NCBI GenBank assembly: GCA_015056045.1
Contig: SVGZ01000005.1
Coordinates: 1 to 64,000, forward strand
DNA: 64,000 nucleotides
Source of the DNA: Clostridiales bacterium
GTDB taxonomy: Bacteria > Bacillota > Clostridia > Christensenellales > Christensenellaceae
Reading direction: 5' to 3'
Shown: positions 1-64,000 of the stretch, in pieces
How the letters are laid out: the number at the start of each line of letters is the position of its first letter
How positions within the stretch are numbered: the stretch's first letter is position 1
Program-made: the position numbers and the translations under genes
The notes under the pieces: model-generated
Told to the model about the DNA's origin: nothing
Seen by the model: the letters and a program-made list of their open reading frames with translations, nothing else
The model's database searches: none

Positions 1-4
1 TTGG

Positions 5-1240
5 TTAAGATGCCGCATCCAGCATATTCTCAATAAAAATCCCATAACCTTTCGTCGGATCATTGACAAGCACATGTGTTACAGCACCTACCAGCTTTCC
101 ATCCTGAATGATCGGCGAACCACTCATCCCTTGCACAATGCCGCCCGTTTTGGCAAGAAGTGCATCGTCCGTCACTTTGATCGTGAAATTCTTTGTTCCG
201 CTGCGGTCGTGGATGCGTATAATGCGGCAGCTGTATTCCCGAACACCACCATCATCCAGTGTGCATAAGATCGAAGCGGTACCTGTGTGCAGTTCTTCGC
301 GTCTGCCCATGGGCAAACCGTTCGCATAAAGCGGATTTTGCGGCTCTTTTATAGCTTCGGCAAAAAGCCCGACGGATGTATTTTCCCGTATGCGACCGAT
401 GACGTCTTCTTCCGGGTCAAAAGTGCCGCGAATTTCACCGGGTTCGCCTGCACTGCCGTGAATGATCTCAATTACCCGTGAAAAAATCACTTCGCCGTTG
501 CGGACGGATAAAAGCTGCCCCGTATCCGCATCGGAGATCGCATGCCCAAGACCGCCGATGAGCTTCGTTTCAGGATCATAAAAGGTCAAAGTGCCAACGC
601 CTGCGGTGCTATCCCGAACCCAAAGCCCGAGTTTTGCCTTATTATCGGATAGGTCAACGGCAGGTTCGATGCTGATTTCGAGCAAGCGGCCGTTCCTTCT
701 GAGCTGCAGGCGGATCGTTTCCCCTTTTGCTTCGGAAATGAGCGCAGTTAAATGATCTGCATCGAGAACTTCCTCTCCGTTCACTTTTTCGATGACATCA
801 CCCGAAAGCAGCCCTGCGTTTTTTGCAGGATTGACTTTTCCTTCGGCAGTCCTGATGTCGCTCGCACCGACGACGAGCGCACCTTTTGTATAGAGCATCA
901 CGCCGATGCATTGACCGCCGGGAATGAGTATTTTTCCTTCGCCGACGGTGACGCTGACTTTTTTCAGCTCAACCCCAAAAAGCTTCAGCGAAAGACGGGA
1001 AATGCCTTCTTCGTTGGCTTTGAGCGAAAGCGGGTAAGCGCCTTCGATGTTTAAGATGCTGTCCCCGGAGCTGCTGACTTCAACACCTGCGGGTAATATA
1101 AGTTCTTTGCTGCTGCCCGGTTCGATTCGCAGATTTTCGGGGATGTTTGCGGTCTGCCATGCGAAAACACCGAAAAATCCATATATGCAGAGTATGACTG
1201 CGAGCGCAGTATATAGTAAAAATGTTGAAATTTTACGCAT
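5..1240 (-). CDS. spoIVB: SpoIVB-type stage IV sporulation serine peptidase
   Basis: In endospore formers SpoIVB is secreted from the forespore, cleaves SpoIVFA and so triggers pro-sigma-K processing in the mother cell. This protein of about 411 residues has one N-terminal membrane segment (start MRKISTFLLY), a PDZ domain at about residues 110-195, and the S55 peptidase domain. GLGHAISD holds the likely catalytic His. GMSGSP near the C-terminus holds the likely nucleophile, about residue 373. A longer open frame reaches 1432, but the ATG at 1240 is preceded by a GGAAGG ribosome site and directly begins the signal anchor, so I chose it. The gene that normally follows (spo0A) would lie beyond the left edge and cannot be checked. 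It is the only sporulation-specific gene in the window. Confidence 0.93.
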   Translation of the reverse strand: MRKISTFLLYTALAVILCIYGFFGVFAWQTANIPENLRIEPGSSKELILPAGVEVSSSGDSILNIEGAYPLSLKANEEGISRLSLKLFGVELKKVSVTVGEGKILIPGGQCIGVMLYTKGALVVGASDIRTAEGKVNPAKNAGLLSGDVIEKVNGEEVLDADHLTALISEAKGETIRLQLRRNGRLLEISIEPAVDLSDNKAKLGLWVRDSTAGVGTLTFYDPETKLIGGLGHAISDADTGQLLSVRNGEVIFSRVIEIIHGSAGEPGEIRGTFDPEEDVIGRIRENTSVGLFAEAIKEPQNPLYANGLPMGRREELHTGTASILCTLDDGGVREYSCRIIRIHDRSGTKNFTIKVTDDALLAKTGGIVQGMSGSPIIQDGKLVGAVTHVLVNDPTKGYGIFIENMLDAAS

Positions 1241-1322
1241 AAAAAATTCCTTCCTTGCCATGCTTTTCTTAGTATCCGGTAAAAAAGCATTTCTCATTCG
1301 TGAAGGAATTTTTTGTCTTTTT

Positions 1323-2669
1323 TTATTTTGTGATGCGCTTATCTGCCCATTTTCCTTTGTAAAAATAGAAGAAATAGGAAAGCGTTGTGACGATCCACGA
1401 AACGGTATAGCTTGCGAAAACGACCTGTACATCGTTCCAGATCGGCCGCATGAGGAAGATCCATGTCAACCTGACGCCGCAAGTACCTATGAGTGCGATC
1501 GTCATGGGGATTCCCGTTGCACCTGCACCGCGGACAGCACCTGCACAGATATCGCCGATCGCATAGAACCAATAGGTAAGCGCCGTAAAGACGAGCATTT
1601 TCATGCCATTATCAATAACTTCTTTTTCGCTTTTGAAAAGCCCCAGGATCTCTCTGCCGAAAACGAAAAGCAGTACGCCCATGACAAGCGAAACGGCACA
1701 GATGAAGATCATCCAGAGCCATGTCGCACGCCTTGCACGTTCGGGTTTGCCTGCGCCGATGTTTTGCCCGACAAAGGAAGTGATCGCATTGGCACCTGCG
1801 CCGATGAACATGAACAAAAAGCCGTTCAGACGCCAGCCTGTGGAATAACCAGCCATTGCCGCTGCACCGAAAGTATTGATCTGTGCCTGAATGACGACGT
1901 TGGAAAGCGTAACGGCTTCGCTCTGCAGACCGGAAGGCATCCCAAGAGTGAACATTTTTTTGAAAATGCCTTTGTCAAAGGCGATATGCCGTATTTCAAG
2001 GCGGTAAATATCCTGCGTTCGCGTGAGGTTCAGCAAAGCCATGCCCATGGAAACGAAATCGCCCAATACCGTTGCCAAAGCACTGCCTGCCGCACGCATC
2101 GAAAGAAGCCCTGTAAAGATATAGCTGAAGGCGATCTTGACGCAGCAGCCTGTGATCAGGTAATAGAACATATGCTTTGAATCGCCGACAGCGCGGAGGA
2201 TATTTGCGCACATCTGATAGGTCAGGTTAAAGACCATGCCGACGAAATACAGACGGAAATAGATCACTGCTTCGGGCATGACTTCCGGCGGAGTGGACAT
2301 GAGCGTCAAGAGCCACGGTGCTGCCATGATCGCAATGACGGAAATCACGATACCCGAAGAAGAACTCCAGATGATCGAAGTGCCGACTGCTTTTCTGATG
2401 CCGTCTTTTTCGCCTGCGCCGTAATATTGCGAGATGATGACGCCCGTTGCCGTGCCAAGCCCGTTTAAGAGGCCGGTCAAAAGCGAAATGAGCGAATTTG
2501 GCGAACCGACTGCAGCAACGGCGATGCTGTCTGCATATCGGCCGACGATCATGAGGTCAAGCGTTGTATAGATCTGCTGCGTCAGGTTTCCCAATATCAG
2601 CGGCAGCGAGAAAAAGATCAGCTGACGGAGAATATTGCCTTCTGTGACTTTGGTCGAGCCCATTTTCAT
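1323..2669 (-). CDS. MATE family multidrug/cation antiporter
   Basis: A 448-residue inner-membrane protein with the twelve-helix pattern of MATE transporters, which expel drugs or metabolites in exchange for Na+ or H+. The N-terminus (VTEGNILRQLIFFSLPLILG, then a TTLDLMIVGRYA stretch) is typical of the clostridial branch. The two six-helix halves are separated near residue 230. The start at 2669 has an AAAGGAAA ribosome site. It lies 82 bases upstream of spoIVB in the same direction and 104 bases after uvrA, separated from uvrA by a strong terminator, so it is probably its own unit. The substrate cannot be deduced. An inverted repeat ATGCTTTT/AAAAGCAT at 1260-1290 could end its transcript but lacks a clear U tract. 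Confidence 0.9.
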   Translation of the reverse strand: MKMGSTKVTEGNILRQLIFFSLPLILGNLTQQIYTTLDLMIVGRYADSIAVAAVGSPNSLISLLTGLLNGLGTATGVIISQYYGAGEKDGIRKAVGTSIIWSSSSGIVISVIAIMAAPWLLTLMSTPPEVMPEAVIYFRLYFVGMVFNLTYQMCANILRAVGDSKHMFYYLITGCCVKIAFSYIFTGLLSMRAAGSALATVLGDFVSMGMALLNLTRTQDIYRLEIRHIAFDKGIFKKMFTLGMPSGLQSEAVTLSNVVIQAQINTFGAAAMAGYSTGWRLNGFLFMFIGAGANAITSFVGQNIGAGKPERARRATWLWMIFICAVSLVMGVLLFVFGREILGLFKSEKEVIDNGMKMLVFTALTYWFYAIGDICAGAVRGAGATGIPMTIALIGTCGVRLTWIFLMRPIWNDVQVVFASYTVSWIVTTLSYFFYFYKGKWADKRITK

Positions 2670-2739
2670 GTGAAATTTTCCTTTTGGGGATTTGATGGCT
2701 TCATTATAGCATCATGACCGGTTGGGTTCAATATGGATA

Positions 2740-2770
2740 TAAAAAGGGCAAGCTCTTGCTTGCCCTTTTC
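2740..2770 (-). terminator. Rho-independent terminator of uvrBA
   Basis: A perfect 12-bp stem (AAAAGGGCAAGC / GCTTGCCCTTTT) with a short loop directly follows the uvrA stop codon. Read on the minus strand it runs into a T-rich tract. The symmetry means it could also stop plus-strand transcription. Confidence 0.85.
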
Positions 2771-2773
2771 TTC

Positions 2774-5593
2774 TTATAATACGCCTTTTAAGAACTGCCC
2801 TGTATAGCTCTTTTTGACTTTGGCAACTTCTTCGGGTGTGCCTGTCGTGACGATGCGACCGCCTTCATTGCCGCCTTCGGGACCGAGATCGATGATGTGA
2901 TCGGCGCGTTTAATGACATCAAGGTTGTGTTCGATGACGATGACGGTGTTGCCTTTATCGGCCAAACGGTCGATGATGTCGACAAGTTTCTGTACGTCTG
3001 CGCTGTGCAGACCGGTTGTCGGTTCGTCAAGGATGAAGAGCGTCTTGCCCGTTTGTTTGCGGGAAAGGTAAGTTGCCAGTTTGATGCGCTGCGCTTCGCC
3101 GCCGGAAAGCGTTGTCGAAGGCTGACCGAGCTTGATATAGCCAAGGCCGACATCATACAGCGTCTGAATGATCGCTAAAATCTTGCTGTGCCCATGGAAA
3201 TAGCTGAGGGCATCTTCAACGGTCATATCGAGGACTTCAAAAATATTTTTGCCCTTGTAGCGGACTTCGAGCGTTTCTTTGGTATAGCGCTGACCGCCGC
3301 AGACCTCGCAGGGTACATAAACATCCGGCAGGAAGTTCATTTCGATCTTAATGATGCCGTCGCCTTTGCAGGCTTCGCATCTTCCGCCTTTGACATTGAA
3401 AGAGAACCTTCCTTTATTATAGCCGCGGACTTTTGCATCCTGTGTTTTGGCAAAAAGGTCGCGGATCATATCGAAAACGCCCGTATATGTCGCAGGGTTG
3501 CTTCTTGGCGTTCTGCCGATCGGGGATTGGTCGATGTTGACGACTTTATCGAGAAGCTCCAGACCTTCGATCCTGTCATATTTGCCGGGCCTAAGCCTTG
3601 CGCCGTTTAAATCTCTTGCCGTTGTTTTATAGATGATCTCGTTGACGAGCGAGCTCTTGCCGCTGCCGGAAACGCCTGTGACCGCTGTGACAACACCCAA
3701 AGGCACTTCAACATCGATTTTCTTCAGGTTGTTTTCCGCAGCACCGAAAATTTTCAGCGAACCGTTTGTCTTTTCGCGGCGTTTTTTCGGAACGGAAATG
3801 GAAAGTTCGCCCGATAAATATTTGCCCGTAATGGAATCCGGATTCTGCATGACTTCCTGCGGTGTGCCGAAAGCGACAACTTCGCCGCCATGTACACCTG
3901 CACCGGGGCCGATGTCCAGAATATAATCGGCTGCAAGCATTGTATCGATGTCATGCTCAACGACGATGAGCGTATTGCCAAGGTCGCGGAGGCTCTTTAA
4001 GGTTGATAAAAGCTTGGCATTATCGCGCTGATGCAGACCGATGCTCGGTTCATCGAGGATGTATAAAACGCCGGTCAAGCCCGAACCGATCTGTGTGGCA
4101 AGCCTGATGCGCTGCGCTTCGCCGCCGGAAAGCGTACTCGCCGAACGGGAAAGCGTCAGGTAGCCAAGACCGACATTGATGAGGAAGTCGAGCCTTGCGT
4201 GGATCTCTTTTAAGAGGCGTTCTGCGATCGCTTCCTGTTTCTGTGTCAAAACAAGCTCGTTCATGAACTTTTTCAGGTCAACGATGCTCATATCCGAAAG
4301 CTCGGAGATGTTTTTCCCGCCGACGGTAACCGCAAGCGCCTGTTTCGAGAAGCGTTTGCCCTTGCATGCCGGGCAGAGGCTTTCATACATATAGGCTTCG
4401 ATCTCACGCTTCATGCCTTCGGAATTGGTCTCTGCATAGCGGCGTTCAAGGTTGGGGATGATGCCCTCAAAAGGTCTCTGGTTGGAATAGCTGTTGTTGT
4501 CTGTTTTATAGGTAAATTTGATCTCTTCATCGCCCGAACCGTAAAGCAGGACCTGTTTTGCGCTTTCGGGAAGATCGCGATAGGGAACATCGAGCGAAAA
4601 ACCGTAATGTTTGGCTAAAGCAACGATATTCTGCGTGTTCCAGCGGTCAAACATGGAAAGATTCCAGCCTGTGACGTGGATCGCACCTTCGCTTAAGGAT
4701 TTGGATTCATCGGGAATGATGCTTGCCACATCGATCTTGAAGATTGAACCAAGACCCGAACACTCCGGGCAAGCGCCGAAAGGACTGTTAAAAGAGAACA
4801 TTCTGGGCGAAAGCTCTTCGATGGAAATGCCGCAATCCGCACAGGAATAATTTTCGTTAAAAACCTGTTCGCTGTCGTCCGTATGGTTAAGCACGATGAG
4901 CAGACCACCCGAAAGTTTGAGCGCCGTTTCGATCGAGTCGGAAAGACGACGGTTGATATCGGGTCTGATGATGATGCGGTCAATGACGGCTTCGATGGTG
5001 TGGCGGTTGTTTTTGATGAGGTCGATCTCTTCCTCAAGCTCACGCATTTCGCCGTCTACACGGACTCTGCCATAACCGCTTTTCTGCAAATCTTCAAAAA
5101 CTTTTTTGTGTTCGCCCTTTTTTGCGCGGATAACAGGCGAAAGCAGGCTGATCCTTGTACCTTCGGGCATGGAGGTGATCTGCTGTATCATCTGGTCAAC
5201 GGATTGGCGTTCGATCGGCTTTCCGCATTTCGGGCAATGGGGAACACCGGCTCTTGCGAAAAGGAGTCTGAAATAGTCGTGGATCTCGGTAACGGTTCCG
5301 ACTGTCGATCGTGGGTTGCGGCTCGTTGTTTTCTGGTCAATGGAAATTGCCGGTGAAAGACCGCTGATATAGTCAAGCTCGGGCTTTTCCATTTGCCCCA
5401 AAAACATCCTCGCATAGGAAGAAAGCGACTCGACATAGCGGCGCTGACCTTCCGCATAGATCGTATCAAAAGCAAGGGAGCTCTTTCCACTGCCGGAAAG
5501 CCCCGTGATGACGATGAATTTGTTGCGCGGAAGCTTGACGTTGATATTTTTTAAGTTGTGCTCTCTGGCACCTCGTATTTCAAGAAATTCCAA
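2774..5593 (-). CDS. uvrA: Excinuclease ABC subunit A (UvrA)
   Basis: UvrA dimerises, uses ATP to scan DNA for bulky lesions and loads UvrB in nucleotide excision repair. The 939-residue length is standard. Visible are the first Walker A (GLSGSGKSS), the second (GVSGSGKSS), two ABC signatures (LSGGEAQRI), and the zinc modules CPKCGKP, CADCG...CPEC and CEACKGDG...CEVCGG. The start codon is TTG, placed by the AGAGGT ribosome site that follows the uvrB stop; only 10 bases separate the two genes, so they form one operon. I saw no Gram-positive LexA box (GAAC-N4-GTTC) upstream of uvrB, so SOS control is not visible here. Confidence 0.98.
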
Positions 5594-5603
5594 GTTTTAC
5601 CTC

Positions 5604-7625
5604 TTATTTATAGCGTTCTCTGCGTTTCTTTTTCGGTTTATCCGGAGCAGTCGGTTTTCTGCCCAGTTTTTTCTCGCCTGTGAGCTCGGCAATGCGGTCG
5701 CGGAGTTTGGCGGCAACTTCAAATTCGAGTTCAGCCGCTGCGGCAAGCATCTGTTCCTCAAGGATCGCAATTTCGAGCTTAATATCCTTCGGTTCCGTCG
5801 TTTCTTCTTCCGCAGATTCGGCAAGATCGATCGGTGTGGTGACCTCTTTGACGATCGTTTTCGGTGTGATGCCGTGTTCTTCGTTATATTTCTGCTGCAA
5901 AGCACGGCGGCGTTCGGTTTCTTCAACGGCTTTTTTGATCGAGCCTGTCATCTTATCGGCATAGAGGATGACTCTGCCTTCAGCATTTCGGGCAGCTCTA
6001 CCGATCGTCTGTATCATGGAGGTTTCGTTGCGGAGGAAGCCCTCTTTATCGGCATCGAGAATGGCGACAAGCGAAACTTCGGGGATGTCCAGACCTTCAC
6101 GCAAAAGGTTGATGCCGACGAGAACATCAAATTCATGCATACGAAGCGCACGGACGATCTCGATTCGCTCCAATGTGTCGATATCGGAGTGCAGATAGCG
6201 GATGCGGATGCCCATTTCCGTATAATAATCGGTCAGGCGTTCGGCAAGCTTTTTCGTCAGCGTTGTGACGAGTACGCAATAGCCTTTTTCGACTTCTTTG
6301 CGGATCTCGGAGAGAAGATCATCGAGCTGATTTTCAACCGGTCGGATATCGATCTTCGGGTCAAGAAGCCCCGTTGGGCGAACAATCTGTTCAACGATAT
6401 TCTTCCCTGCGAGTTTTCTTTCATATTCAGCGGGCGTTGCGCTCGTGTAAATGACCTGGTTGATGCGGTCGTTGAATTCGCCGAAATTGAGCGGTCTGTT
6501 ATCAAATGCGGAAGGTAGCCTGAAACCGTATTTGACGAGCATTTCTTTTCTTGCACGGTCGCCGTTATACATCCCACGGACCTGCGGTAGTGTGACGTGC
6601 GATTCATCGACAAAGAGCAGATAATCCTTCGGGAAGAAGTCCATCAGGGTATAAGGCGCTTCGCCGGGCAATCTTCCGTCGAAATAACGGGAATAGTTTT
6701 CGATGCCGCTGCAGAAGCCGATCTCTTTGAGCATTTCCATATCATAGGTTGTGCGCTGAACGATGCGCTCCGCTTCGAGGAATTTTTCTTCTTTCTTAAA
6801 CTCTTCTGCGGCGATCATCATATCCCGCTTGATGTCGGAGATCTGTGTTAAAACTTTTTCACGCTCAACGGCATAATGCGTTGCCGGGAAGATCATGGCG
6901 AAATTCATGATGTTCTGCGCTTTGCCCGTTAAAACATCGATCTCGGAAATGCGGTCGATCTCGTCGCCGAAAAATTCAATGCGGATGGCTCGCTCTTGCT
7001 GATTCATCGGGAAAACTTCAACAATATCACCTCTTGCGCGGAAAGTACCTCTGCGGAAATCGATGTCGTTGCGTGTGAAGTTGATCGAAACGAGCTGATC
7101 CATAAGCTCATCTCTGTCCATCTGCATACCTTTGCGGATGCGGACGGTCGCATCACGGTAGCTTTCGGGCGAACCGATCGAGTAGATGCAGGAAACACTC
7201 GCAACAACGATGACGTCCCTGCGCTCTAAAAGGGCAGAAGTCGCACTGTGGCGGAGTCTGTCTATTTCATCATTAATAGAAGAATCTTTTTCGATATAAA
7301 GATCGCTTTTTTCGATGTATGCTTCGGGCTGATAATAATCATAATAGGAAACAAAGAACTCCACGGCATTGTGCGGGAAATATTCTTTGAATTCACCGCA
7401 GAGCTGTGCGGCAAGGGTCTTGTTATGCGCGAGGATGAGTGCAGGTCTTCCGGTCTGTGCGATGATGTTTGCCATGGTAAAGGTTTTCCCCGAACCGGTT
7501 ACGCCAAGTAAAACCTGATCCCGTTCACCTCGGTTGACGCCTTCAACAAGCTTTGCGATCGCCTGCGGTTGGTCACCGGTCGGCTTATACTTTGCGCTCA
7601 AGATGAATTTGTTTTCGTTTTCCAT
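5604..7625 (-). CDS. uvrB: Excinuclease ABC subunit B (UvrB)
   Basis: UvrB is the damage-verifying helicase-like subunit of nucleotide excision repair; it receives DNA from UvrA and recruits UvrC. The 673-residue protein has Walker A GVTGSGKT, the DNA-clamping beta-hairpin region ([10 protein letters not shown]), helicase motifs including QTIGRAARN, and a C-terminal UVR helical domain ([13 protein letters not shown]) that contacts UvrC. The tail is very basic. It is the first gene of the uvrB-uvrA operon, with a GGGAGGGC ribosome site and a near-consensus promoter about 40 bases upstream. Confidence 0.98.
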
Positions 7626-7662
7626 AAAAGCCCTCCCGGAAGATCTTTGTCACAGTAATTTA

Positions 7663-7691
7663 ATGATATATTGCGTGAGAAGTTATGTCAA
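7663..7691 (-). promoter_or_regulatory. Sigma-A type promoter for uvrBA
   Basis: On the minus strand TTGACA, a 17-base spacer and TATCAT lie 38 bases before the uvrB start. The -35 box is perfect consensus and the -10 box is one base from it. Confidence 0.8.
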
Positions 7692-7782
7692 TAAAAACAA
7701 TTAAAAATGAGAAGTTAGAATAAAAACTTGCGCAGTTGTGCAGGCTGCATGAGAATTTGCAAAAAGCATATCGTTTCCTTTG

Positions 7783-7811
7783 TTGAAATCGATGCGAAAA
7801 AGGGTTATGAT
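7783..7811 (+). promoter_or_regulatory. Promoter for the lipoprotein gene at 7847
   Basis: TTGAAA, a 17-base spacer and TATGAT, about 35 bases before the ATG. It diverges from the uvrBA promoter in the same 221-base intergenic region. Confidence 0.75.
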
Positions 7812-7846
7812 AGATAGGAATAGTATGATGATTTTGGAGTTAAGCG

Positions 7847-9034
7847 ATGCGTTTTAAGATAAAAAGGGCGTTTATATGGCTTTTGATCGCAGTATTTTTC
7901 CTTTGCGGCTGTGAGGCGGAGCTTGTCCGCGGTGAATTGGCAGAGGGAAGTGCATCCGTTGAAATTGCGGTGATCACGCCCGAACCCACAACGACAAAAG
8001 AACCCGAGCCAACGCCTGCGCCGACGATGACACCGATCGATTTTGACCCGAAGCAGACGCATATTTACCTCACACAGGGCAGCTATTATTTCCTTTCGGC
8101 AGAGGACAAATCTGCACTCACAAGAAACGGCGAGCTGCTGTCTTCTGCGGCATTTACCGTTGTCAATGAACAGAATTTCCGCCTTGAACAGGATGAAAAC
8201 GGCGAAAGCTGTGTGGTCTATTCCGCTGTGGATGGGCTTCGCCTGGGCATCAATTTAAAAGGCGAGGATATGCCCCGTGAAGGCATGGTTGCGACCTTTA
8301 TGGAAACGCTTTCCGAATCGAGAAGCCATTGGCTGGTTGAGAGAATGCCCGATGGAAGCTGCGTCATCAGAACAGCTGTTGAGCCGAACCTCGTTTTGAC
8401 AAAGAGCATCGACGAAGAAGGCAGCCCGCAGATCATCATTTCCCGATATACCGCTGCGGAAAGCCAGCATTGGGATTTCGGCGTGTTTGAAAAGAGCGAA
8501 TCGCTCAGCCTTGCCGAAACCAAACAGCTTTTTGAGAATATCACGGAAAACGAGATCCTTTCCTATATCAATAGGGAATATACCGATGCGGAAGAGGAAT
8601 TCGGCGGTCTTTTGGAACTTCGCGAAAGTGCAAAGCTTCCGACACTGTTCGTTTTTAAGGATGAACCGGCGCTTGCTTTCAGCTTCGATACCGAGCCGGA
8701 TCTTGGCTCCGATTACACCGTGGATGATTATATCGCCGGTTTTACCGTTCCTGCGGAAAAGGCGGAAGGCACTTTTGATACGGATGCCCCGATGACAGGC
8801 GTTTTCTATCTGCCGCTTTCGGCACTTGCCGATCTTGGTGCGGAAAACCTCTCTCTGCACAGCGGTCTTATCGGCCTGAAAAAGATGGATGGCGTTTTTG
8901 CCCATTATTATGAATTTGATCAGGGCGATTTCCGCATCAGCATCGCATGCACGGAAACAGGCCTTGTTGAACCCGATGCCTATATCAACGTCAGGCTGAT
9001 CACTTCCATTACGGAAGGCAATGCACTTATTTAA
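7847..9034 (+). CDS. Putative lipoprotein with Pro/Thr linker and ricin-lectin-like segment
   Basis: A 395-residue exported protein that I cannot assign to a characterised family. The N-terminus is a lipoprotein signal (hydrophobic stretch ending FFLCGC, Cys at about residue 22). A Pro/Thr/Glu linker follows at about residues 43-63, which would hold the rest away from the membrane. The next 130 residues contain SHWLVERMPDGSCVIRTA and ESQHWDFG, spaced and shaped like the QxW repeats of ricin-type beta-trefoil domains, so carbohydrate binding is possible (inference). The C-terminal half has no motif I know. A GGAG ribosome site sits 7 bases before the start. The gene is monocistronic, with its own promoter and a downstream hairpin. 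Confidence 0.8.
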   Translation: MRFKIKRAFIWLLIAVFFLCGCEAELVRGELAEGSASVEIAVITPEPTTTKEPEPTPAPTMTPIDFDPKQTHIYLTQGSYYFLSAEDKSALTRNGELLSSAAFTVVNEQNFRLEQDENGESCVVYSAVDGLRLGINLKGEDMPREGMVATFMETLSESRSHWLVERMPDGSCVIRTAVEPNLVLTKSIDEEGSPQIIISRYTAAESQHWDFGVFEKSESLSLAETKQLFENITENEILSYINREYTDAEEEFGGLLELRESAKLPTLFVFKDEPALAFSFDTEPDLGSDYTVDDYIAGFTVPAEKAEGTFDTDAPMTGVFYLPLSALADLGAENLSLHSGLIGLKKMDGVFAHYYEFDQGDFRISIACTETGLVEPDAYINVRLITSITEGNALI

Positions 9035-9059
9035 TGAATATAAACAGAATAAAATTATG

Positions 9060-9089
9060 GCGCTTCCGGAAAAAGAGGCGTCTTTTTTT
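9060..9089 (+). terminator. Probable terminator after the lipoprotein gene
   Basis: A modest hairpin (GCGCTT / AGGCGT, with G-U pairs) followed by seven T residues, 26 bases after the stop codon. Confidence 0.5.
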
Positions 9090-9215
9090 GGTCTAAATGC
9101 GAATATATATACAATATTAATAGAATAATAATTAAAATATGCGCATATACGGATGAAATTTTTATGGAAAATAGGGAATTTTTAGAAAAAAACTTAAAAT
9201 TTATGCAAATAGGGC

Positions 9216-9243
9216 TTGATTTTTTCCAAAGAAGCGGTATAAT
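9216..9243 (+). promoter_or_regulatory. Promoter for the amino acid ABC importer
   Basis: TTGATT, a 16-base spacer and a perfect TATAAT. The region upstream (9100-9215) is very A/T rich with runs of A, as often seen at strong promoters of highly expressed binding-protein genes. Confidence 0.7.
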
Positions 9244-9311
9244 CATACATGTCCGATGCAAAAGGCAGCGGATAATAAGAAAGAAAATTAAATTCAGAAA
9301 GGGTTTTCAAA

Positions 9312-10091
9312 ATGAAAGCTTTCAAAAAAGTTGCAGCTCTGCTGCTTGTCGTAGCACTTTTAGCTACATCCCTCGTATCCTGCGGTAAGAAGAGTATCGT
9401 AGATGAAATCAAAAAGTCCGGCAAACTGACAGTTATTACAGAACCCGGTTTCGCACCTTTCGAATATATCGATGCAAACGGCGAAATTGCAGGCGTTGAT
9501 ATTGAGATCGCTAAGAAGATCGCTGAAAAGCTCGGCGTAGAAGCTGAAATCACCGCTATGGATTTCGACGCTATCATCCCCGCAATCCAGGCAGGCAAAG
9601 CTAACCTCGGCGCAGCAGGCATCACCGCTACAGAAGAACGTGCAAAGAGCGTAGATTTCTCCGTCAACTATGTTGATACAGGTCTCTACATCATCGTTCC
9701 CGAAGGCTCCGCAATCGCAGGCGCAGCTGATATCGTTGAAGGCACAGCCGTTGGCGTACAGCTCGGTACAACATCCGATATGCTCGTTTCCGACATCACA
9801 TCCGGTATCTCCCGCTATAAGACAGTTGCAGACGCAGTTGTAGCTCTCCAGTCCGGCAAGATCGAAGCAGTCGTTGCAGACGAACTCCCCGCTAAAGACG
9901 CAGTTGCAAACAACACAGGTCTTGTTCTCCTTGAAGAACCCCTTTCTGTTGAACAGTATGCTCTTGCTATCACAAAGGGCAACGAAGAACTCCTTGAAGT
10001 CATCAACGAAGTTCTTGGTGAAATGATCGAATCCGGCGAAGTTGATAAGCTCATCCAGGAACACATGGAACTGGCTGCAGCAGTTGGCTGA
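9312..10091 (+). CDS. Amino acid ABC transporter substrate-binding lipoprotein
   Basis: The 259-residue extracellular receptor of a polar amino acid importer (family 3, SBP_bac_3). A lipoprotein signal ends at SLVSCGKK. The mature start KLTVITEPGFAPFEYID and the following GEIAGVDIEIAKKIAEKLG are the classic ligand-site signature, with later AGITATEERAKSVDFS and GVQLGTTSD. Codons are strongly biased (GCA, GAA, ATC), fitting high expression. The permease and ATPase genes follow, separated by a hairpin that probably lowers their expression relative to this gene. The bound amino acid cannot be fixed from sequence. Confidence 0.93.
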   Translation: MKAFKKVAALLLVVALLATSLVSCGKKSIVDEIKKSGKLTVITEPGFAPFEYIDANGEIAGVDIEIAKKIAEKLGVEAEITAMDFDAIIPAIQAGKANLGAAGITATEERAKSVDFSVNYVDTGLYIIVPEGSAIAGAADIVEGTAVGVQLGTTSDMLVSDITSGISRYKTVADAVVALQSGKIEAVVADELPAKDAVANNTGLVLLEEPLSVEQYALAITKGNEELLEVINEVLGEMIESGEVDKLIQEHMELAAAVG

Positions 10092-10110
10092 GATTTAAAA
10101 ACAGAATAAC

Positions 10111-10145
10111 AAAGAGGAAAGGGTTTTGGCCCTTTTCCTCTTTTT
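10111..10145 (+). terminator. Partial terminator/attenuator between receptor and permease
   Basis: A 13-bp stem (AAAGAGGAAAGGG pairing with CCCTTTTCCTCTTT, one bulge) ending in five T residues. No promoter is evident before the permease gene, so read-through probably supplies it, giving an excess of binding protein. Confidence 0.75.
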
Positions 10146-10191
10146 ATCGTTTTGGATAGAAGAAAACCCATTGTAAAAGAAAGGTTGCGAA

Positions 10192-10923
10192 ATGTTTGAT
10201 AATTTCTTAGAGCAGCTGTATGACAATATCATAGCGCAGAACCGCTGGCAGATGTACCTCGAAGGTCTTGGGGCAACGCTTATCATGACCTTTGGTGCAG
10301 CGATCATCGGTATTATTCTGGGCTGTCTTGTCGCGATCTGCAAAGTATCCTATGCACAGAAACAGCGCGGTCCGAAACGCCGCCGTACCTTTGGTTCGGT
10401 TATGTTCGGCGTTCTCAACAAGGTCTGTGATTTCTACCTGACGGTTGTCCGCGGTATCCCGATGATGGTTCTTGTTATGATCTTCATCTATATCATCTTC
10501 GGCAGAGCGCCGTTTTCCGCATCGATGTATGTCGCAACCCTCGCTTTCGGCGTAAACAGCGGTGCCTATGTTGCGGAGATCGTCCGTGCGGGCATCATGG
10601 CGGTTGACCCGGGCCAGACAGAAGCAGGCAGAAGCCTTGGTCTTTCCGAGGGTATGACGATGCGCATCATCGTTCTTCCGCAGGCGATCAAAAATATCCT
10701 TCCGGCGCTTGGCAACGAAGCCATCACGCTCCTTAAGGAAACCTCCATCGCCGGCTATGCAGCTGTTGTTGACCTGACCTATCAGGCGACGCTCATCCGT
10801 TCGCGTACGTTCAGCCCTGTTCCGCTGATCGTTATTGCGCTCGTTTACCTTGCTGTTGTTATGCTGTTGACGTTCATTTTCAATAAAGTAGAGAAGAGGT
10901 TGGCGAAGAGTGATTACCGTTAA
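10192..10923 (+). CDS. Amino acid ABC transporter permease
   Basis: A 243-residue membrane subunit of the HisM/GlnP family. It has about five helices and the EAA loop contacting the ATPase ([32 protein letters not shown] region). The [18 protein letters not shown] segment is also family-typical. A ribosome site GAAAGG precedes the ATG. Its 3' end overlaps the ATPase gene by 14 bases, so the two are translationally coupled. A slightly longer cytoplasmic loop near residue 60 ([11 protein letters not shown]) is basic and unremarkable. Confidence 0.95.
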
Positions 10924-11632
10924 AGATCTGCATAAAAATTTTGAAAGAGTCCACGCGTTAAGAGGCGTTGACCAGCATATTGAAAAAGGTGAAAAAGTCG
11001 TCATTATCGGGCCTTCGGGCTGCGGTAAGAGCACCTTCCTTCGCTGCCTGAACCTCCTTGAAGTTCCGGATTCCGGCGATATCTGGATCGATGGCGAAAA
11101 GATCACCGATGTTGACTGCGATGTCAATAAGCTCAGACAGAAGATGGGCATGGTTTTCCAGCAGTTCAACCTTTTCCCGCATAAAACGATCCGCGAAAAC
11201 ATCACGCTTGCACCGACGCTTCTTGGCCTTATGACACAGGAAGAAGCCGATGCCAAGGCAACCGAGCTTTTAACAAGAATCGGCCTGTTGGAAAAAGCGG
11301 ATTCTTACCCGGCACAGCTTTCCGGCGGACAGAAACAGCGTATTGCGATCGTCCGTTCGCTTGCCATGAACCCGGAAGTCATGCTTTTTGACGAACCGAC
11401 ATCTGCGCTTGACCCGGAAATGGTCGGCGAAGTATTGGAAGTTATCCGTGAACTTGCCGAAACGGGTATGACGATGGTCATCGTTACACACGAAATGGGC
11501 TTCGCACGCGAAGTTGCGACAAGATGCATCTTCATGGAAGACGGAAAGATGATCGAAGAAGCTCCTCCGAAGGAATTCTTTGAAAATCCGCAGAGCCCGC
11601 GCTTAAAGGATTTCCTTTCCAAAGTATTATAA
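10910..11632 (+). CDS. Amino acid ABC transporter ATP-binding protein
   Basis: The 240-residue ATPase of the GlnQ/HisP type powers the importer encoded just upstream. It has Walker [11 protein letters not shown]-loop FQQFNLFPH, signature LSGGQKQR, Walker [15 protein letters not shown] and switch His in VTHEMGFA. The start is GTG at 10910, inside the permease gene, preceded by AGAAGAGG. The family length is exact. Followed by a strong terminator. Confidence 0.96.
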
Positions 11633-11640
11633 GTGCACAG

Positions 11641-11676
11641 AAAAGGCGATATCGGAAGATATCGTCTTTTTCTTTT
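11641..11676 (+). terminator. Terminator of the amino acid importer operon
   Basis: A 13-bp stem AAAAGGCGATATC / GATATCGTCTTTT with a four-base loop and a T-rich tail, 9 bases after the ATPase stop. Confidence 0.88.
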
Positions 11677-11717
11677 GTTAATTTTTACCTTCTTATTACA
11701 AATGTTCGGATGTGTAC

Positions 11718-11746
11718 TCGACTTGAAAGGAAAAACGGAGTATAAT
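11718..11746 (+). promoter_or_regulatory. Promoter for the second MATE gene
   Basis: A perfect TATAAT preceded by a 17-base spacer and a weak -35 box TCGACT. It lies 42 bases before the GTG start. Confidence 0.6.
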
Positions 11747-11788
11747 GATAAATGGATGTTGTATAAATGAAAGTAAGGTGACTTCTTA

Positions 11789-13198
11789 GTGGAAAAAACC
11801 AAAACAAATAACAGGATCGGACAGGATTTTACCCTGATGCAGCTCATCCGCTTTGCATTGCCGGCGATCTTGACGAACCTTTGCGCACAGCTGTTCAAAT
11901 CGCTCGATGACGGTCTTTTCGTCAGCCGATTCGTCGGACCGGATGCTTTGGCTTCGATCAGCCTTTTGGGTCCGATCAACTGCATCATCATGAGCTTCGC
12001 ACAGCTTTTCAGCGTCGGTGCAAGCACGATCTCTGCACAGAAAATGGGTATTAACGATCAGCAGGAAGCAAAACGCGTCTTTTCGAGGATCTGCATCATC
12101 GGTGTCAGCGTCGGTGCTTTGATCGCTGTTCTGATGAATGTATTCTGCGATCCTGTCTGCCGTTTCCTTGGTGCAGATGATGCCCTGATCGCCAATTCAC
12201 GCATTTACGTCCGCATCGTACATACCAACGCACCGGTCAATATTCTCGTTGCGATCTTCTCCGCTTATTATGCGACCGCAGGCAGACCGGATATGGGTCT
12301 TGTTTGTTCGATCTTAAACGGCGCAATGAATATTATCTTTGATATTATCTTTATTGCCATGATGGATATGGGCGTCATCGGCTCGAGCTTATCTACTATT
12401 TTTGGCGAAATTGCCGTTGCGATTGTCGGGCTTTTCTTCTATACCCGCAAAAAGAACGAGATCTATTTCGTCAAACCCGAAAAAGAATACAAGAGCACCT
12501 TTTTGGCAACGTGGAAATCCGGTTTCTCGCAGTTTATCAACAGCCTTTCCTTCTCGGTAACGGGCTTTACGACAAACCATATTCTCTTATCCGTCATTGG
12601 TTCGGATGGTGTTTCGGCAAATACGGTCATCAACGATATCCGCATCATCTTCAACTCTGCGATCGTCGGCTTTATTACCTGTGTCGGTCCGGTCATTGCC
12701 TATAATTATGGCAGCAGAAATGTTGAAAGGCTGCGGAAGATCCTTACGCATTATTTCAAGTTCTGGCTCTTTGGTTCGCTGATTGTTACCTTCATCGGGC
12801 TTTTCCTGCGTCAACCGCTGATCAGCATCTTCTTTGGCAGCGATACGACGACGGATCTTTACAAGATGACGCATCTTGGCCTTTCGATCGAAATGATCGC
12901 GGTATTATTCTCCTGCGGCTGTATTCTCGTTATGCGTATGTTTGTTGCCCTTGGTTCGCCAAAGACAGCTTCTATTCTGACGGTTTCGAGAAACTTCATC
13001 ATCCGTATGTCGATGCTGCTGCTTTTGCCGTGGCTGTTTGATGATCTTGGCGTATGGCTGGCATTCCCCGTCAGCGAAGCAATCTCCTGCATGGTCGGCG
13101 CTGTCATCGTCATCCGCAATGCCGATAACTACGGTTACGGAAAGAGCGGAATTGCGCTGCGCATGATGGATGAACCGCTCATCAAAGCGGATGCATAA
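11789..13198 (+). CDS. MATE family antiporter
   Basis: A 469-residue polytopic membrane protein with the MATE fold (LMQLIRFALPAILTNLCAQLFKS, a DDGLFVSRFVGPDALA segment, twelve helices). It is of the NorM/DinF superfamily, related to but clearly distinct from the MATE protein at 1323-2669. The start is GTG with an AAGGTGA ribosome site. It forms a single-gene unit between a terminator and its own terminator at 13212. It lies immediately upstream of the retron, but terminator and promoter signals separate them. The substrate is unknown. Confidence 0.9.
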   Translation: MEKTKTNNRIGQDFTLMQLIRFALPAILTNLCAQLFKSLDDGLFVSRFVGPDALASISLLGPINCIIMSFAQLFSVGASTISAQKMGINDQQEAKRVFSRICIIGVSVGALIAVLMNVFCDPVCRFLGADDALIANSRIYVRIVHTNAPVNILVAIFSAYYATAGRPDMGLVCSILNGAMNIIFDIIFIAMMDMGVIGSSLSTIFGEIAVAIVGLFFYTRKKNEIYFVKPEKEYKSTFLATWKSGFSQFINSLSFSVTGFTTNHILLSVIGSDGVSANTVINDIRIIFNSAIVGFITCVGPVIAYNYGSRNVERLRKILTHYFKFWLFGSLIVTFIGLFLRQPLISIFFGSDTTTDLYKMTHLGLSIEMIAVLFSCGCILVMRMFVALGSPKTASILTVSRNFIIRMSMLLLLPWLFDDLGVWLAFPVSEAISCMVGAVIVIRNADNYGYGKSGIALRMMDEPLIKADA

Positions 13199-13211
13199 TA
13201 ACGATATAAAG

Positions 13212-13242
13212 AGGCTTCACGATCGTGAGGCCTTTTTCTTTT
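13212..13242 (+). terminator. Terminator of the second MATE gene
   Basis: A near-perfect palindrome (AGGCTTCACG / CGTGAGGCCT, one G-U pair) followed by TTTTTCTTTT, 13 bases after the stop. It insulates the retron from upstream transcription. Confidence 0.9.
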
Positions 13243-13261
13243 ATAAAAATATTTTCTTTTT

Positions 13262-13290
13262 TTGTAACACTAAAAAATCCCCTGTGTATA
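13262..13290 (+). promoter_or_regulatory. Promoter of the retron non-coding RNA
   Basis: TTGTAA, a 17-base spacer and TGTATA in the T/A-rich gap after the MATE terminator. The predicted transcription start, about 7 bases after the -10 box, falls at 13297-13299, exactly where the retron a1 segment begins. Confidence 0.65.
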
Positions 13291-13298
13291 TAGGTTTG

Positions 13299-13529
13299 AA
13301 TGAGGCAATAGATCACTGATCCTCCGAAAACGATCGATTCGGTTTGGACTACGGTAGCGATCCGCTGACCGTCTGTTTTGGAAAGCAGACACACTCGCTC
13401 TGCTCGGACTCATCCAACAGAATGTACTTTAAGCATCCTTTGTGAGGGAACTCCCGTTCCCTCAAGGATGCTTAGGTTCCGCGCTCGCGCGCACATTCTG
13501 TTGTCGCCATAAGGCTTGTATTGCCCATT
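13299..13529 (+). ncRNA. Retron msr-msd non-coding RNA
   Basis: This 231-base stretch has the layout of a retron template RNA. Segment a1 (AATGAGGCAATA, 13299-13310) pairs with a2 (TATTGCCCATT, 13519-13529) with one bulged A. The msr part holds three hairpins: CCGAA/TTCGG at 13324-13342, ACGGTAGCG/CGCTGACCGT at 13351-13372, and GTCTGTTT/AAAGCAGAC at 13371-13390 (it shares two bases with the previous one). The msd part is closed by an 11-bp perfect stem CAACAGAATGT (13415-13425) / ACATTCTGTTG (13493-13503). Inside is a long hairpin AAGCATCCTT-TGT-GAGGGAAC with GTTCCCTC-AAGGATGCTT (13431-13473): 18 bp, TGT bulge, TCCC loop. A small CGCG hairpin lies at 13480-13491. The first G after a1 (13311) is a candidate branch-point guanosine (inference). 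The RNA is followed directly by the RT gene. Confidence 0.85.
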
Positions 13530-13551
13530 AAAAAGAAAGGAGCGTCGGTAA

Positions 13552-14499
13552 ATGATTTTTTACGGACTGGCAAAACTGGAAAAAGCACTCGGTTACGAGG
13601 CAAAAACACTCTATGCGCTGAGCAACAATGTGAAAAAGCATTATCATCCGGCGCAGATCCCCAAAAAGAACGGCGAAATGCGCAATTTACTTGTGCCGGA
13701 TATGGCTTTGAAAAGCGTACAGAAAGCGATTGCCGAAAAAATACTGCAAAATTTTCCCGTTTCGCCGTATGCCTATGCCTATCGCAAGGGTTTTGGGATC
13801 AAGAAAAACGCAAGACAGCACACGGGCAAAGAAAAAGTCCTCAATCTCGACATCGAAAAATTCTTCGATCATATCCTGTATACGCAGGTCAAGGACTATG
13901 CTTTTCCCAAAGCTTTTTTTGCTGAAGATGTGCGGATTTTGCTTTCGATTCTTTGTTACGGCGAAAAGGGACTCCCGCAAGGTGCACCGAGTTCGCCTGC
14001 TATCACCAATTTGGTGATGCATGATTTTGATATGAAGATCGGCAAATGGTGCGAGAAACAGGGTATTGACTATTCCCGTTACTGCGATGACATGAGCTTT
14101 TCGGGCGATTTTGATGAAAAAGCAGTCATTTCCTTTGTGAAAAAAGAGCTTCGCCGGCTGAACATGAGCCTGAAACGGGAAAAGACCCGTGTTGCTAAAA
14201 AAGGCTCTCGACAAACGGTGACGGGTATTGTTGTCAATGAGATCCCTTCCGTTCCTTCGGAATACCGCAGGAAACTCCGGCAGGAGATCTATTACCTGAA
14301 AAAATTCGGCGCAGGACATCAGCTTCGCCACTATGGTTTGAAAATGACGGCAAAGGACTATTTTCTGAGCCTGCTCGGGCGAGTCAACTATGTTCTCCAT
14401 ATTTCGCCCGACAACTATGAAATGTGGCAGTACAGACGCTACCTCAAAAATATGCTCCGTCAAAGCCGCTTGCAGCCGAGACGTTCGGTTTTGCTTTAA
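13552..14499 (+). CDS. Retron-type reverse transcriptase
   Basis: The 315-residue enzyme would copy the msd part of the upstream RNA into multicopy single-stranded DNA joined by a 2'-5' bond to the msr. Motifs in order: NARQH at 86-90 (the retron NAxxH box), LNLDIEKFFD with the first catalytic Asp near 100, LPQGAPSSPAITN at 141-153, YCDD at 177-180 (most retrons have YADD), and VTGIVVNE from 223 (the retron VTG box). A thumb region with LLGRVNYVLHISP at about 275-286 is also typical of retron RTs. Length matches classical retron RTs. There is no maturase or HNH domain, so it is not a group II intron protein. A GAAAGGAG ribosome site lies 9 bases before the ATG. No effector domain is fused to it. 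Confidence 0.93.
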   Translation: MIFYGLAKLEKALGYEAKTLYALSNNVKKHYHPAQIPKKNGEMRNLLVPDMALKSVQKAIAEKILQNFPVSPYAYAYRKGFGIKKNARQHTGKEKVLNLDIEKFFDHILYTQVKDYAFPKAFFAEDVRILLSILCYGEKGLPQGAPSSPAITNLVMHDFDMKIGKWCEKQGIDYSRYCDDMSFSGDFDEKAVISFVKKELRRLNMSLKREKTRVAKKGSRQTVTGIVVNEIPSVPSEYRRKLRQEIYYLKKFGAGHQLRHYGLKMTAKDYFLSLLGRVNYVLHISPDNYEMWQYRRYLKNMLRQSRLQPRRSVLL

Positions 14500-14510
14500 A
14501 TTCTCTTTTC

Positions 14511-14540
14511 TTGTCAAGCGCAAAATATTCATGATATAAT
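14511..14540 (+). promoter_or_regulatory. Promoter for the GNAT gene
   Basis: TTGTCA, an 18-base spacer and a perfect TATAAT just after the RT stop codon. The predicted start of transcription is about 14547. That rules out the ATG at 14542 as a start and points to the one at 14572. Confidence 0.75.
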
Positions 14541-14571
14541 CATGAAAAAGCGGAATTTGGTTGAGATAATC

Positions 14572-15021
14572 ATGGAAATACAGATCAGAAAAGTCGAAAA
14601 AGACTCGGAGCTTATGCAGCGGCTGCTTAATTTTGTGGAAAATTTTTCCTGGCACGAAGTGCGTGAGCATACCCTGCGGCAGATCAGAAATTGGGAATAT
14701 GAAGATTGGGAAAGCCCTTTTATTGCCATGGATGGCGAAAAAATCATCGGCATGGCAACGCTCATGAAGACGGATTATTACCCTTTACCCGAAATTTACC
14801 CGTGGGTCTCGACGATTTTTGTTGCAGAGGAATACCGCGGGCAAAGGATCAGCGGAAAACTGATCGATTTTGTCAATGCCTATGCAAAAGAATTGGGATT
14901 TAACAGGACATATATCCCGACGGAGCATATCGGTCTGTATGAAAAATTCGGCTATTCTTATCTGAAAGATATTGTAAATTACGGCGGCGATACAGACCGC
15001 TTATATAAAAAAGAGATATAA
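14572..15021 (+). CDS. GNAT family N-acetyltransferase
   Basis: A 149-residue protein of the GCN5-related acetyltransferase fold, which moves an acetyl group from acetyl-CoA to an amine. The acetyl-CoA loop is seen as VAEEYRGQRISGKLIDFVNAYAKE, followed by the typical late GLYEKFGYSY segment. The substrate is unknown. The open frame begins at 14542, but that ATG overlaps the promoter; ATG 14572 is the likely start, with a weak GGTTGAG site before it. It follows the retron RT by 72 bases but has its own promoter and terminator. A role as retron partner is therefore possible but not indicated. Confidence 0.85.
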   Translation: MEIQIRKVEKDSELMQRLLNFVENFSWHEVREHTLRQIRNWEYEDWESPFIAMDGEKIIGMATLMKTDYYPLPEIYPWVSTIFVAEEYRGQRISGKLIDFVNAYAKELGFNRTYIPTEHIGLYEKFGYSYLKDIVNYGGDTDRLYKKEI

Positions 15022-15022
15022 A

Positions 15023-15056
15023 AAGATCAGGACATTTGATCCTGATCTTATTTTTT
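15023..15056. terminator. Bidirectional terminator between GNAT gene and ispDF
   Basis: A perfect 10-bp stem AAGATCAGGA / TCCTGATCTT with T runs on both strands. Its plus-strand T run overlaps the ispDF stop codon. Confidence 0.88.
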
Positions 15057-16206
15057 ATATTTCTTCGATCATGCAGACGGCGTGTGCCTCAGCACCTTCA
15101 CCTCTGCCGATGTAGCCAAGCCATTCGGGCGTTGTCGCCTTGATATTGACAGGGCAATGGCAGATATTTTCGATGTTTTCTTTCATCTGCGGAATGTATC
15201 CGGCGATCTTCGGCGCCTGCAGGATGAGCGTTGCATCGATATTCGACGGTGCAAAGCCTGCATCTGTCAGTTTTTCCATTGTATGCCCAAGGAGGATCAT
15301 GCTCGAAATGCCGCGGTAACGCTCGTCTTTATCGGGGAATTGCTGGCCGATATCGGGTAAACCCGCAGCGCCTAAAAGGGCATCCATGATCGCATGGATA
15401 AGGACATCCGCATCCGAATGACCGAGGAGCCCTTTTTCGCTTTCGACCTCAACGCCGCCTAAAATGAGCTTTCTTCCTTCGGCAAAGGCATGGATATCGA
15501 TCCCGTTGCCGATGCGGAAAGCATTTTTCTGCCCGATCATGTTTTCTCCTTTTTTAATATCCGATCTGTATGTCAGCTTGAAGTTTTCCTTGCTGCTCTC
15601 AACGAGGATGGGCTTTACACCCAGGCGTTCGACGAGCTGTGCATCATCCGTGCCGATGAAGCCGTCAAGCTTTGCCTGTTCGTGCGCTTTTTTAAGAAGC
15701 TCTGCGGAAAAGACCTGAGGCGTCTGTGCGAGTGCGATATGGCTGCGGTCAAGTGTTTTCCTGATCTCATTTCCTTCGACAAGTTTGACCGTATCCGTAC
15801 TCATGCGGCAGGCAACACCGCTTCCGTATTCTTCTGCGCTTTCGATGCAGCGAATGATTAGATCCTTATCGGTAAAGCAGCGTGCAGCATCCTGTACGGC
15901 AATGATTTCGGCATCTTTGGGCAGGACATGGATCGCATTGAGAACGGAATCCTGCCTTGTATCACCGCCATCTGCAAAATAAAAAGGCATTTCCGGAAAT
16001 AAAGCTGCCGTATTTTTGGCAAGACCACGATCTTTTTTCTGCGTAACGATGGCAATGCCGTCGAAACAGCCGCTTTCCACAAAGGAACGGAGCGTCAATT
16101 CGAGGACGCTTTTTCCCGAAAGCGTGATAAAGACCTTATTTTTATTCGGAATGCCCATGCGGAGGCTTTGCCCTGCAGCGGCGATGATCGCATAGACTCG
16201 GCTCAT
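15055..16206 (-). CDS. ispDF: Bifunctional IspD/IspF isoprenoid enzyme
   Basis: A 383-residue fusion catalysing two steps of the MEP pathway. The N-terminal half (about 1-220) is 2-C-methyl-D-erythritol 4-phosphate cytidylyltransferase ([13 protein letters not shown] nucleotide loop, VQDAAR). The C-terminal half (about 227-383) is 2,4-cyclodiphosphate synthase. IspF metal ligands are visible in GIDIHAF and [14 protein letters not shown]. The segment normally ATTTEKLGFTGRGEG reads [15 protein letters not shown] here, keeping the catalytic Thr and Glu. The intermediate IspE step is encoded elsewhere. The gene overlaps rqcP upstream by four bases (ATGA), so the two are co-translated. Confidence 0.96.
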
Positions 16207-16448
16207 TGGTCGATAACCTCATAAAGCGTATCGGCATCGTCTTTTTTAACGGTTTCCCTGAGCTCGAGGACGCGGACTGTCAGCGGACTTGCTCCGAAAC
16301 CGATCGTTACGGTATCGCCGACTTTGAGCTTATGGCCGGGTTTTGCTTCCTTGCCGTTGACCAGAACTCTTCCGCCGTCACAGGCGCCTGCGGCAACGGT
16401 TCTTCTTTTTATAATTCTTGAAACTTTGAGAAACTTATCTAAACGCAT
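16203..16448 (-). CDS. rqcP: RqcP, S4-domain ribosome quality-control factor
   Basis: An 81-residue S4 RNA-binding protein closely resembling Bacillus YabO/RqcP ([19 protein letters not shown] start, [16 protein letters not shown] core). RqcP works with RqcH on stalled 50S-peptidyl-tRNA complexes to add C-terminal alanine tails that mark proteins for degradation. The length is full. It is the first gene of a two-gene unit with ispDF, sharing a four-base overlap. A promoter lies about 35 bases upstream. Confidence 0.9.
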
Positions 16449-16482
16449 GTTTGCACCAACTTTGCTTATATTTTCAAAAATT

Positions 16483-16511
16483 ATGATACCAAAATTGCCC
16501 TGTCTTTACAA
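16483..16511 (-). promoter_or_regulatory. Promoter for rqcP-ispDF
   Basis: On the minus strand TTGTAA, a 17-base spacer and TATCAT, 34 bases before the rqcP start codon. Confidence 0.75.
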
Positions 16512-16563
16512 CAAAGAACGCAAAAATTCAGCCGCAGTTTTCATTTTGCTCATGCCCCGTTCA

Positions 16564-16599
16564 ATAAAAAGGAAAGACCACAGGGCAAGCCCCGCGGCC
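16564..16599 (-). terminator. Terminator of the superoxide reductase gene
   Basis: An 11-bp hairpin that pairs fully only on the minus strand (three G-U pairs), followed by CC-TTTTT. This orientation fits an end for the minus-strand gene upstream of it. Confidence 0.75.
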
Positions 16600-16637
16600 T
16601 TTTTTAGAGATATGTTTGATGTTTGGGGTTACAATGC

Positions 16638-17012
16638 TTATTTGGTATATTTCCAGAGACCGTGGAGGTTGCAGTATGCATAGACCGCGACGAGCTCATC
16701 GGATTCTGCGAGTGTGAAGGTTACTTTCGGGTCATTGCCGGGTGTGAGATATTTTCTCTGGCTGCCTTCTTTTGTTTCGAGGCTTACCCATTCGATGTAG
16801 TGTTCGGGAGCCATCGGGTGATCAACACTGCCGACGTTTACGGTAACGGTCTTGCCGTCTTCATAAACTGCGGGAACGTGTTTTTCGACTGCTGCATCTT
16901 TTTCGCCGGGGACGATTTCCCTCATCTTGCTGCCGCAGCACATTACCGGAACCTTGCTGTCCTTAACTTTTTCTACGATATTGCCACATACTTCACATAC
17001 ATAATATTTCAT
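16638..17012 (-). CDS. Desulfoferrodoxin (superoxide reductase)
   Basis: A 124-residue cytoplasmic enzyme that reduces superoxide to hydrogen peroxide without producing oxygen, a common defence in strict anaerobes. Residues 1-36 form a desulforedoxin-type iron site (CEVCG and the CC pair in VMCCGSK). The catalytic iron centre is set by His residues in EKHVP, VDHPM and PEHYIEW and by the C-terminal YCNLHGLW (Cys and His). This matches the two-iron-centre class of the family. It is a single gene with an AAGGAGA ribosome site, a promoter about 80 bases upstream and its own terminator. Electrons probably come from rubredoxin encoded elsewhere. Confidence 0.95.
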   Translation of the reverse strand: MKYYVCEVCGNIVEKVKDSKVPVMCCGSKMREIVPGEKDAAVEKHVPAVYEDGKTVTVNVGSVDHPMAPEHYIEWVSLETKEGSQRKYLTPGNDPKVTFTLAESDELVAVYAYCNLHGLWKYTK

Positions 17013-17090
17013 TTTGATTTCTCCTTGATTTTAAGTTTTCTTTTTGCGTTTTACGCTTGTTTTCTTTTCCTTGTCTATATAATACCCAAA

Positions 17091-17119
17091 TATATAAGGA
17101 AAGTATGATGTAAATGCAA
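17091..17119 (-). promoter_or_regulatory. Promoter for the superoxide reductase gene
   Basis: On the minus strand TTGCAT, a 17-base spacer and TATATA, in an A/T-rich 200-base gap. I found no clear PerR or Fur box beside it. Confidence 0.5.
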
Positions 17120-17212
17120 CAAATAGAAAATTTTTTTATTTTTTTTGAAAAAATTGCAAACGGAAATAAAGCTTGCAGCTAATATTTTCAAATTGAAATT
17201 TCCATTGAGCAT

Positions 17213-17674
17213 TTAAAATTTCGTAACATCAATAAAGCCCAGGCTGTTCGAATACTTTTCAAGCTCGGGGATCGTGAGTTTGATCGCACTGTTCGGGCTT
17301 CCGCATGCGGGGTAGACAGTTTCAAATGCACGGAGGGATTCATCGAGGTAAACACGGACGCCTTCCTTGATCCCAAACGGGCAAACGCCGCCGACAGCAT
17401 GACCGATGAGCTCGATCGCCTGATCAGGTGTGAGCATGGTGGCTTTTTCGGCAAACTGTGCCTTGTATTTTTTGTTGTCGATGCGCGCAAGTCCTGCCGC
17501 TAAAATAAGAATCGGGCCTTCTTTTGTCATAAAGGAAAGCGTTTTGGCGATGCGGTTGGGTTCGCAGCCGACGGCTTCCGCCGCAAGGGCAACAGTCGCC
17601 GTGGAAAGTTCAAATTCGAGGATGCGGTCTTCGATCCCGAACTGTTTGAAATATTCTCTGACTTTTTCAATCAT
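17213..17674 (-). CDS. YbaK/ProX-family aminoacyl-tRNA deacylase
   Basis: A 153-residue single-domain protein of the YbaK/EbsC family, which hydrolyses mischarged tRNAs in trans (for example Cys-tRNA(Pro)). The family pattern is clear: the conserved Lys segment NRIAKTLSF, AGLARIDNKKYK, and the GHAVGGVCPFG loop with VYLDESLRAFETVYPACG. Exact tRNA specificity cannot be read from sequence. It stands alone between the superoxide reductase gene and valS, with an ATG at 17674 after a run of A/T-rich sequence. Confidence 0.88.
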   Translation of the reverse strand: MIEKVREYFKQFGIEDRILEFELSTATVALAAEAVGCEPNRIAKTLSFMTKEGPILILAAGLARIDNKKYKAQFAEKATMLTPDQAIELIGHAVGGVCPFGIKEGVRVYLDESLRAFETVYPACGSPNSAIKLTIPELEKYSNSLGFIDVTKF

Positions 17675-17733
17675 GGATTTTCTCTTTTCGTTTTTTCTTT
17701 TTATTATATCGTGCGGTTAATAAAAAGAAAACA

Positions 17734-17800
17734 ACCCCTCAGACTTTTTCCTGCGTTTGTTAACGCAGAAAAAAGCCAGCTCCCCTTACACAGGGGAGCC
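17734..17800. repeat. REP-like intergenic palindromic element
   Basis: The element begins ACCCCTCAG and contains two hairpins: CTGCGTT/AACGCAG (17751-17768) flanked by T and A runs, and GCTCCCC/GGGGAGC (17779-17799). It ends at GGGGAGCC. This order resembles short dispersed palindromic elements I recall from gut Clostridia genomes. Only one copy is present in the window, so repetitiveness is recalled, not shown. Confidence 0.5.
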
Positions 17801-17854
17801 TATATGCGTATAAGAATTTTGGTTGTTTGGCGAAAATAATAGTGAGTTCTCATT

Positions 17855-17887
17855 CAAAAGTAAAGGCGAGCAATGCCCGCCTTTACT
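17855..17887 (-). terminator. Terminator of valS
   Basis: A 13-bp stem (AGTAAAGGCG... pairing with ...CGCCTTTACT) just after the valS stop. Its only imperfect pair becomes G-U on the minus strand. The T tract is short (four). Confidence 0.7.
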
Positions 17888-17893
17888 TATTCT

Positions 17894-20527
17894 TTATTTC
17901 AGTGTTTCGAAATCCGCAATGCGTGCTTCGAGTTTTTCGAGCATTTCGCGGTTTGCAGCGAGCTTGCTCTTTTCCTCTGCAACGACCTTTTCGGGTGCTT
18001 TGGAAACGAAGCGTTCGTTGGAAAGTTTGCCTTCGCCGCGCTGAATTTCGGAAATGAGTTTTTCCTTTTCTTTGCCAAGGCGGGCAAGCTCTTTTTCGAT
18101 ATCAACGAGTTCGCCAAGAGGCATAAAGATCTCGCCAAGTTCGCATACGCAGGAAGCGAAGCCCTTGGAATCCATATCGGCTTCAGCGAAGCGGACATCG
18201 GAACCGTAAGCGAGCTTTAAGAGGTATGCACGGCAAGCTTCAACACTTGCTTTTCTGTCTGTGCGGATGACGAGCTCTGCACGTCTGGACGGCGGAACGT
18301 TCATCTGTGCACGGAGCTGACGAACCTGACGAATCGCATCCATAACGATCTCCATATCGGCCTCATCCTGTGCAAAGTTCAGTTCTTCGCGGTAAACCGG
18401 CCATGCGGAACGCATGATGGTTTCTTCTGCGCCAGGGAGGTTTAAGTAAACTTCTTCGGTGAGGAAGGGCATCAGCGGATGCAGGAGCTTGAGCGCTGTC
18501 GTAAGAACGTGTGTTAAGACGCTTGTGACGTGCTGCTTTTCTGCTTCATCTTCTGCATAAAGGCGCGGTTTTGCCATTTCGATATACCAGTCGCAATATT
18601 CGCTCCAGATGAAGTCATAGATCTTCTGTGCAGCAAGGCCGAGTTCGAATTTTTCCATATTGTCGGTAAATTCGGCGACGACTTTGTTCATGCGGGAAAG
18701 GATCCATTTATCGGCGATATCGAGCTTTGTCATGTCGATATCTCTTGCCTGCCCGTCGGAATTCATAAGGAGGAAGCGTGCTGCATTCCAGATCTTGTTG
18801 GCAAAGTTGCCTGCTGCTTCGACTTTTTCCCAATAGAATCGCATATCGCTGCCTGCTGCGTTGCCGATGACAAGGCTGAAGCGGAGTGCATCTGCGCCGT
18901 GTTTATCGATAACTTCAAGCGGATCGATACCGTTGCCAAGGGATTTGCTCATCTTTCTGCCCTGCGAATCGCGGACGATACCGTGGATCGCAATGTTTTT
19001 GAAAGGTGCATCGCCCATGACTTCTTTGCCGAAGACCATCATACGGGCAACCCAGAAGAAGATGATGTCATAACCGGTGACGAGTGTCTGCGTCGGGTAG
19101 AAGTATGCGAGGTCATCTGTTTTATCGGGCCAGCCAAGCGTAGAGAAGGGCCAGAGACCGGAAGAGAACCATGTATCGAGGACGTCTTCATCCTGATGCA
19201 GGTGGATGCTGCCGCATTTCGGGCATTTTGCCGGTGCATCGGCTGCAACGGTCATTTCGCCGCAGTCATCGCAGTAATATGCCGGGATACGATGTCCCCA
19301 CCAGAGCTGACGGGAAATACACCAGTCACGGATATTTTCGAGCCAGTTGAAATAGGTTTTTTCATAGCGCTTCGGAACGAAGTTTGCTTCGCCGTTTCTG
19401 ACTGCTTCGAGCGCGGGCTTGACGAGCTCTTCCATCGAAACGAACCACTGCTGGGAAACGAGCGGTTCGACCGTTGTTCTGCAGCGATAGCATGTGCCGA
19501 CGTTGTGCTTATAGGGTTCGATCTTGACGAGTGCGCCGATTTCCTTTAATTCGGAAACGATCGCTTCTCTTGCTTCGAGTGTGGGCATGCCTTCAAATTT
19601 GCCTGCGAGTTCGTTCATGTGGCCGTCATCTGTCATGACGCAAAGAACGGGCAGGTTATGACGCTGTGCTACTTCGAAGTCGTTGGGGTCGTGTGCAGGT
19701 GTGATCTTGACAGCGCCTGTACCGAATTCCTTTTCAACATATTCATCCGCAACAACGGGGATCGGTTTGTTTAAAATGGGCAGGATAAGGTTTTTGCCGA
19801 TGAGGTGCTGATAGCGTTCATCTTCGGGGTGAACGGCAACAGCGGTATCGCCAAGCATGGTTTCGGGTCTTGTTGTGGCAACGGTAATGCCTTCGGAGCC
19901 GTCTTCTGCCTTATAGTGGATGTGCCAGAGGCTGGAATCCTGTTCTTCGTATTCAACTTCTGCATCGGAAAGTGCGGTTTTGCATGTCGGGCACCAGTTG
20001 ATGATGCGGTTGCCTTTATAAATGAGGCCTTTTTTATAAAGGCGTACGAAAACTTCGCGGACAGCCTTGTTGCAGCCTTCGTCCATGGTGAAGCGTTCAC
20101 GATCCCAGTCGCAGGAGCTGCCCAGCTTCTTTAACTGTTCGACGATCCTGCCGCCATACTGCTTTTTCCATTCCCAGGCGCGTTCAAGGAAACCTTCACG
20201 GCCGAGCATTTCTTTTGTTAAGCCTTCTTTTGCCATGGCATCGACGATCTTGACTTCGGTTGCGATGCTTGCGTGGTCTGTTCCCGGGAGCCAGAGAGCT
20301 TCATAGCCCTGCATGCGCTTCATACGGATGATCGCATCCTGCAGTGTCTGGTCAAGGGCATGACCCATATGGAGCTGACCGGTGATGTTCGGCGGCGGGA
20401 TTACGATCGTATACGGGGGCTTGCCGGAGTTAGCTTCTGCATGGAAATAGCCTTTTTCCATCCAGTTCTTATAAAGCCTGTCTTCAACGGCTTGCGGGGA
20501 GTAAGATTTTGCCATCTTTTCTTCCAT
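17894..20527 (-). CDS. valS: Valyl-tRNA synthetase
   Basis: An 877-residue class I synthetase charging tRNA(Val). Visible features: [17 protein letters not shown] with the HIGH-type motif near residue 50, an editing domain in the middle third, zinc-like Cys pairs ([23 protein letters not shown]), the KMSKS motif in [13 protein letters not shown] near 530, and a C-terminal coiled-coil arm. The frame opens at 20542, but the GAGGAG ribosome site overlaps that first codon and is correctly spaced for the ATG at 20527. The gene is preceded by a T-box leader, so uncharged tRNA(Val) should raise its expression. Confidence 0.97.
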
Positions 20528-20584
20528 TGTGATTCTCCTCATGTTTATCTCATGAAATGTTTTTTTGCGTATTTATAATAGAAA

Positions 20585-20790
20585 GAAAAACGCCCTTTAT
20601 ATAGAATAAAGGACGAAAATACTTTCCGTGGTACCACCTTTTTTCCGCATTACTGCGGCACTCGAAGGGATGTCTGTCTTTATCATGGCGACCTTCGCAA
20701 AGTACCGGGGCAGGCTCTTTCAGCAAATAAGCCCTCTCTTTTGGCAGCGGCGGCTTTGTTACTCCTCCATTGACAGACGGAATATTAAAT
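20585..20790 (-). promoter_or_regulatory. T-box riboswitch leader of valS
   Basis: The minus strand carries the T-box core AGGTGGTACCACGG (20626-20639). A terminator hairpin (CGTCCTTTAT / ATAAAGGGCG, 20591-20615) with a T run follows, and upstream a stem I region contains AGAGAGGG and GCTGAAAGAGCC. A GTC triplet within GAAGGTCGCC (20690-20692) is a good candidate valine specifier. Uncharged tRNA would pair with the specifier and the T-box bulge and stabilise the antiterminator. Confidence 0.88.
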
Positions 20791-20802
20791 TTTAATAAGT
20801 GT

Positions 20803-21366
20803 TCAGGAAGCTTTTTTATCTTCCTTCATATCTTCGGCTTTGGTAAAACAGAGCTTGCCGTTTTTGAAAGCATACTGCACAAAAGCCAGAAGCACGAAAC
20901 CAAGCGTGATGTATGTTGCCCAAATATAATAGGGATAGAGTTGCTCATGGAAAAAGCCGCTTGCGATCGAAGCGTTGAGCAGCAGTGCAGCCACTTTACC
21001 AAAAACATTTGCCGGCGCGGTATGCCCGTTTTTGATAACGAGGAAACCGCCGATCATCATTGCGAGTTCTTTTGTTGCGACGACAGCGATAACGAAAACG
21101 GGGAAGATCCCATTCAGCGTAAAGGTCACGAGGACAGAAACTGCCATCAATTTATCTGCAAGCGGGTCAAGCCATGTGCCGAGCCTCGTCTGCAGTTTAT
21201 ATTTCCTTGCGATATAGCCGTCGAGTACATCCGTAAAACAAGCGAGACCGAAAAGCCAGAATGCGGCGATCGTTTCACCATCTACGATAAGCGTCACAAC
21301 GACGGGGATCAACAAAAGACGTATCAGGGTCAAAATATTCGGGACATTCAAAAATTTCTCTTTCAT
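20803..21366 (-). CDS. pgsA: CDP-diacylglycerol--glycerol-3-phosphate 3-phosphatidyltransferase
   Basis: A 187-residue membrane enzyme that makes phosphatidylglycerol phosphate, the committed step to phosphatidylglycerol. It shows the CDP-alcohol phosphotransferase motif D-x2-DG-x2-AR-x8-G-x3-D-x3-D in DVLDGYIARKYKLQTRLG plus WLDPLADK, and four to six hydrophobic helices. The open frame extends to 21450, but ATG 21366 has an AGAGGAT ribosome site and starts with the family-typical MKEKFLNVPNILTLIR. The valS T-box leader begins about 13 bases after its stop. Confidence 0.92.
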   Translation of the reverse strand: MKEKFLNVPNILTLIRLLLIPVVVTLIVDGETIAAFWLFGLACFTDVLDGYIARKYKLQTRLGTWLDPLADKLMAVSVLVTFTLNGIFPVFVIAVVATKELAMMIGGFLVIKNGHTAPANVFGKVAALLLNASIASGFFHEQLYPYYIWATYITLGFVLLAFVQYAFKNGKLCFTKAEDMKEDKKAS

Positions 21367-21421
21367 AGATCCTCTTTCACAGCTGCAGCCATTCAATACA
21401 TCAAAATACAGCTTAAATAAT

Positions 21422-21450
21422 ATTATAATCCGAAAAAAATAATATTTCAA
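21422..21450 (-). promoter_or_regulatory. Promoter for pgsA
   Basis: On the minus strand TTGAAA, a 17-base spacer and a perfect TATAAT, 56 bases before the pgsA start. Confidence 0.8.
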
Positions 21451-21474
21451 TATGTAAGAGGGGCTTCCGCACTC

Positions 21475-21503
21475 TTTTCACAAATGAAAAAATGGTGTAT
21501 GAT
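21475..21503 (+). promoter_or_regulatory. Possible promoter for the phosphoglucomutase operon
   Basis: TTTTCA, a 17-base spacer and TATGAT, about 34 bases before the ATG at 21537. The -35 box is weak. Confidence 0.45.
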
Positions 21504-21536
21504 AGGGTAGAAATAATATGGAAGAGGTTTGTTTTG

Positions 21537-23228
21537 ATGGAACAAAAAGTCTATGAGAGTTGGAAAAAGGCACTTGCGGGCACAGAATATGCAGAGGAAC
21601 TGAATTCCCTTTGCGGTGAAGCCCTCGAAGAAGCGTTTTTGGGCTACCTCGAATTCGGTACGGCTGGTATGCGCGGCAAACTTGGCCTTGGCATCAACCG
21701 CATGAATACCTTTACGGTTCGCAGGAGCACACAGGGCCTTGCCAACTTCATAAAAGAAGAAGGACTCTCCGAAAAAGGCGTTGCCATCGCCTATGATTCG
21801 AGGAATATGAGCAAGGAATTTGCAAAGGAAACCGCATGGCTCTTAGCGGAAAACGGCATCAAGGTCTATTTATATGAAGATTTAAGAAGCGTACCGCAGC
21901 TTTCCTTTACGATCCTGCAGCTTGGCTGTGCAGCTGGTGTTGTCATTACCGCAAGCCATAACCCGAAGGAATACAACGGTTATAAAGTTTACGGTGCAGA
22001 CGGCGGTCAGGTCGCACCCGATGATGCAAAAAAGATCACCGGGTATATCGATGCTGTTGAAGATTACCTTTCGATTAAAGTTTCGCAGAATATCGAGGAA
22101 CAGGAAAACATCACGATCCTTGGGCAGGATATGGACGAAGTCTATTATGAAAAGCTCATGAGCATTCTTTCGCATAAAGAGGCTCTTGCCAAAAATGCAA
22201 AAGATCTGCGCATCGTCTATACACCTCTGCATGGTTCGGGCAATAAACCCGTCCGTGAAATGCTCAGGCGCATCGGTATCGAGCATGTCTATGTCGTTTC
22301 TGAGCAGGAAGAACCGAATGGTGATTTCCCGACAGTCATCGTTCCGAATCCCGAAAGCAGAGACAGCTATCGCCTTGCATTTGAACTTGCAAAAGAAAAG
22401 AATGCCAACATGATCATCGCAACCGATCCGGACAGCGACCGTATGGGTGCTGCTGTTCTCGACGGCAAAGGCGAATGGCATCTGTTGACAGGCAATGAGA
22501 TTGGCTGCCTGCTTATGGATCATGTCCTTTCCGGCAAAAACAAAGAACACGGCTATATCGTCAATTCCGTTGTTTCGACGCTTATGGCAGATGAAGTTGC
22601 GGCAAGATACGGCGTCAAATCGATCAAAGTTTTAACGGGTTTCCGCTTCATTGCCGAACAGATCAAACTCCGCACAGAAGAAAATTTCCTCTTTGGTTTT
22701 GAGGAAAGCTATGGCTACTTAGCCGGCGATTTCGTCCGCGATAAAGACGGTATTCAGGCGGCAATGCTCATCGCAGAGGCTGCCTGTGTCTGCATGGAAA
22801 AGGGCATGACGCTCTATGACCTGGCAGAAGATATGTATCAGCGTTTCGGTTTCTACAGCGATGAAGTTATCTCTATCACAAGACCCGAGCTCGGCGGAAT
22901 GGACAGGATCAAAAATGTCGTTGCGGAACTCCGCGAGCATAATCCCGTTGAATTCGGCGAATATGCAGTCCGTGAAGTCACCGATATTGAAAAAGGAACC
23001 GTCAGAAATATTCTTTCGGGCGAACGCAGCGAATGCACTTTCCCGAAATCAAATGTACTGATGTTTATGACAGCCGGCGGCAGAGTCATCCTTCGTCCTT
23101 CGGGAACGGAACCGAAGCTCAAGGCATACCTTTCCGTACGCGGCAGCACAAGGGAAGAATCGAAAGAAAAACTCGCAGCTTTAAAAGCAGGATTGATGGA
23201 GATCATCACCCCGATTTTAGAGCAGTAA
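21537..23228 (+). CDS. Phosphoglucomutase/phosphomannomutase
   Basis: A 563-residue alpha-D-phosphohexomutase that interconverts glucose 1- and 6-phosphate, linking glycolysis with glycogen and cell-wall precursors. The catalytic serine lies in TASHNPKEYNGYKVY, the Mg2+ loop in ATDPDSDRMG, the sugar loop in GFEESYGY, and the phosphate-binding loop in RPSGTEPK. The frame opens at 21492, but the GGAAGAGG site is correctly spaced for ATG 21537. It leads a plus-strand run with mnmA, glmU and a cysteine-rich protein; its product feeds both GlmU-type pathways and the glycogen operon at 49-61 kb. Confidence 0.93.
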   Translation: MEQKVYESWKKALAGTEYAEELNSLCGEALEEAFLGYLEFGTAGMRGKLGLGINRMNTFTVRRSTQGLANFIKEEGLSEKGVAIAYDSRNMSKEFAKETAWLLAENGIKVYLYEDLRSVPQLSFTILQLGCAAGVVITASHNPKEYNGYKVYGADGGQVAPDDAKKITGYIDAVEDYLSIKVSQNIEEQENITILGQDMDEVYYEKLMSILSHKEALAKNAKDLRIVYTPLHGSGNKPVREMLRRIGIEHVYVVSEQEEPNGDFPTVIVPNPESRDSYRLAFELAKEKNANMIIATDPDSDRMGAAVLDGKGEWHLLTGNEIGCLLMDHVLSGKNKEHGYIVNSVVSTLMADEVAARYGVKSIKVLTGFRFIAEQIKLRTEENFLFGFEESYGYLAGDFVRDKDGIQAAMLIAEAACVCMEKGMTLYDLAEDMYQRFGFYSDEVISITRPELGGMDRIKNVVAELREHNPVEFGEYAVREVTDIEKGTVRNILSGERSECTFPKSNVLMFMTAGGRVILRPSGTEPKLKAYLSVRGSTREESKEKLAALKAGLMEIITPILEQ

Positions 23229-23245
23229 CATTATTGGAGCGATAA

Positions 23246-24319
<1,074 letters not shown>

Positions 24320-24333
24320 GAGAGGAAAAGATC

Positions 24334-25710
24334 ATGGAAAGCGCAAAATGTGTAGCAGTCATTTTAGCGGCAGGAGAAGGCACAAGAATGAAGTCTTCTC
24401 TCCCCAAAGTTCTTCATAAAGCAGCGGGAAAGGAGCTCGTCCGCTGGGCAGCGGAAGCGGCAATGGAAGCCTGTGGTACTGCGCCTGTTATCGTTTACGG
24501 CAGCGGCGGAAACCTCGTTCCCGAAACGATCGGCGAACCTTATGCCTATGCACTGCAGGATAAACGAATGGGCAGCGGTCATGCCGTTATGTGTGCAAAA
24601 GAAGCGATTTTAGCCTCCGGTGCGGAATATACATTCGTTCTGGCAGGCGATATGCCGCTTGTCCGCGCGGAATCCATTAAAAAAGTCATCGACGAAGCCA
24701 AAAACGGCAATTATGACCTGCTCATGCTGACGGGTATGCAGGATAACCCGACGGGTTATGGCCGTATCATTCGCAAAAACGATATGGTCAAAGCCATCGT
24801 CGAGGAAAAAGACGCAACGCCCGAACAGAAAAAGATCTGTGAAGTCAATCTTTCGGTTTATTGCTTCAAAACGAGTGCCCTCATCTCTGCTCTTGAAAAA
24901 GTTCGCCCGAACAACGCAGCAGGCGAGTATTATATTACGGATTGCCTTTATATCATCGGCAGCGAAGGCGGTAAATGCGGTGCTGTCATTGCGGAGGATA
25001 TTTCCGAATGTACAGGCGTCAATGACCGCGTACAGCTCTCGGCAGTAAGCAAAGTTCTGCGCAGTCGTATCAACGAAAAGCACATGAGAAACGGCGTTAC
25101 GATGATCGATCCCGAAAGCTGCTATATTGATGCGGAAGTAGAGATCGGCAGAGATACGATCATCTATCCCGGTGTCATCCTTGAAGGCAAAACAAAGATC
25201 GGCGAAGGCTGTGAACTCCTGCAGGGAAGCCGTATCGTGGATAGCGAGATTGGTAATGGAACAACTGTCCAGAACAGCGTCATCGAAAGTGCGGTCGTCG
25301 GCGAAAATACAAAAGTCGGTCCTTATGCGTATTTCAGAAAAGGTACGGTCATCGGCAACAACTGCCGTGTCGGCGACTTTGTCGAAGTGAAAAACGCACA
25401 GATCAAAGACGGTGCAAAGGTTTCCCACCTGACATACGTCGGCGATGGCGAGATCGGCGAAGAAACAAACGTCGGCTGCGGTGTTGTTTTCGGCAACTAT
25501 GACGGCAAGAAAAAGGCAAGGACTGTTGTCGGCAAAAAAGCTTTCATCGGCTGCAATACAAACCTTATCGCACCGGTCACCGTTGGCGATGGCGCTTATA
25601 TCGTTGCGGGTTCGACCGTTACGGAGGATGTCCCTGCGGATGCACTCGTCATTGCGCGCGCAAGACAGGTCGTCAAGCTTGGCCGAGGCAAGGGAAGATA
25701 CAAAGATTAA
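24334..25710 (+). CDS. glmU: Bifunctional GlmU (UDP-GlcNAc synthesis)
   Basis: A 458-residue enzyme with an N-terminal uridylyltransferase domain (VILAAGEGTRMKSSLPKVLH at 6-25) and a C-terminal left-handed beta-helix acetyltransferase domain (hexapeptide repeats from about 250; GNYDGKKKARTVVG active region). It converts glucosamine 1-phosphate to UDP-GlcNAc for peptidoglycan and teichoic acids. The length is standard. A GAGAGGAAAAG ribosome site precedes the ATG. It is likely co-transcribed with mnmA. Confidence 0.97.
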   Translation: MESAKCVAVILAAGEGTRMKSSLPKVLHKAAGKELVRWAAEAAMEACGTAPVIVYGSGGNLVPETIGEPYAYALQDKRMGSGHAVMCAKEAILASGAEYTFVLAGDMPLVRAESIKKVIDEAKNGNYDLLMLTGMQDNPTGYGRIIRKNDMVKAIVEEKDATPEQKKICEVNLSVYCFKTSALISALEKVRPNNAAGEYYITDCLYIIGSEGGKCGAVIAEDISECTGVNDRVQLSAVSKVLRSRINEKHMRNGVTMIDPESCYIDAEVEIGRDTIIYPGVILEGKTKIGEGCELLQGSRIVDSEIGNGTTVQNSVIESAVVGENTKVGPYAYFRKGTVIGNNCRVGDFVEVKNAQIKDGAKVSHLTYVGDGEIGEETNVGCGVVFGNYDGKKKARTVVGKKAFIGCNTNLIAPVTVGDGAYIVAGSTVTEDVPADALVIARARQVVKLGRGKGRYKD

Positions 25711-25715
25711 ACAAA

Positions 25716-26426
25716 ATGGATAAATTTATTGCAAGCTGTGTTTTTACGCGTGCTTATCCCGAACTCAGCGAAAGGATACAGCAGTATATCCGCGAAAGAT
25801 GGCAGATGCCCGTTATGCGCTGCTGCGTGGAAAATTATAAAGTCCGCAGCTTTGAGGAAGAGATCGCCCGGGAAAGCTGGTCTGTATTGCCGCATTTCCT
25901 TCCTTTTGAAAAAGGCGACCGCATGATCTATCTTTGCCATAATTGCTCGGCAATATTTATGGAACAGCAGCCGGATATCCCGATCATTTCGCTTTGGGAA
26001 CTCATTTTGCAGGATGAAGCTTTTCCCTATCCCGATCACAGCGGAATGGAAGCAGGTATACAGGATTGCTGGCGATCCAAAGAAAATGCAGAGGAACAGG
26101 CGGCTGTTCGGCAGCTGCTTGGGAAAATGAATATCAAGGCGATTGAGCTTGCGGAGCATCATGCGGAAACGGATTTCTGCGGCTTTTCGCTCTATCAGCC
26201 TGCTCCGCCGAGAAACCTCAGGCTTGCACCGAAGCGTTTTATCGAAAATGCAGAGGGAAAATTTGAAGCGCACACACAGGAAGAAAAAGAAAAGCTGATG
26301 CATGCCTATGTTTCGCGGCAGAAGACGAAGACGATCGTCGGCTATTGTCATTATTGTGTCGATGGTCTGCGCCTTGGTGGTGCGGAGGCATTCCATATCG
26401 CAGAGCTGCTTTTCCCCGAAAAATAA
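25716..26426 (+). CDS. Divergent CCG-like cysteine-rich protein, function unknown
   Basis: A 236-residue soluble protein starting 5 bases after glmU. I do not recognise a named family, but its cysteine layout follows the two-half CCG domains of heterodisulfide reductase B-type proteins. These are RCC (about residue 40), LCHNC (about 73-77), QDCWRSK followed by an amphipathic helix AAVRQLLGKMNIKAIEL, ETDFCGFS where CCG proteins have CCG, and a late IVGYCHYC. Such domains usually bind Fe-S or Zn and mediate redox reactions. Here one half appears degenerate. No Shine-Dalgarno is evident, so translation is probably coupled to glmU. Function is not assignable. Confidence 0.75.
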   Translation: MDKFIASCVFTRAYPELSERIQQYIRERWQMPVMRCCVENYKVRSFEEEIARESWSVLPHFLPFEKGDRMIYLCHNCSAIFMEQQPDIPIISLWELILQDEAFPYPDHSGMEAGIQDCWRSKENAEEQAAVRQLLGKMNIKAIELAEHHAETDFCGFSLYQPAPPRNLRLAPKRFIENAEGKFEAHTQEEKEKLMHAYVSRQKTKTIVGYCHYCVDGLRLGGAEAFHIAELLFPEK

Positions 26427-26434
26427 GAGAATAA

Positions 26435-26479
26435 AAAACAGACACTTCACGAAACAATCGGAAGTGCCTGTTTTGTTTT
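26435..26479. terminator. Bidirectional terminator between the glmU operon and the MFS gene
   Basis: A 14-bp stem AAAACAGACACTTC / GAAGTGCCTGTTTT with one mismatch and a T-rich tail on the plus strand. It sits between two converging genes. Confidence 0.85.
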
Positions 26480-26487
26480 GTCAAGAT

Positions 26488-27678
26488 TTATGAAAGATCC
26501 CGTTTGCTCTTTTTCTGCGTGACAAAAAGCAGGATGAAAAGTAAAAGCGGGAAGATCGTGCTGAAGGAAAGCCCATAGCGGAGTTCATCGCCGAATGCGC
26601 TCGAAACAAGCCCGACGGCTGTCGGCCCTAAGGAACAGCCAAGGTCACCGGCAAGAGCAAGGAAAGCAAACATCGCCGTTCCGCCGGTTTTGATCGAAGC
26701 TGCTGCAAGACTGCAGACACCGGGCCAGAGAATACCGACACCGAAACCGCAGATACCGCAGGAGATCAGCGCAAGCAGCGGAACAGGGGAAAATGCTGCC
26801 AATAAATAGGAAGCGACTGCTATGAGAGATCCACCCATCATCAGCGTGATCAGCGGATGTTTTTTGTTCGGTTTTGCATCGAGGACTCTTGCAAGACCCG
26901 AAGATGCCGCATACATACAGGGACCTAAAATATCGCCCAATGTTTTGGAAACGCCGAGGCTGCTTTCCGCAAAGCTCGAGCTCCATTGATTCATGGAATG
27001 TTCTGATGCACCTGCGGCAAAGATCAGAAGCGCAAAGAACCAGAAGCGCTTATCCCTAAGCAGGGAACCGATCTTCATGCCTTCGCCCGTTTCGACGAGC
27101 TTGTTTAAGGGAACAAACAGGAAGAAAATGGCATTGAAAGAAGGGATGAGCGCCCATGCAAAGCTCAGCGTACGCCAGCTTTCCGTGCCGAAAATGAGGA
27201 AGAACAGCGAGCTTGCCAACACGACGAAAACCTGTCCCCAGCAATAGAAAGAATGCAGAAGGCTCATCGTGGCTTCTTTATTTTTTGTCGGGCAGGCTTC
27301 TGCAATAGGGCTTGCCAAAACTTCAATAAGACCGCCGCCGATCGCATAGAGGATAACCGCGATCAGAAGACCGCCGAAAGGATCCATGATATCCGGCAGG
27401 ACCGCCATGGCGATAAGCCCCAAAGCACAGAAGATATGCGCCAAAAAGGCACTGATGCGGTAGCCAACTTTATCGACCGTAAAAGCGGCAATAAGGTCTG
27501 TCAGAAGCTGTACAAGGAAATTTACCGTAACGAGCAGCGTGATCTGGGCAAGCGGAATGTTAAATTCGCTGCGGAAGGTGATGAAAAGCAGCGGCGCTAA
27601 ATTGACGATGATCGCCTGCGAGATAAAGCCCAGATAACAGGCGATGAGCGTATGTTCAAAGGTCAGTTTGTTTTTCAT
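26488..27678 (-). CDS. MFS transporter
   Basis: A 396-residue protein with twelve predicted membrane helices and a central break near residue 195 (LNKLVETGEGMK loop), as in the major facilitator superfamily. LLTDLIAAFTVDKVGYRISAF resembles the loop 2-3 motif (D-x3-D-x-G-x-R). The substrate is unknown. The frame starts at 27690, but the correct ATG is 27678: it overlaps the thiN stop (ATGA) and GGGAGGAA lies just upstream inside thiN. Coupling to thiN makes transport of a thiamine-related compound a possibility, nothing more. Confidence 0.88.
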   Translation of the reverse strand: MKNKLTFEHTLIACYLGFISQAIIVNLAPLLFITFRSEFNIPLAQITLLVTVNFLVQLLTDLIAAFTVDKVGYRISAFLAHIFCALGLIAMAVLPDIMDPFGGLLIAVILYAIGGGLIEVLASPIAEACPTKNKEATMSLLHSFYCWGQVFVVLASSLFFLIFGTESWRTLSFAWALIPSFNAIFFLFVPLNKLVETGEGMKIGSLLRDKRFWFFALLIFAAGASEHSMNQWSSSFAESSLGVSKTLGDILGPCMYAASSGLARVLDAKPNKKHPLITLMMGGSLIAVASYLLAAFSPVPLLALISCGICGFGVGILWPGVCSLAAASIKTGGTAMFAFLALAGDLGCSLGPTAVGLVSSAFGDELRYGLSFSTIFPLLLFILLFVTQKKSKRDLS

Positions 27679-28286
27679 AATTCCTCCCAAAGGATGAGAA
27701 GTGTGCCGTCATGAACGGAGATTTCCGCCGCTTCGCCGGTAAAGGAATTGCTTACGCCAAGCGGAACATCGGGGAATAATTCCGCATTGTCGAGCGGATA
27801 TTTGAGCCCTTTTAAGCTGACGCCGATCGCTTCTTTTCCCATGCAGAAAACGGAGATCGTGCCTGTTTTCCCTTTGGGGAAAGCGATTTTTCCGTTATGA
27901 ATGGCGGTTGCGATGTAATGCTCGCCGATGAGGTAACCACGGCAGCCTTCTTTGGCGATATGGCAAAGCGTCTGGTAATTGGCCATGGTATGGTCCGGTC
28001 TTCCGCCTGTTCCGCCGTAGAGGATAAACTCATCCGCACCTTTCTTTTTCCCGAGGGAAATGGCAAGCGCCATATCGGTATCGTCCTTTTCAACGGGTAC
28101 GCAGACGACATTATCACCAAAAGGTGTTTTCCCTAAGGAATCAAAATCCCCGCAGATGATATCGGGTCTGATGCCTTCTTTTTCAAGGTAAGAAAGACCG
28201 CCGTCTGCAGCGATGATGAGTGAACCCGCAAGCGGAGGCTTGATCAGCCCGAAAAAACTGCCTGCTCCGAAAATATAACAGCGCAT
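27675..28286 (-). CDS. thiN: Thiamine pyrophosphokinase
   Basis: A 203-residue enzyme that makes thiamine diphosphate from thiamine and ATP. The family motifs are AADGGLSYL, ICGDFDSLG, EKDDTDMALA, and the GGTGGRPDHTMAN loop. The C-terminal beta-sandwich carries GVSNSFTGE, usual for the thiamine site. TPP would be used by the 2-oxoacid oxidoreductase at 62-64 kb, among others. An AAAGGAGC site precedes the ATG. I saw no TPP riboswitch in the short leader. The downstream MFS gene overlaps by four bases. Confidence 0.93.
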   Translation of the reverse strand: MRCYIFGAGSFFGLIKPPLAGSLIIAADGGLSYLEKEGIRPDIICGDFDSLGKTPFGDNVVCVPVEKDDTDMALAISLGKKKGADEFILYGGTGGRPDHTMANYQTLCHIAKEGCRGYLIGEHYIATAIHNGKIAFPKGKTGTISVFCMGKEAIGVSLKGLKYPLDNAELFPDVPLGVSNSFTGEAAEISVHDGTLLILWEEL

Positions 28287-28368
28287 AATTGCTCCTTTAT
28301 CTGACTATTTTCCAAAAAATGCGAAAAACTATGAATGAAAAACAGATTTTTGGCGTCATTTTACATAT

Positions 28369-28397
28369 ATAATATATCGAAAACGGGGAAAAGTAAA
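28369..28397 (-). promoter_or_regulatory. Promoter for thiN-MFS
   Basis: On the minus strand TTTACT, a 17-base spacer and TATTAT, about 80 bases before thiN. The transcript leader would be short and shows no clear fold. Confidence 0.55.
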
Positions 28398-28464
28398 TTT
28401 CTTGTTTACACTCGTAACAAAGTTTTGGCAAAAGTATGAAATTTCGCTAAAGTCTGCCAAATCG

Positions 28465-28493
28465 TTGTTATCTGAAATATTTTGTGCTATGAT
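28465..28493 (+). promoter_or_regulatory. Promoter for the VanW-family gene
   Basis: TTGTTA, a 17-base spacer and TATGAT, 47 bases before the ATG. Confidence 0.75.
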
Positions 28494-28539
28494 AATATTT
28501 GTTGGGAGTATAACTCCGAATATAGTTGTGAGGTAAAAC

Positions 28540-30246
28540 ATGGGTAACAGAAAACTTAAGCTTACGCTGACGATCATTCTTGCGGTATTGGTCGTTGCGC
28601 TGATTGCGACTGCTGTCGTATACTTCATCGGGCTTAGCGGAACAGCTGAACAGGAAGAGCTTCCTGTCGAAACACCGGTTATGCTCGAAACCGCAGATCC
28701 CCAAAGATTCCTTGAAGGCATTACCATTGCGGGTGTTGATGTCGGCGGGATGACATTAAAAGAAGCAAGGGATGCCATTGCACCCGTTAAAAATGAACTG
28801 TTGAGCAATATCAGCTTCGAACTCGTTCATGCACAGGCGGATGCTTCCGATACACCGGAACTGCCCGAACCGCCTGCAGAACCCGGAACGACCGCTAAAC
28901 CTGCCGTTAAATTCCCCGGTACAGTCGAAAACCTCGGTATCGTCTGCAACGATATGATCGTTCTCGATCAGGCTTTTGACCTTGGCCACAGCGGCGAAGA
29001 AGGCGAAGAGCTCGATGCGCTCATCAAAGACGTCCGCACAAACGGCAGAGAATTTGAAATTGCCCTTGAAGTGGATGAAAACGTCATCATGGCAGGCGCG
29101 ATCGCAGAAATTGCTGCAAAGATCAATGTTGACGCACAGGATGCGACCGTACAGATCAATAAAGATGCGGAAGACCCTGCGCAGATGTTTGTTTTCACAA
29201 ACGCTGTCACAGGCGTTGAGCTTGACCAGCAGGCTCTGATTACGCTGATCGAAGATACCCTTGCAGCAGGAACAAAGACAGGCGAACTGACGATCCCCGT
29301 TATCATCACCGAACCGCAGATCATGGATGGTGCTGCAACGGAAGATATCGTTCTGCGCAGCCACTTTGAATCTTCCTTTGCAAAGAGCCCCTATAACAGA
29401 GATACCCGTGTATTCAATATTAAGAAAGCCTGCGGCCTGATCACCGGTACGATCCTGGAACCCGGTCAGGTATTCTCCACAAACGATACTTTAGGCCCCA
29501 GAACATATGCACTTGGTTGGAAAGGCGCTCCGGCAATCATCGAAGGCGGTGCTTCCGAAGATCAGGCTGGCGGCGGTGTTTGCCACGTTTCCACAACGCT
29601 TTATGATGCTGTCGTTATGGCAGACCTCGAGATCGTTTACAGAAGAGGCCATTCGAGCAAGCTCGGTTATGATCCGGGCGGTCTTGACGCAACGATCAAC
29701 ACAGGTACGATCGACTTCAAGTGGAAGAACAATACAGATTCCAATATCTATGTCATCATGTATGTTGATGATGAAAAGAAGGTTGTCGTCTGCGATATTT
29801 ATGGCGAAGCTTTCCCCGAAGAATATGACGAGATCAGACTGACCAGCAAAAAGCTGAGGACGCTTACCCCGCAGGGTGAGATCGAATACCGCGTTGATAA
29901 GACACAGAAACCAGATTATGTAAAAGTCTTTGCGGAAAGAAAGAACGGTTCCGTCTATCAGTCCTATAAGAACTATTATAAGAACGGCGAACTCGTCAAG
30001 ACAGAAAAACTGGCAGAGACGACCTATCCCGCAAGAAACGGTATCACCATCGTTGGACCGGGATACCTTACGCCTTCACCGGGTCTGACAACACCGGGTA
30101 CCAATACACCGAACCCGAATACACCGAACCCGAACACACCGAATCCGAATACACCGAACCCGAACACGCCGAATCCGGAAACACCGAATCCGGATACACC
30201 GGATCCGAACCCGGATACACCGGATCCCGAAGTACCGGTTGGTTAA
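28540..30246 (+). CDS. VanW family exported protein with peptidoglycan-binding-like domain
   Basis: A 568-residue surface protein. An N-terminal membrane anchor (residues 7-30) is followed by GITIAGVDVGGMTLKEARDAI, the start of a PG_binding_4-type domain. The VanW domain (about 280-430) includes GQVFSTNDTLGPRT, EDQAGGGVCHVSTTLYDAV and the late YVIMYVDDEKK. After it come about 90 residues of G5-like character. The C-terminus is a Pro-rich tail of TPNPN-type repeats. VanW domains occur on cell-wall proteins of clostridia; their reaction is unknown. No LPxTG signal is seen. GAGGT precedes the ATG; a strong terminator follows. Confidence 0.88.
   Translation: MGNRKLKLTLTIILAVLVVALIATAVVYFIGLSGTAEQEELPVETPVMLETADPQRFLEGITIAGVDVGGMTLKEARDAIAPVKNELLSNISFELVHAQADASDTPELPEPPAEPGTTAKPAVKFPGTVENLGIVCNDMIVLDQAFDLGHSGEEGEELDALIKDVRTNGREFEIALEVDENVIMAGAIAEIAAKINVDAQDATVQINKDAEDPAQMFVFTNAVTGVELDQQALITLIEDTLAAGTKTGELTIPVIITEPQIMDGAATEDIVLRSHFESSFAKSPYNRDTRVFNIKKACGLITGTILEPGQVFSTNDTLGPRTYALGWKGAPAIIEGGASEDQAGGGVCHVSTTLYDAVVMADLEIVYRRGHSSKLGYDPGGLDATINTGTIDFKWKNNTDSNIYVIMYVDDEKKVVVCDIYGEAFPEEYDEIRLTSKKLRTLTPQGEIEYRVDKTQKPDYVKVFAERKNGSVYQSYKNYYKNGELVKTEKLAETTYPARNGITIVGPGYLTPSPGLTTPGTNTPNPNTPNPNTPNPNTPNPNTPNPETPNPDTPDPNPDTPDPEVPVG
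30106..30230 (+). repeat. 15-base tandem repeat encoding a TPNPN tail
   Basis: About eight imperfect 15-base units (consensus ACACCGAACCCGAAT) encode the Pro/Asn/Thr C-terminal tail of the VanW protein, degenerating to Asp/Glu-containing units at the end. Such in-frame repeats can vary in number between strains. Confidence 0.88.
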
Positions 30247-30255
30247 GAACAAGCG

Positions 30256-30289
30256 ATCATCCCTTTTCAAAAGAGAAGGGATGATTTTT
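30256..30289 (+). terminator. Terminator of the VanW-family gene
   Basis: A 13-bp stem ATCATCCCTTTTC / GAGAAGGGATGAT with one G-U pair, followed by five T residues, 9 bases after the stop. Confidence 0.9.
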
Positions 30290-30299
30290 GTATTATGTC

Positions 30300-30329
30300 T
30301 TGCGTGAGTTTTCAAGCGCTTGCTATAAT
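30300..30329 (+). promoter_or_regulatory. Promoter for the M3 oligopeptidase gene
   Basis: A perfect TATAAT with an extended -10 (TGCTATAAT), and TTGCGT 18 bases upstream. Confidence 0.7.
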
Positions 30330-30372
30330 AAAAGAGTAATTTGGTAAATCAACCAGAAAGTGGAGAGATAAT

Positions 30373-32064
30373 ATGAAATTTTCCGAAATGACCTACACAA
30401 GACCCGATATCGAAAGCCTGAAAAAGGCCGCACAGCATGCTGCGGAAGCGCTCGCAAAGGCGGCATCTGCAGAAGAACAGATTGCGATCTACCGTGCCTT
30501 TGAAAAGGAATCGAACACCGTTGAAACGATGGCAACGCTCGCATACATCCGCCATACAATCAACACGAAAGATGAATTTTATGAAAAAGAGCAGGATTGG
30601 CTCGATGAGATCATGCCCGAACTCGAAGAGCTTAACCAAATGGTGAGCCTTGCGATCTTAGCTTCCCCGTTCAGGGCTGAACTCGAAGCGGAATTCGGCA
30701 GCATCCTTTTCACCAATATGGAAATCGCCGTCCGCAGCTTCAAACCCGAACTCATGCCGCTGATGGCAGAAGAAAACAGACTCTCCAGCGAATATCAGAA
30801 GCTCTATGCTTCCGCAATGGTCGAATTTGACGGCAAAACCATGCCTTTGCCGATGCTCGGACCCTATAAACAGAGTACAGACAGAGCCATCCGCAAAGCT
30901 GCATACGAAACAGAAGGCAGATTTTTTGATGCTCACCGCGAAGAACTCGACACGATCTATGACAAGCTCGTTCACAACCGCACCGAACAGGCAAAGCTTT
31001 TAGGTTATGAAAACTATCTGCCGCTCGGTTATGACCGCATGCAGCGCAACTGCTACGGTCCGGAAAAGATCGCCGCATTCAGAAATCAGGTCGTTTCCGA
31101 TCTCGTTCCGCTTGTTGCAAAGATCAAAAAGGATCAGCAGGAAAGACTCGGCGTTGACCATATGTATTTCTATGACGATATTATGATGTTCCCCGACGGC
31201 AACGCAAAGCCCGAAGGTACAGCAGACGATATTTTAGCCGCAGGTCTTAAAATGTATCATGATCTGAGCCCCGAAACGGCAGAATTTATCGACTTTATGT
31301 ATGAAAATGAGCTGCTCGATGTTTTATCCAAAGACGGCAAAGCACCCGGCGGTTACTGCACATCCATTCCGGATTACAAAGCACCGTTCATTTTCTCCAA
31401 CTTCAACGGAACGGCAGGCGATGTTGACGTATTGACACACGAAGCAGGTCACGCTTTTGCGGATTACCGTGCCGTCAGAAAAGACTATATCCGCCCGCTG
31501 CAGTCGCCGACGCTCGAAGCCTGCGAATGCCATTCCATGTCGATGGAATTTTTAACACAGGATCATCACAAAAACTTCTTTGGCAATGCGACAAGAAAAT
31601 ATGAGATCGGTCACTGCGAAGATGCGCTGATCTTCATTCCTTACGGCTGTCTTGTCGATGAATTCCAGCACCGTGTTTATGAAAACCCGGATATGACGCC
31701 CGAAGAAAGAAACGAACTCTGGGCAAGCCTCGAAAAGAAATTCAGGCCTTGGCTCGATTTCGGTGATCTGCCTTTCTATGGCAGAGGTGCGGGCTGGCAG
31801 AGACAGCTCCATATCTATGGTTCGCCTTTCTATTATATTGATTACTGCCTTGCGCAGACAGTCGCATTCCAGTTCTGGATCGCATCTATGGAAGACAGAA
31901 AAGCAGCTTGGGAAAAATATCTCGCCTTTACAGATCTCGGCGGAACCTTGAGCTTTGAAGACCTCGTTAAGAGCGCAGGCTTAAAAGTTCCCTATGAAGA
32001 TGGCTGCATCAAGGAGATCGGCGAAGCGATCGGCCGTTGGATCGAAGAAAATCCGCTTGCATAA
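30373..32064 (+). CDS. M3 family oligoendopeptidase (PepF type)
   Basis: A 563-residue cytoplasmic zinc metallopeptidase that degrades short peptides. The zinc motif HEAGH is at about residue 356-360 (VLTHEAGHAFADY), with the second-shell Glu supplied about 25 residues later (SPTLEACECHSMSMEFL). The helical N-terminal domain is typical of the M3B oligoendopeptidase group. The ATG has a GGAGAG site. It has its own promoter, but the adjacent gene cluster encodes an oligopeptide importer, so it may process peptides brought in by that system (inference from context). Confidence 0.93.
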   Translation: MKFSEMTYTRPDIESLKKAAQHAAEALAKAASAEEQIAIYRAFEKESNTVETMATLAYIRHTINTKDEFYEKEQDWLDEIMPELEELNQMVSLAILASPFRAELEAEFGSILFTNMEIAVRSFKPELMPLMAEENRLSSEYQKLYASAMVEFDGKTMPLPMLGPYKQSTDRAIRKAAYETEGRFFDAHREELDTIYDKLVHNRTEQAKLLGYENYLPLGYDRMQRNCYGPEKIAAFRNQVVSDLVPLVAKIKKDQQERLGVDHMYFYDDIMMFPDGNAKPEGTADDILAAGLKMYHDLSPETAEFIDFMYENELLDVLSKDGKAPGGYCTSIPDYKAPFIFSNFNGTAGDVDVLTHEAGHAFADYRAVRKDYIRPLQSPTLEACECHSMSMEFLTQDHHKNFFGNATRKYEIGHCEDALIFIPYGCLVDEFQHRVYENPDMTPEERNELWASLEKKFRPWLDFGDLPFYGRGAGWQRQLHIYGSPFYYIDYCLAQTVAFQFWIASMEDRKAAWEKYLAFTDLGGTLSFEDLVKSAGLKVPYEDGCIKEIGEAIGRWIEENPLA

Positions 32065-32137
32065 AATCAAAAGTTTGTAAAATATGGGCTTTTTGGTTGG
32101 AAAAATGTGCATTTGGGAATAAAGTCTCAACTTTTGG

Positions 32138-32166
32138 TTGAAACTTGGGCAAAACTGTGTTAAATT
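32138..32166 (+). promoter_or_regulatory. Promoter for the small membrane protein gene at 32230
   Basis: TTGAAA, a 17-base spacer and TAAATT; a second pairing, TTGGGC-17-GATAAT, overlaps it. Either start of transcription lies near 32172-32180, which argues against the ATG at 32176. Confidence 0.6.
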
Positions 32167-32229
32167 AGATAATGATTGCATGGGAGTATTGCGCCCTTTT
32201 GGGGCTTTACCCATCGAAAGGAAAAAGAT

Positions 32230-32766
32230 TTGGGCTATAAGAAATACGTCAAGGACTATGAGATCGAATATCGGGACGTGCCGGGTAAAAAAAGGCAAAA
32301 AGCGGTTCGTGTCTACATAGGCCCGTATTTTCGTTTCCGGGAAAGCAAGGAAGAGATCGAAAAACTGAAAAAGTTTTATCTGATCGGCTTGCTTCTGGAA
32401 ATCTTCCTTATCCTTTTCCCGATGTGCTTCGATTCGGCAGCACAGAGAAGCTATATGATCGCCTTACCGCAGGCTTTATCGACGATCCCGCTTGTCCTTG
32501 CAGGCGGTTCCGTATGGCGGCTCTTTACCGCAAAAGAAAAAGTCGAACGCGAACATGCGGATATGATCTATTCGCGGATGAGCGGCGCATCGCTTTTCCT
32601 CATGATCTTCCATGGCATCGGTTTTGTTGGTTCGATCCTCTACCTTGTAAAAGGCATTGCGGAAACGATCGACATCATCTCCTGCCTGTGCAATCTGCTC
32701 GTTTTTCCGTTGTCTGTCCTGTTTTTCGTAAGGAAAAAGGGGCTTAAACTGGAAGAAATCAAATAA
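32230..32766 (+). CDS. Membrane protein of unknown function (TTG start)
   Basis: A 178-residue protein that I do not recognise. A basic N-terminus of about 55 residues (GYKKYVKDYEIEYRDVPGKK...) is followed by four hydrophobic helices in two pairs, with the connecting loop carrying charged residues (AKEKVEREHADMIYSRM). The open frame has an ATG at 32176, but this lies at the predicted transcription start with no ribosome site. TTG at 32230 is preceded by GAAAGGAAAAAG. Placed between pepF and the oligopeptide importer. Confidence 0.7.
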   Translation: MGYKKYVKDYEIEYRDVPGKKRQKAVRVYIGPYFRFRESKEEIEKLKKFYLIGLLLEIFLILFPMCFDSAAQRSYMIALPQALSTIPLVLAGGSVWRLFTAKEKVEREHADMIYSRMSGASLFLMIFHGIGFVGSILYLVKGIAETIDIISCLCNLLVFPLSVLFFVRKKGLKLEEIK

Positions 32767-32767
32767 C

Positions 32768-32869
32768 TGCGGTTCTTCCGCAAAAACACCATGGTGTTTT
32801 TCTTTAATAACTCCTGTTATTAAAGAAATTCCTATTCGATATTTACCGGAAACCAAGCCGGGTAAATAT
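32768..32869 (+). promoter_or_regulatory. Four tandem hairpins before the oligopeptide importer
   Basis: Consecutive stems: TGCGG/CCGCA (32768-32782), AAAAACACC/GGTGTTTTT (32782-32801, terminator-like), CTTTAATAAC/GTTATTAAAG (32802-32825) and ATATTTACCGG/CCGGGTAAATAT (32839-32869). The last ends 13 bases before the ribosome site. The first two probably terminate the preceding gene; the last two would form the 5' end of the importer mRNA. I find no convincing -35/-10 pair here. Confidence 0.6.
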
Positions 32870-32894
32870 AAAAAAATAATATGGGAGGAAACTT

Positions 32895-35234
32895 ATGAAT
32901 TCCAAACTCACAAAGATCCTGGCTTTCATGCTGGCTTTCGTGATGGTTCTCGGTATGTTCGTAGGCTGCACAAAGAAAGAAGAAGAACAGCCCTCCGAAA
33001 CAGTATCCGTAGAAGCTGAACCCACAGAAGCTCCGTCTGAAGAAGTCGAGGAAGAAGTTGAAGAAGAAGTTGAAGTAAACGACACACTCGTTGTTGCTTA
33101 TGACTACTTCTCCGAAAAGTTCTCTCCGTTCTTTGCAACAACATCCTATGACCAGGATGCTGCCGGCCTTACACAGGTTGGTCTGCTTCCCTCTGACCGT
33201 GAAGGTAATGTCCTTCTCAACGCAAAAGATGGCGAAGTAGTTGCTTACAACGGCACAGACTACACCTACAACGGCATTGCTAACTGCGAAATCGTTGAAA
33301 ACGCTGACGGCACAGTCACATACAAAATTGACATGCGCGACGACGTTGTCTTCTCCGATGGCACACCCTTAACAGCAAATGACGTTATCTTCACCATGTA
33401 CGTTCTCAGCGACCCGACATACGATGGTTCTTCTACACTCTATTCCCAGAAGATCCTCGGTATGGAAGCATATCGCTCCGGTATGGACACACTGTTCAAC
33501 CTGCTCTGCGCTGCTGGCCGCGAAAACACAGATTTCACCAACTGGGATGAAGCTACACAGACAGCTTTCTGGGCTGATGTAGACCAGGCTGGCGAAAAAT
33601 TCGCTCAGGAAATCGTTGACTACTGCATCGCTGCTGGTTACGGCACAGATGTAGGCACAGCTGCTCCCGCTTGGGGCTTCGAAGTTGCTGCTGATGCTAC
33701 AGCTGCTGACTTCTTCGCTGCTATGGAAGCTAAATATGCTGGCGACCTCGCTCAGCTTTCTTCCGTAGAATCCGCAGGCACAGCTCTGTTCGATTTCATG
33801 GAAAACTATGACGCATACACAGTAGGTGTTGCAACAGGCACAGGCGCTGCAAACATCGAAGGTATCAAGAAGACAGGCGACTACTCCCTCGAAGTTACAG
33901 TAGAAGGTATTGACCCGACATTCATCTACCAGCTCGGCGTTACAGTTGCTCCGCTTCACTACTATGGTGATGCTTCCCTCTTCAATTACGAAAACAACCA
34001 GTTCGGTTTCAACAAGGGTGACCTTTCCACAGTTCGTGCAAAGACAACAACACCCCTTGGCGCTGGCCCCTACAAGTTTGTTTCTTATGAAAACAACATC
34101 ATCTCCTACGAAGCTAACGAAAATTACTTCGAAGGTGCTCCGAAGATCAAGTATCTGAAGATGCAGGGCGTTTCCACAGCTGATAAGATGACAGGTATGA
34201 CAACAGACCTGTTCGATATCACAATCCCGAACTATAACGATAACGATATCGCTGCTATCAAAGCTGCAAACTCCAACGGTGAACTCGTTGGCGATAAGAT
34301 CACGACAGTTGCTACAGACTTCCTTGGCTATGGCTACATCGGTATCTGCGCTAACACCGTTAAGGTTGGCGATGACAAAGCTTCCGACGAATCCAAGGCT
34401 CTCCGCCGCGGTCTCGCAACACTGATGGCTGTATTCCGTGAACCCGTTATTTACGCTTACTACGGCGACCGTGCTTCCATCATCCAGTACCCGATCTCCA
34501 ACACATCCTGGGCAGCTCCGAGACCGGCTGATGAAGGCTACAACCTTGCTTACTCCAAGAACGCTGCAGGCGAAGTTGTTGTTACAGCTGAAATGACACA
34601 GGACGAAAAAGTTGCTGCTGCTAAAGAAGCTGCTAAGTCCCTGTTCATTGCTGCAGGCTACACATATGATGAAGCTTCCGCTAAGTTCACAGCAGCTCCG
34701 GCTGGTGCAGACATGGCTTGGGAAATCATCATCCCCGCTGACGGTGTAGGCGATCACCCGTCATACGGTATCCTCACAGAAACCAAGAACGCTCTTAACG
34801 AAATGGGCCTCGACCTTATCATCAACGACCCGGCAGACTCCAACGAACTCTGGGATGCTCTCGATGCAGGCACATGCCAGCTTTGGGCAGCAGCTTGGGG
34901 CGCTATACCCGATCCGGATATGTATCAGGTATATCACTCCTCGAATATTGTAGGTCTGGAAGGTTCCACAGAATCCAACCACTACAGCATCCAGGATCCG
35001 GAACTCGACAAACTCATCATGACAGGCCGTTCCACAACGGACCAGGCTTTCCGTAAGGCAACTTACAAAGAAGCTCTCGAACTGATCATGAGCTGGGGCG
35101 TTGAACTCCCGACATATCAGAGACAGGAAGCTACACTGTTCTCCACAGAACGTGTTAACGTTTCTACAATCCCCGGCGATATGACACCTTACTATGGCTG
35201 GGCTGCAGAAATCCACAAACTCGAACTGAACTAA
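32895..35234 (+). CDS. Oligopeptide ABC transporter substrate-binding lipoprotein
   Basis: A 779-residue extracellular receptor of the SBP_bac_5 (OppA/DppA) family. The lipoprotein signal ends at FVGC (Cys 25). An acidic Glu/Val-rich spacer follows at about 30-60. The ligand-binding body includes VVFSDGTPLTANDVIFTM and a late YQVYHSSNIVG. It is longer than the usual 500-600 residues owing to extra segments in the first half (about residues 195-330). Codon bias (GCT, ACA, GAA, CTC) differs from neighbours and suggests very high expression. A GGGAGGAAAC site precedes the ATG. It heads a cluster of receptor, two permeases and two ATPases. Confidence 0.94.
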   Translation: MNSKLTKILAFMLAFVMVLGMFVGCTKKEEEQPSETVSVEAEPTEAPSEEVEEEVEEEVEVNDTLVVAYDYFSEKFSPFFATTSYDQDAAGLTQVGLLPSDREGNVLLNAKDGEVVAYNGTDYTYNGIANCEIVENADGTVTYKIDMRDDVVFSDGTPLTANDVIFTMYVLSDPTYDGSSTLYSQKILGMEAYRSGMDTLFNLLCAAGRENTDFTNWDEATQTAFWADVDQAGEKFAQEIVDYCIAAGYGTDVGTAAPAWGFEVAADATAADFFAAMEAKYAGDLAQLSSVESAGTALFDFMENYDAYTVGVATGTGAANIEGIKKTGDYSLEVTVEGIDPTFIYQLGVTVAPLHYYGDASLFNYENNQFGFNKGDLSTVRAKTTTPLGAGPYKFVSYENNIISYEANENYFEGAPKIKYLKMQGVSTADKMTGMTTDLFDITIPNYNDNDIAAIKAANSNGELVGDKITTVATDFLGYGYIGICANTVKVGDDKASDESKALRRGLATLMAVFREPVIYAYYGDRASIIQYPISNTSWAAPRPADEGYNLAYSKNAAGEVVVTAEMTQDEKVAAAKEAAKSLFIAAGYTYDEASAKFTAAPAGADMAWEIIIPADGVGDHPSYGILTETKNALNEMGLDLIINDPADSNELWDALDAGTCQLWAAAWGAIPDPDMYQVYHSSNIVGLEGSTESNHYSIQDPELDKLIMTGRSTTDQAFRKATYKEALELIMSWGVELPTYQRQEATLFSTERVNVSTIPGDMTPYYGWAAEIHKLELN

Positions 35235-35241
35235 CAGTTAA

Positions 35242-35412
35242 CTCCTGACGGAAGACTCCGGGGGGCTGCATTTATTGCAGCTCCCCGATTCTACCGTACT
35301 GAGCCATGGGCAAATGCGCTTTGTTTATGGCTCAATGCGGTAGGGTCAGGAGGGCTTACCTGACTCTATTATATGGAAATTGGGTAGCAAGCACGGGAAA
35401 TAAAGCCCGTGC
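35242..35412 (+). ncRNA. Structured intergenic RNA inside the oligopeptide importer operon
   Basis: An outer stem CTCCTGAC (35242-35249) / GTCAGGAG (35345-35352) encloses two hairpins. One is a 12-bp CGGGGGGCTGCA / TGCAGCTCCCCG stem (35259-35287). The other is a 17-bp-long stem beginning CTACCG and closing CGGTAG (35291-35343) with a 19-base loop. A second CCTGAC copy at 35359-35364 can compete for the same GTCAGG. A further hairpin GCACGGG/CCCGTGC (35391-35412) follows. No U tract is present, so these are not simple terminators. They may stabilise the receptor mRNA or control read-through into the permease genes. Confidence 0.7.
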
Positions 35413-35443
35413 AATAAATATATTTTGAAGAAATGGTGATAGA

Positions 35444-36436
35444 ATGGGAAAATTTATCGTTAAGCGTCTTTTGACTTCAGTACTGATCCTGATCTGTGTC
35501 ATGCTGATCATTTACACGCTGATGCATTGCCTCCCGACGAACTATATTGAGACTATGGCGCGCCAGCTCTCGCAGCGTCCGGGCAACACCAAGTCTGCAG
35601 CGGAATGGCTGGCCGACTTAAATGCCCAATATGGTATGGACAAAGGCATCATCGGCGGATTCTTTGTCTGGCTGCAGAACGCCCTTGCGGGTGATTTTGG
35701 CATCAGCTGGGTACATAACATTCCTCCGACAGAAAAATTCATGGATGTTATCGGCGTCAGCTTCATTCTTGGCGCGATCTCTATGTTCTTTGAGATCATT
35801 ATTGCGATCCCGCTGGGTATCCTCGCTGCAAAGAAACAGTACAGCGGCATCGACTACTTCGTAACCGTATTCGCCATGATCTGTATCTCCATGCCGACCT
35901 TCTTCGTTGCAACGCTATTGAAGTTGGTATTCGGCGTGCAGCTTGGCTGGTTCGAGATCGCGGGTCTGACCTCGGCAAGGTTCTTTGATACCTTATCGCC
36001 CATGGGTCAGTTCTGGAATATGGCTTGGCATCTTGTTCTTCCGGTTATCACGATCGTCATCATCTCCATCGGCGGTCTGATGCGTTACACAAGAACAAAC
36101 ATGCTCGAAGTTATGAATGCAGACTACATCAGAACAGCAAGAGCAAAGGGTCTCCCGGAAAAAGTTGTCATCAACAAACACGCTTTCCGCAACACGCTCA
36201 TTCCGGTCGTTACCATTCTCGGCGGCAGCCTCCCGAGCCTTTTCTCCGGTGCGCTCATCACAGAACAGCTGTTCTCTATCCCCGGCATCGGCTACACAGC
36301 ATATCAGTCCATGATCGTCGGCGACATCCCCTTCACGATGTTCTATCTGACATTTATGGCGATCCTTACGCTTGTCGGCAACCTGATCGCAGACTTGCTC
36401 TATGCTGCGGTTGACCCGCGCGTACGCCTGAGCTAA
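35444..36436 (+). CDS. Oligopeptide ABC transporter permease (OppB type)
   Basis: A 330-residue membrane subunit with six helices. The N-terminal MGKFIVKRLLTSVLILICVMLIIY helix, the RYTRTNMLEVMNADYIRTARAKGLPE EAA-type loop and the late LITEQLFSIPGIGY segment are family hallmarks. It sits 209 bases after the receptor gene, beyond the structured intergenic RNA, and 12 bases before the second permease. It forms the channel with the enlarged OppC-like partner. Confidence 0.95.
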   Translation: MGKFIVKRLLTSVLILICVMLIIYTLMHCLPTNYIETMARQLSQRPGNTKSAAEWLADLNAQYGMDKGIIGGFFVWLQNALAGDFGISWVHNIPPTEKFMDVIGVSFILGAISMFFEIIIAIPLGILAAKKQYSGIDYFVTVFAMICISMPTFFVATLLKLVFGVQLGWFEIAGLTSARFFDTLSPMGQFWNMAWHLVLPVITIVIISIGGLMRYTRTNMLEVMNADYIRTARAKGLPEKVVINKHAFRNTLIPVVTILGGSLPSLFSGALITEQLFSIPGIGYTAYQSMIVGDIPFTMFYLTFMAILTLVGNLIADLLYAAVDPRVRLS

Positions 36437-36448
36437 GGAGGAAATATC

Positions 36449-38512
36449 ATGCAGAAAAGAAATTTCAACGAAGCTTTAAAGCAGCGCGAACTCCGCGAAA
36501 GAGAAGAAAATGCACGTCGTGCCGGCGAAAATGAGATGACGCTGGATGACGCTGCGCGCGTCAAGGTGCTTTCCCCGGGTATGCTCGTTTTCAAGCGTTT
36601 CATCCGCAACAAACTGGCTATTCTGGGTTCCGCGATTCTGATCGTCATGTTCCTCTTCGCTTTCCTTGGTCCCTATTTCTATCGTTACGGACAGACGGAA
36701 GTCTTCAACAAATATAAACTCCTGAACGTCAACTATGCAAACGCAGAAGAACGCAGCGAGCATACGGTTTACCCGGTTGAAGAACTCGGCATCAGCACGA
36801 ACACAAAGAATATGTTAAACTCCATCATCCTCGACATGGAAGAGTCCGGCGCTATGCAGCAGCTCTACCGTGATGAAGAGGCAAATATGGACGTTGTTGT
36901 ACAGAAACAGGGTGAAAATGTTTATACCATGTCTGTCGGCGATGCAAAGGAAGTTGGCACATATTCCCTCGAAAATATCGGTAAATTCAACACCAAGTTC
37001 GGCAAAGTTGCATTTGTCGGCGAAAACCTCGGCAATGCTTTCAACGATGCTGTTAAGACTGCGATCAATGCAAAAGCAAAGCAGTTTGATTTTAACGGTG
37101 GTACATACCTCGTTCAGCCCGGCGCAAATGACAAGGAATATATCATTTTAGGCGCAGGTGCAGGCGCAATGCAGTATAAAGGCGCAGGCATGGGCGATGC
37201 TTTCGCGGCTCTTGTTGGCGAAAATGTTCTGAACGAAGTAGATTCCTTCGAATATGAAGGCGGCCTTTATACGATCACCGCTGCAAAAGACGGTGCTTAC
37301 ACCGTTGCAGGTGTTGAAAACTTAAAGACAGCTTTCGTATCCTCGACATACGTCTTTGACGCCGTTACACCCGGCACAGAGTTCTCCAACGAATTCAAAA
37401 CAAGCGCACTTCTTGCGATCTATGACGGCGGCGAATTCACATTCGACGGCAAGACCTATACAGTTGTCAACAGCGAAGAAGAACAGAGTGTTTACGATGA
37501 AAACGGTGAACAGTATGCTGCAATCTCCACATTCGTTGTCCGCCGCTATAACGGTGAAGACAGCCTCGACCTCGCTTTCAAGGCAAAGGTTCGTGAAGTT
37601 GTAACAGAGATGGAAGCACAGAACCTTTCCAGCAGCACCTTCACATACAGCATCCCGCAGCTTGATGAAGAAGGTATGCCGGTTCTCGATGAAAACGACG
37701 AAGCAGTTCTCGTTGAATCCGAACTCACAGTCAATGACAAGGTCACAACATTTGTTGTTGTCTGTGAACAGTACACATACATGCTCAACCGCTTCGACGG
37801 CCCGACGGAAGAACATCCCTTCGGTACAGACGGCGACGGTATGGATATCCTGGCACGAATGATGGCAGGCGGCAGAGTTTCTCTGCTCGTTGGTTTCGTC
37901 GTTGTTATCCTTGAGATCATCCTCGGCGTTATCATGGGCGGTCTTGCAGGCTACTTCGGCGGCTGGGTAGACAACCTCATCATGCGAATGGTTGATATTT
38001 TCTACTGCATCCCCTCGATGCCGATCCTTATCATCCTCGGCGCAATGCTCGATGCTTTAAGGCTCGAACCCTATGTCCGCCTTATGTACCTTATGGCGGT
38101 TCTCGGCTTCCTCGGCTGGGCAAGCATCGCAAGACTCGTCCGTGGTCAGATCCTCTCGCTTCGTGAACAGGACTTCATGGTCGCAACAGAAGCAACAGGT
38201 CTCCCGGTAGGACGCAGAATTTTCAGACATCTTATTCCGAACGTTATGCCGCAGCTTATCGTTACGGCAACAATGGGTCTTGGCTCTGTTATCTTAACGG
38301 AATCCACACTTTCCTTCCTTGGCCTTGGCGTTAAGCACCCGATGGCAACATGGGGAACGATGATCAACTCCGTTGCAACAAGTGCACAGGCCATGACGGA
38401 ATACACCTACATCTGGATCCCGGTTGGCTGCCTGATCTGCCTTACCGTTATCGCCTTCAACTTCGTCGGCGACGGTTTAAGAGACGCATTCGACCCGAAG
38501 ATGAAGCGCTAA
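36449..38512 (+). CDS. OppC-type permease with large extracytoplasmic insertion
   Basis: A 687-residue permease, more than twice the usual OppC length of about 300. Residues 1-75 are the normal cytoplasmic N-terminus and first helix (NKLAILGSAILIVMFLFAFLG). The normal remainder starts at EHPFGTDGDGMDILARMM (about 455) and runs through five helices with the usual EAA loop. Between them lie about 350-380 extra residues that must face outside. They contain three similar strands, FDFNGGTYLVQP (213-224), FEYEGGLYTITA (267-278) and FTFDGKTYTVVN (330-341), each after a helix-like segment, so the insertion seems built from repeats. There is no frameshift; the gene is intact. A GGAGG site precedes the ATG. 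The insertion might contact the receptor or substrate (inference). Confidence 0.92.
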   Translation: MQKRNFNEALKQRELREREENARRAGENEMTLDDAARVKVLSPGMLVFKRFIRNKLAILGSAILIVMFLFAFLGPYFYRYGQTEVFNKYKLLNVNYANAEERSEHTVYPVEELGISTNTKNMLNSIILDMEESGAMQQLYRDEEANMDVVVQKQGENVYTMSVGDAKEVGTYSLENIGKFNTKFGKVAFVGENLGNAFNDAVKTAINAKAKQFDFNGGTYLVQPGANDKEYIILGAGAGAMQYKGAGMGDAFAALVGENVLNEVDSFEYEGGLYTITAAKDGAYTVAGVENLKTAFVSSTYVFDAVTPGTEFSNEFKTSALLAIYDGGEFTFDGKTYTVVNSEEEQSVYDENGEQYAAISTFVVRRYNGEDSLDLAFKAKVREVVTEMEAQNLSSSTFTYSIPQLDEEGMPVLDENDEAVLVESELTVNDKVTTFVVVCEQYTYMLNRFDGPTEEHPFGTDGDGMDILARMMAGGRVSLLVGFVVVILEIILGVIMGGLAGYFGGWVDNLIMRMVDIFYCIPSMPILIILGAMLDALRLEPYVRLMYLMAVLGFLGWASIARLVRGQILSLREQDFMVATEATGLPVGRRIFRHLIPNVMPQLIVTATMGLGSVILTESTLSFLGLGVKHPMATWGTMINSVATSAQAMTEYTYIWIPVGCLICLTVIAFNFVGDGLRDAFDPKMKR

Positions 38513-38527
38513 AAGGAGGTTGGAAGT

Positions 38528-39724
38528 ATGAAGTTATTCAGTAAAAAAGACAGAAAAGAAAGCAGCTATATTTCCGCAAAAGCTTCCAGAAAGATCTCGA
38601 AGTTCAATCGTCAGCTGACAAAGAAGCTTGAAAAAGCCCGCAACGATGCAGGCAAGGATCCGGCGCTTTACACAACAAAAATGCACGATGAGAACAACGT
38701 CGTCGAATTTGACAACGTTTGCTCCTACTTCTTTACGGATATCGGCACGGTCAAGGCTGTTGACGGCGTAAGCTTCAACGTTCCCAAGTGCTCGACAGTC
38801 GGTGTCGTTGGTGAATCCGGCTGCGGTAAATCCGTAACGAGCCTTTCGCTCATGCAGCTCCTGCAGAGACCGACAGGCCAGACAGTCGGCGGTGAGATCC
38901 GCTTCAATATGGGCGATGGCACGGCACTCAATATCGTCAATACACCTACTGCAAAAATGCAGGAACTCCGCGGCAAGAGAATGTCCATGATCTTCCAGGA
39001 ACCGATGACATCTCTGAACCCGGTATTCAAAATCGGTCAGCAGGTCAACGAAGTTCTCGAGCTCCATCACCCGGAAATGACGCCGGATGAGATCAAGGCA
39101 CGTACGCTCGAAATGCTCGAAATGGTCGGCATCGCCAACAAAGAAGGCGTTTACGAAATGTATCCGCACGAACTTTCCGGCGGTATGCGCCAGCGTGTTA
39201 TGATCGCTATTGCGCTTGCCTGCACACCCGAGCTTATCATTGCAGACGAACCGACAACTGCTCTTGACGTTACCATTCAGGCGCAGATCCTCGATCTTCT
39301 CCTTGAATTAAAAGACAAGATCAATTCTTCGATCATGCTCATCACGCATGACCTCGGCGTTATCGCAAACATGGCAGACTATGTTGTCGTTATGTATGCA
39401 GGCCGCGTCATTGAAAAGGGCACAGCGGAAGATATCTTCCATAATCCCTGCCATCCTTATACGATCGGCCTCATGCGCAGCAAACCCGTCGTCGGCAAAA
39501 AGGTCGAAGAGCTCTATAACATCCCCGGCAGCGTTCCGAACCCGGTCAATATGCCCAACTACTGCTACTTCAAAGACCGCTGCGAAATGCAGTGCGAGCA
39601 TTGCAAAGGCAAGTATCCGCCGGAGATCAAGATCAGCGATACACACGTTGTATCCTGCTACCGCTACTTTGAACAGGGCGAAGTCCTTGGCTACCCGAAA
39701 ACGACAAATGTGGAGGAACTTTGA
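38528..39724 (+). CDS. Oligopeptide ABC transporter ATP-binding protein (OppD type)
   Basis: A 398-residue ATPase with Walker [10 protein letters not shown], signature LSGGMRQRV, Walker [14 protein letters not shown] and switch His LITHDLGV. An N-terminal basic extension of about 55 residues precedes the ABC domain. The C-terminal oligopeptide-transporter domain carries Cys residues (CYFKDRC...CEHC...SCY) typical of this subfamily. AAGGAGG lies before the ATG. It pairs with the next gene's product. Confidence 0.95.
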
Positions 39725-39726
39725 TA

Positions 39727-40803
39727 ATGGCTGAAGAAGTAAGAACAGGCAGCTATGCGCTCAACAGCTTTGATGGCGCAGAAAATGACCCCCAGTACCT
39801 CCTGGTAGTCAAACATTTAAAGAAATATTTCCCCATTAAGTCCAGCTTCTTCAAGAAGACCATCGGCAACGTCAAAGCTGTTGACGATATCTCTTTCAAG
39901 ATCAAGCGCGGAACCACAATGGGTCTCGTTGGCGAATCCGGCTGCGGCAAAACAACAGTCGGCAAAACCATCCTTCGACTGGTCGATAAGACAGACGGCG
40001 AAGTTTTCTTCAACGGCACAGAGATCTTTGGTCTTTCCAGGGATGAGCTCAGAAAAACACGCCCGAACATCCAGATCATCTTCCAGGATCCGTATTCCAG
40101 CCTTTCCCCGCGTCTGCCTATTGCGGAAATCATCGGTGAAGGCGTTCGCGAACACGGTATCGTTCCGAAGGAAGAACATGACGAATATGTTTCCCGCATC
40201 ATGAAGGCCTGCGGTCTGCAGGAATATCATAAGGATCGTTATCCGCATGAATTCTCCGGCGGTCAGAGACAGCGTATCTGCATCGCTCGTGCGCTCGCTT
40301 TAAACCCGGAATTCATCCTTTGCGACGAACCTGTATCTGCTCTTGACGTTTCGATCCAGGCGCAGATCATCAACCTCCTTCGTGACCTGCAGAAGGAATT
40401 CGGACTTACATACCTCTTCATTTCGCATGACCTTTCCGTTGTTGAGCATATCTCCGACACAGTCGGCGTTATGTACCTCGGCAGCATGGTTGAATATGCA
40501 CCGACAGAAAAGGTATTCGATAAGCCGATGCATCCCTATACACAGGCGCTCATTTCCGCAATTCCTGTTCCGGATCCGGATAACAAGATGGAAAGAGTCA
40601 TCCTCGAAGGCAGCATTCCTTCCCCGGCAAACCCGCCGAAAGGCTGCAAATTCCACACACGCTGCAGCAAGTGCATGGAGATCTGCAAACACTTCGCGCC
40701 CGATTTCAACGAGCTCGAACCCGATCATTTCTGCGCTTGTCACCTCTATAACTCGCCCGAAAGACAGGCTGAGCTCGAGGCACAGCTCCCGAAGGAAAAC
40801 TAA
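39727..40803 (+). CDS. Oligopeptide ABC transporter ATP-binding protein (OppF type)
   Basis: A 358-residue ATPase, the second nucleotide-binding subunit. It has Walker A GESGCGKTT, signature FSGGQRQRI, Walker B FILCDEPVSALDV, and the C-terminal Cys cluster CKFHTRCSKCMEICKHF. The frame can be read from TTG 39721, but ATG 39727 with GGAGG at about 39713 is the better start; it begins just after the OppD-type stop. The stop codon is immediately followed by the ATG of the small membrane protein. Confidence 0.95.
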   Translation: MAEEVRTGSYALNSFDGAENDPQYLLVVKHLKKYFPIKSSFFKKTIGNVKAVDDISFKIKRGTTMGLVGESGCGKTTVGKTILRLVDKTDGEVFFNGTEIFGLSRDELRKTRPNIQIIFQDPYSSLSPRLPIAEIIGEGVREHGIVPKEEHDEYVSRIMKACGLQEYHKDRYPHEFSGGQRQRICIARALALNPEFILCDEPVSALDVSIQAQIINLLRDLQKEFGLTYLFISHDLSVVEHISDTVGVMYLGSMVEYAPTEKVFDKPMHPYTQALISAIPVPDPDNKMERVILEGSIPSPANPPKGCKFHTRCSKCMEICKHFAPDFNELEPDHFCACHLYNSPERQAELEAQLPKEN

Positions 40804-41049
40804 ATGGCAAACAGGAAACAGTACGACGATGATGACGGCCGCGTGATCGCCAACATGAATGTTGACGGAATGCCTTGGTATATGAAGGCAGAAAGACGCA
40901 GCAAAAAACAGGATTTCAGCGATCTCGATAAAAAAGAGATGGGTGCACTCATAAAAGGTGCGCTTGGCGCTTCGCTGCTCATAGGCGGTGCCTTTATCCT
41001 GGGTTTAGGCTTGTTCATTCTGTTCTGCATACTCGTCTGGTTTCGCTGA
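40804..41049 (+). CDS. Small single-helix membrane protein at the end of the importer operon
   Basis: An 81-residue protein that I do not recognise. The N-terminal 50 residues are polar (MANRKQYDDDDGRVIANMN..., a W-Y-M-K-A-E-R-R stretch), and residues about 56-80 form one strong hydrophobic helix. The ATG follows the OppF-type TAA with no spacer (TAAATG), so translation is coupled to the transporter. It is the last gene before the operon terminator. An accessory or regulatory subunit is plausible from position only. Confidence 0.78.
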   Translation: MANRKQYDDDDGRVIANMNVDGMPWYMKAERRSKKQDFSDLDKKEMGALIKGALGASLLIGGAFILGLGLFILFCILVWFR

Positions 41050-41059
41050 AAAGAAAATC

Positions 41060-41089
41060 AACACCTCGGAAAAATTCCGGGGTGTTTTT
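41060..41089 (+). terminator. Terminator of the oligopeptide importer operon
   Basis: A 12-bp stem AACACCTCGGAA / TTCCGGGGTGTT (one G-U pair) running into a T tract, 11 bases after the last stop. Confidence 0.88.
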
Positions 41090-41131
41090 CATATCATTTG
41101 CTATCTGTTTACATTTTTTACATGAATTTGA

Positions 41132-41160
41132 TTGAAAATGCGCAGACTATCCGATATAAT
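41132..41160 (+). promoter_or_regulatory. Promoter for the riboswitch-P-type ATPase transcript
   Basis: TTGAAA, a 17-base spacer and a perfect TATAAT. The predicted start near 41167 lies right at the 5' side of the riboswitch. Confidence 0.85.
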
Positions 41161-41168
41161 ATTGTCCA

Positions 41169-41297
41169 TAAGGTTTTTAACCATTGATGGAGTAGCCTGC
41201 GCATTGATTGCGTTCTGCAAGTCAACATCTCCGACCGAAAGGTCTGGCTTGCACATAACAGGCGAGAATCAAAACAGCCTTGGGGTGGGCTTTTGAT
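41169..41297 (+). promoter_or_regulatory. yybP-ykoY family (Mn2+) riboswitch
   Basis: The leader holds the family's two conserved loops in order: GGAGTAGCC (41190-41198) and GGCGAGAATC (41261-41270). The intervening GTCAACA is followed by a hairpin (GACCGAAAGGTC), and the downstream CCTTGGGGTGGGC (41279-41290). In characterised members these loops form the Mn2+ site and ligand turns the downstream gene on. The distance to the ATPase start is about 90 bases, with a terminator in between as expression platform. Identification is by motif recall, not by model search. Confidence 0.85.
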
Positions 41298-41303
41298 ATG
41301 GCT

Positions 41304-41334
41304 CATGCAAAGGCTTGCATGGGTTTTTCTTTTG
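41304..41334 (+). terminator. Riboswitch expression-platform terminator
   Basis: A 7-bp stem CATGCAA / TTGCATG with a four-base loop followed by GGTTTTTCTTTT, lying between the aptamer and the ATPase ribosome site. Metal binding is expected to prevent its formation. Confidence 0.75.
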
Positions 41335-41387
41335 TTAAAAAGGCCAGAGTGCCTTGATATATGTATCTCTCGAAAGGAAAGGTTACA

Positions 41388-44024
41388 ATGAAGTATTATC
41401 TGGAGAACACAGAAGCCGTCCTTCAGGAAGTTGGTTCCGGCGAAAACGGTCTTTCTCAGGCCGAAGCCGACAGACGACTTGCGGAATTCGGCAAGAACAA
41501 GCTCGCAGAAAAGAAGAAAGATTCTTTCATTAAGCGCTTCTTTGCACAGCTTGCAGACCCGATGATCATCCTCCTTCTTGTCGCAGCCGTTATTTCCGGC
41601 GTTATCGCAGTTGCAGAGGGTGAAACGCTTGCAGACGTCTTCATCATTCTCTTCGTCGTCATCATGAACGCAGTTCTTGGTGTCGTACAGGAAAGCAAAG
41701 CGGAACAGGCGATCGAAGCCTTAAAGGAAATGTCTGCGGCAACGAGCAAAGTTATCCGCGACGGCATGATCAAGATCGTCAAGAGCGAAGACTTGGTCAA
41801 AGGTGACGTCATCGTTATCGAAGCGGGTGACTCCATCCCTGCGGATGCAAGAATCCTTGAAAGCGCAAGCCTCAAGATCGAGGAAGCTGCTCTGACGGGT
41901 GAATCCGTTCCGGCTGAAAAAACAGCAGCAACACTCAAGGCTTCCGGCAAAGATGTTCCCCTTGGCGACAGAACCAACATGATGTATATGGGCAGCACAG
42001 CCGTTTATGGCAGAGGCAAGGCCGTTATCGTCGAAACAGCGATGCAGACAGAAGTCGGCAAGATCGCAGACGCTATTGCACAGGCAGAAGACGGCGAAAC
42101 ACCGCTCCAGAAGCAGCTCGGCGCTCTCGGCAAATTCCTGACCTATATCGTCATCGGTATCTGTGTATTCATTTTCGCATTCTCCCTCATCCGCAATGGC
42201 GACTTCAGCTTTGCGGCAATGATCGATACCTTCATGGTCGCAGTCAGCCTTGCTGTAGCGGCGATCCCCGAAGGCTTAACAGCAGTTGTTACGATCGTTC
42301 TTTCCATCGGCGTCACAAAGATGTCCAAGCGCAATGCGATCATTCGTAAGCTCACCGCTGTTGAAACACTCGGCTGCACACAGATCATCTGCTCCGACAA
42401 AACAGGTACACTGACACAGAACAAGATGACCGTTGTCGATTATTTCAGCGAAGATCAGAAGCTTCTTGCGGAAGCAATGTCTCTCTGCACAGACGTTCAG
42501 GAAGAAAGCGACGGCACCTGTGTTGGTGACCCGACGGAAGTTGCACTCGTCAACTATGCAGATGAACTCGGCATGAAGAGAAGCGACCTTGCAGCGGCAA
42601 ATCCGCGTGTAACCGAAGCTCCCTTCGATTCTATGCGTAAGATGATGTCCACCGTTCACAAAAAAGCAGACGGCAGCATCGTTCAGTATACAAAAGGCGC
42701 TACAGACGAACTCTTAAAGCGCTGCACAAAGGCGATCTCCGGCGGTCAGGTCGTTCCCATGACCGAAGAGATCAGAAAATCCATTATGGATAAGAACTTC
42801 GAAATGGCTTCGAGAGCACTCCGTGTATTGGCAGTTGCTTCGAGAAACTATGACGAAGTTCCGCAGGACAGCTCGTCCGAGGCTCTTGAACAGGATCTCT
42901 GCTTCATCGGTCTTGAAGGCATGATCGACCCCGTTAGACCTGAAGTTATCGACGCAGTCCGTGAATGCAAGAATGCAGGCATCCGCGTTGTCATGATCAC
43001 AGGCGACCACATTGATACAGCTGTTGCCATCGCAAAAGAGATCGGTATCATCGAAGATGCTTCCCAGGCGATCACAGGCGCAATGCTCAACGATATTTCC
43101 GAAGAACAGCTCGCACAGGATATTACAAAATATTCCGTCTATGCGCGCGTTCAGCCCGAACATAAAGTCCGTATCGTCACAGCATGGAAGGCACAGGATT
43201 GCATCACCGCTATGACAGGCGACGGTGTCAACGATGCTCCCTCGATCAAGAGCGCAGACATCGGCATCGGCATGGGCATCACCGGTACAGACGTTACCAA
43301 GAACGTTGCCGATATGGTCCTCGCAGACGACAACTTCGCAACGATCGTTTCCGCGGTTGAAGAAGGCAGAAAGATTTACGACAATATCCGTAACTCCGTA
43401 CTCTTCCTCTTATCCTCGAACCTCGCAGAAGTTTTGGCGATCTTCGTTGCATCGCTGCTCAACTTCACCGTTCTCGAATCCATCCATCTGCTCTGGATCA
43501 ACCTGATCACAGACTGCTTCCCGGCACTGGCACTTGGTATGGAACAGAGCGACATCGGCATCATGAGCAGACCGCCGAGAGACTCCAAAGCAGGTATTTT
43601 CAGCGGTGGTGCATGGATCGATACCTTTATCCATGGTTTCTTCGTTATGTGCATCACGCTTGGCGCATACATCACCGGTGTTTATATCGAAACAGGTTCC
43701 TGGCAGTTCGTTAACCATCAGAACGGCATGACAATGGCATTCCTCGCCATGTCTCTCTCGGAGATCTTCCACTCCTTCAACATGCGTTCGAGAGTTCATT
43801 CGATCTTCCAGCTGAAACACCACAACAAGTGGCTCTATGGCGCGATGATCCTTTCGCTGGTCCTCACAACAGGCGTTATCTATATCCCCGGTTTATCGGA
43901 TCTCTTCCGCTTCGCGCATATCAACTTCCTTGAATATGCACTTTCGATCATCTATGCTCTCATGATGATCCCGCTGGTCGAATGCACAAAGTTCATCCGT
44001 CGCAAGATCACACACGAGAAATAA
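41388..44024 (+). CDS. P-type cation-transporting ATPase (P2A type), likely Mn2+/Ca2+ exporter
   Basis: An 878-residue membrane pump. Phosphorylation motif CSDKTGTLTQN, actuator loop ALTGESVPAEK, hinge TGDGVNDAPSIKSADIG, helix 4 ion site AAIPEGLTAVV, and helix 6 INLITDCFPALALG place it with SERCA-like pumps. The N-terminal cation ATPase domain is present and there is no heavy-metal-binding CxxC domain. Bacterial relatives under yybP-ykoY riboswitches export Mn2+ (for example Lactococcus YoaB), so Mn2+ efflux is the best guess here; Ca2+ remains possible. The frame opens at 41361, but AAAGGAAAGG is spaced for ATG 41388. Ends at a strong terminator. Confidence 0.93.
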   Translation: MKYYLENTEAVLQEVGSGENGLSQAEADRRLAEFGKNKLAEKKKDSFIKRFFAQLADPMIILLLVAAVISGVIAVAEGETLADVFIILFVVIMNAVLGVVQESKAEQAIEALKEMSAATSKVIRDGMIKIVKSEDLVKGDVIVIEAGDSIPADARILESASLKIEEAALTGESVPAEKTAATLKASGKDVPLGDRTNMMYMGSTAVYGRGKAVIVETAMQTEVGKIADAIAQAEDGETPLQKQLGALGKFLTYIVIGICVFIFAFSLIRNGDFSFAAMIDTFMVAVSLAVAAIPEGLTAVVTIVLSIGVTKMSKRNAIIRKLTAVETLGCTQIICSDKTGTLTQNKMTVVDYFSEDQKLLAEAMSLCTDVQEESDGTCVGDPTEVALVNYADELGMKRSDLAAANPRVTEAPFDSMRKMMSTVHKKADGSIVQYTKGATDELLKRCTKAISGGQVVPMTEEIRKSIMDKNFEMASRALRVLAVASRNYDEVPQDSSSEALEQDLCFIGLEGMIDPVRPEVIDAVRECKNAGIRVVMITGDHIDTAVAIAKEIGIIEDASQAITGAMLNDISEEQLAQDITKYSVYARVQPEHKVRIVTAWKAQDCITAMTGDGVNDAPSIKSADIGIGMGITGTDVTKNVADMVLADDNFATIVSAVEEGRKIYDNIRNSVLFLLSSNLAEVLAIFVASLLNFTVLESIHLLWINLITDCFPALALGMEQSDIGIMSRPPRDSKAGIFSGGAWIDTFIHGFFVMCITLGAYITGVYIETGSWQFVNHQNGMTMAFLAMSLSEIFHSFNMRSRVHSIFQLKHHNKWLYGAMILSLVLTTGVIYIPGLSDLFRFAHINFLEYALSIIYALMMIPLVECTKFIRRKITHEK

Positions 44025-44052
44025 GATACACCCGATTTCGGGCAGAAAAAAG

Positions 44053-44082
44053 CCGACTTGCAAAAATGCAGGTCGGTTTTTT
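44053..44082. terminator. Bidirectional terminator between the ATPase gene and the radA operon
   Basis: A 10-bp stem CCGACTTGCA / TGCAGGTCGG with T runs of six on both strands, between converging transcripts. Confidence 0.88.
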
Positions 44083-44089
44083 GTTTTTA

Positions 44090-44497
44090 TTAAAGGCAAA
44101 GGGTGATGTTGATAAGGATCAGAATATGCAGAACAATATGATAGAGATCGGGGATCAGTCTTTTTTCGCTCATCGGGAAAAGCCGGATCGTATCCCGAAA
44201 ACAATCATTATAACCCTGAATTTTCTTCCTGCCTGCGCCAAAGATCGTATAAAACCAATGACAGAAAAACTGCACGATAAACCAAAAAGTCAGAACAGAG
44301 AACAAAATCCATTTTCCGAAAGGCTGCAGGAGATAATAGCATATAAGCCCGATGCTGTACAGGCAGAACATAATAAATTCTGCGCTTTTTATGCCCATGC
44401 CTTCGACAAGGATTCTCTTCCCGATATAATAGCTGCGGATGCAGCCGAAAAACCACAGCAAAAGTGCGGCTTGAAAAAATACGGTGAGCAAAATCAT
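44090..44497 (-). CDS. Small membrane protein of unknown function
   Basis: A 135-residue protein that I cannot assign. It has three or four hydrophobic helices, with a conserved-looking polar loop between the last two (FGAGRKKIQGYNDCFRDTIRLFP). An AAAGGAG site lies only three bases before the ATG at 44497 but at ideal distance from an in-frame TTG six bases later (44491), so translation may start there. It follows the APH-like gene by 18 bases and ends the six-gene minus-strand operon. Confidence 0.65.
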   Translation of the reverse strand: MILLTVFFQAALLLWFFGCIRSYYIGKRILVEGMGIKSAEFIMFCLYSIGLICYYLLQPFGKWILFSVLTFWFIVQFFCHWFYTIFGAGRKKIQGYNDCFRDTIRLFPMSEKRLIPDLYHIVLHILILINITLCL

Positions 44498-44515
44498 TCT
44501 CCTTTATGTATAAAC

Positions 44516-45358
44516 TTATTGGCAATATTGGCTGAGCCAATTTCGAACATAACGGCAGTATTCTTCGTCATCTTGACAAAATGTTAAAAAGTAAACGTAG
44601 CATTGCGCCATATAATATTGAATAGCTTCGGTGTTGTAATCGCCGTATCGTTTATAACCTTTTAAGAATAAGTCGAGTTCTTCTTTTGTTTTTAAGAATT
44701 TCTGACCCGGTCTGAGGAATAGAGCCCATGCAATGTCAAAATCTCTGTTTCCGTAACCAGCGAGTTCAAAATCTAAAATTGCACTGATATGTCCATCCTT
44801 CCATAATACGTTGGCATAATGAAAATCGCCATGACAAAAAACTGTTTTTCCCACGGCCGGCATTTTTGCAAAAAAGCCTTTAAGAAATGATAGATCGAGT
44901 TTATCTAATAATTCGTCCGATGGTCGTTGATAAAACCTTCTATCTTTTTGGGGTTCGGCTGAAATATTTATTTTATGCAGACGAGCCAAAGCTTCTCCGT
45001 ATTCCTCCATGTAGGAAAGAGAAAGCAAATCGGTGTTGTCTTCAACTATTACGGATAGACGTGCACCAGGCATTGCTGTTGTTACAGAGAATGCATTACT
45101 GTCATGGTCGATAATCCTTGGAAAAACAGAATCATGCAGCCGGGAAAGTATATTTACCTCATTTTCAATTGCAGCATCAGTCCTTCTGGCGGCTTTTATA
45201 TAAGCTGTGATAATGTTTCCTTCAAAAAAACCGCGAACATAAAATACATCATTTCCTGCGTGAGGATAGCCTAAGATGCTGTCCAACTGAAAATGATGAT
45301 AATGAAAGGAAAATGGATCACAGGTTTCTCTCCATTTTTCAGGATGCTGGGTGTTCAT
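44516..45358 (-). CDS. APH-fold phosphotransferase family protein
   Basis: A 280-residue protein with the aminoglycoside phosphotransferase/choline kinase fold. The catalytic loop is CHGDFHYANVLW and the metal-binding motif is ILDFELAGYGNRDFDIAW. The family phosphorylates very diverse small molecules; the sequence does not indicate drug resistance. The frame extends to 45421, but ATG 45358 has AAAGGAG eight bases upstream. Lies 22 bases after the Nudix gene in the same operon. Base composition is slightly more A/T rich than neighbours, hinting at a different history. Confidence 0.85.
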   Translation of the reverse strand: MNTQHPEKWRETCDPFSFHYHHFQLDSILGYPHAGNDVFYVRGFFEGNIITAYIKAARRTDAAIENEVNILSRLHDSVFPRIIDHDSNAFSVTTAMPGARLSVIVEDNTDLLSLSYMEEYGEALARLHKINISAEPQKDRRFYQRPSDELLDKLDLSFLKGFFAKMPAVGKTVFCHGDFHYANVLWKDGHISAILDFELAGYGNRDFDIAWALFLRPGQKFLKTKEELDLFLKGYKRYGDYNTEAIQYYMAQCYVYFLTFCQDDEEYCRYVRNWLSQYCQ

Positions 45359-45380
45359 GATTTCTCCTTTATCGTATGGC

Positions 45381-45845
45381 TCAGCAATACACGGTTTTGA
45401 GCTCATCGCCGCGGCGTTCATAATAGATCTCGCTTAAAGCATCGTTTGTAAAAACGGAAAGCATCTCCCTGAAACCGTCGATCAGTTCGCTTGATTTTTC
45501 CAGTTCCGCAAGCGGATACCAAAAAACTTCACCTTCAGCGGAGGAATGCAATTCGCCGGAAAACTTGTCCGCTCTGTATAAAAAGACGATGTACCTGACG
45601 CCATCTTTTGCCCGCAGGAATTCCTTGATGCCGTATAATTTTGGATTTTCGATGATAAGCCCCGTTTCCTCTTTCATCTCGCGGATGACCGAAGGCGTTA
45701 TAAATTCGCCTTTTTCCACATGACCGCCGGGAAAATTCCAGCCATGCCATGTCGGGTGATTTTTCTTGTTCTGCACGAGGACATTCCCTTTTCCGTCGCA
45801 GATCATGCACATATTGGTCAGTTCAACTTCTTCTGTTCGTGCCAT
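45381..45845 (-). CDS. Nudix hydrolase, MutT/8-oxo-dGTPase-like
   Basis: A 154-residue enzyme of the Nudix family. The Nudix box GGHVEKGEFITPSVIREMKEETGL is cleanly present at about 40-63 (quoted pattern: G-x5-E-x7-REx2EExG). Overall form resembles clostridial 8-oxo-dGTP diphosphatases that clean oxidised nucleotides, but the substrate is not proven by sequence. Its ATG overlaps the stop of the upstream DUF5714-like gene by one base (TAATG). Placement next to radA fits a DNA-protection theme (inference). Confidence 0.9.
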   Translation of the reverse strand: MARTEEVELTNMCMICDGKGNVLVQNKKNHPTWHGWNFPGGHVEKGEFITPSVIREMKEETGLIIENPKLYGIKEFLRAKDGVRYIVFLYRADKFSGELHSSAEGEVFWYPLAELEKSSELIDGFREMLSVFTNDALSEIYYERRGDELKTVYC

Positions 45846-46549
45846 TATTCGCTCCGTTTTTTATCAAAATAGGGACATTGCTCTTTTTTGCATTCCTTGT
45901 TTTCTTCGGAAAAACCGCAAAGGATACGAGAAGGCTTCGTGAGTTCGATGCCGAAATGCTCTTTCACAAAGCGGATGCCCGTTAAAACTGCCGTCATGCT
46001 GTTGCGCTTGCAGCATCTTGGGCCGCCAAGCTTGGCAATGGCCAAAAGCGCTTCCGATGTGGCAAGGTTGGCAAGAGTCCATTCTTTGCCCGAAAGCGGA
46101 TCGGCCGCCGTATAGATGCTGACGAAAATGCCCAGACCGACCGCAGCACCGCAGCATCCCTGAAATCCGCAGAAACCACCGGGAACCTGTTTGCCGCGAT
46201 TTTCCGCTTCCAAAAGGGCAGCAGGCAGGTCAAAATCTGCGCCGCTGTTATGGCATGCTGTGAGAAGAACAGAAGCAACCATCGTGTGGTGTTCAGGTCC
46301 GTGCAGATAGATAAAATCTTTCTGCATGATCTCCGTGAGCATATCGATGGGATCGGTCGATGTGCTGTTTTTGCAGTATTCGCGGATCACTGCAAGTCCT
46401 TTTTCCGCATGACAATGATCGCAGATGAAATGCCCGTCTTCGCAGGCGGCATTTGAGAGGAAAGTTTTTCCGCAAAAAGCACAGGTCATTTCCTGTGCTT
46501 CGGGGTAATACAACAATGGTTTTTGACAGATCAGACAATTATTTTTCAT
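45845..46549 (-). CDS. DUF5714-like cysteine-rich protein
   Basis: A 234-residue protein. The first 55 residues form a zinc-ribbon-like region with four Cys pairs (CLIC, CAFC, CEDGHFICDHC). The rest carries Cys motifs GFCGFQGCCGAAVGLG, GGPRCCKRNS and a C-terminal CGFSEENKECKKEQCPYF, which I recognise as the DUF5714 pattern. The biochemical role is unknown; metal or Fe-S binding is likely. The frame continues upstream into radA, but ATG 46549, one base after the radA stop, is the sensible start and is probably translated by coupling. Confidence 0.78.
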   Translation of the reverse strand: MKNNCLICQKPLLYYPEAQEMTCAFCGKTFLSNAACEDGHFICDHCHAEKGLAVIREYCKNSTSTDPIDMLTEIMQKDFIYLHGPEHHTMVASVLLTACHNSGADFDLPAALLEAENRGKQVPGGFCGFQGCCGAAVGLGIFVSIYTAADPLSGKEWTLANLATSEALLAIAKLGGPRCCKRNSMTAVLTGIRFVKEHFGIELTKPSRILCGFSEENKECKKEQCPYFDKKRSE

Positions 46550-46550
46550 A

Positions 46551-47924
46551 TTATTTGTTAAAAACGTCGGCAAGAAGCTCGACCAAAGTTCGCCTTCCGC
46601 AAATCTCGACACCGCTGTGGTTATCGAGTCCTTTCAGGTTGGAAGCTGGGAGTAAGATGCGGTCAAGTCCCATGCGCTTTGCTTCAAAAACACGCTTGTT
46701 TGCCTGGGAAATATGGCGCATTTCGCCGGTTAAGCTGATCTCGCCCATGATCACGGTGTTTTCAAGCGGAGGTTTATTTCTGAAAGAGGAAACGATCGCT
46801 GCGGCAACGGCTGCATCCATCGCAGGTTCTGCAAGGCGCATACCGCCGCTGACGTTGAGGAAAATATCCTGATCAAAAAGCGGAAGCCCGACCTTTTTTT
46901 CAAGAACGGCGATGATGAGGTTCGCACGGTTATAATCGATGCCCGTGGCTGTTCGCCTCGGTGTGCCGAAAGCGGTTTTGGTGACGAGTGCCTCCACTTC
47001 GAGCAAAACAGGTCTGCTGCCCTCGACCGCACAATAAACGCAAGCGCCCGAAACGGGTTTGTTCCTGCTGCCGAGCATCATTTCCGAAGGACTGTTGACT
47101 TCGTTCATGCCGCTGTCGCCCATTTCAAAAACACCGATCTCGTCTGTACTGCCGAAACGGTTTTTGACCGCACGAAGAATGCGGAAGCTGCTGTGGCGTT
47201 CGCCTTCAAAATACAGAACGGTATCGACAAGATGTTCAAGGACACGAGGCCCCGCAATACTGCCTTCTTTGGTAACATGACCGATGAGGAAGATCGCACA
47301 GCTGTTTTGCTTGGCAAACTGGGCAAGAAGCCTTGCACATTCGCGGATCTGCGTGACGCTGCCCTGTGCAGAGCCCGAAAGACTCGTATGAACAGTCTGG
47401 ATCGAGTCAATGATGACAAAAGCAGGCTTCAGGTTTTCCATGGCGGCTAAGATCTGCTCAAGGTCCGTTTCCGCAAGGAAATAAATATCGCCGCCAAGGG
47501 CAAGCCTGTCCGCACGAAGCTTGACCTGTCGTTCGGATTCTTCGCCGGAAACATAGAGGACACGGTTTTCTTTTGTCAGCTTATCCGCAGCCTGCAGGAA
47601 GAGCGTCGATTTGCCGATACCGGGTTCACCGCCGGCCAATATAATACTCCCGGGGACGATTCCGCCGCCAAGAACATTATCAAGCTCAGAGATCCCCGTA
47701 TAGACTCTCGGGCTGCTTTTTGCGGAAATATCTTTTAAGGGTTTTGCCGCACCGCTGTAGATCGCCGAAGGGGCAGATTTTGCCGCGGAAGTTTTCGGCG
47801 TTTGCGCAATAACCGCTTCTTCCATCGTGTTCCAACTGCCGCAATCGGGGCATTTCCCCTGCCAGCGGGAGCTTTCATAGCCGCATTCGCTGCAGCGGTA
47901 AACTCTTGTGATCTTTGCAGGCAT
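46551..47924 (-). CDS. radA: DNA repair protein RadA (Sms)
   Basis: A 457-residue RecA-related ATPase that promotes branch migration during recombination. It has an N-terminal zinc finger (YRCSECGYESSRWQGKCPDC), Walker A GGEPGIGKST, the RadA-specific KNRFG motif (near residue 255), and a C-terminal Lon-like domain. The length is standard. It lies 11 bases after the beta-propeller gene, and its stop abuts the DUF5714-like gene. Confidence 0.97.
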   Translation of the reverse strand: MPAKITRVYRCSECGYESSRWQGKCPDCGSWNTMEEAVIAQTPKTSAAKSAPSAIYSGAAKPLKDISAKSSPRVYTGISELDNVLGGGIVPGSIILAGGEPGIGKSTLFLQAADKLTKENRVLYVSGEESERQVKLRADRLALGGDIYFLAETDLEQILAAMENLKPAFVIIDSIQTVHTSLSGSAQGSVTQIRECARLLAQFAKQNSCAIFLIGHVTKEGSIAGPRVLEHLVDTVLYFEGERHSSFRILRAVKNRFGSTDEIGVFEMGDSGMNEVNSPSEMMLGSRNKPVSGACVYCAVEGSRPVLLEVEALVTKTAFGTPRRTATGIDYNRANLIIAVLEKKVGLPLFDQDIFLNVSGGMRLAEPAMDAAVAAAIVSSFRNKPPLENTVIMGEISLTGEMRHISQANKRVFEAKRMGLDRILLPASNLKGLDNHSGVEICGRRTLVELLADVFNK

Positions 47925-47935
47925 AGCATCCTCCT

Positions 47936-49105
47936 TTAGCTGAAATCGGCGGCCGCATATTTGACCATATCGATATCACCGAAACCGCTCGTAACGTCAT
48001 ACCAGCAGACCTGACTGTGGTTGACGCAGACGAGAAGCCCTCTTGTCAGTTCGCTCGAAAGCTTATAGGTCATTTTTGTATCGAAAACATAGGCATAGAC
48101 AGCGCCGTCTTTTGTATAGGCGGCAAAGCCATCGCCGATATCGCAGTTTAATACGCCGTCGGTGATCATGGAAATATCGCCGTTCGATTCGACAAGCCAG
48201 AGCTCGTTTTGCGCACCGGGTTCGCCGGCTAAATAGATCGTGTGCTTGCCGTTCGTTTTTGGTGAAGCCGCATAATGCGGAACGGCCGTCATTTTTTCTG
48301 TACCGCCCGAAAGGTTGAACTGGATAAGCGAGCTTGTGAGCTTGCCTTCTTCGTATTTATGTGCGGCATAAATAACTCTGCCGTCGCAAATTGCCGCAGG
48401 ACTCGGGAAAGTGCTTTCCGAACGGAATGTTTTAAGGCAGACGGATTCCCTTGTCGCCAGATCATAGACATAGAGCTTATCGGCAAAATCGCCCGTTTGC
48501 TGCATAAAGGCAAGGATATTGCCCGAAAGGCTGAGCTTCGGTGCGGCATAGAGGAATTCTTTGATGAGGAAAGCTTCCCCTTTCGTTCGGTCATAGCCCA
48601 TGATCCTTCCGCCGGCATCGGCACAGGAATCGATATAGACGATAAATTCCGGAGAGATCAGACAGTTGATGATGTTGTCATATTTGCATTCGATGTTTTC
48701 GATTTCCTTGGAAGTTCCCGAAGCGGTGTTGAAAACCATCAGCCTTGTATATTTAAAACTGCCGTCTTTTGTTTCACCGGTCGAATAGACGATCTCTTCG
48801 CCATGGATATAGGGATCGTTGATGCGGGCAAATTCGATCTGCGCATCGTACTGCAGGTCGCTTAAATCTTTAAAACTGCTGCTGCCTTCGGGCTGTGCGG
48901 AGTCTGCGGTGATAAATTCGTTTAAGACGATCGGGTCTTCCTCTTCCTTTGCCTTTTCGATCATGGGGATGATCACGCCGATGGTCAGCATGAGAAGAAG
49001 CAGAAAGATGAGTAAAATCGAGAGCCAAAAGATATAAATACCGTATTTGCTGGATTGCAGGCGGATCATCAGCCTGCTTTCGGGTCTTTTCTTTTTTAAT
49101 GCCAT
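47936..49105 (-). CDS. Membrane-anchored beta-propeller-like protein
   Basis: A 389-residue protein. A basic N-terminus precedes one strong transmembrane helix (about 25-50, YIFWLSILLIFLLLLMLTIG). The extracellular part consists of repeated four-strand units with patterns such as IVYSTGETKD, ILAFMQQTGDFADKLYVYDL, and HTIYLAGEPGAQNELWLVE, as in TolB/WD-like propellers. I find no enzymatic motif. Ligand sensing or scaffold functions are possible. It is the first gene of the minus-strand operon with radA; the ATG has an AGGAGA site about 13 bases upstream. Confidence 0.75.
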   Translation of the reverse strand: MALKKKRPESRLMIRLQSSKYGIYIFWLSILLIFLLLLMLTIGVIIPMIEKAKEEEDPIVLNEFITADSAQPEGSSSFKDLSDLQYDAQIEFARINDPYIHGEEIVYSTGETKDGSFKYTRLMVFNTASGTSKEIENIECKYDNIINCLISPEFIVYIDSCADAGGRIMGYDRTKGEAFLIKEFLYAAPKLSLSGNILAFMQQTGDFADKLYVYDLATRESVCLKTFRSESTFPSPAAICDGRVIYAAHKYEEGKLTSSLIQFNLSGGTEKMTAVPHYAASPKTNGKHTIYLAGEPGAQNELWLVESNGDISMITDGVLNCDIGDGFAAYTKDGAVYAYVFDTKMTYKLSSELTRGLLVCVNHSQVCWYDVTSGFGDIDMVKYAAADFS

Positions 49106-49141
49106 ATATAAAGGAAGGTCTCCTGTTAAATTTCGTTTTCT

Positions 49142-49150
49142 ATTATAACA
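49142..49150 (-). promoter_or_regulatory. Extended -10 promoter of the radA operon
   Basis: On the minus strand TGTTATAAT, that is TG-T-TATAAT, about 40 bases before the first gene. The -35 region is poor, as usual for extended -10 promoters. Confidence 0.65.
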
Positions 49151-49303
49151 TAAACTTGTGTCTTTTTGATGAAAAATGAAAAGAAAGAGGCGAATGACAA
49201 CAAAATTTGTATTTTTTGGGTATTAATACGGTAAAAAGTGCAGGATAAAGCATCAAAAAGACAATTTTCCCCAATTAAACGGCATTTATACAGGCAAAAT
49301 CGG

Positions 49304-49332
49304 TTGATAAAAAAACCATAAAGTGTTATAAT
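49304..49332 (+). promoter_or_regulatory. Promoter of the glycogen operon
   Basis: TTGATA, a 17-base spacer and a perfect TATAAT. The expected transcription start near 49339 excludes the ATG at 49341 as a normal start of glgB. Confidence 0.8.
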
Positions 49333-49388
49333 CGCCTATAATGAAACAAGTGTTTCAACCAACGACCGAAGGGAGAATGGTTAAAATT

Positions 49389-51320
49389 ATGTCCGGCAGA
49401 TTGACGAAAGAAGAAGCATATCTTTTCGGTACGGGGAAATATTATCATAGTTATCTGAAATTCGGCGCACACCTCTGCACCGAAGAAGGTAAAAAGGGCG
49501 TTATGTTTACCGTATGGGCGCCCGATGTGAAAAGTGTCCATGTAGTCGGCAATTTCAACGATTGGACTCCGGGAAGAAACCGTATGCGTTCCCTTGGGGA
49601 AAGCGGTATCTGGCAGCTTTTCATTCCGTATCTGGGTGAAGGCGAAGTCTATAAATATCATATCGAGACCTTTGACGGAAGGCAGTTTTTAAAAGCGGAT
49701 CCCTATGCCTTTATGGCACAAAGACGCCCGGAGACTGCTTCCGTTGTTTTTGATACCAATTGGTATGACTGGCAGGATCGGGAATGGATGCGTGAGCGCA
49801 GGAAGAAAGATTTCCGCACCGAACCGATGAATATCTATGAAGTCCATCTGGGCTCGTGGAAAAGAAGAGGTCCCGAAGATTTTTACAGCTATGCCGAGCT
49901 TGCGGATATGCTCGTTCCCTATGTCAAGGAAATGGGCTATACACACGTTGAATTTCTGCCCGTTATGGAACACCCGCTCGATGCATCCTGGGGCTATCAG
50001 GTCACGGGCTATTTTGCACCGACGGCAAGGTATGGAGACCCGAAAGGTCTTATGTACCTCATCGACCGCATGCATGGCGAAGGCATCAGCGTCATTTTAG
50101 ACTGGGTACCGGCGCATTTCTGCAAAGATGAACAGGGCCTTGGCCGCTTCAATGGCGAAATGCTTTTTGAAGCGGATGAACACAAGCATTGGGGAACCTA
50201 TAAATTTGATTTTGGCAGACCGCAGGTCCGCAGTTTCCTCATTTCCAATGCGCTGTATTGGCTCGATGTTTACCATGCAGACGGTATTCGCGTTGACGGC
50301 GTCAGCAGTATGCTCTATATGAACTATTGCGGCGATCACCCCGAACGCAGAAACCGACTCGGCGGAACGGAAGACCTCGATGCGATCGCATTCCTGCAGG
50401 AACTGACGGATAAAGTCAGGGAATATCACCCCGAAGTCTTTATAGCTGCAGAAGAAGCCACCGCATTTGCAGGCGTTACCAAAAAAGCGCAGCAGGACGG
50501 ACTTGGTTTCGACTATAAATGGAATATGGGTTGGATGAACGATACCCTGCGCTATGTGGAAAAGGACCATATTTTCCGGAAATATCACCATCAGCTGCTC
50601 AATTTCTCCATGATGTACCATTATGATGAGAAATTCATTCTTCCGCTTTCGCATGACGAAGTCGTCCATGGGAAAAAGTCGCTGATCGGGAAGATGCCCG
50701 GAGATTATTGGCGCAAATTTGCGGGTTTAAGGCTCCTTATGTTCTATTTGATGACGCATCCCGGCGGCAAGCTCAGCTTTATGGGCAGTGAGATCGGGCA
50801 GTTTATCGAATGGCGCGAATATGAAGGGCTTGAATGGTTCCTTTTGGGCTACGATATGCACAGGAATTACCATGAATTTGTCCGCGAACTGAACCATTTC
50901 TATACGGAAACACCGGAGCTTTTTGAAATGGATCCGGATCCGCGCGGTTTTTCGTGGATCGATGCAGATAATGCCGATCAGAGCATCCTCGTCTATGAAC
51001 GCTTTGCCAAAGACGGCAGCCGCATCACAGCCATCCTGAACTTTACGCCGGCAACTTACGAAAACTTCCGTATCGGCGCAGAAAAAGGCGAATACGAAGA
51101 AGTATTCAGTACCGATGAACTGCGCTTCGGCGGTTCGGGAAAAGTAAACAGAGACCTTCTTTCAGCAGAGAAAATTCCGTGGCAGAACAGAATGTATTCC
51201 GTCACGCTGACAATTCCGCCGCTTGGCGGGCTCATCCTGAGAAAAAAAGAAAACAAAATTGGGTTACAGGATGAGGAGGCTTTGGAAACAGAAAAAGAAA
51301 CGGTAAAAGCCAAAAAATAA
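49389..51320 (+). CDS. glgB: 1,4-alpha-glucan branching enzyme
   Basis: A GH13 enzyme of about 643 residues that cuts alpha-1,4 chains and rejoins them as alpha-1,6 branches. An N-terminal CBM48-like domain (FTVWAPDVKSVHVVGNFNDW) precedes the barrel with the four conserved regions: DWVPAHF, DGIRVDGVSSM (nucleophile Asp), IAAEE (acid/base Glu) and LPLSHDEVVHGK. Start codon choice: the frame opens at 49341, too close to the transcription start. GGGAG at 49371 could serve ATG 49377 or 49389; the latter (MSGRLTKEEAYLF) aligns with other GlgB N-termini. First gene of the operon. Confidence 0.96.
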   Translation: MSGRLTKEEAYLFGTGKYYHSYLKFGAHLCTEEGKKGVMFTVWAPDVKSVHVVGNFNDWTPGRNRMRSLGESGIWQLFIPYLGEGEVYKYHIETFDGRQFLKADPYAFMAQRRPETASVVFDTNWYDWQDREWMRERRKKDFRTEPMNIYEVHLGSWKRRGPEDFYSYAELADMLVPYVKEMGYTHVEFLPVMEHPLDASWGYQVTGYFAPTARYGDPKGLMYLIDRMHGEGISVILDWVPAHFCKDEQGLGRFNGEMLFEADEHKHWGTYKFDFGRPQVRSFLISNALYWLDVYHADGIRVDGVSSMLYMNYCGDHPERRNRLGGTEDLDAIAFLQELTDKVREYHPEVFIAAEEATAFAGVTKKAQQDGLGFDYKWNMGWMNDTLRYVEKDHIFRKYHHQLLNFSMMYHYDEKFILPLSHDEVVHGKKSLIGKMPGDYWRKFAGLRLLMFYLMTHPGGKLSFMGSEIGQFIEWREYEGLEWFLLGYDMHRNYHEFVRELNHFYTETPELFEMDPDPRGFSWIDADNADQSILVYERFAKDGSRITAILNFTPATYENFRIGAEKGEYEEVFSTDELRFGGSGKVNRDLLSAEKIPWQNRMYSVTLTIPPLGGLILRKKENKIGLQDEEALETEKETVKAKK

Positions 51321-51388
51321 AGCCGGATATAAGAGCAAAAGCAGATGATTTATTGACTGCTTTGCATGAAAGTTTGAAAGGATAGAAC

Positions 51389-53824
51389 ATGTTGTACACA
51401 AACAAAGAAGAATTCAAGAGTGAGTATTTGCTCGAATTTAACCGCCTTATGGGTAAATCCATCGAGGAAAGCTCCCTTGGAGAAAAATATAGAGCACTCG
51501 TCAACCTCCTGCGCGAAAAAATCAGCGTAGACTGGGTAGATACCAGCAAGCTCTATACACAGAAGGGTGAAAAAGAAGTTTTCTATTTTTCGCTCGAATT
51601 TTTGATCGGCAGACTCCTCCCGTATTATCTCATCAACCTTGGCGTTGAAGATATCGTCAAAGCGGGCTTAAAGGACCTCGGCATCAATATCGAAGATATT
51701 TATCAGCAGGAAGCTGACGCAGGCCTTGGCAACGGCGGTCTCGGAAGACTCGCAGCCTGCTTCCTTGATTCCATGGCTTTCCTTGGCGTTCCCGGTCATG
51801 GCAACGGCATCCGCTATCGTTACGGCCTTTTCAAACAGAGGATCGTCGATGGCTATCAGGTCGAACTCCCCGATAACTGGCTCCGAAACGGCTATCCCTG
51901 GGAAATCAAGAGACCCGAAAAATCTGTCCTTATCAAATTCCGCGGCAATATCAATTCCCGCGAAGAAAACGGCAGACTCGTCTTTGAACACAACAATTAC
52001 GAAGGCGTTATGGCCGTTCCTTACGATATCCCGATGCTCGGCTATGAGGCACAGGATTCCGTCAATACACTCCGTCTTTGGAGCTCCGAACCCGTCGAAG
52101 AAGAATTTGACCTTGCATCCTTCAACAGAGGCGATTACAGCAAATTCTCCAATTATAAAAATGACATCGAAGCGATCTCCTATATTCTTTACCCCGAAGA
52201 CAGCAGCTGGCAGGGCAGAGAACTCCGCTTAAAGCAGGAATATTTCTTTGTTTCCGCAGGTCTGCAGGATATCATCCGCAGCTTCAAGAGCAAATATAAG
52301 GGCGATTTCACACTGCTTCCGCAGAAAGTTGCGATCCATATCAACGATACACATCCGGCACTCTGCGTTCCCGAACTCATGCGCATCCTCATGGATGAAG
52401 AAGGTCTGAGCTGGAACGAAGCATGGAATATCACCGTCAATACGATCTCCTTTACAAACCACACCATCATGCCCGAAGCACTCGAAAAATGGCCTATCGA
52501 CATGATGAAGGGGCTTCTTCCGCGTGTTTACATGATCGTTGAAGAGATCGACCGCCGCTTCCGCGAAGAAATGCGCACACAGCACGGCCTTGATGAAGAC
52601 ACCATTCAGTCTATGGCTGTCCTTAAATGGGGCGAAGCGCACATGGCAAACCTTTCGATCATCGGCAGCCAGTCCGTCAACGGTGTTGCAAAGCTGCATT
52701 CCGAGATCTTAAAGGAAAACGTATTTGCGGATTTCTACCATGTCTATCCCTATAAATTCAACAACAAGACCAACGGCGTTGCACACAGGCGCTTCCTGCA
52801 TATGGCAAACCCCGGTCTTTCCAAGCTCATCACAAAGAAGATCGGCCCGGATTGGTTAAAGAGACCGCAGGATATGGAACAGCTCCTTTCCTTAAAGAAC
52901 CAGACAAGATTCTTAAAGCAGCTTGGCGATGTTAAGCGCGCAAACAAGGAAAGACTGGCAGACTATATCTTCAAGACAACAGGCATCAGCACAGACCCGA
53001 ACAGCGTCTTTGATATCCATGTCAAGAGAATTCATGCCTATAAGCGTCAGCTGATGAACGCACTGCGCATTATGGATATGCGCAACCGCTTAAAGGATGA
53101 TCCCACAATGCCCTTCACACCGCATACCTTTATTTTTGCGGGTAAGGCAGCGCCCGGTTATGCTTATGCAAAGAAGGTCATCAAACTGATCACCTCCATC
53201 GCAGATCTCGTCAACAACGACCCCGAGCTTGATGACAAGATGAAGGTCGTCTTCCTCGAAAACTTCAACGTTTCCACAGCGGAAATGATCTACCCTGCAG
53301 CCGATATTTCCGAACAGATCTCCACAGCGAGCAAGGAAGCTTCCGGTACAGGCAACATGAAGTTCATGATGAACGGCGCTCTGACCTTGGGTACACTTGA
53401 CGGCGCAAACGTCGAGATCAGAGATATGGTCGGTGATGACAACATCAAGATCTTTGGCCTTACTGCAGAAGAAGTCATCTCTTACTATATGCGCGGCGGC
53501 TATACATCCTGGGAACTTTACCACGATGATGCACGCATCAGAAGAGTTGTCGATCAGCTTGTAGACGGTACATTCCCCGGTGTCGGTGCAGAATTCCAGG
53601 ATATTTTCGATGGTCTCCTTCGCGATAACGATATGTTCTTCGTATTAAAGGACCTCATCCCCTATATCGAGGCTTGGGAAGAACTCTGTCGTGATTATCA
53701 GGATCAGAAAAAATGGCAGCAGAAGGCTCTTGTCAACATCGCAAAGAGCTGGCAGTTCTCCAGCGACAGAACTATCCGCGAATATGCAGACGATATCTGG
53801 CGTACATCCTATAAAAAGTATTGA
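51389..53824 (+). CDS. glgP: Glycogen phosphorylase
   Basis: An 811-residue GT35 enzyme that releases glucose 1-phosphate from chain ends with phosphate and pyridoxal phosphate. The PLP-lysine region EASGTGNMKFMMNGALTLGT (about 650-669) matches the family, and DAGLGNGGLGRLAACFLDS near 110 is also diagnostic. Length is typical. GAAAGGATAG precedes the ATG. It sits between the branching enzyme and the ADP-glucose pyrophosphorylase genes, so making and using glycogen are co-organised. Confidence 0.97.
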   Translation: MLYTNKEEFKSEYLLEFNRLMGKSIEESSLGEKYRALVNLLREKISVDWVDTSKLYTQKGEKEVFYFSLEFLIGRLLPYYLINLGVEDIVKAGLKDLGINIEDIYQQEADAGLGNGGLGRLAACFLDSMAFLGVPGHGNGIRYRYGLFKQRIVDGYQVELPDNWLRNGYPWEIKRPEKSVLIKFRGNINSREENGRLVFEHNNYEGVMAVPYDIPMLGYEAQDSVNTLRLWSSEPVEEEFDLASFNRGDYSKFSNYKNDIEAISYILYPEDSSWQGRELRLKQEYFFVSAGLQDIIRSFKSKYKGDFTLLPQKVAIHINDTHPALCVPELMRILMDEEGLSWNEAWNITVNTISFTNHTIMPEALEKWPIDMMKGLLPRVYMIVEEIDRRFREEMRTQHGLDEDTIQSMAVLKWGEAHMANLSIIGSQSVNGVAKLHSEILKENVFADFYHVYPYKFNNKTNGVAHRRFLHMANPGLSKLITKKIGPDWLKRPQDMEQLLSLKNQTRFLKQLGDVKRANKERLADYIFKTTGISTDPNSVFDIHVKRIHAYKRQLMNALRIMDMRNRLKDDPTMPFTPHTFIFAGKAAPGYAYAKKVIKLITSIADLVNNDPELDDKMKVVFLENFNVSTAEMIYPAADISEQISTASKEASGTGNMKFMMNGALTLGTLDGANVEIRDMVGDDNIKIFGLTAEEVISYYMRGGYTSWELYHDDARIRRVVDQLVDGTFPGVGAEFQDIFDGLLRDNDMFFVLKDLIPYIEAWEELCRDYQDQKKWQQKALVNIAKSWQFSSDRTIREYADDIWRTSYKKY

Positions 53825-53944
53825 TTTGGCAATCTGAATTTTTAGATTGAAAAATATAAGAGATAGCGGTAACATATAAGTATAGAAACAAAAACATATA
53901 TAGATAGCTTAATTGTTATTGCATAAGAAAAATGAGGTGGAAAA

Positions 53945-55135
53945 ATGGCAAAGAAAAAATGTATTGCAATGCTTTTGGCCGGCGGACAGGGCAAGAGGCT
54001 CGGTGCGCTGACAAGGTATGTCGCAAAGCCGGCAGTTTCCTTCGGCGGAAAGTTCAGGATCATCGACTTCGGTCTCAGCAACTGTGTAAACTTTGACATC
54101 AATACCGTCGGTGTTTTAACGCAGTACAGACCGATGTTCTTAAACGCCTATATCGGCACAGGCAAAGCGTGGGATCTTGACACCGCAGATGGCGGCGTAC
54201 ATATCCTTCCGCCGTATATGAGCGAACAGGGCGGCACATGGTATAAGGGCACAGCAAACGCGATCTATCAGAACCTTGAATTCATCAATTCTCATGATCC
54301 GGAACATGTCCTTATCATCTCCGGTGACCATATCTATAAGATGGACTATTCCGACCTTATCCGTTACCACGAAGAAATGGAAGCGGATGTTACGATCTCC
54401 GTCATCGAAGTCCCGATGGAAGAAGCTTCCCGTTTCGGCATCATGAATACAGACGAAAACGGCAGGATCATCGAATTCGAAGAAAAACCCGCTAACCCGA
54501 AGAGCAACCTCGCTTCCATGGGTATCTACATCTTCAATACAAAGCTCCTCGAAGATTCTTTGACAGAAGACGAACAGAACCCCGACAGCGAAAACGACTT
54601 CGGCAAAAACATCATCCCGATGCTCATCGAACGCGGCAAGAGAGTCTTTGCCTATAAATTCTCCGGCTATTGGAAAGATGTCGGAACGATCGACAGCTAT
54701 TACGAAGCCAATATGGAAATGCTCCAGCCCGAACCGCCGTTCTCCATCGACGAACCCGGCTATAAAGTATTTTCCAACAGCAACATCCACCAGCCCTTAT
54801 ATATCGGCGAAAATGCAGAAACAGACAACAGCATCATCTGCAGCGGCTGCACGATCGAAGGCAAGGTCAAAAATTCCATCCTGAGCCCCGATGCCGTTGT
54901 TGAGGAAGGTGCCGTCGTTGTAGACAGCCTCATCTTAACGGGCGCTGTCATCAAAAAAGGCGCGTACGTCAAAAAAGCTATCATCGGCGAAGAAGCTGTT
55001 ATCGGCGAGGATTGCGTTTTAGGCATTGAAACCTCCACCAAACGCCACGAAGCCGGCATTACCGTTGTTTCGGGCCATATGAATATTGCTCCGGGGACGC
55101 ATATCCTCGAGGGCAGCGATGTGCTTTCCTATTAA
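53945..55135 (+). CDS. glgC: Glucose-1-phosphate adenylyltransferase, catalytic subunit
   Basis: A 396-residue nucleotidyltransferase making ADP-glucose, the glucosyl donor for glycogen. The N-terminal loop [19 protein letters not shown] is intact; GTANAIYQN and the GDHIYKMDY metal site follow. The C-terminal part is a left-handed beta-helix. A GAGGTGG site precedes the ATG. It is paired with the GlgD-like gene 23 bases downstream, so a GlgC-GlgD heterotetramer is likely. Confidence 0.97.
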
Positions 55136-55158
55136 GAAAGGAAGAAAGGGGAAATACG

Positions 55159-56271
55159 ATGAAAAAAGTAATGGGACTTATTGCGGCGAACTATTCTCCT
55201 GATCTTCTGGGGGATCTCACCATCGAAAGACCGCTTGCAGCAATGCCTTTTGGCGGCAGATACAGACTTCTTGACTTTGCGCTTTCCAATATGGTCAATA
55301 TGGGCATCCATACCGTCGGCATCATCACGCCTTCGCATTATCGCCCGATCATGGACCACCTCGGTGCAGGCAAAGAATGGTCTTTGGACAGAAAAAGAGG
55401 CGGACTCTTCATTCTGCCCGGTCTGAACTACGGCTATCGCAACATGGCGACGAAGTTCCTGCTTCGCGACATTATGAACAACATGGAATACCTCATCCGC
55501 GCAGACGAAGAACACGTTATTATCAGCTCGGCAAACCAGGTATTCAACATTTCCTTTGAAGCAATGGCAAAGGCACACATTGCGGCTGATGCCGATGTCA
55601 CCCTGCTTTATAAACAGACAACAGGCTTCTATGAAAGCCCGGAAGAAAAGATCTTCCTCAACCTTGGCGATGCCGGCCGTGTTGACAGCATGAGCCATAG
55701 CCAGGCTGCCGTTAAAGAATACCTCTTCTGTGACGTTATCGTCATCAAGCGTAAGCTCCTCATGCAGTTCATCGAATGGTACAGGGAAGTTCCCTATATC
55801 GACCTGATGGAAGTCATCGAACAGAACATCCGCACAGTGAATGTTCGCAGCTACGAAATGACGGGCTATTCCCACAGGATCGACTCCGTGGAAAATTATT
55901 TCCAGACGAGCATGGATCTTCTCAAGAAAGAAGTCCGCGAAGAGCTTTTCACCGGCGAAAGAAAGATCTATACAAAAGTCAGAGATAACGTTCCCACAAG
56001 ATATGAGACCGGCTGCAAAGTCAGAAATTCCCTTATCGCAAACGGCTGCATCATTCAGGGTCAGATCGAAAACAGTGTTTTATCCAGACGCTGCGTCGTA
56101 AAGCCCGGTGCCGTCGTCAAAAACTGCATCATCATGCAGGGCGCTGTTATCAACAGCGGTGCTGTCCTTGAAAATGCGATCATCGATAAATACACCGAGA
56201 TCAGCGCAGATACAGTGATTAAGGGAAGAGCGGAAAAGCCGATCTATTTAAGAAAGATGGCAACAATCTAA
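55159..56271 (+). CDS. glgD: GlgD, regulatory subunit of ADP-glucose pyrophosphorylase
   Basis: A 370-residue homologue of GlgC. The N-terminal GGxGxRL nucleotide loop is replaced by GLIAANYSPDLLGDLT, and the GDHIY-type metal site is also lost (ISSANQVFN), so it should be catalytically inactive. In Firmicutes such proteins activate GlgC. FGGRYRLLDFALSNMVN is kept. AGAAAGGGG lies before the ATG. It is followed by a weak hairpin and glgA. Confidence 0.94.
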   Translation: MKKVMGLIAANYSPDLLGDLTIERPLAAMPFGGRYRLLDFALSNMVNMGIHTVGIITPSHYRPIMDHLGAGKEWSLDRKRGGLFILPGLNYGYRNMATKFLLRDIMNNMEYLIRADEEHVIISSANQVFNISFEAMAKAHIAADADVTLLYKQTTGFYESPEEKIFLNLGDAGRVDSMSHSQAAVKEYLFCDVIVIKRKLLMQFIEWYREVPYIDLMEVIEQNIRTVNVRSYEMTGYSHRIDSVENYFQTSMDLLKKEVREELFTGERKIYTKVRDNVPTRYETGCKVRNSLIANGCIIQGQIENSVLSRRCVVKPGAVVKNCIIMQGAVINSGAVLENAIIDKYTEISADTVIKGRAEKPIYLRKMATI

Positions 56272-56303
56272 ACGCATCACCCTAAAAAAGTTATGAAACA
56301 AAG

Positions 56304-56334
56304 AAGGGATCGGGCAGTTCCCGGTCCCTTTTCA
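56304..56334 (+). terminator. Weak terminator/attenuator between glgD and glgA
   Basis: An 11-bp stem AAGGGATCGGG / CCCGGTCCCTT (one G-U) followed by only four T residues. No promoter is evident before glgA, so partial read-through is expected. Confidence 0.55.
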
Positions 56335-56368
56335 TAAAAGCCGCAAGATAAAAGAAAGGCAGATTATA

Positions 56369-57826
56369 ATGGAAAAAATTGGACCCACAAAGGTTTTGAT
56401 GGCAGCCTTCGAGGCAGTTCCTTTTGCGAAAACGGGCGGACTCGGCGATGTCGCCGGCTCTTTGCCCAAATATCTGAAAAAAGAAGGCGTTGACATCCGC
56501 GTGATCATGCCGAAGTTCCTCTCCATTCCCGAAAAGTATGTGCAGCAGATGGAATTCCTCTGCAGCTTTACCGTCAGCGTCGGCTGGAGAAACCAGTATT
56601 GCGGACTTTTCAGGCTCGAACATGAAGGCGTCACCTTCTATTTTGTTGATAACGAATATTATTTCAAGAGAGATAAGCTCTATGGTTACTATGACGACGC
56701 AGAAAGAGTCGCTTATTTCAGCAACGCCGTTCTGCGCAGCATCGCTTACCTCGAAAATTTCAAGCCCGATGTCATCCATTGCAACGATTGGCATACGGCG
56801 CTTATTCCCGTATTCTTAAAAGAATTCTATGGCGGCAATCCCTTCTATTACGATATCCGCACGATGTTCACGATCCATAACCTCAAGTTCCAGGGCGTTT
56901 TCGGCAAAGAGATCATCGGCGATGTTCTTGGACTTGCAGGGCATACCGCTGCGGAAGACTGCCTTGACAGCGATGATGCCGTCAATTGCTTAAAAGCTGC
57001 GCTCTTCTTTACCGATGTCATTACAACGGTTTCGCCGACATACGCAGAAGAGATCAAATATGAATTCTTCGGTGAAGGTCTTGGCTGGGTCATGAGACTC
57101 CGTTCGGGCAGCCTCCACGGCATTCTGAACGGCATCGATTACGATGAATTCAACCCCGAAACAGACCGTGCATTGCACCGCAACTATAACCGCGATACAA
57201 GAGAAGAAAAGATCGCCAACAAAACAGCGCTTCAGCGTGAACTCGGGCTTCCCGTTCGTGAAGATGTCCCGATGGCTGCGATCGTTACAAGACTCACCGA
57301 ACAGAAAGGTCTTGACCTGCTTCTCTTCATTGCAGATGAACTCGTCCGCGAAGATATTCAGCTCGTCGTTCTTGGCACAGGCGAAGAAAAATACGAAAAA
57401 GAACTTCGTGCTCTGGAAAAACGCAACGTCGGCAGAGTATCCGCACAGCTGCTCTTTGATGAAGGTTTATCCCGCAGAATTTACGCAGCAAGCGATATGT
57501 TCATCATGCCTTCCCGTTTTGAACCCTGCGGCTTATCGCAGATCATCTCCATGCGCTATGGTACGCTTCCGGTCGTTCGCGAAACAGGCGGTCTGAAAGA
57601 TACCGTCACGCCCTATAACGAATATACAGGCGAAGGCACAGGATTCTCTTTCCGCAACTACAATGCGCATGAACTGCTCTTTACCGTTAAGCGCGCGGCA
57701 AGGCTTTACCGCGAAAACAAACCCGCTTGGGATCGCCTCGTCACGCAGGCAATGGATGCGGATTTCAGCTGGGAAAGCTCTGCGAAAAAATACAAAGAAA
57801 TTTATGAGGAACTTGCAGAAAAATGA
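56369..57826 (+). CDS. glgA: Glycogen synthase
   Basis: A 485-residue GT5 glycosyltransferase that extends alpha-1,4 glucan from ADP-glucose. The N-terminal KTGGLGDVAGSLPKYL motif binds the donor; HCNDWHTALIP and the C-terminal PSRFEPCGLSQ and ETGGLKDTV motifs complete the GT-B active site. The length is standard. GAAAGG lies about 11 bases before the ATG. Its stop overlaps the start of the fusion gene by four bases. Confidence 0.97.
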   Translation: MEKIGPTKVLMAAFEAVPFAKTGGLGDVAGSLPKYLKKEGVDIRVIMPKFLSIPEKYVQQMEFLCSFTVSVGWRNQYCGLFRLEHEGVTFYFVDNEYYFKRDKLYGYYDDAERVAYFSNAVLRSIAYLENFKPDVIHCNDWHTALIPVFLKEFYGGNPFYYDIRTMFTIHNLKFQGVFGKEIIGDVLGLAGHTAAEDCLDSDDAVNCLKAALFFTDVITTVSPTYAEEIKYEFFGEGLGWVMRLRSGSLHGILNGIDYDEFNPETDRALHRNYNRDTREEKIANKTALQRELGLPVREDVPMAAIVTRLTEQKGLDLLLFIADELVREDIQLVVLGTGEEKYEKELRALEKRNVGRVSAQLLFDEGLSRRIYAASDMFIMPSRFEPCGLSQIISMRYGTLPVVRETGGLKDTVTPYNEYTGEGTGFSFRNYNAHELLFTVKRAARLYRENKPAWDRLVTQAMDADFSWESSAKKYKEIYEELAEK

Positions 57827-60800
57827 TCGTCTGTCATAACTCGCAAAATAGTTTAATGAGAGAACCTTTCGGGGCTGCAGAATGCGGAAAGCTTGTGCAG
57901 CTCCGCATTTATCTAACGGAATGCGAAGACGTAAAATGTACGCTTCGCCTTTGGGATGATAAGGAAACGCTCATCCCCATGGAAAGAGATGGCGAATATT
58001 TCCGTGCAGAGATAAAAATGCCCGAAGAGCCGGGTCTTTTGTGGTACGCTTTCATGATCGAAAGCGAAGGGAAGACATGGTTCTATAACAATGCGGAGGA
58101 TAACCTCGGCGGCGAAGGAAGACTTCTCCCATATCTTGAAAATTCCTATCAGATCACGGTCTATCGCAAAAAGAATATCCCTGCATGGTACAGGGAAGGG
58201 ATGATGTATCAGATCTTCCCCGATCGTTTTAACAGAGGCAGCGATTTTGCGGAAAGAGCCGCTGCGCATACACAGAAGCGCACGATGCTTCCGCATATTC
58301 TTGACACCGATTGGAATGATGAACCTTTCTATATGAAGGACGAAAACGGAGATATCACCAAATGGCCTTTCTTTGGCGGAACCTTGACCGGTATCACCGA
58401 AAAACTCGATTATCTGAAAGAAATTGGCATCAGCATTTTATATCTGAATCCGATTTTTGAAGCTTCTTCCTGCCACCGTTACGATACGGCGGATTTCCAC
58501 CGTGTTGATCCCGGTCTTGGTGATGAGGAAAGCTTTGCCATGCTCATTTCCGAAGCGGAAAAGCGCGGCATGAAGATCATTCTGGATGGGGTGTTCTCCC
58601 ATGTCGGCAGAGACAGCGTCTATTTTGATCAGTTCGGTAGCTTTGGCGGAAACGGCGCCTATGAAAACACGGATTCGCCCTATGCGGATTGGTTCAAAAA
58701 GGATGAAAACGGCGAATATACCTATTGGTGGGGTGTTCGCGATTTGCCGAATGCGGATAAAAACAGCGAAAAATACCGCGAATTTATCTATAAAAACGAA
58801 GACAGCGTCGTTCGTCATTGGCTGAGGAAAGGCATCAAAGGCTGGCGCCTTGACGTTGCGGATGAACTGCCCGATAGTTTCATCGAAGGCATCCGCACCG
58901 CAATGAACGAAGAAGACGAGGACAGCATCCTCATCGGCGAAGTCTGGGAAGATGCTTCCAACAAGATCAGCTATGGCAAGCTCCGCAGCTATTTCAACGG
59001 CAAAGAGCTCGACAGCACGATGAATTATCCCTTCCGCAAGGGCTTCATTGAATACCTTCTTGGCGATATCGACGGCGAAACACTCTCAAGGCAGATGATG
59101 AGTCTTGCGGAAAATTATCCGCCGCAGAATTTCTATGCGGCAATGAACCTCGTCGGTTCGCATGACCGCACGCGTATTTTAAGCATGCTCGGCGGTGCAA
59201 GCGAAGAAGAACCCAAATTATCCGAAGAACAGTATCAGACGGCACTCAGGCGCATCCGCATGATGTTTGAAGCGCAGATGCTTTTCCCGGGTGTTCCCTC
59301 GGTCTATTATGGCGATGAAGCCGGCCTTGAAGGCTTGACAGACCCTTATAACCGCGCGACATTCCCTTGGGGCAAGGTCAACGAAGATATTTTCGGCGCA
59401 TTCAAATTTGCCGCAGACCTTCGCCGCGAATACGATGTCTTAAAAAACGGCAGCTTCCGATGCGAATCGCCGGATGCTGCGCTTTACCTGCAGATCCGTG
59501 AAAATAAAGAGGAAAAGATCATCTTCTGCATGAATGCTTCGGCAGATTCCGGAAAAATGCTCGATCTTAGCGCATATCTGGAAGAAGGCGACCGTGCGGT
59601 TGAGCTGCATACGGGCAAGCTCATCGAAGAAAACGAAATGGTCGTTTTACCGCAGTCTTCGCTGATCATTTACGTCAGAAAAGAGGCAAAACTCCCTTCT
59701 TTCGGCAAGAGAAAGGGCATCCTTTGCCATATCAGCTCGCTTCCCGGTGCATATGGCTGCGGCAGCATGGGCAAGGAAAGCCGTGATTTCATCGACTATT
59801 TGGCGGAAAAAGGGTATTCGCTCTGGCAGGTTTTGCCGCTTTCGACAACGGGCAAGGGCGATTCGCCATATTACAGCAGCTCTGTCTTTGCGGGCAACGA
59901 ATTGCTCATCGATGCGGAAGACCTTTTTGCCCGTGGACTCGTCACAAAAGAAGAGCTCGAAGAAGCAAAACAGGAGATCAAAGGCAGCCGCATCCGCTTT
60001 TCCGTCACAAGGGAAAAACGCACAGCGCTGTATCAAAAGGCCTATGAACGCTTTGAAAAAGACGCTTCTTTTGAGAAATTCGTCAAAGAAAATGAAGATT
60101 GGCTGCCTGATTATGCGCTTTTCATGGCTTTGAAGGAAAACTTTGGCGGTGCAGCTTGGCAGGATTGGCCGAACGGTGCAAGAAACCGCACAAGGCTCGG
60201 CGTTTATAAAAAGAAGCTCGAAAAAGAGATCGGCTATCATCTCTTTGTGCAGTATATGTTCTCCCTGCAGCTTGATGCTCTGCGCCAATATGCCAACGAA
60301 AAAGGCATCTGTCTTTTCGGCGATTTACCCATTTATGTTGCGGATGACAGTGCAGATGTCTGGGCAAACAGAGCGGTTTTTGATCTCGACAGCGAAGGCA
60401 GACAAAACAGCCTTGCCGGTGTTCCGCCGGATTATTTTGCGGAAGACGGACAGCTCTGGGGAAATCCTCTTTACCGCTGGGATCATGAAGAATGCCTCCT
60501 TTGGTGGGAAAAACGCTTAAAACATGCTTTCGATACGCTGGATTATGTCCGCCTTGACCATTTCCGCGGCTTTGAAGCTTTCTGGGAAGTGCCGAAAGAA
60601 GCCAAAACCGCAAAAGAAGGGCATTGGAAAAAAGGTCCGGGCATCCGCTTCTTTAAGAGAATGCAGGAAAGATTTGGAAATCTCCCGATCATTGCGGAAG
60701 ATCTCGGGCTGATCTTACCCGGCGTCGATGCGCTGCGCAATATCTGCGGATTCTTAGGGATGCGGGTCTATCAGTTCTCCTGCGATTATATGTTCACGGA

Positions 60801-61080
60801 AGACGGACAGGCAGATAGAGCTTTCTATACCGGCACGCATGACAACGACACGATCATGGGCTGGCTTGCGGAAACAAATTTTGCCGGTGATCCTGAGGAA
60901 GAGCGTGAAAAGATCATCGAAAGGCTCGAAAGATCCGATGCGGCGTGGGCAGTTTTCCCGATACAGGATATTTTAGGCCTTGGCAGCAGCGCAAGAATGA
61001 ATACGCCCGGAACCGTCAGCGAAGACGGCGACGAAGGCGGCAACTGGAACTGGCGCCTTATGCCCGGTATGCTGAAATAA
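57823..61080 (+). CDS. GH13 alpha-amylase/neopullulanase-type domain fused to GH77 4-alpha-glucanotransferase
   Basis: A 1085-residue protein joining two glucan enzymes. Residues 1-115 are a starch-binding-like N domain. Residues about 120-620 are a GH13 barrel with nucleophile Asp344 (GWRLDVADE), acid/base Glu373 (GEVWED) and Asp448 (SHDRTR). Residues about 625-1085 are a GH77 (MalQ) domain with GILCHISSLPGAYG, Asp912 (RLDHFRG), Glu959 (IAEDLG) and Asp1007 (THDND). All catalytic residues seem present in both. The C-terminus ends soon after NWNWRL, a little earlier than in typical MalQ. Translation is coupled to glgA. The pair could trim and recycle maltodextrins released by the phosphorylase. 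Sequence is in frame; no frameshift. Confidence 0.93.
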   Translation: MIVCHNSQNSLMREPFGAAECGKLVQLRIYLTECEDVKCTLRLWDDKETLIPMERDGEYFRAEIKMPEEPGLLWYAFMIESEGKTWFYNNAEDNLGGEGRLLPYLENSYQITVYRKKNIPAWYREGMMYQIFPDRFNRGSDFAERAAAHTQKRTMLPHILDTDWNDEPFYMKDENGDITKWPFFGGTLTGITEKLDYLKEIGISILYLNPIFEASSCHRYDTADFHRVDPGLGDEESFAMLISEAEKRGMKIILDGVFSHVGRDSVYFDQFGSFGGNGAYENTDSPYADWFKKDENGEYTYWWGVRDLPNADKNSEKYREFIYKNEDSVVRHWLRKGIKGWRLDVADELPDSFIEGIRTAMNEEDEDSILIGEVWEDASNKISYGKLRSYFNGKELDSTMNYPFRKGFIEYLLGDIDGETLSRQMMSLAENYPPQNFYAAMNLVGSHDRTRILSMLGGASEEEPKLSEEQYQTALRRIRMMFEAQMLFPGVPSVYYGDEAGLEGLTDPYNRATFPWGKVNEDIFGAFKFAADLRREYDVLKNGSFRCESPDAALYLQIRENKEEKIIFCMNASADSGKMLDLSAYLEEGDRAVELHTGKLIEENEMVVLPQSSLIIYVRKEAKLPSFGKRKGILCHISSLPGAYGCGSMGKESRDFIDYLAEKGYSLWQVLPLSTTGKGDSPYYSSSVFAGNELLIDAEDLFARGLVTKEELEEAKQEIKGSRIRFSVTREKRTALYQKAYERFEKDASFEKFVKENEDWLPDYALFMALKENFGGAAWQDWPNGARNRTRLGVYKKKLEKEIGYHLFVQYMFSLQLDALRQYANEKGICLFGDLPIYVADDSADVWANRAVFDLDSEGRQNSLAGVPPDYFAEDGQLWGNPLYRWDHEECLLWWEKRLKHAFDTLDYVRLDHFRGFEAFWEVPKEAKTAKEGHWKKGPGIRFFKRMQERFGNLPIIAEDLGLILPGVDALRNICGFLGMRVYQFSCDYMFTEDGQADRAFYTGTHDNDTIMGWLAETNFAGDPEEEREKIIERLERSDAAWAVFPIQDILGLGSSARMNTPGTVSEDGDEGGNWNWRLMPGMLK

Positions 61081-61085
61081 AAAAT

Positions 61086-61113
61086 AACGGCAGGAGAATA
61101 TCCTGTCGTTTTT
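61086..61113. terminator. Bidirectional terminator of the glycogen operon
   Basis: A 10-bp stem AACGGCAGGA / TCCTGTCGTT (one G-U) with T runs on both strands, between converging genes. Confidence 0.85.
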
Positions 61114-61115
61114 CT

Positions 61116-61367
61116 TTATTCATTGGTGACTTCGCCCATAAGGATGACCCTGCCTTCGTCGGGGCATTTTACGGTAAAGGCAGGGCGCTTTTCTTCGCCG
61201 GAATCGAGTTCTGCGCCGTTTAGCAGCGCAAAAACATAGGGATAAGCGGCATGCCACAGTTCATGGCAGATCGGCGGGCAAAGATCGCCCACAATAAAGC
61301 TTTCGCCTTCTTTTAAATAGCCGCTGCGGCAATCGCTTTTGATCACTGTGATTTTTACTTTTCGCAT
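61116..61367 (-). CDS. Small TIGR04076-like protein
   Basis: An 83-residue protein whose start KVKITVIKSDCRSGYLKEGESFIV and middle CPPICHELWHAAYPYVFALLNGAEL match the pattern I know as TIGR04076, a small conserved family of unknown role in anaerobes. Conserved Cys residues (DLCPPIC) suggest metal or redox chemistry, unproven. The frame extends to 61481, but ATG 61367 is preceded by GGGTGA and matches family N-termini. It is a single gene converging on the glycogen operon. Confidence 0.75.
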   Translation of the reverse strand: MRKVKITVIKSDCRSGYLKEGESFIVGDLCPPICHELWHAAYPYVFALLNGAELDSGEEKRPAFTVKCPDEGRVILMGEVTNE

Positions 61368-61498
61368 ACATTCACCCATAAATGCTGTTTTTATCAGTTT
61401 ACCGTGCTTTTCCCGAATGGGCAAGGGATAACTTTGTGAATAAATACGCAGGTTATGCTTAAAAATTGTAAAAATATGCAAAAGGTCTTACCATTCCG

Positions 61499-61527
61499 TT
61501 GCGTTTTTATTTCGGATGTGCTATTTT
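61499..61527 (+). promoter_or_regulatory. Promoter for the 2-oxoacid oxidoreductase operon
   Basis: TTGCGT, a 17-base spacer and TATTTT, about 52 bases before the ferredoxin-subunit start. Both boxes are imperfect. Confidence 0.5.
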
Positions 61528-61578
61528 ATATAGTAGTGAAATAGCTTATAAGGCAGAATTTATTGAAGGAGTGCAAAT

Positions 61579-61785
61579 ATGGCAAAACTGATGATCAGGA
61601 CGGACTCCTGCAAAGGCTGCGGTCTTTGTGTAGAGGCCTGCCCGAAAAATATTCTGAAATTGTCGGAAACTGTTCTTAATGCCGGCGGTTACCACCCGGT
61701 AGAGGTAATGGATATGTCCCTTTGCATTGGCTGTGCTTCCTGTGCACGCAGATGCCCGGACGTTGTTATCGAGGTCGAAAGATAA
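61579..61785 (+). CDS. 2-oxoacid:ferredoxin oxidoreductase, 4Fe-4S delta subunit
   Basis: A 68-residue bicluster ferredoxin with CKGCGLCVEACP and CIGCASCARRCP, enough for two [4Fe-4S] clusters. It is the electron-carrying subunit of a four-subunit oxidoreductase whose other genes follow directly. GAAGGAG precedes the ATG. Lies 27 bases before the alpha subunit gene. Confidence 0.95.
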   Translation: MAKLMIRTDSCKGCGLCVEACPKNILKLSETVLNAGGYHPVEVMDMSLCIGCASCARRCPDVVIEVER

Positions 61786-61812
61786 GAGAACGGATTTAAG
61801 AAAGGACAAGAC

Positions 61813-62877
61813 ATGGCAAAGAAACTGATGAAAGGTAATGAGGCGATCGCAGAAGCTGCCATCAAGGCTGGCTGCCGTTTCTTCTTCGGCTATCCGATCA
61901 CCCCTCAGAATGAAATACCCGAATATATGAGCAGAAGAATGCCGCAGATCGGCGGAACTTTTGTTCAGGCAGAAAGTGAAGTCGCCGCGATCAATATGGT
62001 CTACGGTGCAGCAGGTGCAGGCGCAAGAGCAATGACATCCTCTTCGAGCCCCGGCATCAGCTTAAAACAGGAAGGCATCAGCTATATCGCTTGTGCAGAG
62101 CTTCCCGCAGTAATCGTCAATATGGTCCGTACAGGCCCCGGTCTTGGCGGTATTCTTCCCAGCCAGGGAGACTACTTCCAGGCAACAAAAGGCGGCGGCC
62201 ATGGCGATTATCACCTGATCGTTCTGGCACCTTCCTCCATTCAGGAAGCTGCTGACCTCATCATGGATGGCTTCGATTTGGCAGATCTTTACAGAAATCC
62301 TGTTATGATCCTTGGCGACGGCATGATCGGCCAGATGATGGAACCCGTTGAATTCAAAGAACCCAGCGAAAGACCTCTCCCCAAAAAGGATTGGGCTGCA
62401 ACAGGCTGGGATGGCAAATCCAGAAAACGCGCTGTCATCAATTCCCTCTATATCGCAGCGGAAGAGATGGAAGAAGTCACACAGAGATTAAAAGCGCGCT
62501 ATCAGGAAATCAAAGACAACGAAACAAGAGTTGAAGAATACATGATGGAAGATGCGGAAATCTGCATCACCGCATACGGAACGGTTGCCCGTATTGCAAA
62601 GAGCGCTGTTCAGAAGCTCCGCGCTGAAGGCATCAAAGCCGGCGTTATCCGCCCGATCACCGTATGGCCTTTCCCGGATGCAAGCTATGCAAAATATGCC
62701 GATCAGGTCAAATTCTTCCTCGATGTTGAAATGTCTTTGGGACAGATGGTCGAAGACGTCAAGCTTTCCGTCAATGGCAAAAAGCCCGTCCATTTCATGG
62801 GCATAACGGGTGGATTCGTCCCGACACCGAGCCAGATCGCAGAACAGGTCAAGAACATCATGAAGGAGGGAAAATAA
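61813..62877 (+). CDS. vorB: 2-oxoacid:ferredoxin oxidoreductase alpha subunit (VorB-like)
   Basis: A 354-residue subunit with the pyrimidine-binding fold (GNEAIAEAAIKAGCRFFFGYPITPQNEIPEY) and the TSSSSPGISLKQEGI loop. It is closest to the VorB group (2-oxoisovalerate or related branched 2-oxoacids); 2-oxoglutarate is also possible. With TPP the enzyme oxidatively decarboxylates 2-oxoacids to acyl-CoA, reducing ferredoxin. AAGGAC precedes the ATG. Its stop abuts the next ATG (TAAATG). Confidence 0.92.
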   Translation: MAKKLMKGNEAIAEAAIKAGCRFFFGYPITPQNEIPEYMSRRMPQIGGTFVQAESEVAAINMVYGAAGAGARAMTSSSSPGISLKQEGISYIACAELPAVIVNMVRTGPGLGGILPSQGDYFQATKGGGHGDYHLIVLAPSSIQEAADLIMDGFDLADLYRNPVMILGDGMIGQMMEPVEFKEPSERPLPKKDWAATGWDGKSRKRAVINSLYIAAEEMEEVTQRLKARYQEIKDNETRVEEYMMEDAEICITAYGTVARIAKSAVQKLRAEGIKAGVIRPITVWPFPDASYAKYADQVKFFLDVEMSLGQMVEDVKLSVNGKKPVHFMGITGGFVPTPSQIAEQVKNIMKEGK

Positions 62878-63621
62878 ATGGCTAAGGTATTTGAAAAAAC
62901 AAAAATGCTGACAGATGTTCCCTTCCACTATTGCCCGGGTTGCACGCACGGTATCGCGCACAGACTCGTTGCAGAGTGCATTGAGGAACTCGGCATGACA
63001 GAAAAAGCTGTCGGTGTTGCACCGGTCGGCTGCGCTGTATTTGCCTATAAATATTTTAATTGTGATATGTATGAAGCTTCTCACGGCAGAGCTCCGGCTG
63101 TTGCAACGGGTGCAAAGCGCGTACATCCCGAAAACCTCGTCTTCTCTTATCAGGGTGACGGCGACCTCGCATCCATCGGTGCTGCAGAGATCGTTCACGC
63201 TGCTGCAAGAGGCGAAAACATTACCGTTATTTTCATCAATAACGCGATTTACGGCATGACCGGCGGTCAGATGGCTCCGACAAGCCTCATGGGTCAGGTC
63301 ACAACAACATCCCCCTATGGCAGAAAGAAAGAGCTCAACGGTATGCCCGTTAAGATCTCCGAAATGCTTTCCCAGCTGGATGGTGCATATTATATCGAAC
63401 GCTGCTCTCTGCACGATGTTCCCAACATCGTAAAGGCAAAGAAAGCGATCAAAAAGGCTTTCACATATCAGATGGAAGGCAAGGGCTTCACGCTTGTCGA
63501 ACTCCTTTCCACATGCCCGACAAACTGGGGCATGACGCCGACAAAGGCTTGCGAATGGCTGAAGGATAACATGATCCCCTATTATCCCCTTGGCGTAAAG
63601 AAGGATGGTGAAGCAAAATGA
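62878..63621 (+). CDS. 2-oxoacid:ferredoxin oxidoreductase beta (TPP-binding) subunit
   Basis: A 247-residue TPP-binding subunit. It shows YCPGCTHGIAHR at the N-terminus, and the TPP/Mg motif QGDGDLASIGAAEIVHAAARG followed by INNAIYGMTGGQMAP. The length fits the family. GGAGGGAAA lies within the upstream gene just before its ATG. Overlaps the gamma subunit gene by four bases (ATGA). Confidence 0.95.
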   Translation: MAKVFEKTKMLTDVPFHYCPGCTHGIAHRLVAECIEELGMTEKAVGVAPVGCAVFAYKYFNCDMYEASHGRAPAVATGAKRVHPENLVFSYQGDGDLASIGAAEIVHAAARGENITVIFINNAIYGMTGGQMAPTSLMGQVTTTSPYGRKKELNGMPVKISEMLSQLDGAYYIERCSLHDVPNIVKAKKAIKKAFTYQMEGKGFTLVELLSTCPTNWGMTPTKACEWLKDNMIPYYPLGVKKDGEAK

Positions 63622-64000
63622 CAGAACAGATCTTGAGTGCAGGCTTCGGCGGACAGGGTGTCCTCCTTTTAGGTCAGCTTCTGGCATACTCCGGTATGCG
63701 TGAAGGCAAAAACGTTTCCTGGATGCCTTCCTATGGCCCGGAAATGCGCGGCGGCACAGCAAACTGCAGCGTCATCGTTTCCGATGAAGAGATCGGCTCG
63801 CCCGTTATCGATGAAGCCGATACCGTCATCGTTATGAACCGCCCTTCGCTCGATAAATACGAGAGCAAATTAAGAAAAGGCGGCAGACTTTTCATCAATA
63901 GCTCGCTCATCGATAAGAAAGCGACAAGAGATGATATCGAAGTCTACTATGTTCCCGTCAGCGATATTGCAAACGAGCTCGGCAATGCAAGAGTTGCGAA
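63618..64000 (+). CDS. 2-oxoacid:ferredoxin oxidoreductase gamma subunit (partial)
   Basis: The first 127 codons of the gamma subunit, cut by the window edge. The visible part begins TEQILSAGFGGQGVLLLGQL, with MPSYGPEMRGGTANCSVIVS, both hallmarks of the POR/KOR gamma domain. The ATG overlaps the beta stop. With it the gene order is delta-alpha-beta-gamma. The 3' end cannot be described. Confidence 0.93.
   Translation, partial: MTEQILSAGFGGQGVLLLGQLLAYSGMREGKNVSWMPSYGPEMRGGTANCSVIVSDEEIGSPVIDEADTVIVMNRPSLDKYESKLRKGGRLFINSSLIDKKATRDDIEVYYVPVSDIANELGNARVA

Follow-up and report, generated by a model that had tools for sequence, protein, structure and literature searches.

In most retrons studied so far, an effector is linked to the cassette and the whole acts as a toxin-antitoxin-like defence system. 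The retron Ec107 (Retron-Eco5) of Escherichia coli, whose insertion site we take to be the pyrE-ttk (slmA) interval, is the experimentally known relative of the locus reported here. It takes the place of a palindromic 34 bp intergenic sequence, its reverse transcriptase (RT) has YCDD, and its expression is raised by phosphate starvation and in stationary phase; for retrons in general, NAxxH (region X) and VTG (region Y) are known RT motifs and the position of the priming guanosine is known as well (PMC6868368). A query over the MG1655 slmA-pyrE junction was at least 80% covered in 5016 of the 5394 genomes with a match and split in the remainder; among complete E. coli genomes the junction is split in up to ~7%. 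Two split-junction genomes hold an RT gene between slmA and pyrE, and in a retron carrier bases 1593-1626 (34 bp) of the MG1655 stretch are swapped for 1300 bp. Upstream of this RT lies GGCAATA-G ... GCGAGTC ... G-TATTGCC, and 107 nt counted back from a2, the 3' pairing arm, leads to a point between the second msr stem-loop (SL2) and the msd, as expected for an msDNA with its start directly before a2. From the site, the replaced length, the RT and this fit, rather than from the deposited Ec107 record, we identified the E. coli slmA-pyrE locus as Ec107. A comparison of L096 with L097 shows the lost 34 bp to be a palindrome that resembles a terminator, flanked by genes that converge on it.

Here, we report a retron cassette in a Clostridiales bacterium (Christensenellaceae), found in the first 64,000 nucleotides of contig SVGZ01000005.1; this whole stretch is called the window, and the cassette lies on its forward strand as an RNA region followed by an RT gene, 1.2 kb at 13299-14499. 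We consider it, with a probability of about 0.9, to be a bacterial chromosomal retron of the Ec107 family, functional and stand-alone. Its identity as a retron is supported by the RT family, the tree, a conserved covarying RNA and the known relative Ec107 with the same core: the a1 and a2 arms read GGCAATA-G ... TATTGCC as in E. coli, both RNAs have the msr hairpins SL1 and SL2, the RT follows directly downstream of the RNA, both sites are intergenic and chromosomal, and neither has a linked effector. In contrast to Retron-Eco5, the window retron has an unrelated msd sequence with a longer, near-perfect inner hairpin, an msr ~20 nt longer with a variant SL2 loop, and another host phylum and site. 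The earlier note on this DNA had called the cassette apparently undescribed, which holds for this copy and its msd, both new to us and not in Rfam 15 (no retron match in the window at the gathering threshold or with E up to 1), but not for the family, which is described as Ec107/Retron-Eco5 and as the PADLOC RT_Ec107-like type.

The RT gene (13552-14499, +) is an intact open reading frame of 315 aa, preceded by a ribosome-binding site AAAGGAG (13536-13542, +) 9 nt upstream of its ATG. It carries NARQH, LPQGAPSSP, RYCDD and VTG, so that the retron NAxxH and VTG boxes read earlier from the DNA were both found. PADLOC RT_Ec107-like is its top model (410.7 bits, E 9e-124) and RT_III-A the runner-up (336.2 bits); a group II model reached only 5.7e-23, and the NCBIfam St85 retron model scored 220.7, slightly under its cut-off of 235. 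Among solved chains, the retron RTs Ec67, Ec86, Ec78 and others come closest. By PADLOC, tree and solved chains the protein falls among the retron RTs, apart from group II, DGR and Abi RTs; a position among these others had been named beforehand as one that would speak against a retron. Its identity to the E. coli slmA-pyrE RT is 43% over 294 aa, with YCDD in both. Please note that a structure prediction built from six sequences had a mean pLDDT of 61.9, too poor for use. In a class-wide sample of 391 genomes, matches above 370 bits occurred in 10, among them the genome of the window, and the next match scored 234.

A 46-row maximum-likelihood tree of RTs (IQ-TREE) places the window RT and E. 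coli Ec107 together inside an Ec107 clade of 23 rows (support 97/92), in agreement with the PADLOC assignment and the 43% identity. L068 and L069, from the same order, are the nearest rows to the window, with identity up to 52%; the rows vary in composition and some branches are long, and the finer branching order is not firm. The RT is under purifying selection in the relatives, in at least three lineages: dN/dS values were 0.075/0.321 for the pair G309/G420, 0.021/0.139 for two E. coli, 0.024/0.234 and 0.024/0.226 for Bacilli pairs, and 0.254/0.705 for a distant pair, i.e., ratios of ~0.10-0.36, and because every pair of relatives compared was below 1, we conclude that the RT is kept by selection in these lineages. 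The RT_Ec107-like loci of Bacillota (e.g. L068, L069, L055-L058, L113, L114) share with the window the RT clade, the order of the cassette and the bases that flank a1 and a2, and their neighbours are diverse and unrelated. The Ec107-like RTs of L059, L060, L062 and L073 have an N-terminal extension like that of type III-A RTs; the window RT is without it.

Transcription of the window RNA would start at ~13299, downstream of a putative weak promoter picked by eye (TTGTAA 13262-13267, 19-nt spacer, TATATA 13287-13292, +), which is absent from the list of a consensus promoter scan; the relatives have TATAAT-like boxes at a comparable position. The 5' arm a1 (13299-13310, +; AATG, a bulged A, GGCAATA) pairs with the 3' arm a2 (13519-13529, +; TATTGCCCATT) in a helix of 11 bp plus the one bulged A, which encloses msr and msd. 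In 5000 dinucleotide shuffles, an a1/a2 helix of such quality that also obeyed the family rule (a1 ends in A and is followed by G; a2 begins with T and is preceded by G) arose once, and 38 times if the rule was waived, while the seven-pair core alone is not striking (reached by 261 of 2000 flank shuffles). The region 13280-13545 folds at -98.1 kcal/mol by RNAfold (z -5.7), a value that none of 200 shuffles equalled. At the inner end of a1 lies G13311 (+), the probable priming (branch) guanosine, since a G follows a1 invariantly in 20 loci and this is the retron priming position. The msr is predicted to form three hairpins: a weak one that includes the priming G (13311-13321, +; GATC-ACT-GATC, RNAfold) and is apparently specific to the window, the stem-loop SL1 (13323-13348, +; RNAfold), with a hairpin at the same place in relatives, and SL2 (13352-13371, +), a variant of the family signature hairpin (GCGATCCGC vs GCGAKTCGY). 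Another candidate for SL2, at 13336-13340, matched the GATTC loop exactly and lay about as far from a1 as is usual, and was dropped because its stem consists of weak G-U/A-U pairs only. The msd template is placed at 13415-13518 (+), with a DNA start opposite G13518 that is deduced from the rule seen across the family and from how 107 nt fit onto Ec107; its closing stem (13415-13425/13493-13503) is a perfect 11 bp, and its inner hairpin (13428-13476) has 21 pairs and a 3-nt bulge. The pairing ends, the three msr hairpins and the 11-bp closing stem are thus as the earlier note had drawn them, but the inner hairpin is not the 18-bp one it gave, and its estimate of 80-100 bases for the single-stranded DNA falls short of the ~104 nt or slightly more predicted here.

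The conservation of this RNA was evaluated in an alignment of 20 loci, including one type III-A locus (L070) and L067, which lies just outside the clade. The last a1 base is A, the base after a1 is G and the first a2 base is T in all 20. Over the 18 pairs of a1/a2 and SL2, 90.8% of the cells are paired, and in 16 of the pairs both partners vary; the score for covariation reaches 0.729, compared with 0.248 for shuffled alignments (0 of 500 as high) and at most 0.233 with the partners slid. The a1/a2 arms were picked partly by complementarity, which inflates the helix score; for SL2 the loop alone served as the centre of the alignment, and 9 of its 10 pairs have changes on both sides. The a1/a2 pairing expected of a retron is conserved in the relatives and covaries. 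The msd sequences of the relatives do not align with one another.

The window msr itself is divergent. Its a1 and SL2 are ~20 nt further apart than those of close relatives, and the SL2 loop lies 49 nt from a1, against 26-46 nt in the relatives; these keep GCGAKTCGY in SL2 (the GCGAGTCGC form), a signature derived here and not a published criterion, whereas the window has GCGATCCGC, with a bulged stem and the loop GAUCC (GATCC) in place of the conserved GAKUC (GAKTC). A covariance model (R1) of 21 relatives, with the window left out, had no match in the window or its genome; with filters off its best hit was 7.2 bits, on the correct strand and at the correct place. The same model does detect an unseen relative, L065, with 34 bits. 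Because the window RNA is atypical of the family in its SL2 and msr length and escapes the held-out model, it could be partly degenerate, and the retron as a whole could be decaying, i.e., an open RT frame beside a drifted msr that yields little or no msDNA. The extra hairpin and the weak promoter also point this way. Against this, a1/a2 and the msd stem are intact, the RT has all motifs and no stop, the RNA folds far beyond its shuffles, and an RT that co-evolved with its msr would give the same picture. We consider decay unlikely and prefer the functional Ec107-family retron.

If the latter holds, it is tentatively conceivable that the Ec107 clade is broadly distributed and selectively maintained and works without a linked effector, through a host factor or the msDNA itself, and that in the member carried by the window the RT and an altered recognition hairpin have evolved together, so that it would not cross-react with its relatives.

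The effector question was approached through the neighbourhood. Clustering of the genes around related loci gave no shared neighbour beyond the synteny of close relatives; the neighbours are unrelated housekeeping genes, and because no gene is conserved beside the cassette we regard the family as stand-alone. Around the window retron lie the core genes uvrA, uvrB, an amino-acid transporter, MATE, ispDF and valS, and the weak generic PADLOC matches in the neighbourhood are to an ABC ATPase only. Like Ec107-like retrons in general, the window copy has no linked effector, i.e., no conserved neighbour and no defence gene at the neighbours tested. The cassette had been called complete, and promoter, RNA and RT are indeed present; a linked effector gene is not part of it, the same as in Ec107. 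The flanking genes lie on separate contigs in G001, a genome of the same genus used for an empty-site comparison, and a close-match scan of viral contigs gave no relative.

A type III-A retron that recently lost its PRTase/winged-helix effector in the window lineage seems very improbable to us. Type III-A retrons (L070-L072) are the nearest sister RTs, III-A models rank second for the window RT, and the III-A locus L070 carries the family SL2 motif, in the form of a shared GCGAGTCG hairpin. These retrons have PRTase and winged-helix effectors, and their loci bear the PRTase and a small gene upstream; the window has none of these beside its RT; among related loci the PRTase occurs in L070-L072 only, and it was not found in the window's genome (~80% complete; a search run without a positive control). 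The III-A loci with PRTase fall outside the Ec107 clade, and the tree sets the window deep inside this effector-less clade, not with them. A tripartite retron in which the effector is the neighbouring GNAT acetyltransferase (14542-15021, +), which starts 43 bp past the RT on the same strand, or the upstream MATE transporter, is scarcely credible, as a near-perfect promoter (TTGTCA/TATAAT, 14511-14540; promoter scan) serves GNAT separately, MATE is closed by a terminator-like hairpin of its own (13208-13237), neither recurs beside the RT in related loci, and PADLOC detects a defence gene in neither.

As a stand-alone Ec107-family retron, the locus may work by analogy to studied retrons (PMC6868368, PMC8989520). 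Briefly, the RNA from 13299 to ~13530 would fold, the RT would bind the msr and prime from the 2'-OH of G13311, and it would copy the msd from G13518 toward ~13415 or slightly past; the host RNase H would then strip the template, as in studied retrons. The predicted msDNA would be ~104-115 nt, linked 2'-5' to the msr and starting CAAGCCTTATGG, and the end product would be an RT-msDNA particle with no linked toxin. A minimum of 104 nt, instead of 80-100, is predicted because the family DNA start directly precedes a2, and the length is given as a range because the 107-nt product of Ec107 passes the base of the folded stem by about a dozen bases. By inference only, the most likely role would be in defence or stress, with the effector provided by the host or by a gene at another place. 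The Ec107 clade lacks a linked effector, but conservation of its RNA and RT extends over Bacillota and E. coli, and all pairs compared had a dN/dS under 1, which makes the job of an effector-less retron a concrete question. The window copy diverges from the other members and has an msd hairpin that is long and stable, and it may be of use as a producer of single-stranded DNA.

Two further observations concern the relatives. L003 and L004 hold retrons that hardly differ (94% DNA identity over 1178 bp) but have different left flanks, perhaps because a mobile unit ends there or because of a rearrangement; their right flanks are homologous, with the same gene carrying a deletion in L004. In L065 (G840:C32), the Ec107-like RNA (9184-9235, minus) has a very long a1/a2 and lies ~665 nt from the RT (7554-8519, minus), and between the two is a 130-aa signal-peptide-like open reading frame (8632-9024, minus), a possible cargo or effector.

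Follow-up and report, generated by a model that had tools for sequence, protein, structure and literature searches.

Relationship to described peptide importers

OppABCDF importers are treated as systems with a compact permease, in which recognition resides wholly in OppA. Structural work on peptide importers has shown that the receptor docks atop both permease subunits and that a scoop between TM1 and TM2 of DppB enters the receptor cleft (PMC12136057). This TM1–TM2 periplasmic segment is one region in which the permease subunits differ, and its counterpart in DppB contacts DppA (PMC12136057). In MalFGK2, a large permease insertion, MalF-P2, contacts the receptor MalE (PMC3150292).

The window analysed here is a 64 000-nucleotide stretch of a Clostridiales genome assembly. 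It contains one operon in which Pfam and NCBIfam identify an oppC gene beside genes for the other permease subunit, a family 5 receptor and two ATPases:

32895–35234, + strand: oppA, receptor lipoprotein of 779 aa, SBP_bac_5 (ORF and Pfam)
35444–36436, + strand: oppB, 330 aa, no large insert (ORF and Pfam)
36449–38512, + strand: oppC-like permease gene, 687 aa, intact ORF (Pfam, NCBIfam and DppC alignment)
38528–39724, + strand: oppD, ATPase (ORF, Pfam and NCBIfam)
39721–40803, + strand: oppF, ATPase (ORF, Pfam and NCBIfam)

The first-pass annotation had described oppC as an intact gene in a full operon, and this holds: the 687-aa reading frame is unbroken and oppABCDF is complete by Pfam and NCBIfam. 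A gene for an M3-family oligopeptidase (Pfam) is located just upstream, at 30373–32064. Such a peptidase suits peptide import and is likely to be a partner in peptide use.

Two Pfam domains are found in OppC, both exceeding the cut-off: OppC_N at residues 42–85 (43.5 bits) and BPD_transp_1 at residues 493–687 (96.1 bits). Pfam shows no known domain between them. When the solved DppC is used as the reference, OppC residues 45–87 align with DppC residues 20–62 and OppC residues 451–686 with DppC residues 74–299, which places about 350 extra residues in the TM1–TM2 periplasmic segment. DppC and OppC are the top Foldseek matches to the full OppC model (E about 1e-14 to 1e-12). The protein shares its permease core, operon and motifs with the Opp4C/OppC family (NCBIfam NF045476; Pfam PF00528 and PF12911), and Opp4C is its top NCBIfam model. 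However, that model has 278 positions and lacks the insert, and the score of 318.2 bits is under its curated cut-off of 350. By its domains, fold and operon, the window OppC is an OppC/DppC permease of the TCDB 3.A.1.5 type.

The insert is predicted to be an ordered array of five units

The features of OppC are as follows:

36611–36679, + strand: TM1, residues 55–77, inside OppC_N (AlphaFold2 helix and Pfam OppC_N)
36695–37795, + strand: extracytoplasmic insert, residues 83–449, 367 residues (Pfam gap, DppC alignment and AlphaFold2)
36707–36751, + strand: root strand of the insert, residues 87–101, adjoining TM1; the conserved residues F86 and Y96 are close by (AlphaFold2 and conservation)
36797–37015, + strand: predicted unit 1, residues about 117–189 (AlphaFold2 structure only)
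37034–37177, + strand: unit 2, residues about 196–243 (sequence and structure)
37196–37363, + strand: unit 3, residues about 250–305 (sequence and structure)
37388–37546, + strand: unit 4, residues about 314–366, the top module-profile match at 41.8 bits (also AlphaFold2)
37541–37561, + strand: RRYNGED motif, residues 365–371 (conservation within the window's clade)
37571–37741, + strand: predicted unit 5, residues about 375–431, a sequence-divergent cap (AlphaFold2 structure)
37748–37786, + strand: predicted final strand of the insert, residues 434–446, running back toward the membrane (AlphaFold2)
37814–38509, + strand: permease core of canonical type, residues 456–687, containing the GTDGDGMD segment (Pfam, DppC alignment and fold match)

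Pfam and the DppC alignment together place the large TM1–TM2 insertion claimed by the first-pass annotation at residues 83–449. AlphaFold2 modelled the whole of OppC (46 sequences) with a mean pLDDT of 89.0 and the insert alone (40 sequences) with a pLDDT of 94.9 and a pTM of 0.84, every residue of the insert scoring at least 70. Disorder is ruled out by the pLDDT of both models, and the prediction for the insert alone, which the annotation had called for, is ordered throughout, in agreement with a folded extracytoplasmic domain built of repeats. The model comprises five units of about 60 residues, each a helix followed by a beta-meander (helices 117–133, 196–207, 250–261, 314–323 and 375–391), framed by the long strands 87–101 and 434–446. 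In the sequence, these two membrane-ward strands lie next to TM1 and TM2, and they probably pair as a stalk.

A module profile was built iteratively on many homologues, and a second profile was made that excludes the window's clade. The insert scores 61.5 bits against the second profile, in three domains (197–237, 264–313 and 313–368), compared with a maximum of 11.7 bits among 1000 shuffles. The three repeats seen earlier are thereby recovered and are the sequence-visible share of the five predicted units.

Comparison of the insert with known families and folds

The insert matches no Pfam family (lowest E 0.54) and no sequence in the PDB. Foldseek searches of the PDB and BFVD gave no match with E < 0.001, and long alignments had TM-scores < 0.2. 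The weak matches to RseB, TbpB, a phage baseplate and Mon1–Ccz1 (E ≥ 0.01, TM < 0.2, rmsd 20–30 Å) were judged to be due to chance. No RCC1 repeats are found in the window OppC by Pfam, and we found no OppC with a domain like the insert in the open, non-subscription literature. The repeat unit looks like a domain family, and possibly a fold, not described in Pfam or the PDB; the predicted fold of the insert appears to be new relative to solved and viral structures (PDB and BFVD).

MalF-P2 resembles the insert in being a large folded extracytoplasmic domain that a type I importer carries on one of its permease subunits, beside the receptor. However, it occupies another loop of another permease, its sequence is unrelated and it is a single domain, whereas the OppC insert is made of a variable number of units. 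MalF chains match the full OppC model only, and weakly (mostly rmsd 15–20 Å); none is among the best 50 Foldseek matches of the insert alone, and homology to MalF-P2 is not supported. The scoop of E. coli DppABCDF is also a TM1–TM2 extracytoplasmic element of a peptide importer. In contrast with the 367 residues of the C-subunit insert, which is predicted to be rigid, it consists of about 30 residues of the B subunit and is helical, flexible and inserted in the receptor cleft. In GlnPQ-type importers, too, the permease covalently carries extra extracytoplasmic domains, but these are substrate-binding. The insert was considered as a fused substrate-binding domain and this was rejected: comparisons with Pfam, PDB sequences and folds showed no likeness to one, and the operon keeps its OppA.

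Distribution and unit number

A scan of named genomes gave 80 loci, mostly OppC genes with a large loop. They include the isolates Lachnospiraceae bacterium P6A3, Oribacterium parvum ACB1 and Pseudoflavonifractor capillosus as well as MAGs with the labels Christensenellaceae, Oscillospiraceae, Anaerolineaceae, Coriobacteriaceae, Treponemataceae and Cloacimonetes; where a phylum is represented by a single MAG label, contamination may be the cause. Module matches were present in 36 of the 396 genomes in a sample of relatives and in 21 of the 391 in a sample of the class. Insert lengths are stepwise (208–220, 267–282, 310–391, 420–455 and 531 residues, with one of 289 in between). The steps are of about 67 residues and the number of units runs from roughly three up to six or more; the module counts that the profile detects in homologous inserts are 3, 4 and about 5 or more. 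Insert-bearing OppC genes are found in A-B-C-D-F operons that keep their own OppA.

All of the fetched module matches from the sample of relatives were in OppC, with the exception of one free-standing protein and three weak matches in large secreted proteins. The free-standing protein (L136:6660–7754, − strand) has 365 residues, with a hydrophobic segment at the N terminus and modules that resemble the ones in the OppC insert. Its gene lies in a cluster that also encodes an L,D-transpeptidase and an FkbH-type protein and that is not an opp operon. The three large proteins are lipoprotein-like and of 885–981 aa (L133:3883–6825, L134:5367–8081 and L135:4244–6898; genomes G253, G300 and G363), and their matches to the module profile are short (E about 1e-6 to 1e-4).

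Evolution of the insert and of OppA

In a FastTree phylogeny of the permease cores, rooted at the midpoint, the insert-bearing OppCs split into two groups. The window is in a clade with five units (support 0.998), beside which a clade of short-loop OppCs is nested (support 0.91–0.98). Read from this midpoint-rooted tree, the insert was likely gained and then lost in the nested clade. The insert evolves fastest of the parts compared: at a TMD identity of 0.67, mean identities are 0.31 for the insert, 0.50 for OppA, 0.59 for OppB and 0.71 for OppD. Sequence conservation is 0.32 in the insert, compared with 0.77 in the TMD. Within the window's clade, conservation in the insert is highest at FVVRRYNGED (362–371), which is outside the module consensus, and RRYNGED is a candidate contact site on this comparison of sequences.

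The receptor had also been described as enlarged. This is correct for the window, where OppA has 779 aa and carries the following feature:

33432–33848, + strand: helical insert of OppA, residues about 180–318, about 140 residues (OppA alignment)

The enlargement does not, however, stand as specific support for a link with the OppC insert, since short-loop OppCs are accompanied by equally enlarged OppAs. The helical insert is also found beside short-loop OppCs (L099, L101 and L105) and is missing in OppAs of 564–585 aa (L089 and L098). Intact OppAs in insert-bearing operons have a median length of 785 aa, the shortest OppAs being split or truncated frames. Among intact receptors, an insert-bearing OppC implies an enlarged OppA but the converse fails. 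Enlargement was therefore rejected as a sign of co-adaptation, because the same helical insert occurs beside short-loop OppCs. A test of rate covariation between the insert and OppA likewise gave no specific signal. There is no excess of it: the partial rho given TMD, OppB and OppD is 0.17, compared with 0.24 for the insert and OppD, in pairs that are not independent.

Other domains in the same loop of OppC

The TM1–TM2 loop of OppC holds an RCC1 propeller at three loci (L013, L014 and L015), with an E of about 1e-36 for Pfam RCC1_2 and PDB matches to BLIP-II and UVR8. OppCs of this type are also encoded at L157–L175. One example is:

L014:337–2187, + strand: OppC with an RCC1 propeller, RCC1_2 in the TM1–TM2 loop

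Of 297 genomes from the window's order, 24 have a near-full-length relative of the L014 protein, and all ten of the further relatives tested have RCC1 repeats together with OppC_N and BPD_transp_1. Like the window OppC, these proteins carry a large domain of folded repeats in this loop and belong to an A-B-C-D-F operon. They differ in that the beta-propeller is a known fold, and their cores form a separate branch of the permease-core tree, which makes the propeller an independent acquisition. The RCC1-type operons that were checked still have a family 5 receptor, so the propeller does not substitute for OppA. In BLIP-II and UVR8, the RCC1 propeller is a protein-binding fold.

Large loops of a third kind, of about 200–330 residues and without a match in Pfam, occur in a separate permease lineage (L021:1489–3063, − strand; L023:769–2268, + strand; L029:1492–3270, − strand). 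The window's genome also has a second OppC, of 456 aa, on contig C16 (L111:5124–6491, − strand), in which the loop is roughly 100 residues longer; the module profile gives no match to this addition.

The propeller in another OppC lineage shows that the TM1–TM2 loop repeatedly accepts large folded domains. A broader idea, which we put forward tentatively and as more doubtful than not, is that in gut Clostridia and some other bacteria this loop is a general mounting site for interchangeable, independently acquired recognition domains (RCC1 propellers, the alpha+beta repeat fold with its variable number of units, and one or more further types). The permease as well as OppA would then decide the receptor, surface partner or peptide source.

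Proposed role of the insert

The most likely reading, to which we give a probability of about 0.5, is that the insert is a rigid platform which positions lipid-anchored OppA over the pore, by analogy with MalF-P2 and MalE. In such a type I peptide importer, the extracytoplasmic TM1–TM2 loop of OppC would carry a rigid arm made up of five alpha+beta units. The arm would stand on two long strands beside TM1 and TM2, rise next to the mouth of the pore and offer the lipid-anchored, enlarged OppA an additional docking surface. OppA might thus be held close and properly oriented during delivery, as MalE is by MalF-P2, with the cavity still sealed by the equivalent of the DppB scoop.

Position, operon context and the precedent of MalF-P2 make docking of OppA on the insert plausible. 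It is favoured because a confidently folded insert occupies the TM1–TM2 periplasmic segment, because the insert-bearing OppCs lie in A-B-C-D-F operons with enlarged OppAs and because MalF-P2, also a large permease insertion, contacts its receptor. Contact between MalF-P2 and MalE has been shown experimentally, whereas that between the insert and OppA is one that we infer. Further support comes from the RCC1 propeller, a protein-binding type of fold that fills the same loop in a lineage keeping OppA, and from conservation of the non-consensus RRYNGED in the window's clade. The weak matches of MalF chains to the full OppC model point in the same direction. Docking is weakened by the lack of excess covariation between the insert and OppA, by the much faster evolution of the insert (0.31 compared with 0.50) and by the enlarged OppAs that also accompany short-loop OppCs.

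The partner of the arm may instead be a polymer of the cell wall, a peptidase at the cell surface or a complex nearby, in which case the arm would site the importer in the envelope or near a source of peptides. Fast evolution of the insert suits a lineage-specific partner, and the secreted L136 protein shares the modules and clusters with the FkbH-type protein and L,D-transpeptidase genes outside an opp operon. However, that protein is the one clear free-standing case in the sampled genomes, the other strong module matches all being in OppC, and the insert matches no known family that binds carbohydrate or the cell wall. We consider this alternative unlikely.

The insert could also be a structural accretion that is tolerated but plays no distinct part, growing and shrinking as modules are duplicated and lost. 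The widely varying number of units, the short-loop clade nested in the tree and the low sequence conservation of the insert relative to the TMD are all in keeping with this. Nevertheless, predicted order is maintained across great divergence and across phyla, the root residues and RRYNGED are conserved, and an unrelated domain has been acquired independently at the same loop, which make accretion improbable.

That the arm itself binds peptides, adding a site of capture or selectivity ahead of OppA, is a poor prospect in our estimation. Its position above the pore would suit such a site, as would its strong acidity (net −33 in 367 residues). However, OppA is as acidic as the insert and the two acidities are correlated (rho 0.70), so that the charge looks general to these secreted proteins and was rejected as an unspecific sign of cationic-peptide capture. 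In addition, the insert is unlike any binding protein in PDB sequence or fold and insert-bearing operons retain their own OppA. Finally, although the window's assembly is fragmented (44 contigs, 80 % complete), an assembly or gene-prediction artefact is rejected with near certainty because the survey of relatives proposed by the first-pass annotation shows the same architecture in-frame in the three isolates and in dozens of independent MAGs.

What is known here is the type of permease to which OppC belongs and what is new is its extracytoplasmic domain. A common lineage of gut and rumen bacteria carries 200–530 residues of folded extracytoplasmic domain on OppC. If the arm does position OppA, the rising numbers of units would provide a natural series for probing how tethering of the receptor controls an ABC importer. 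The wider point is that the TM1–TM2 loop of OppC has acquired several unrelated folded domains.
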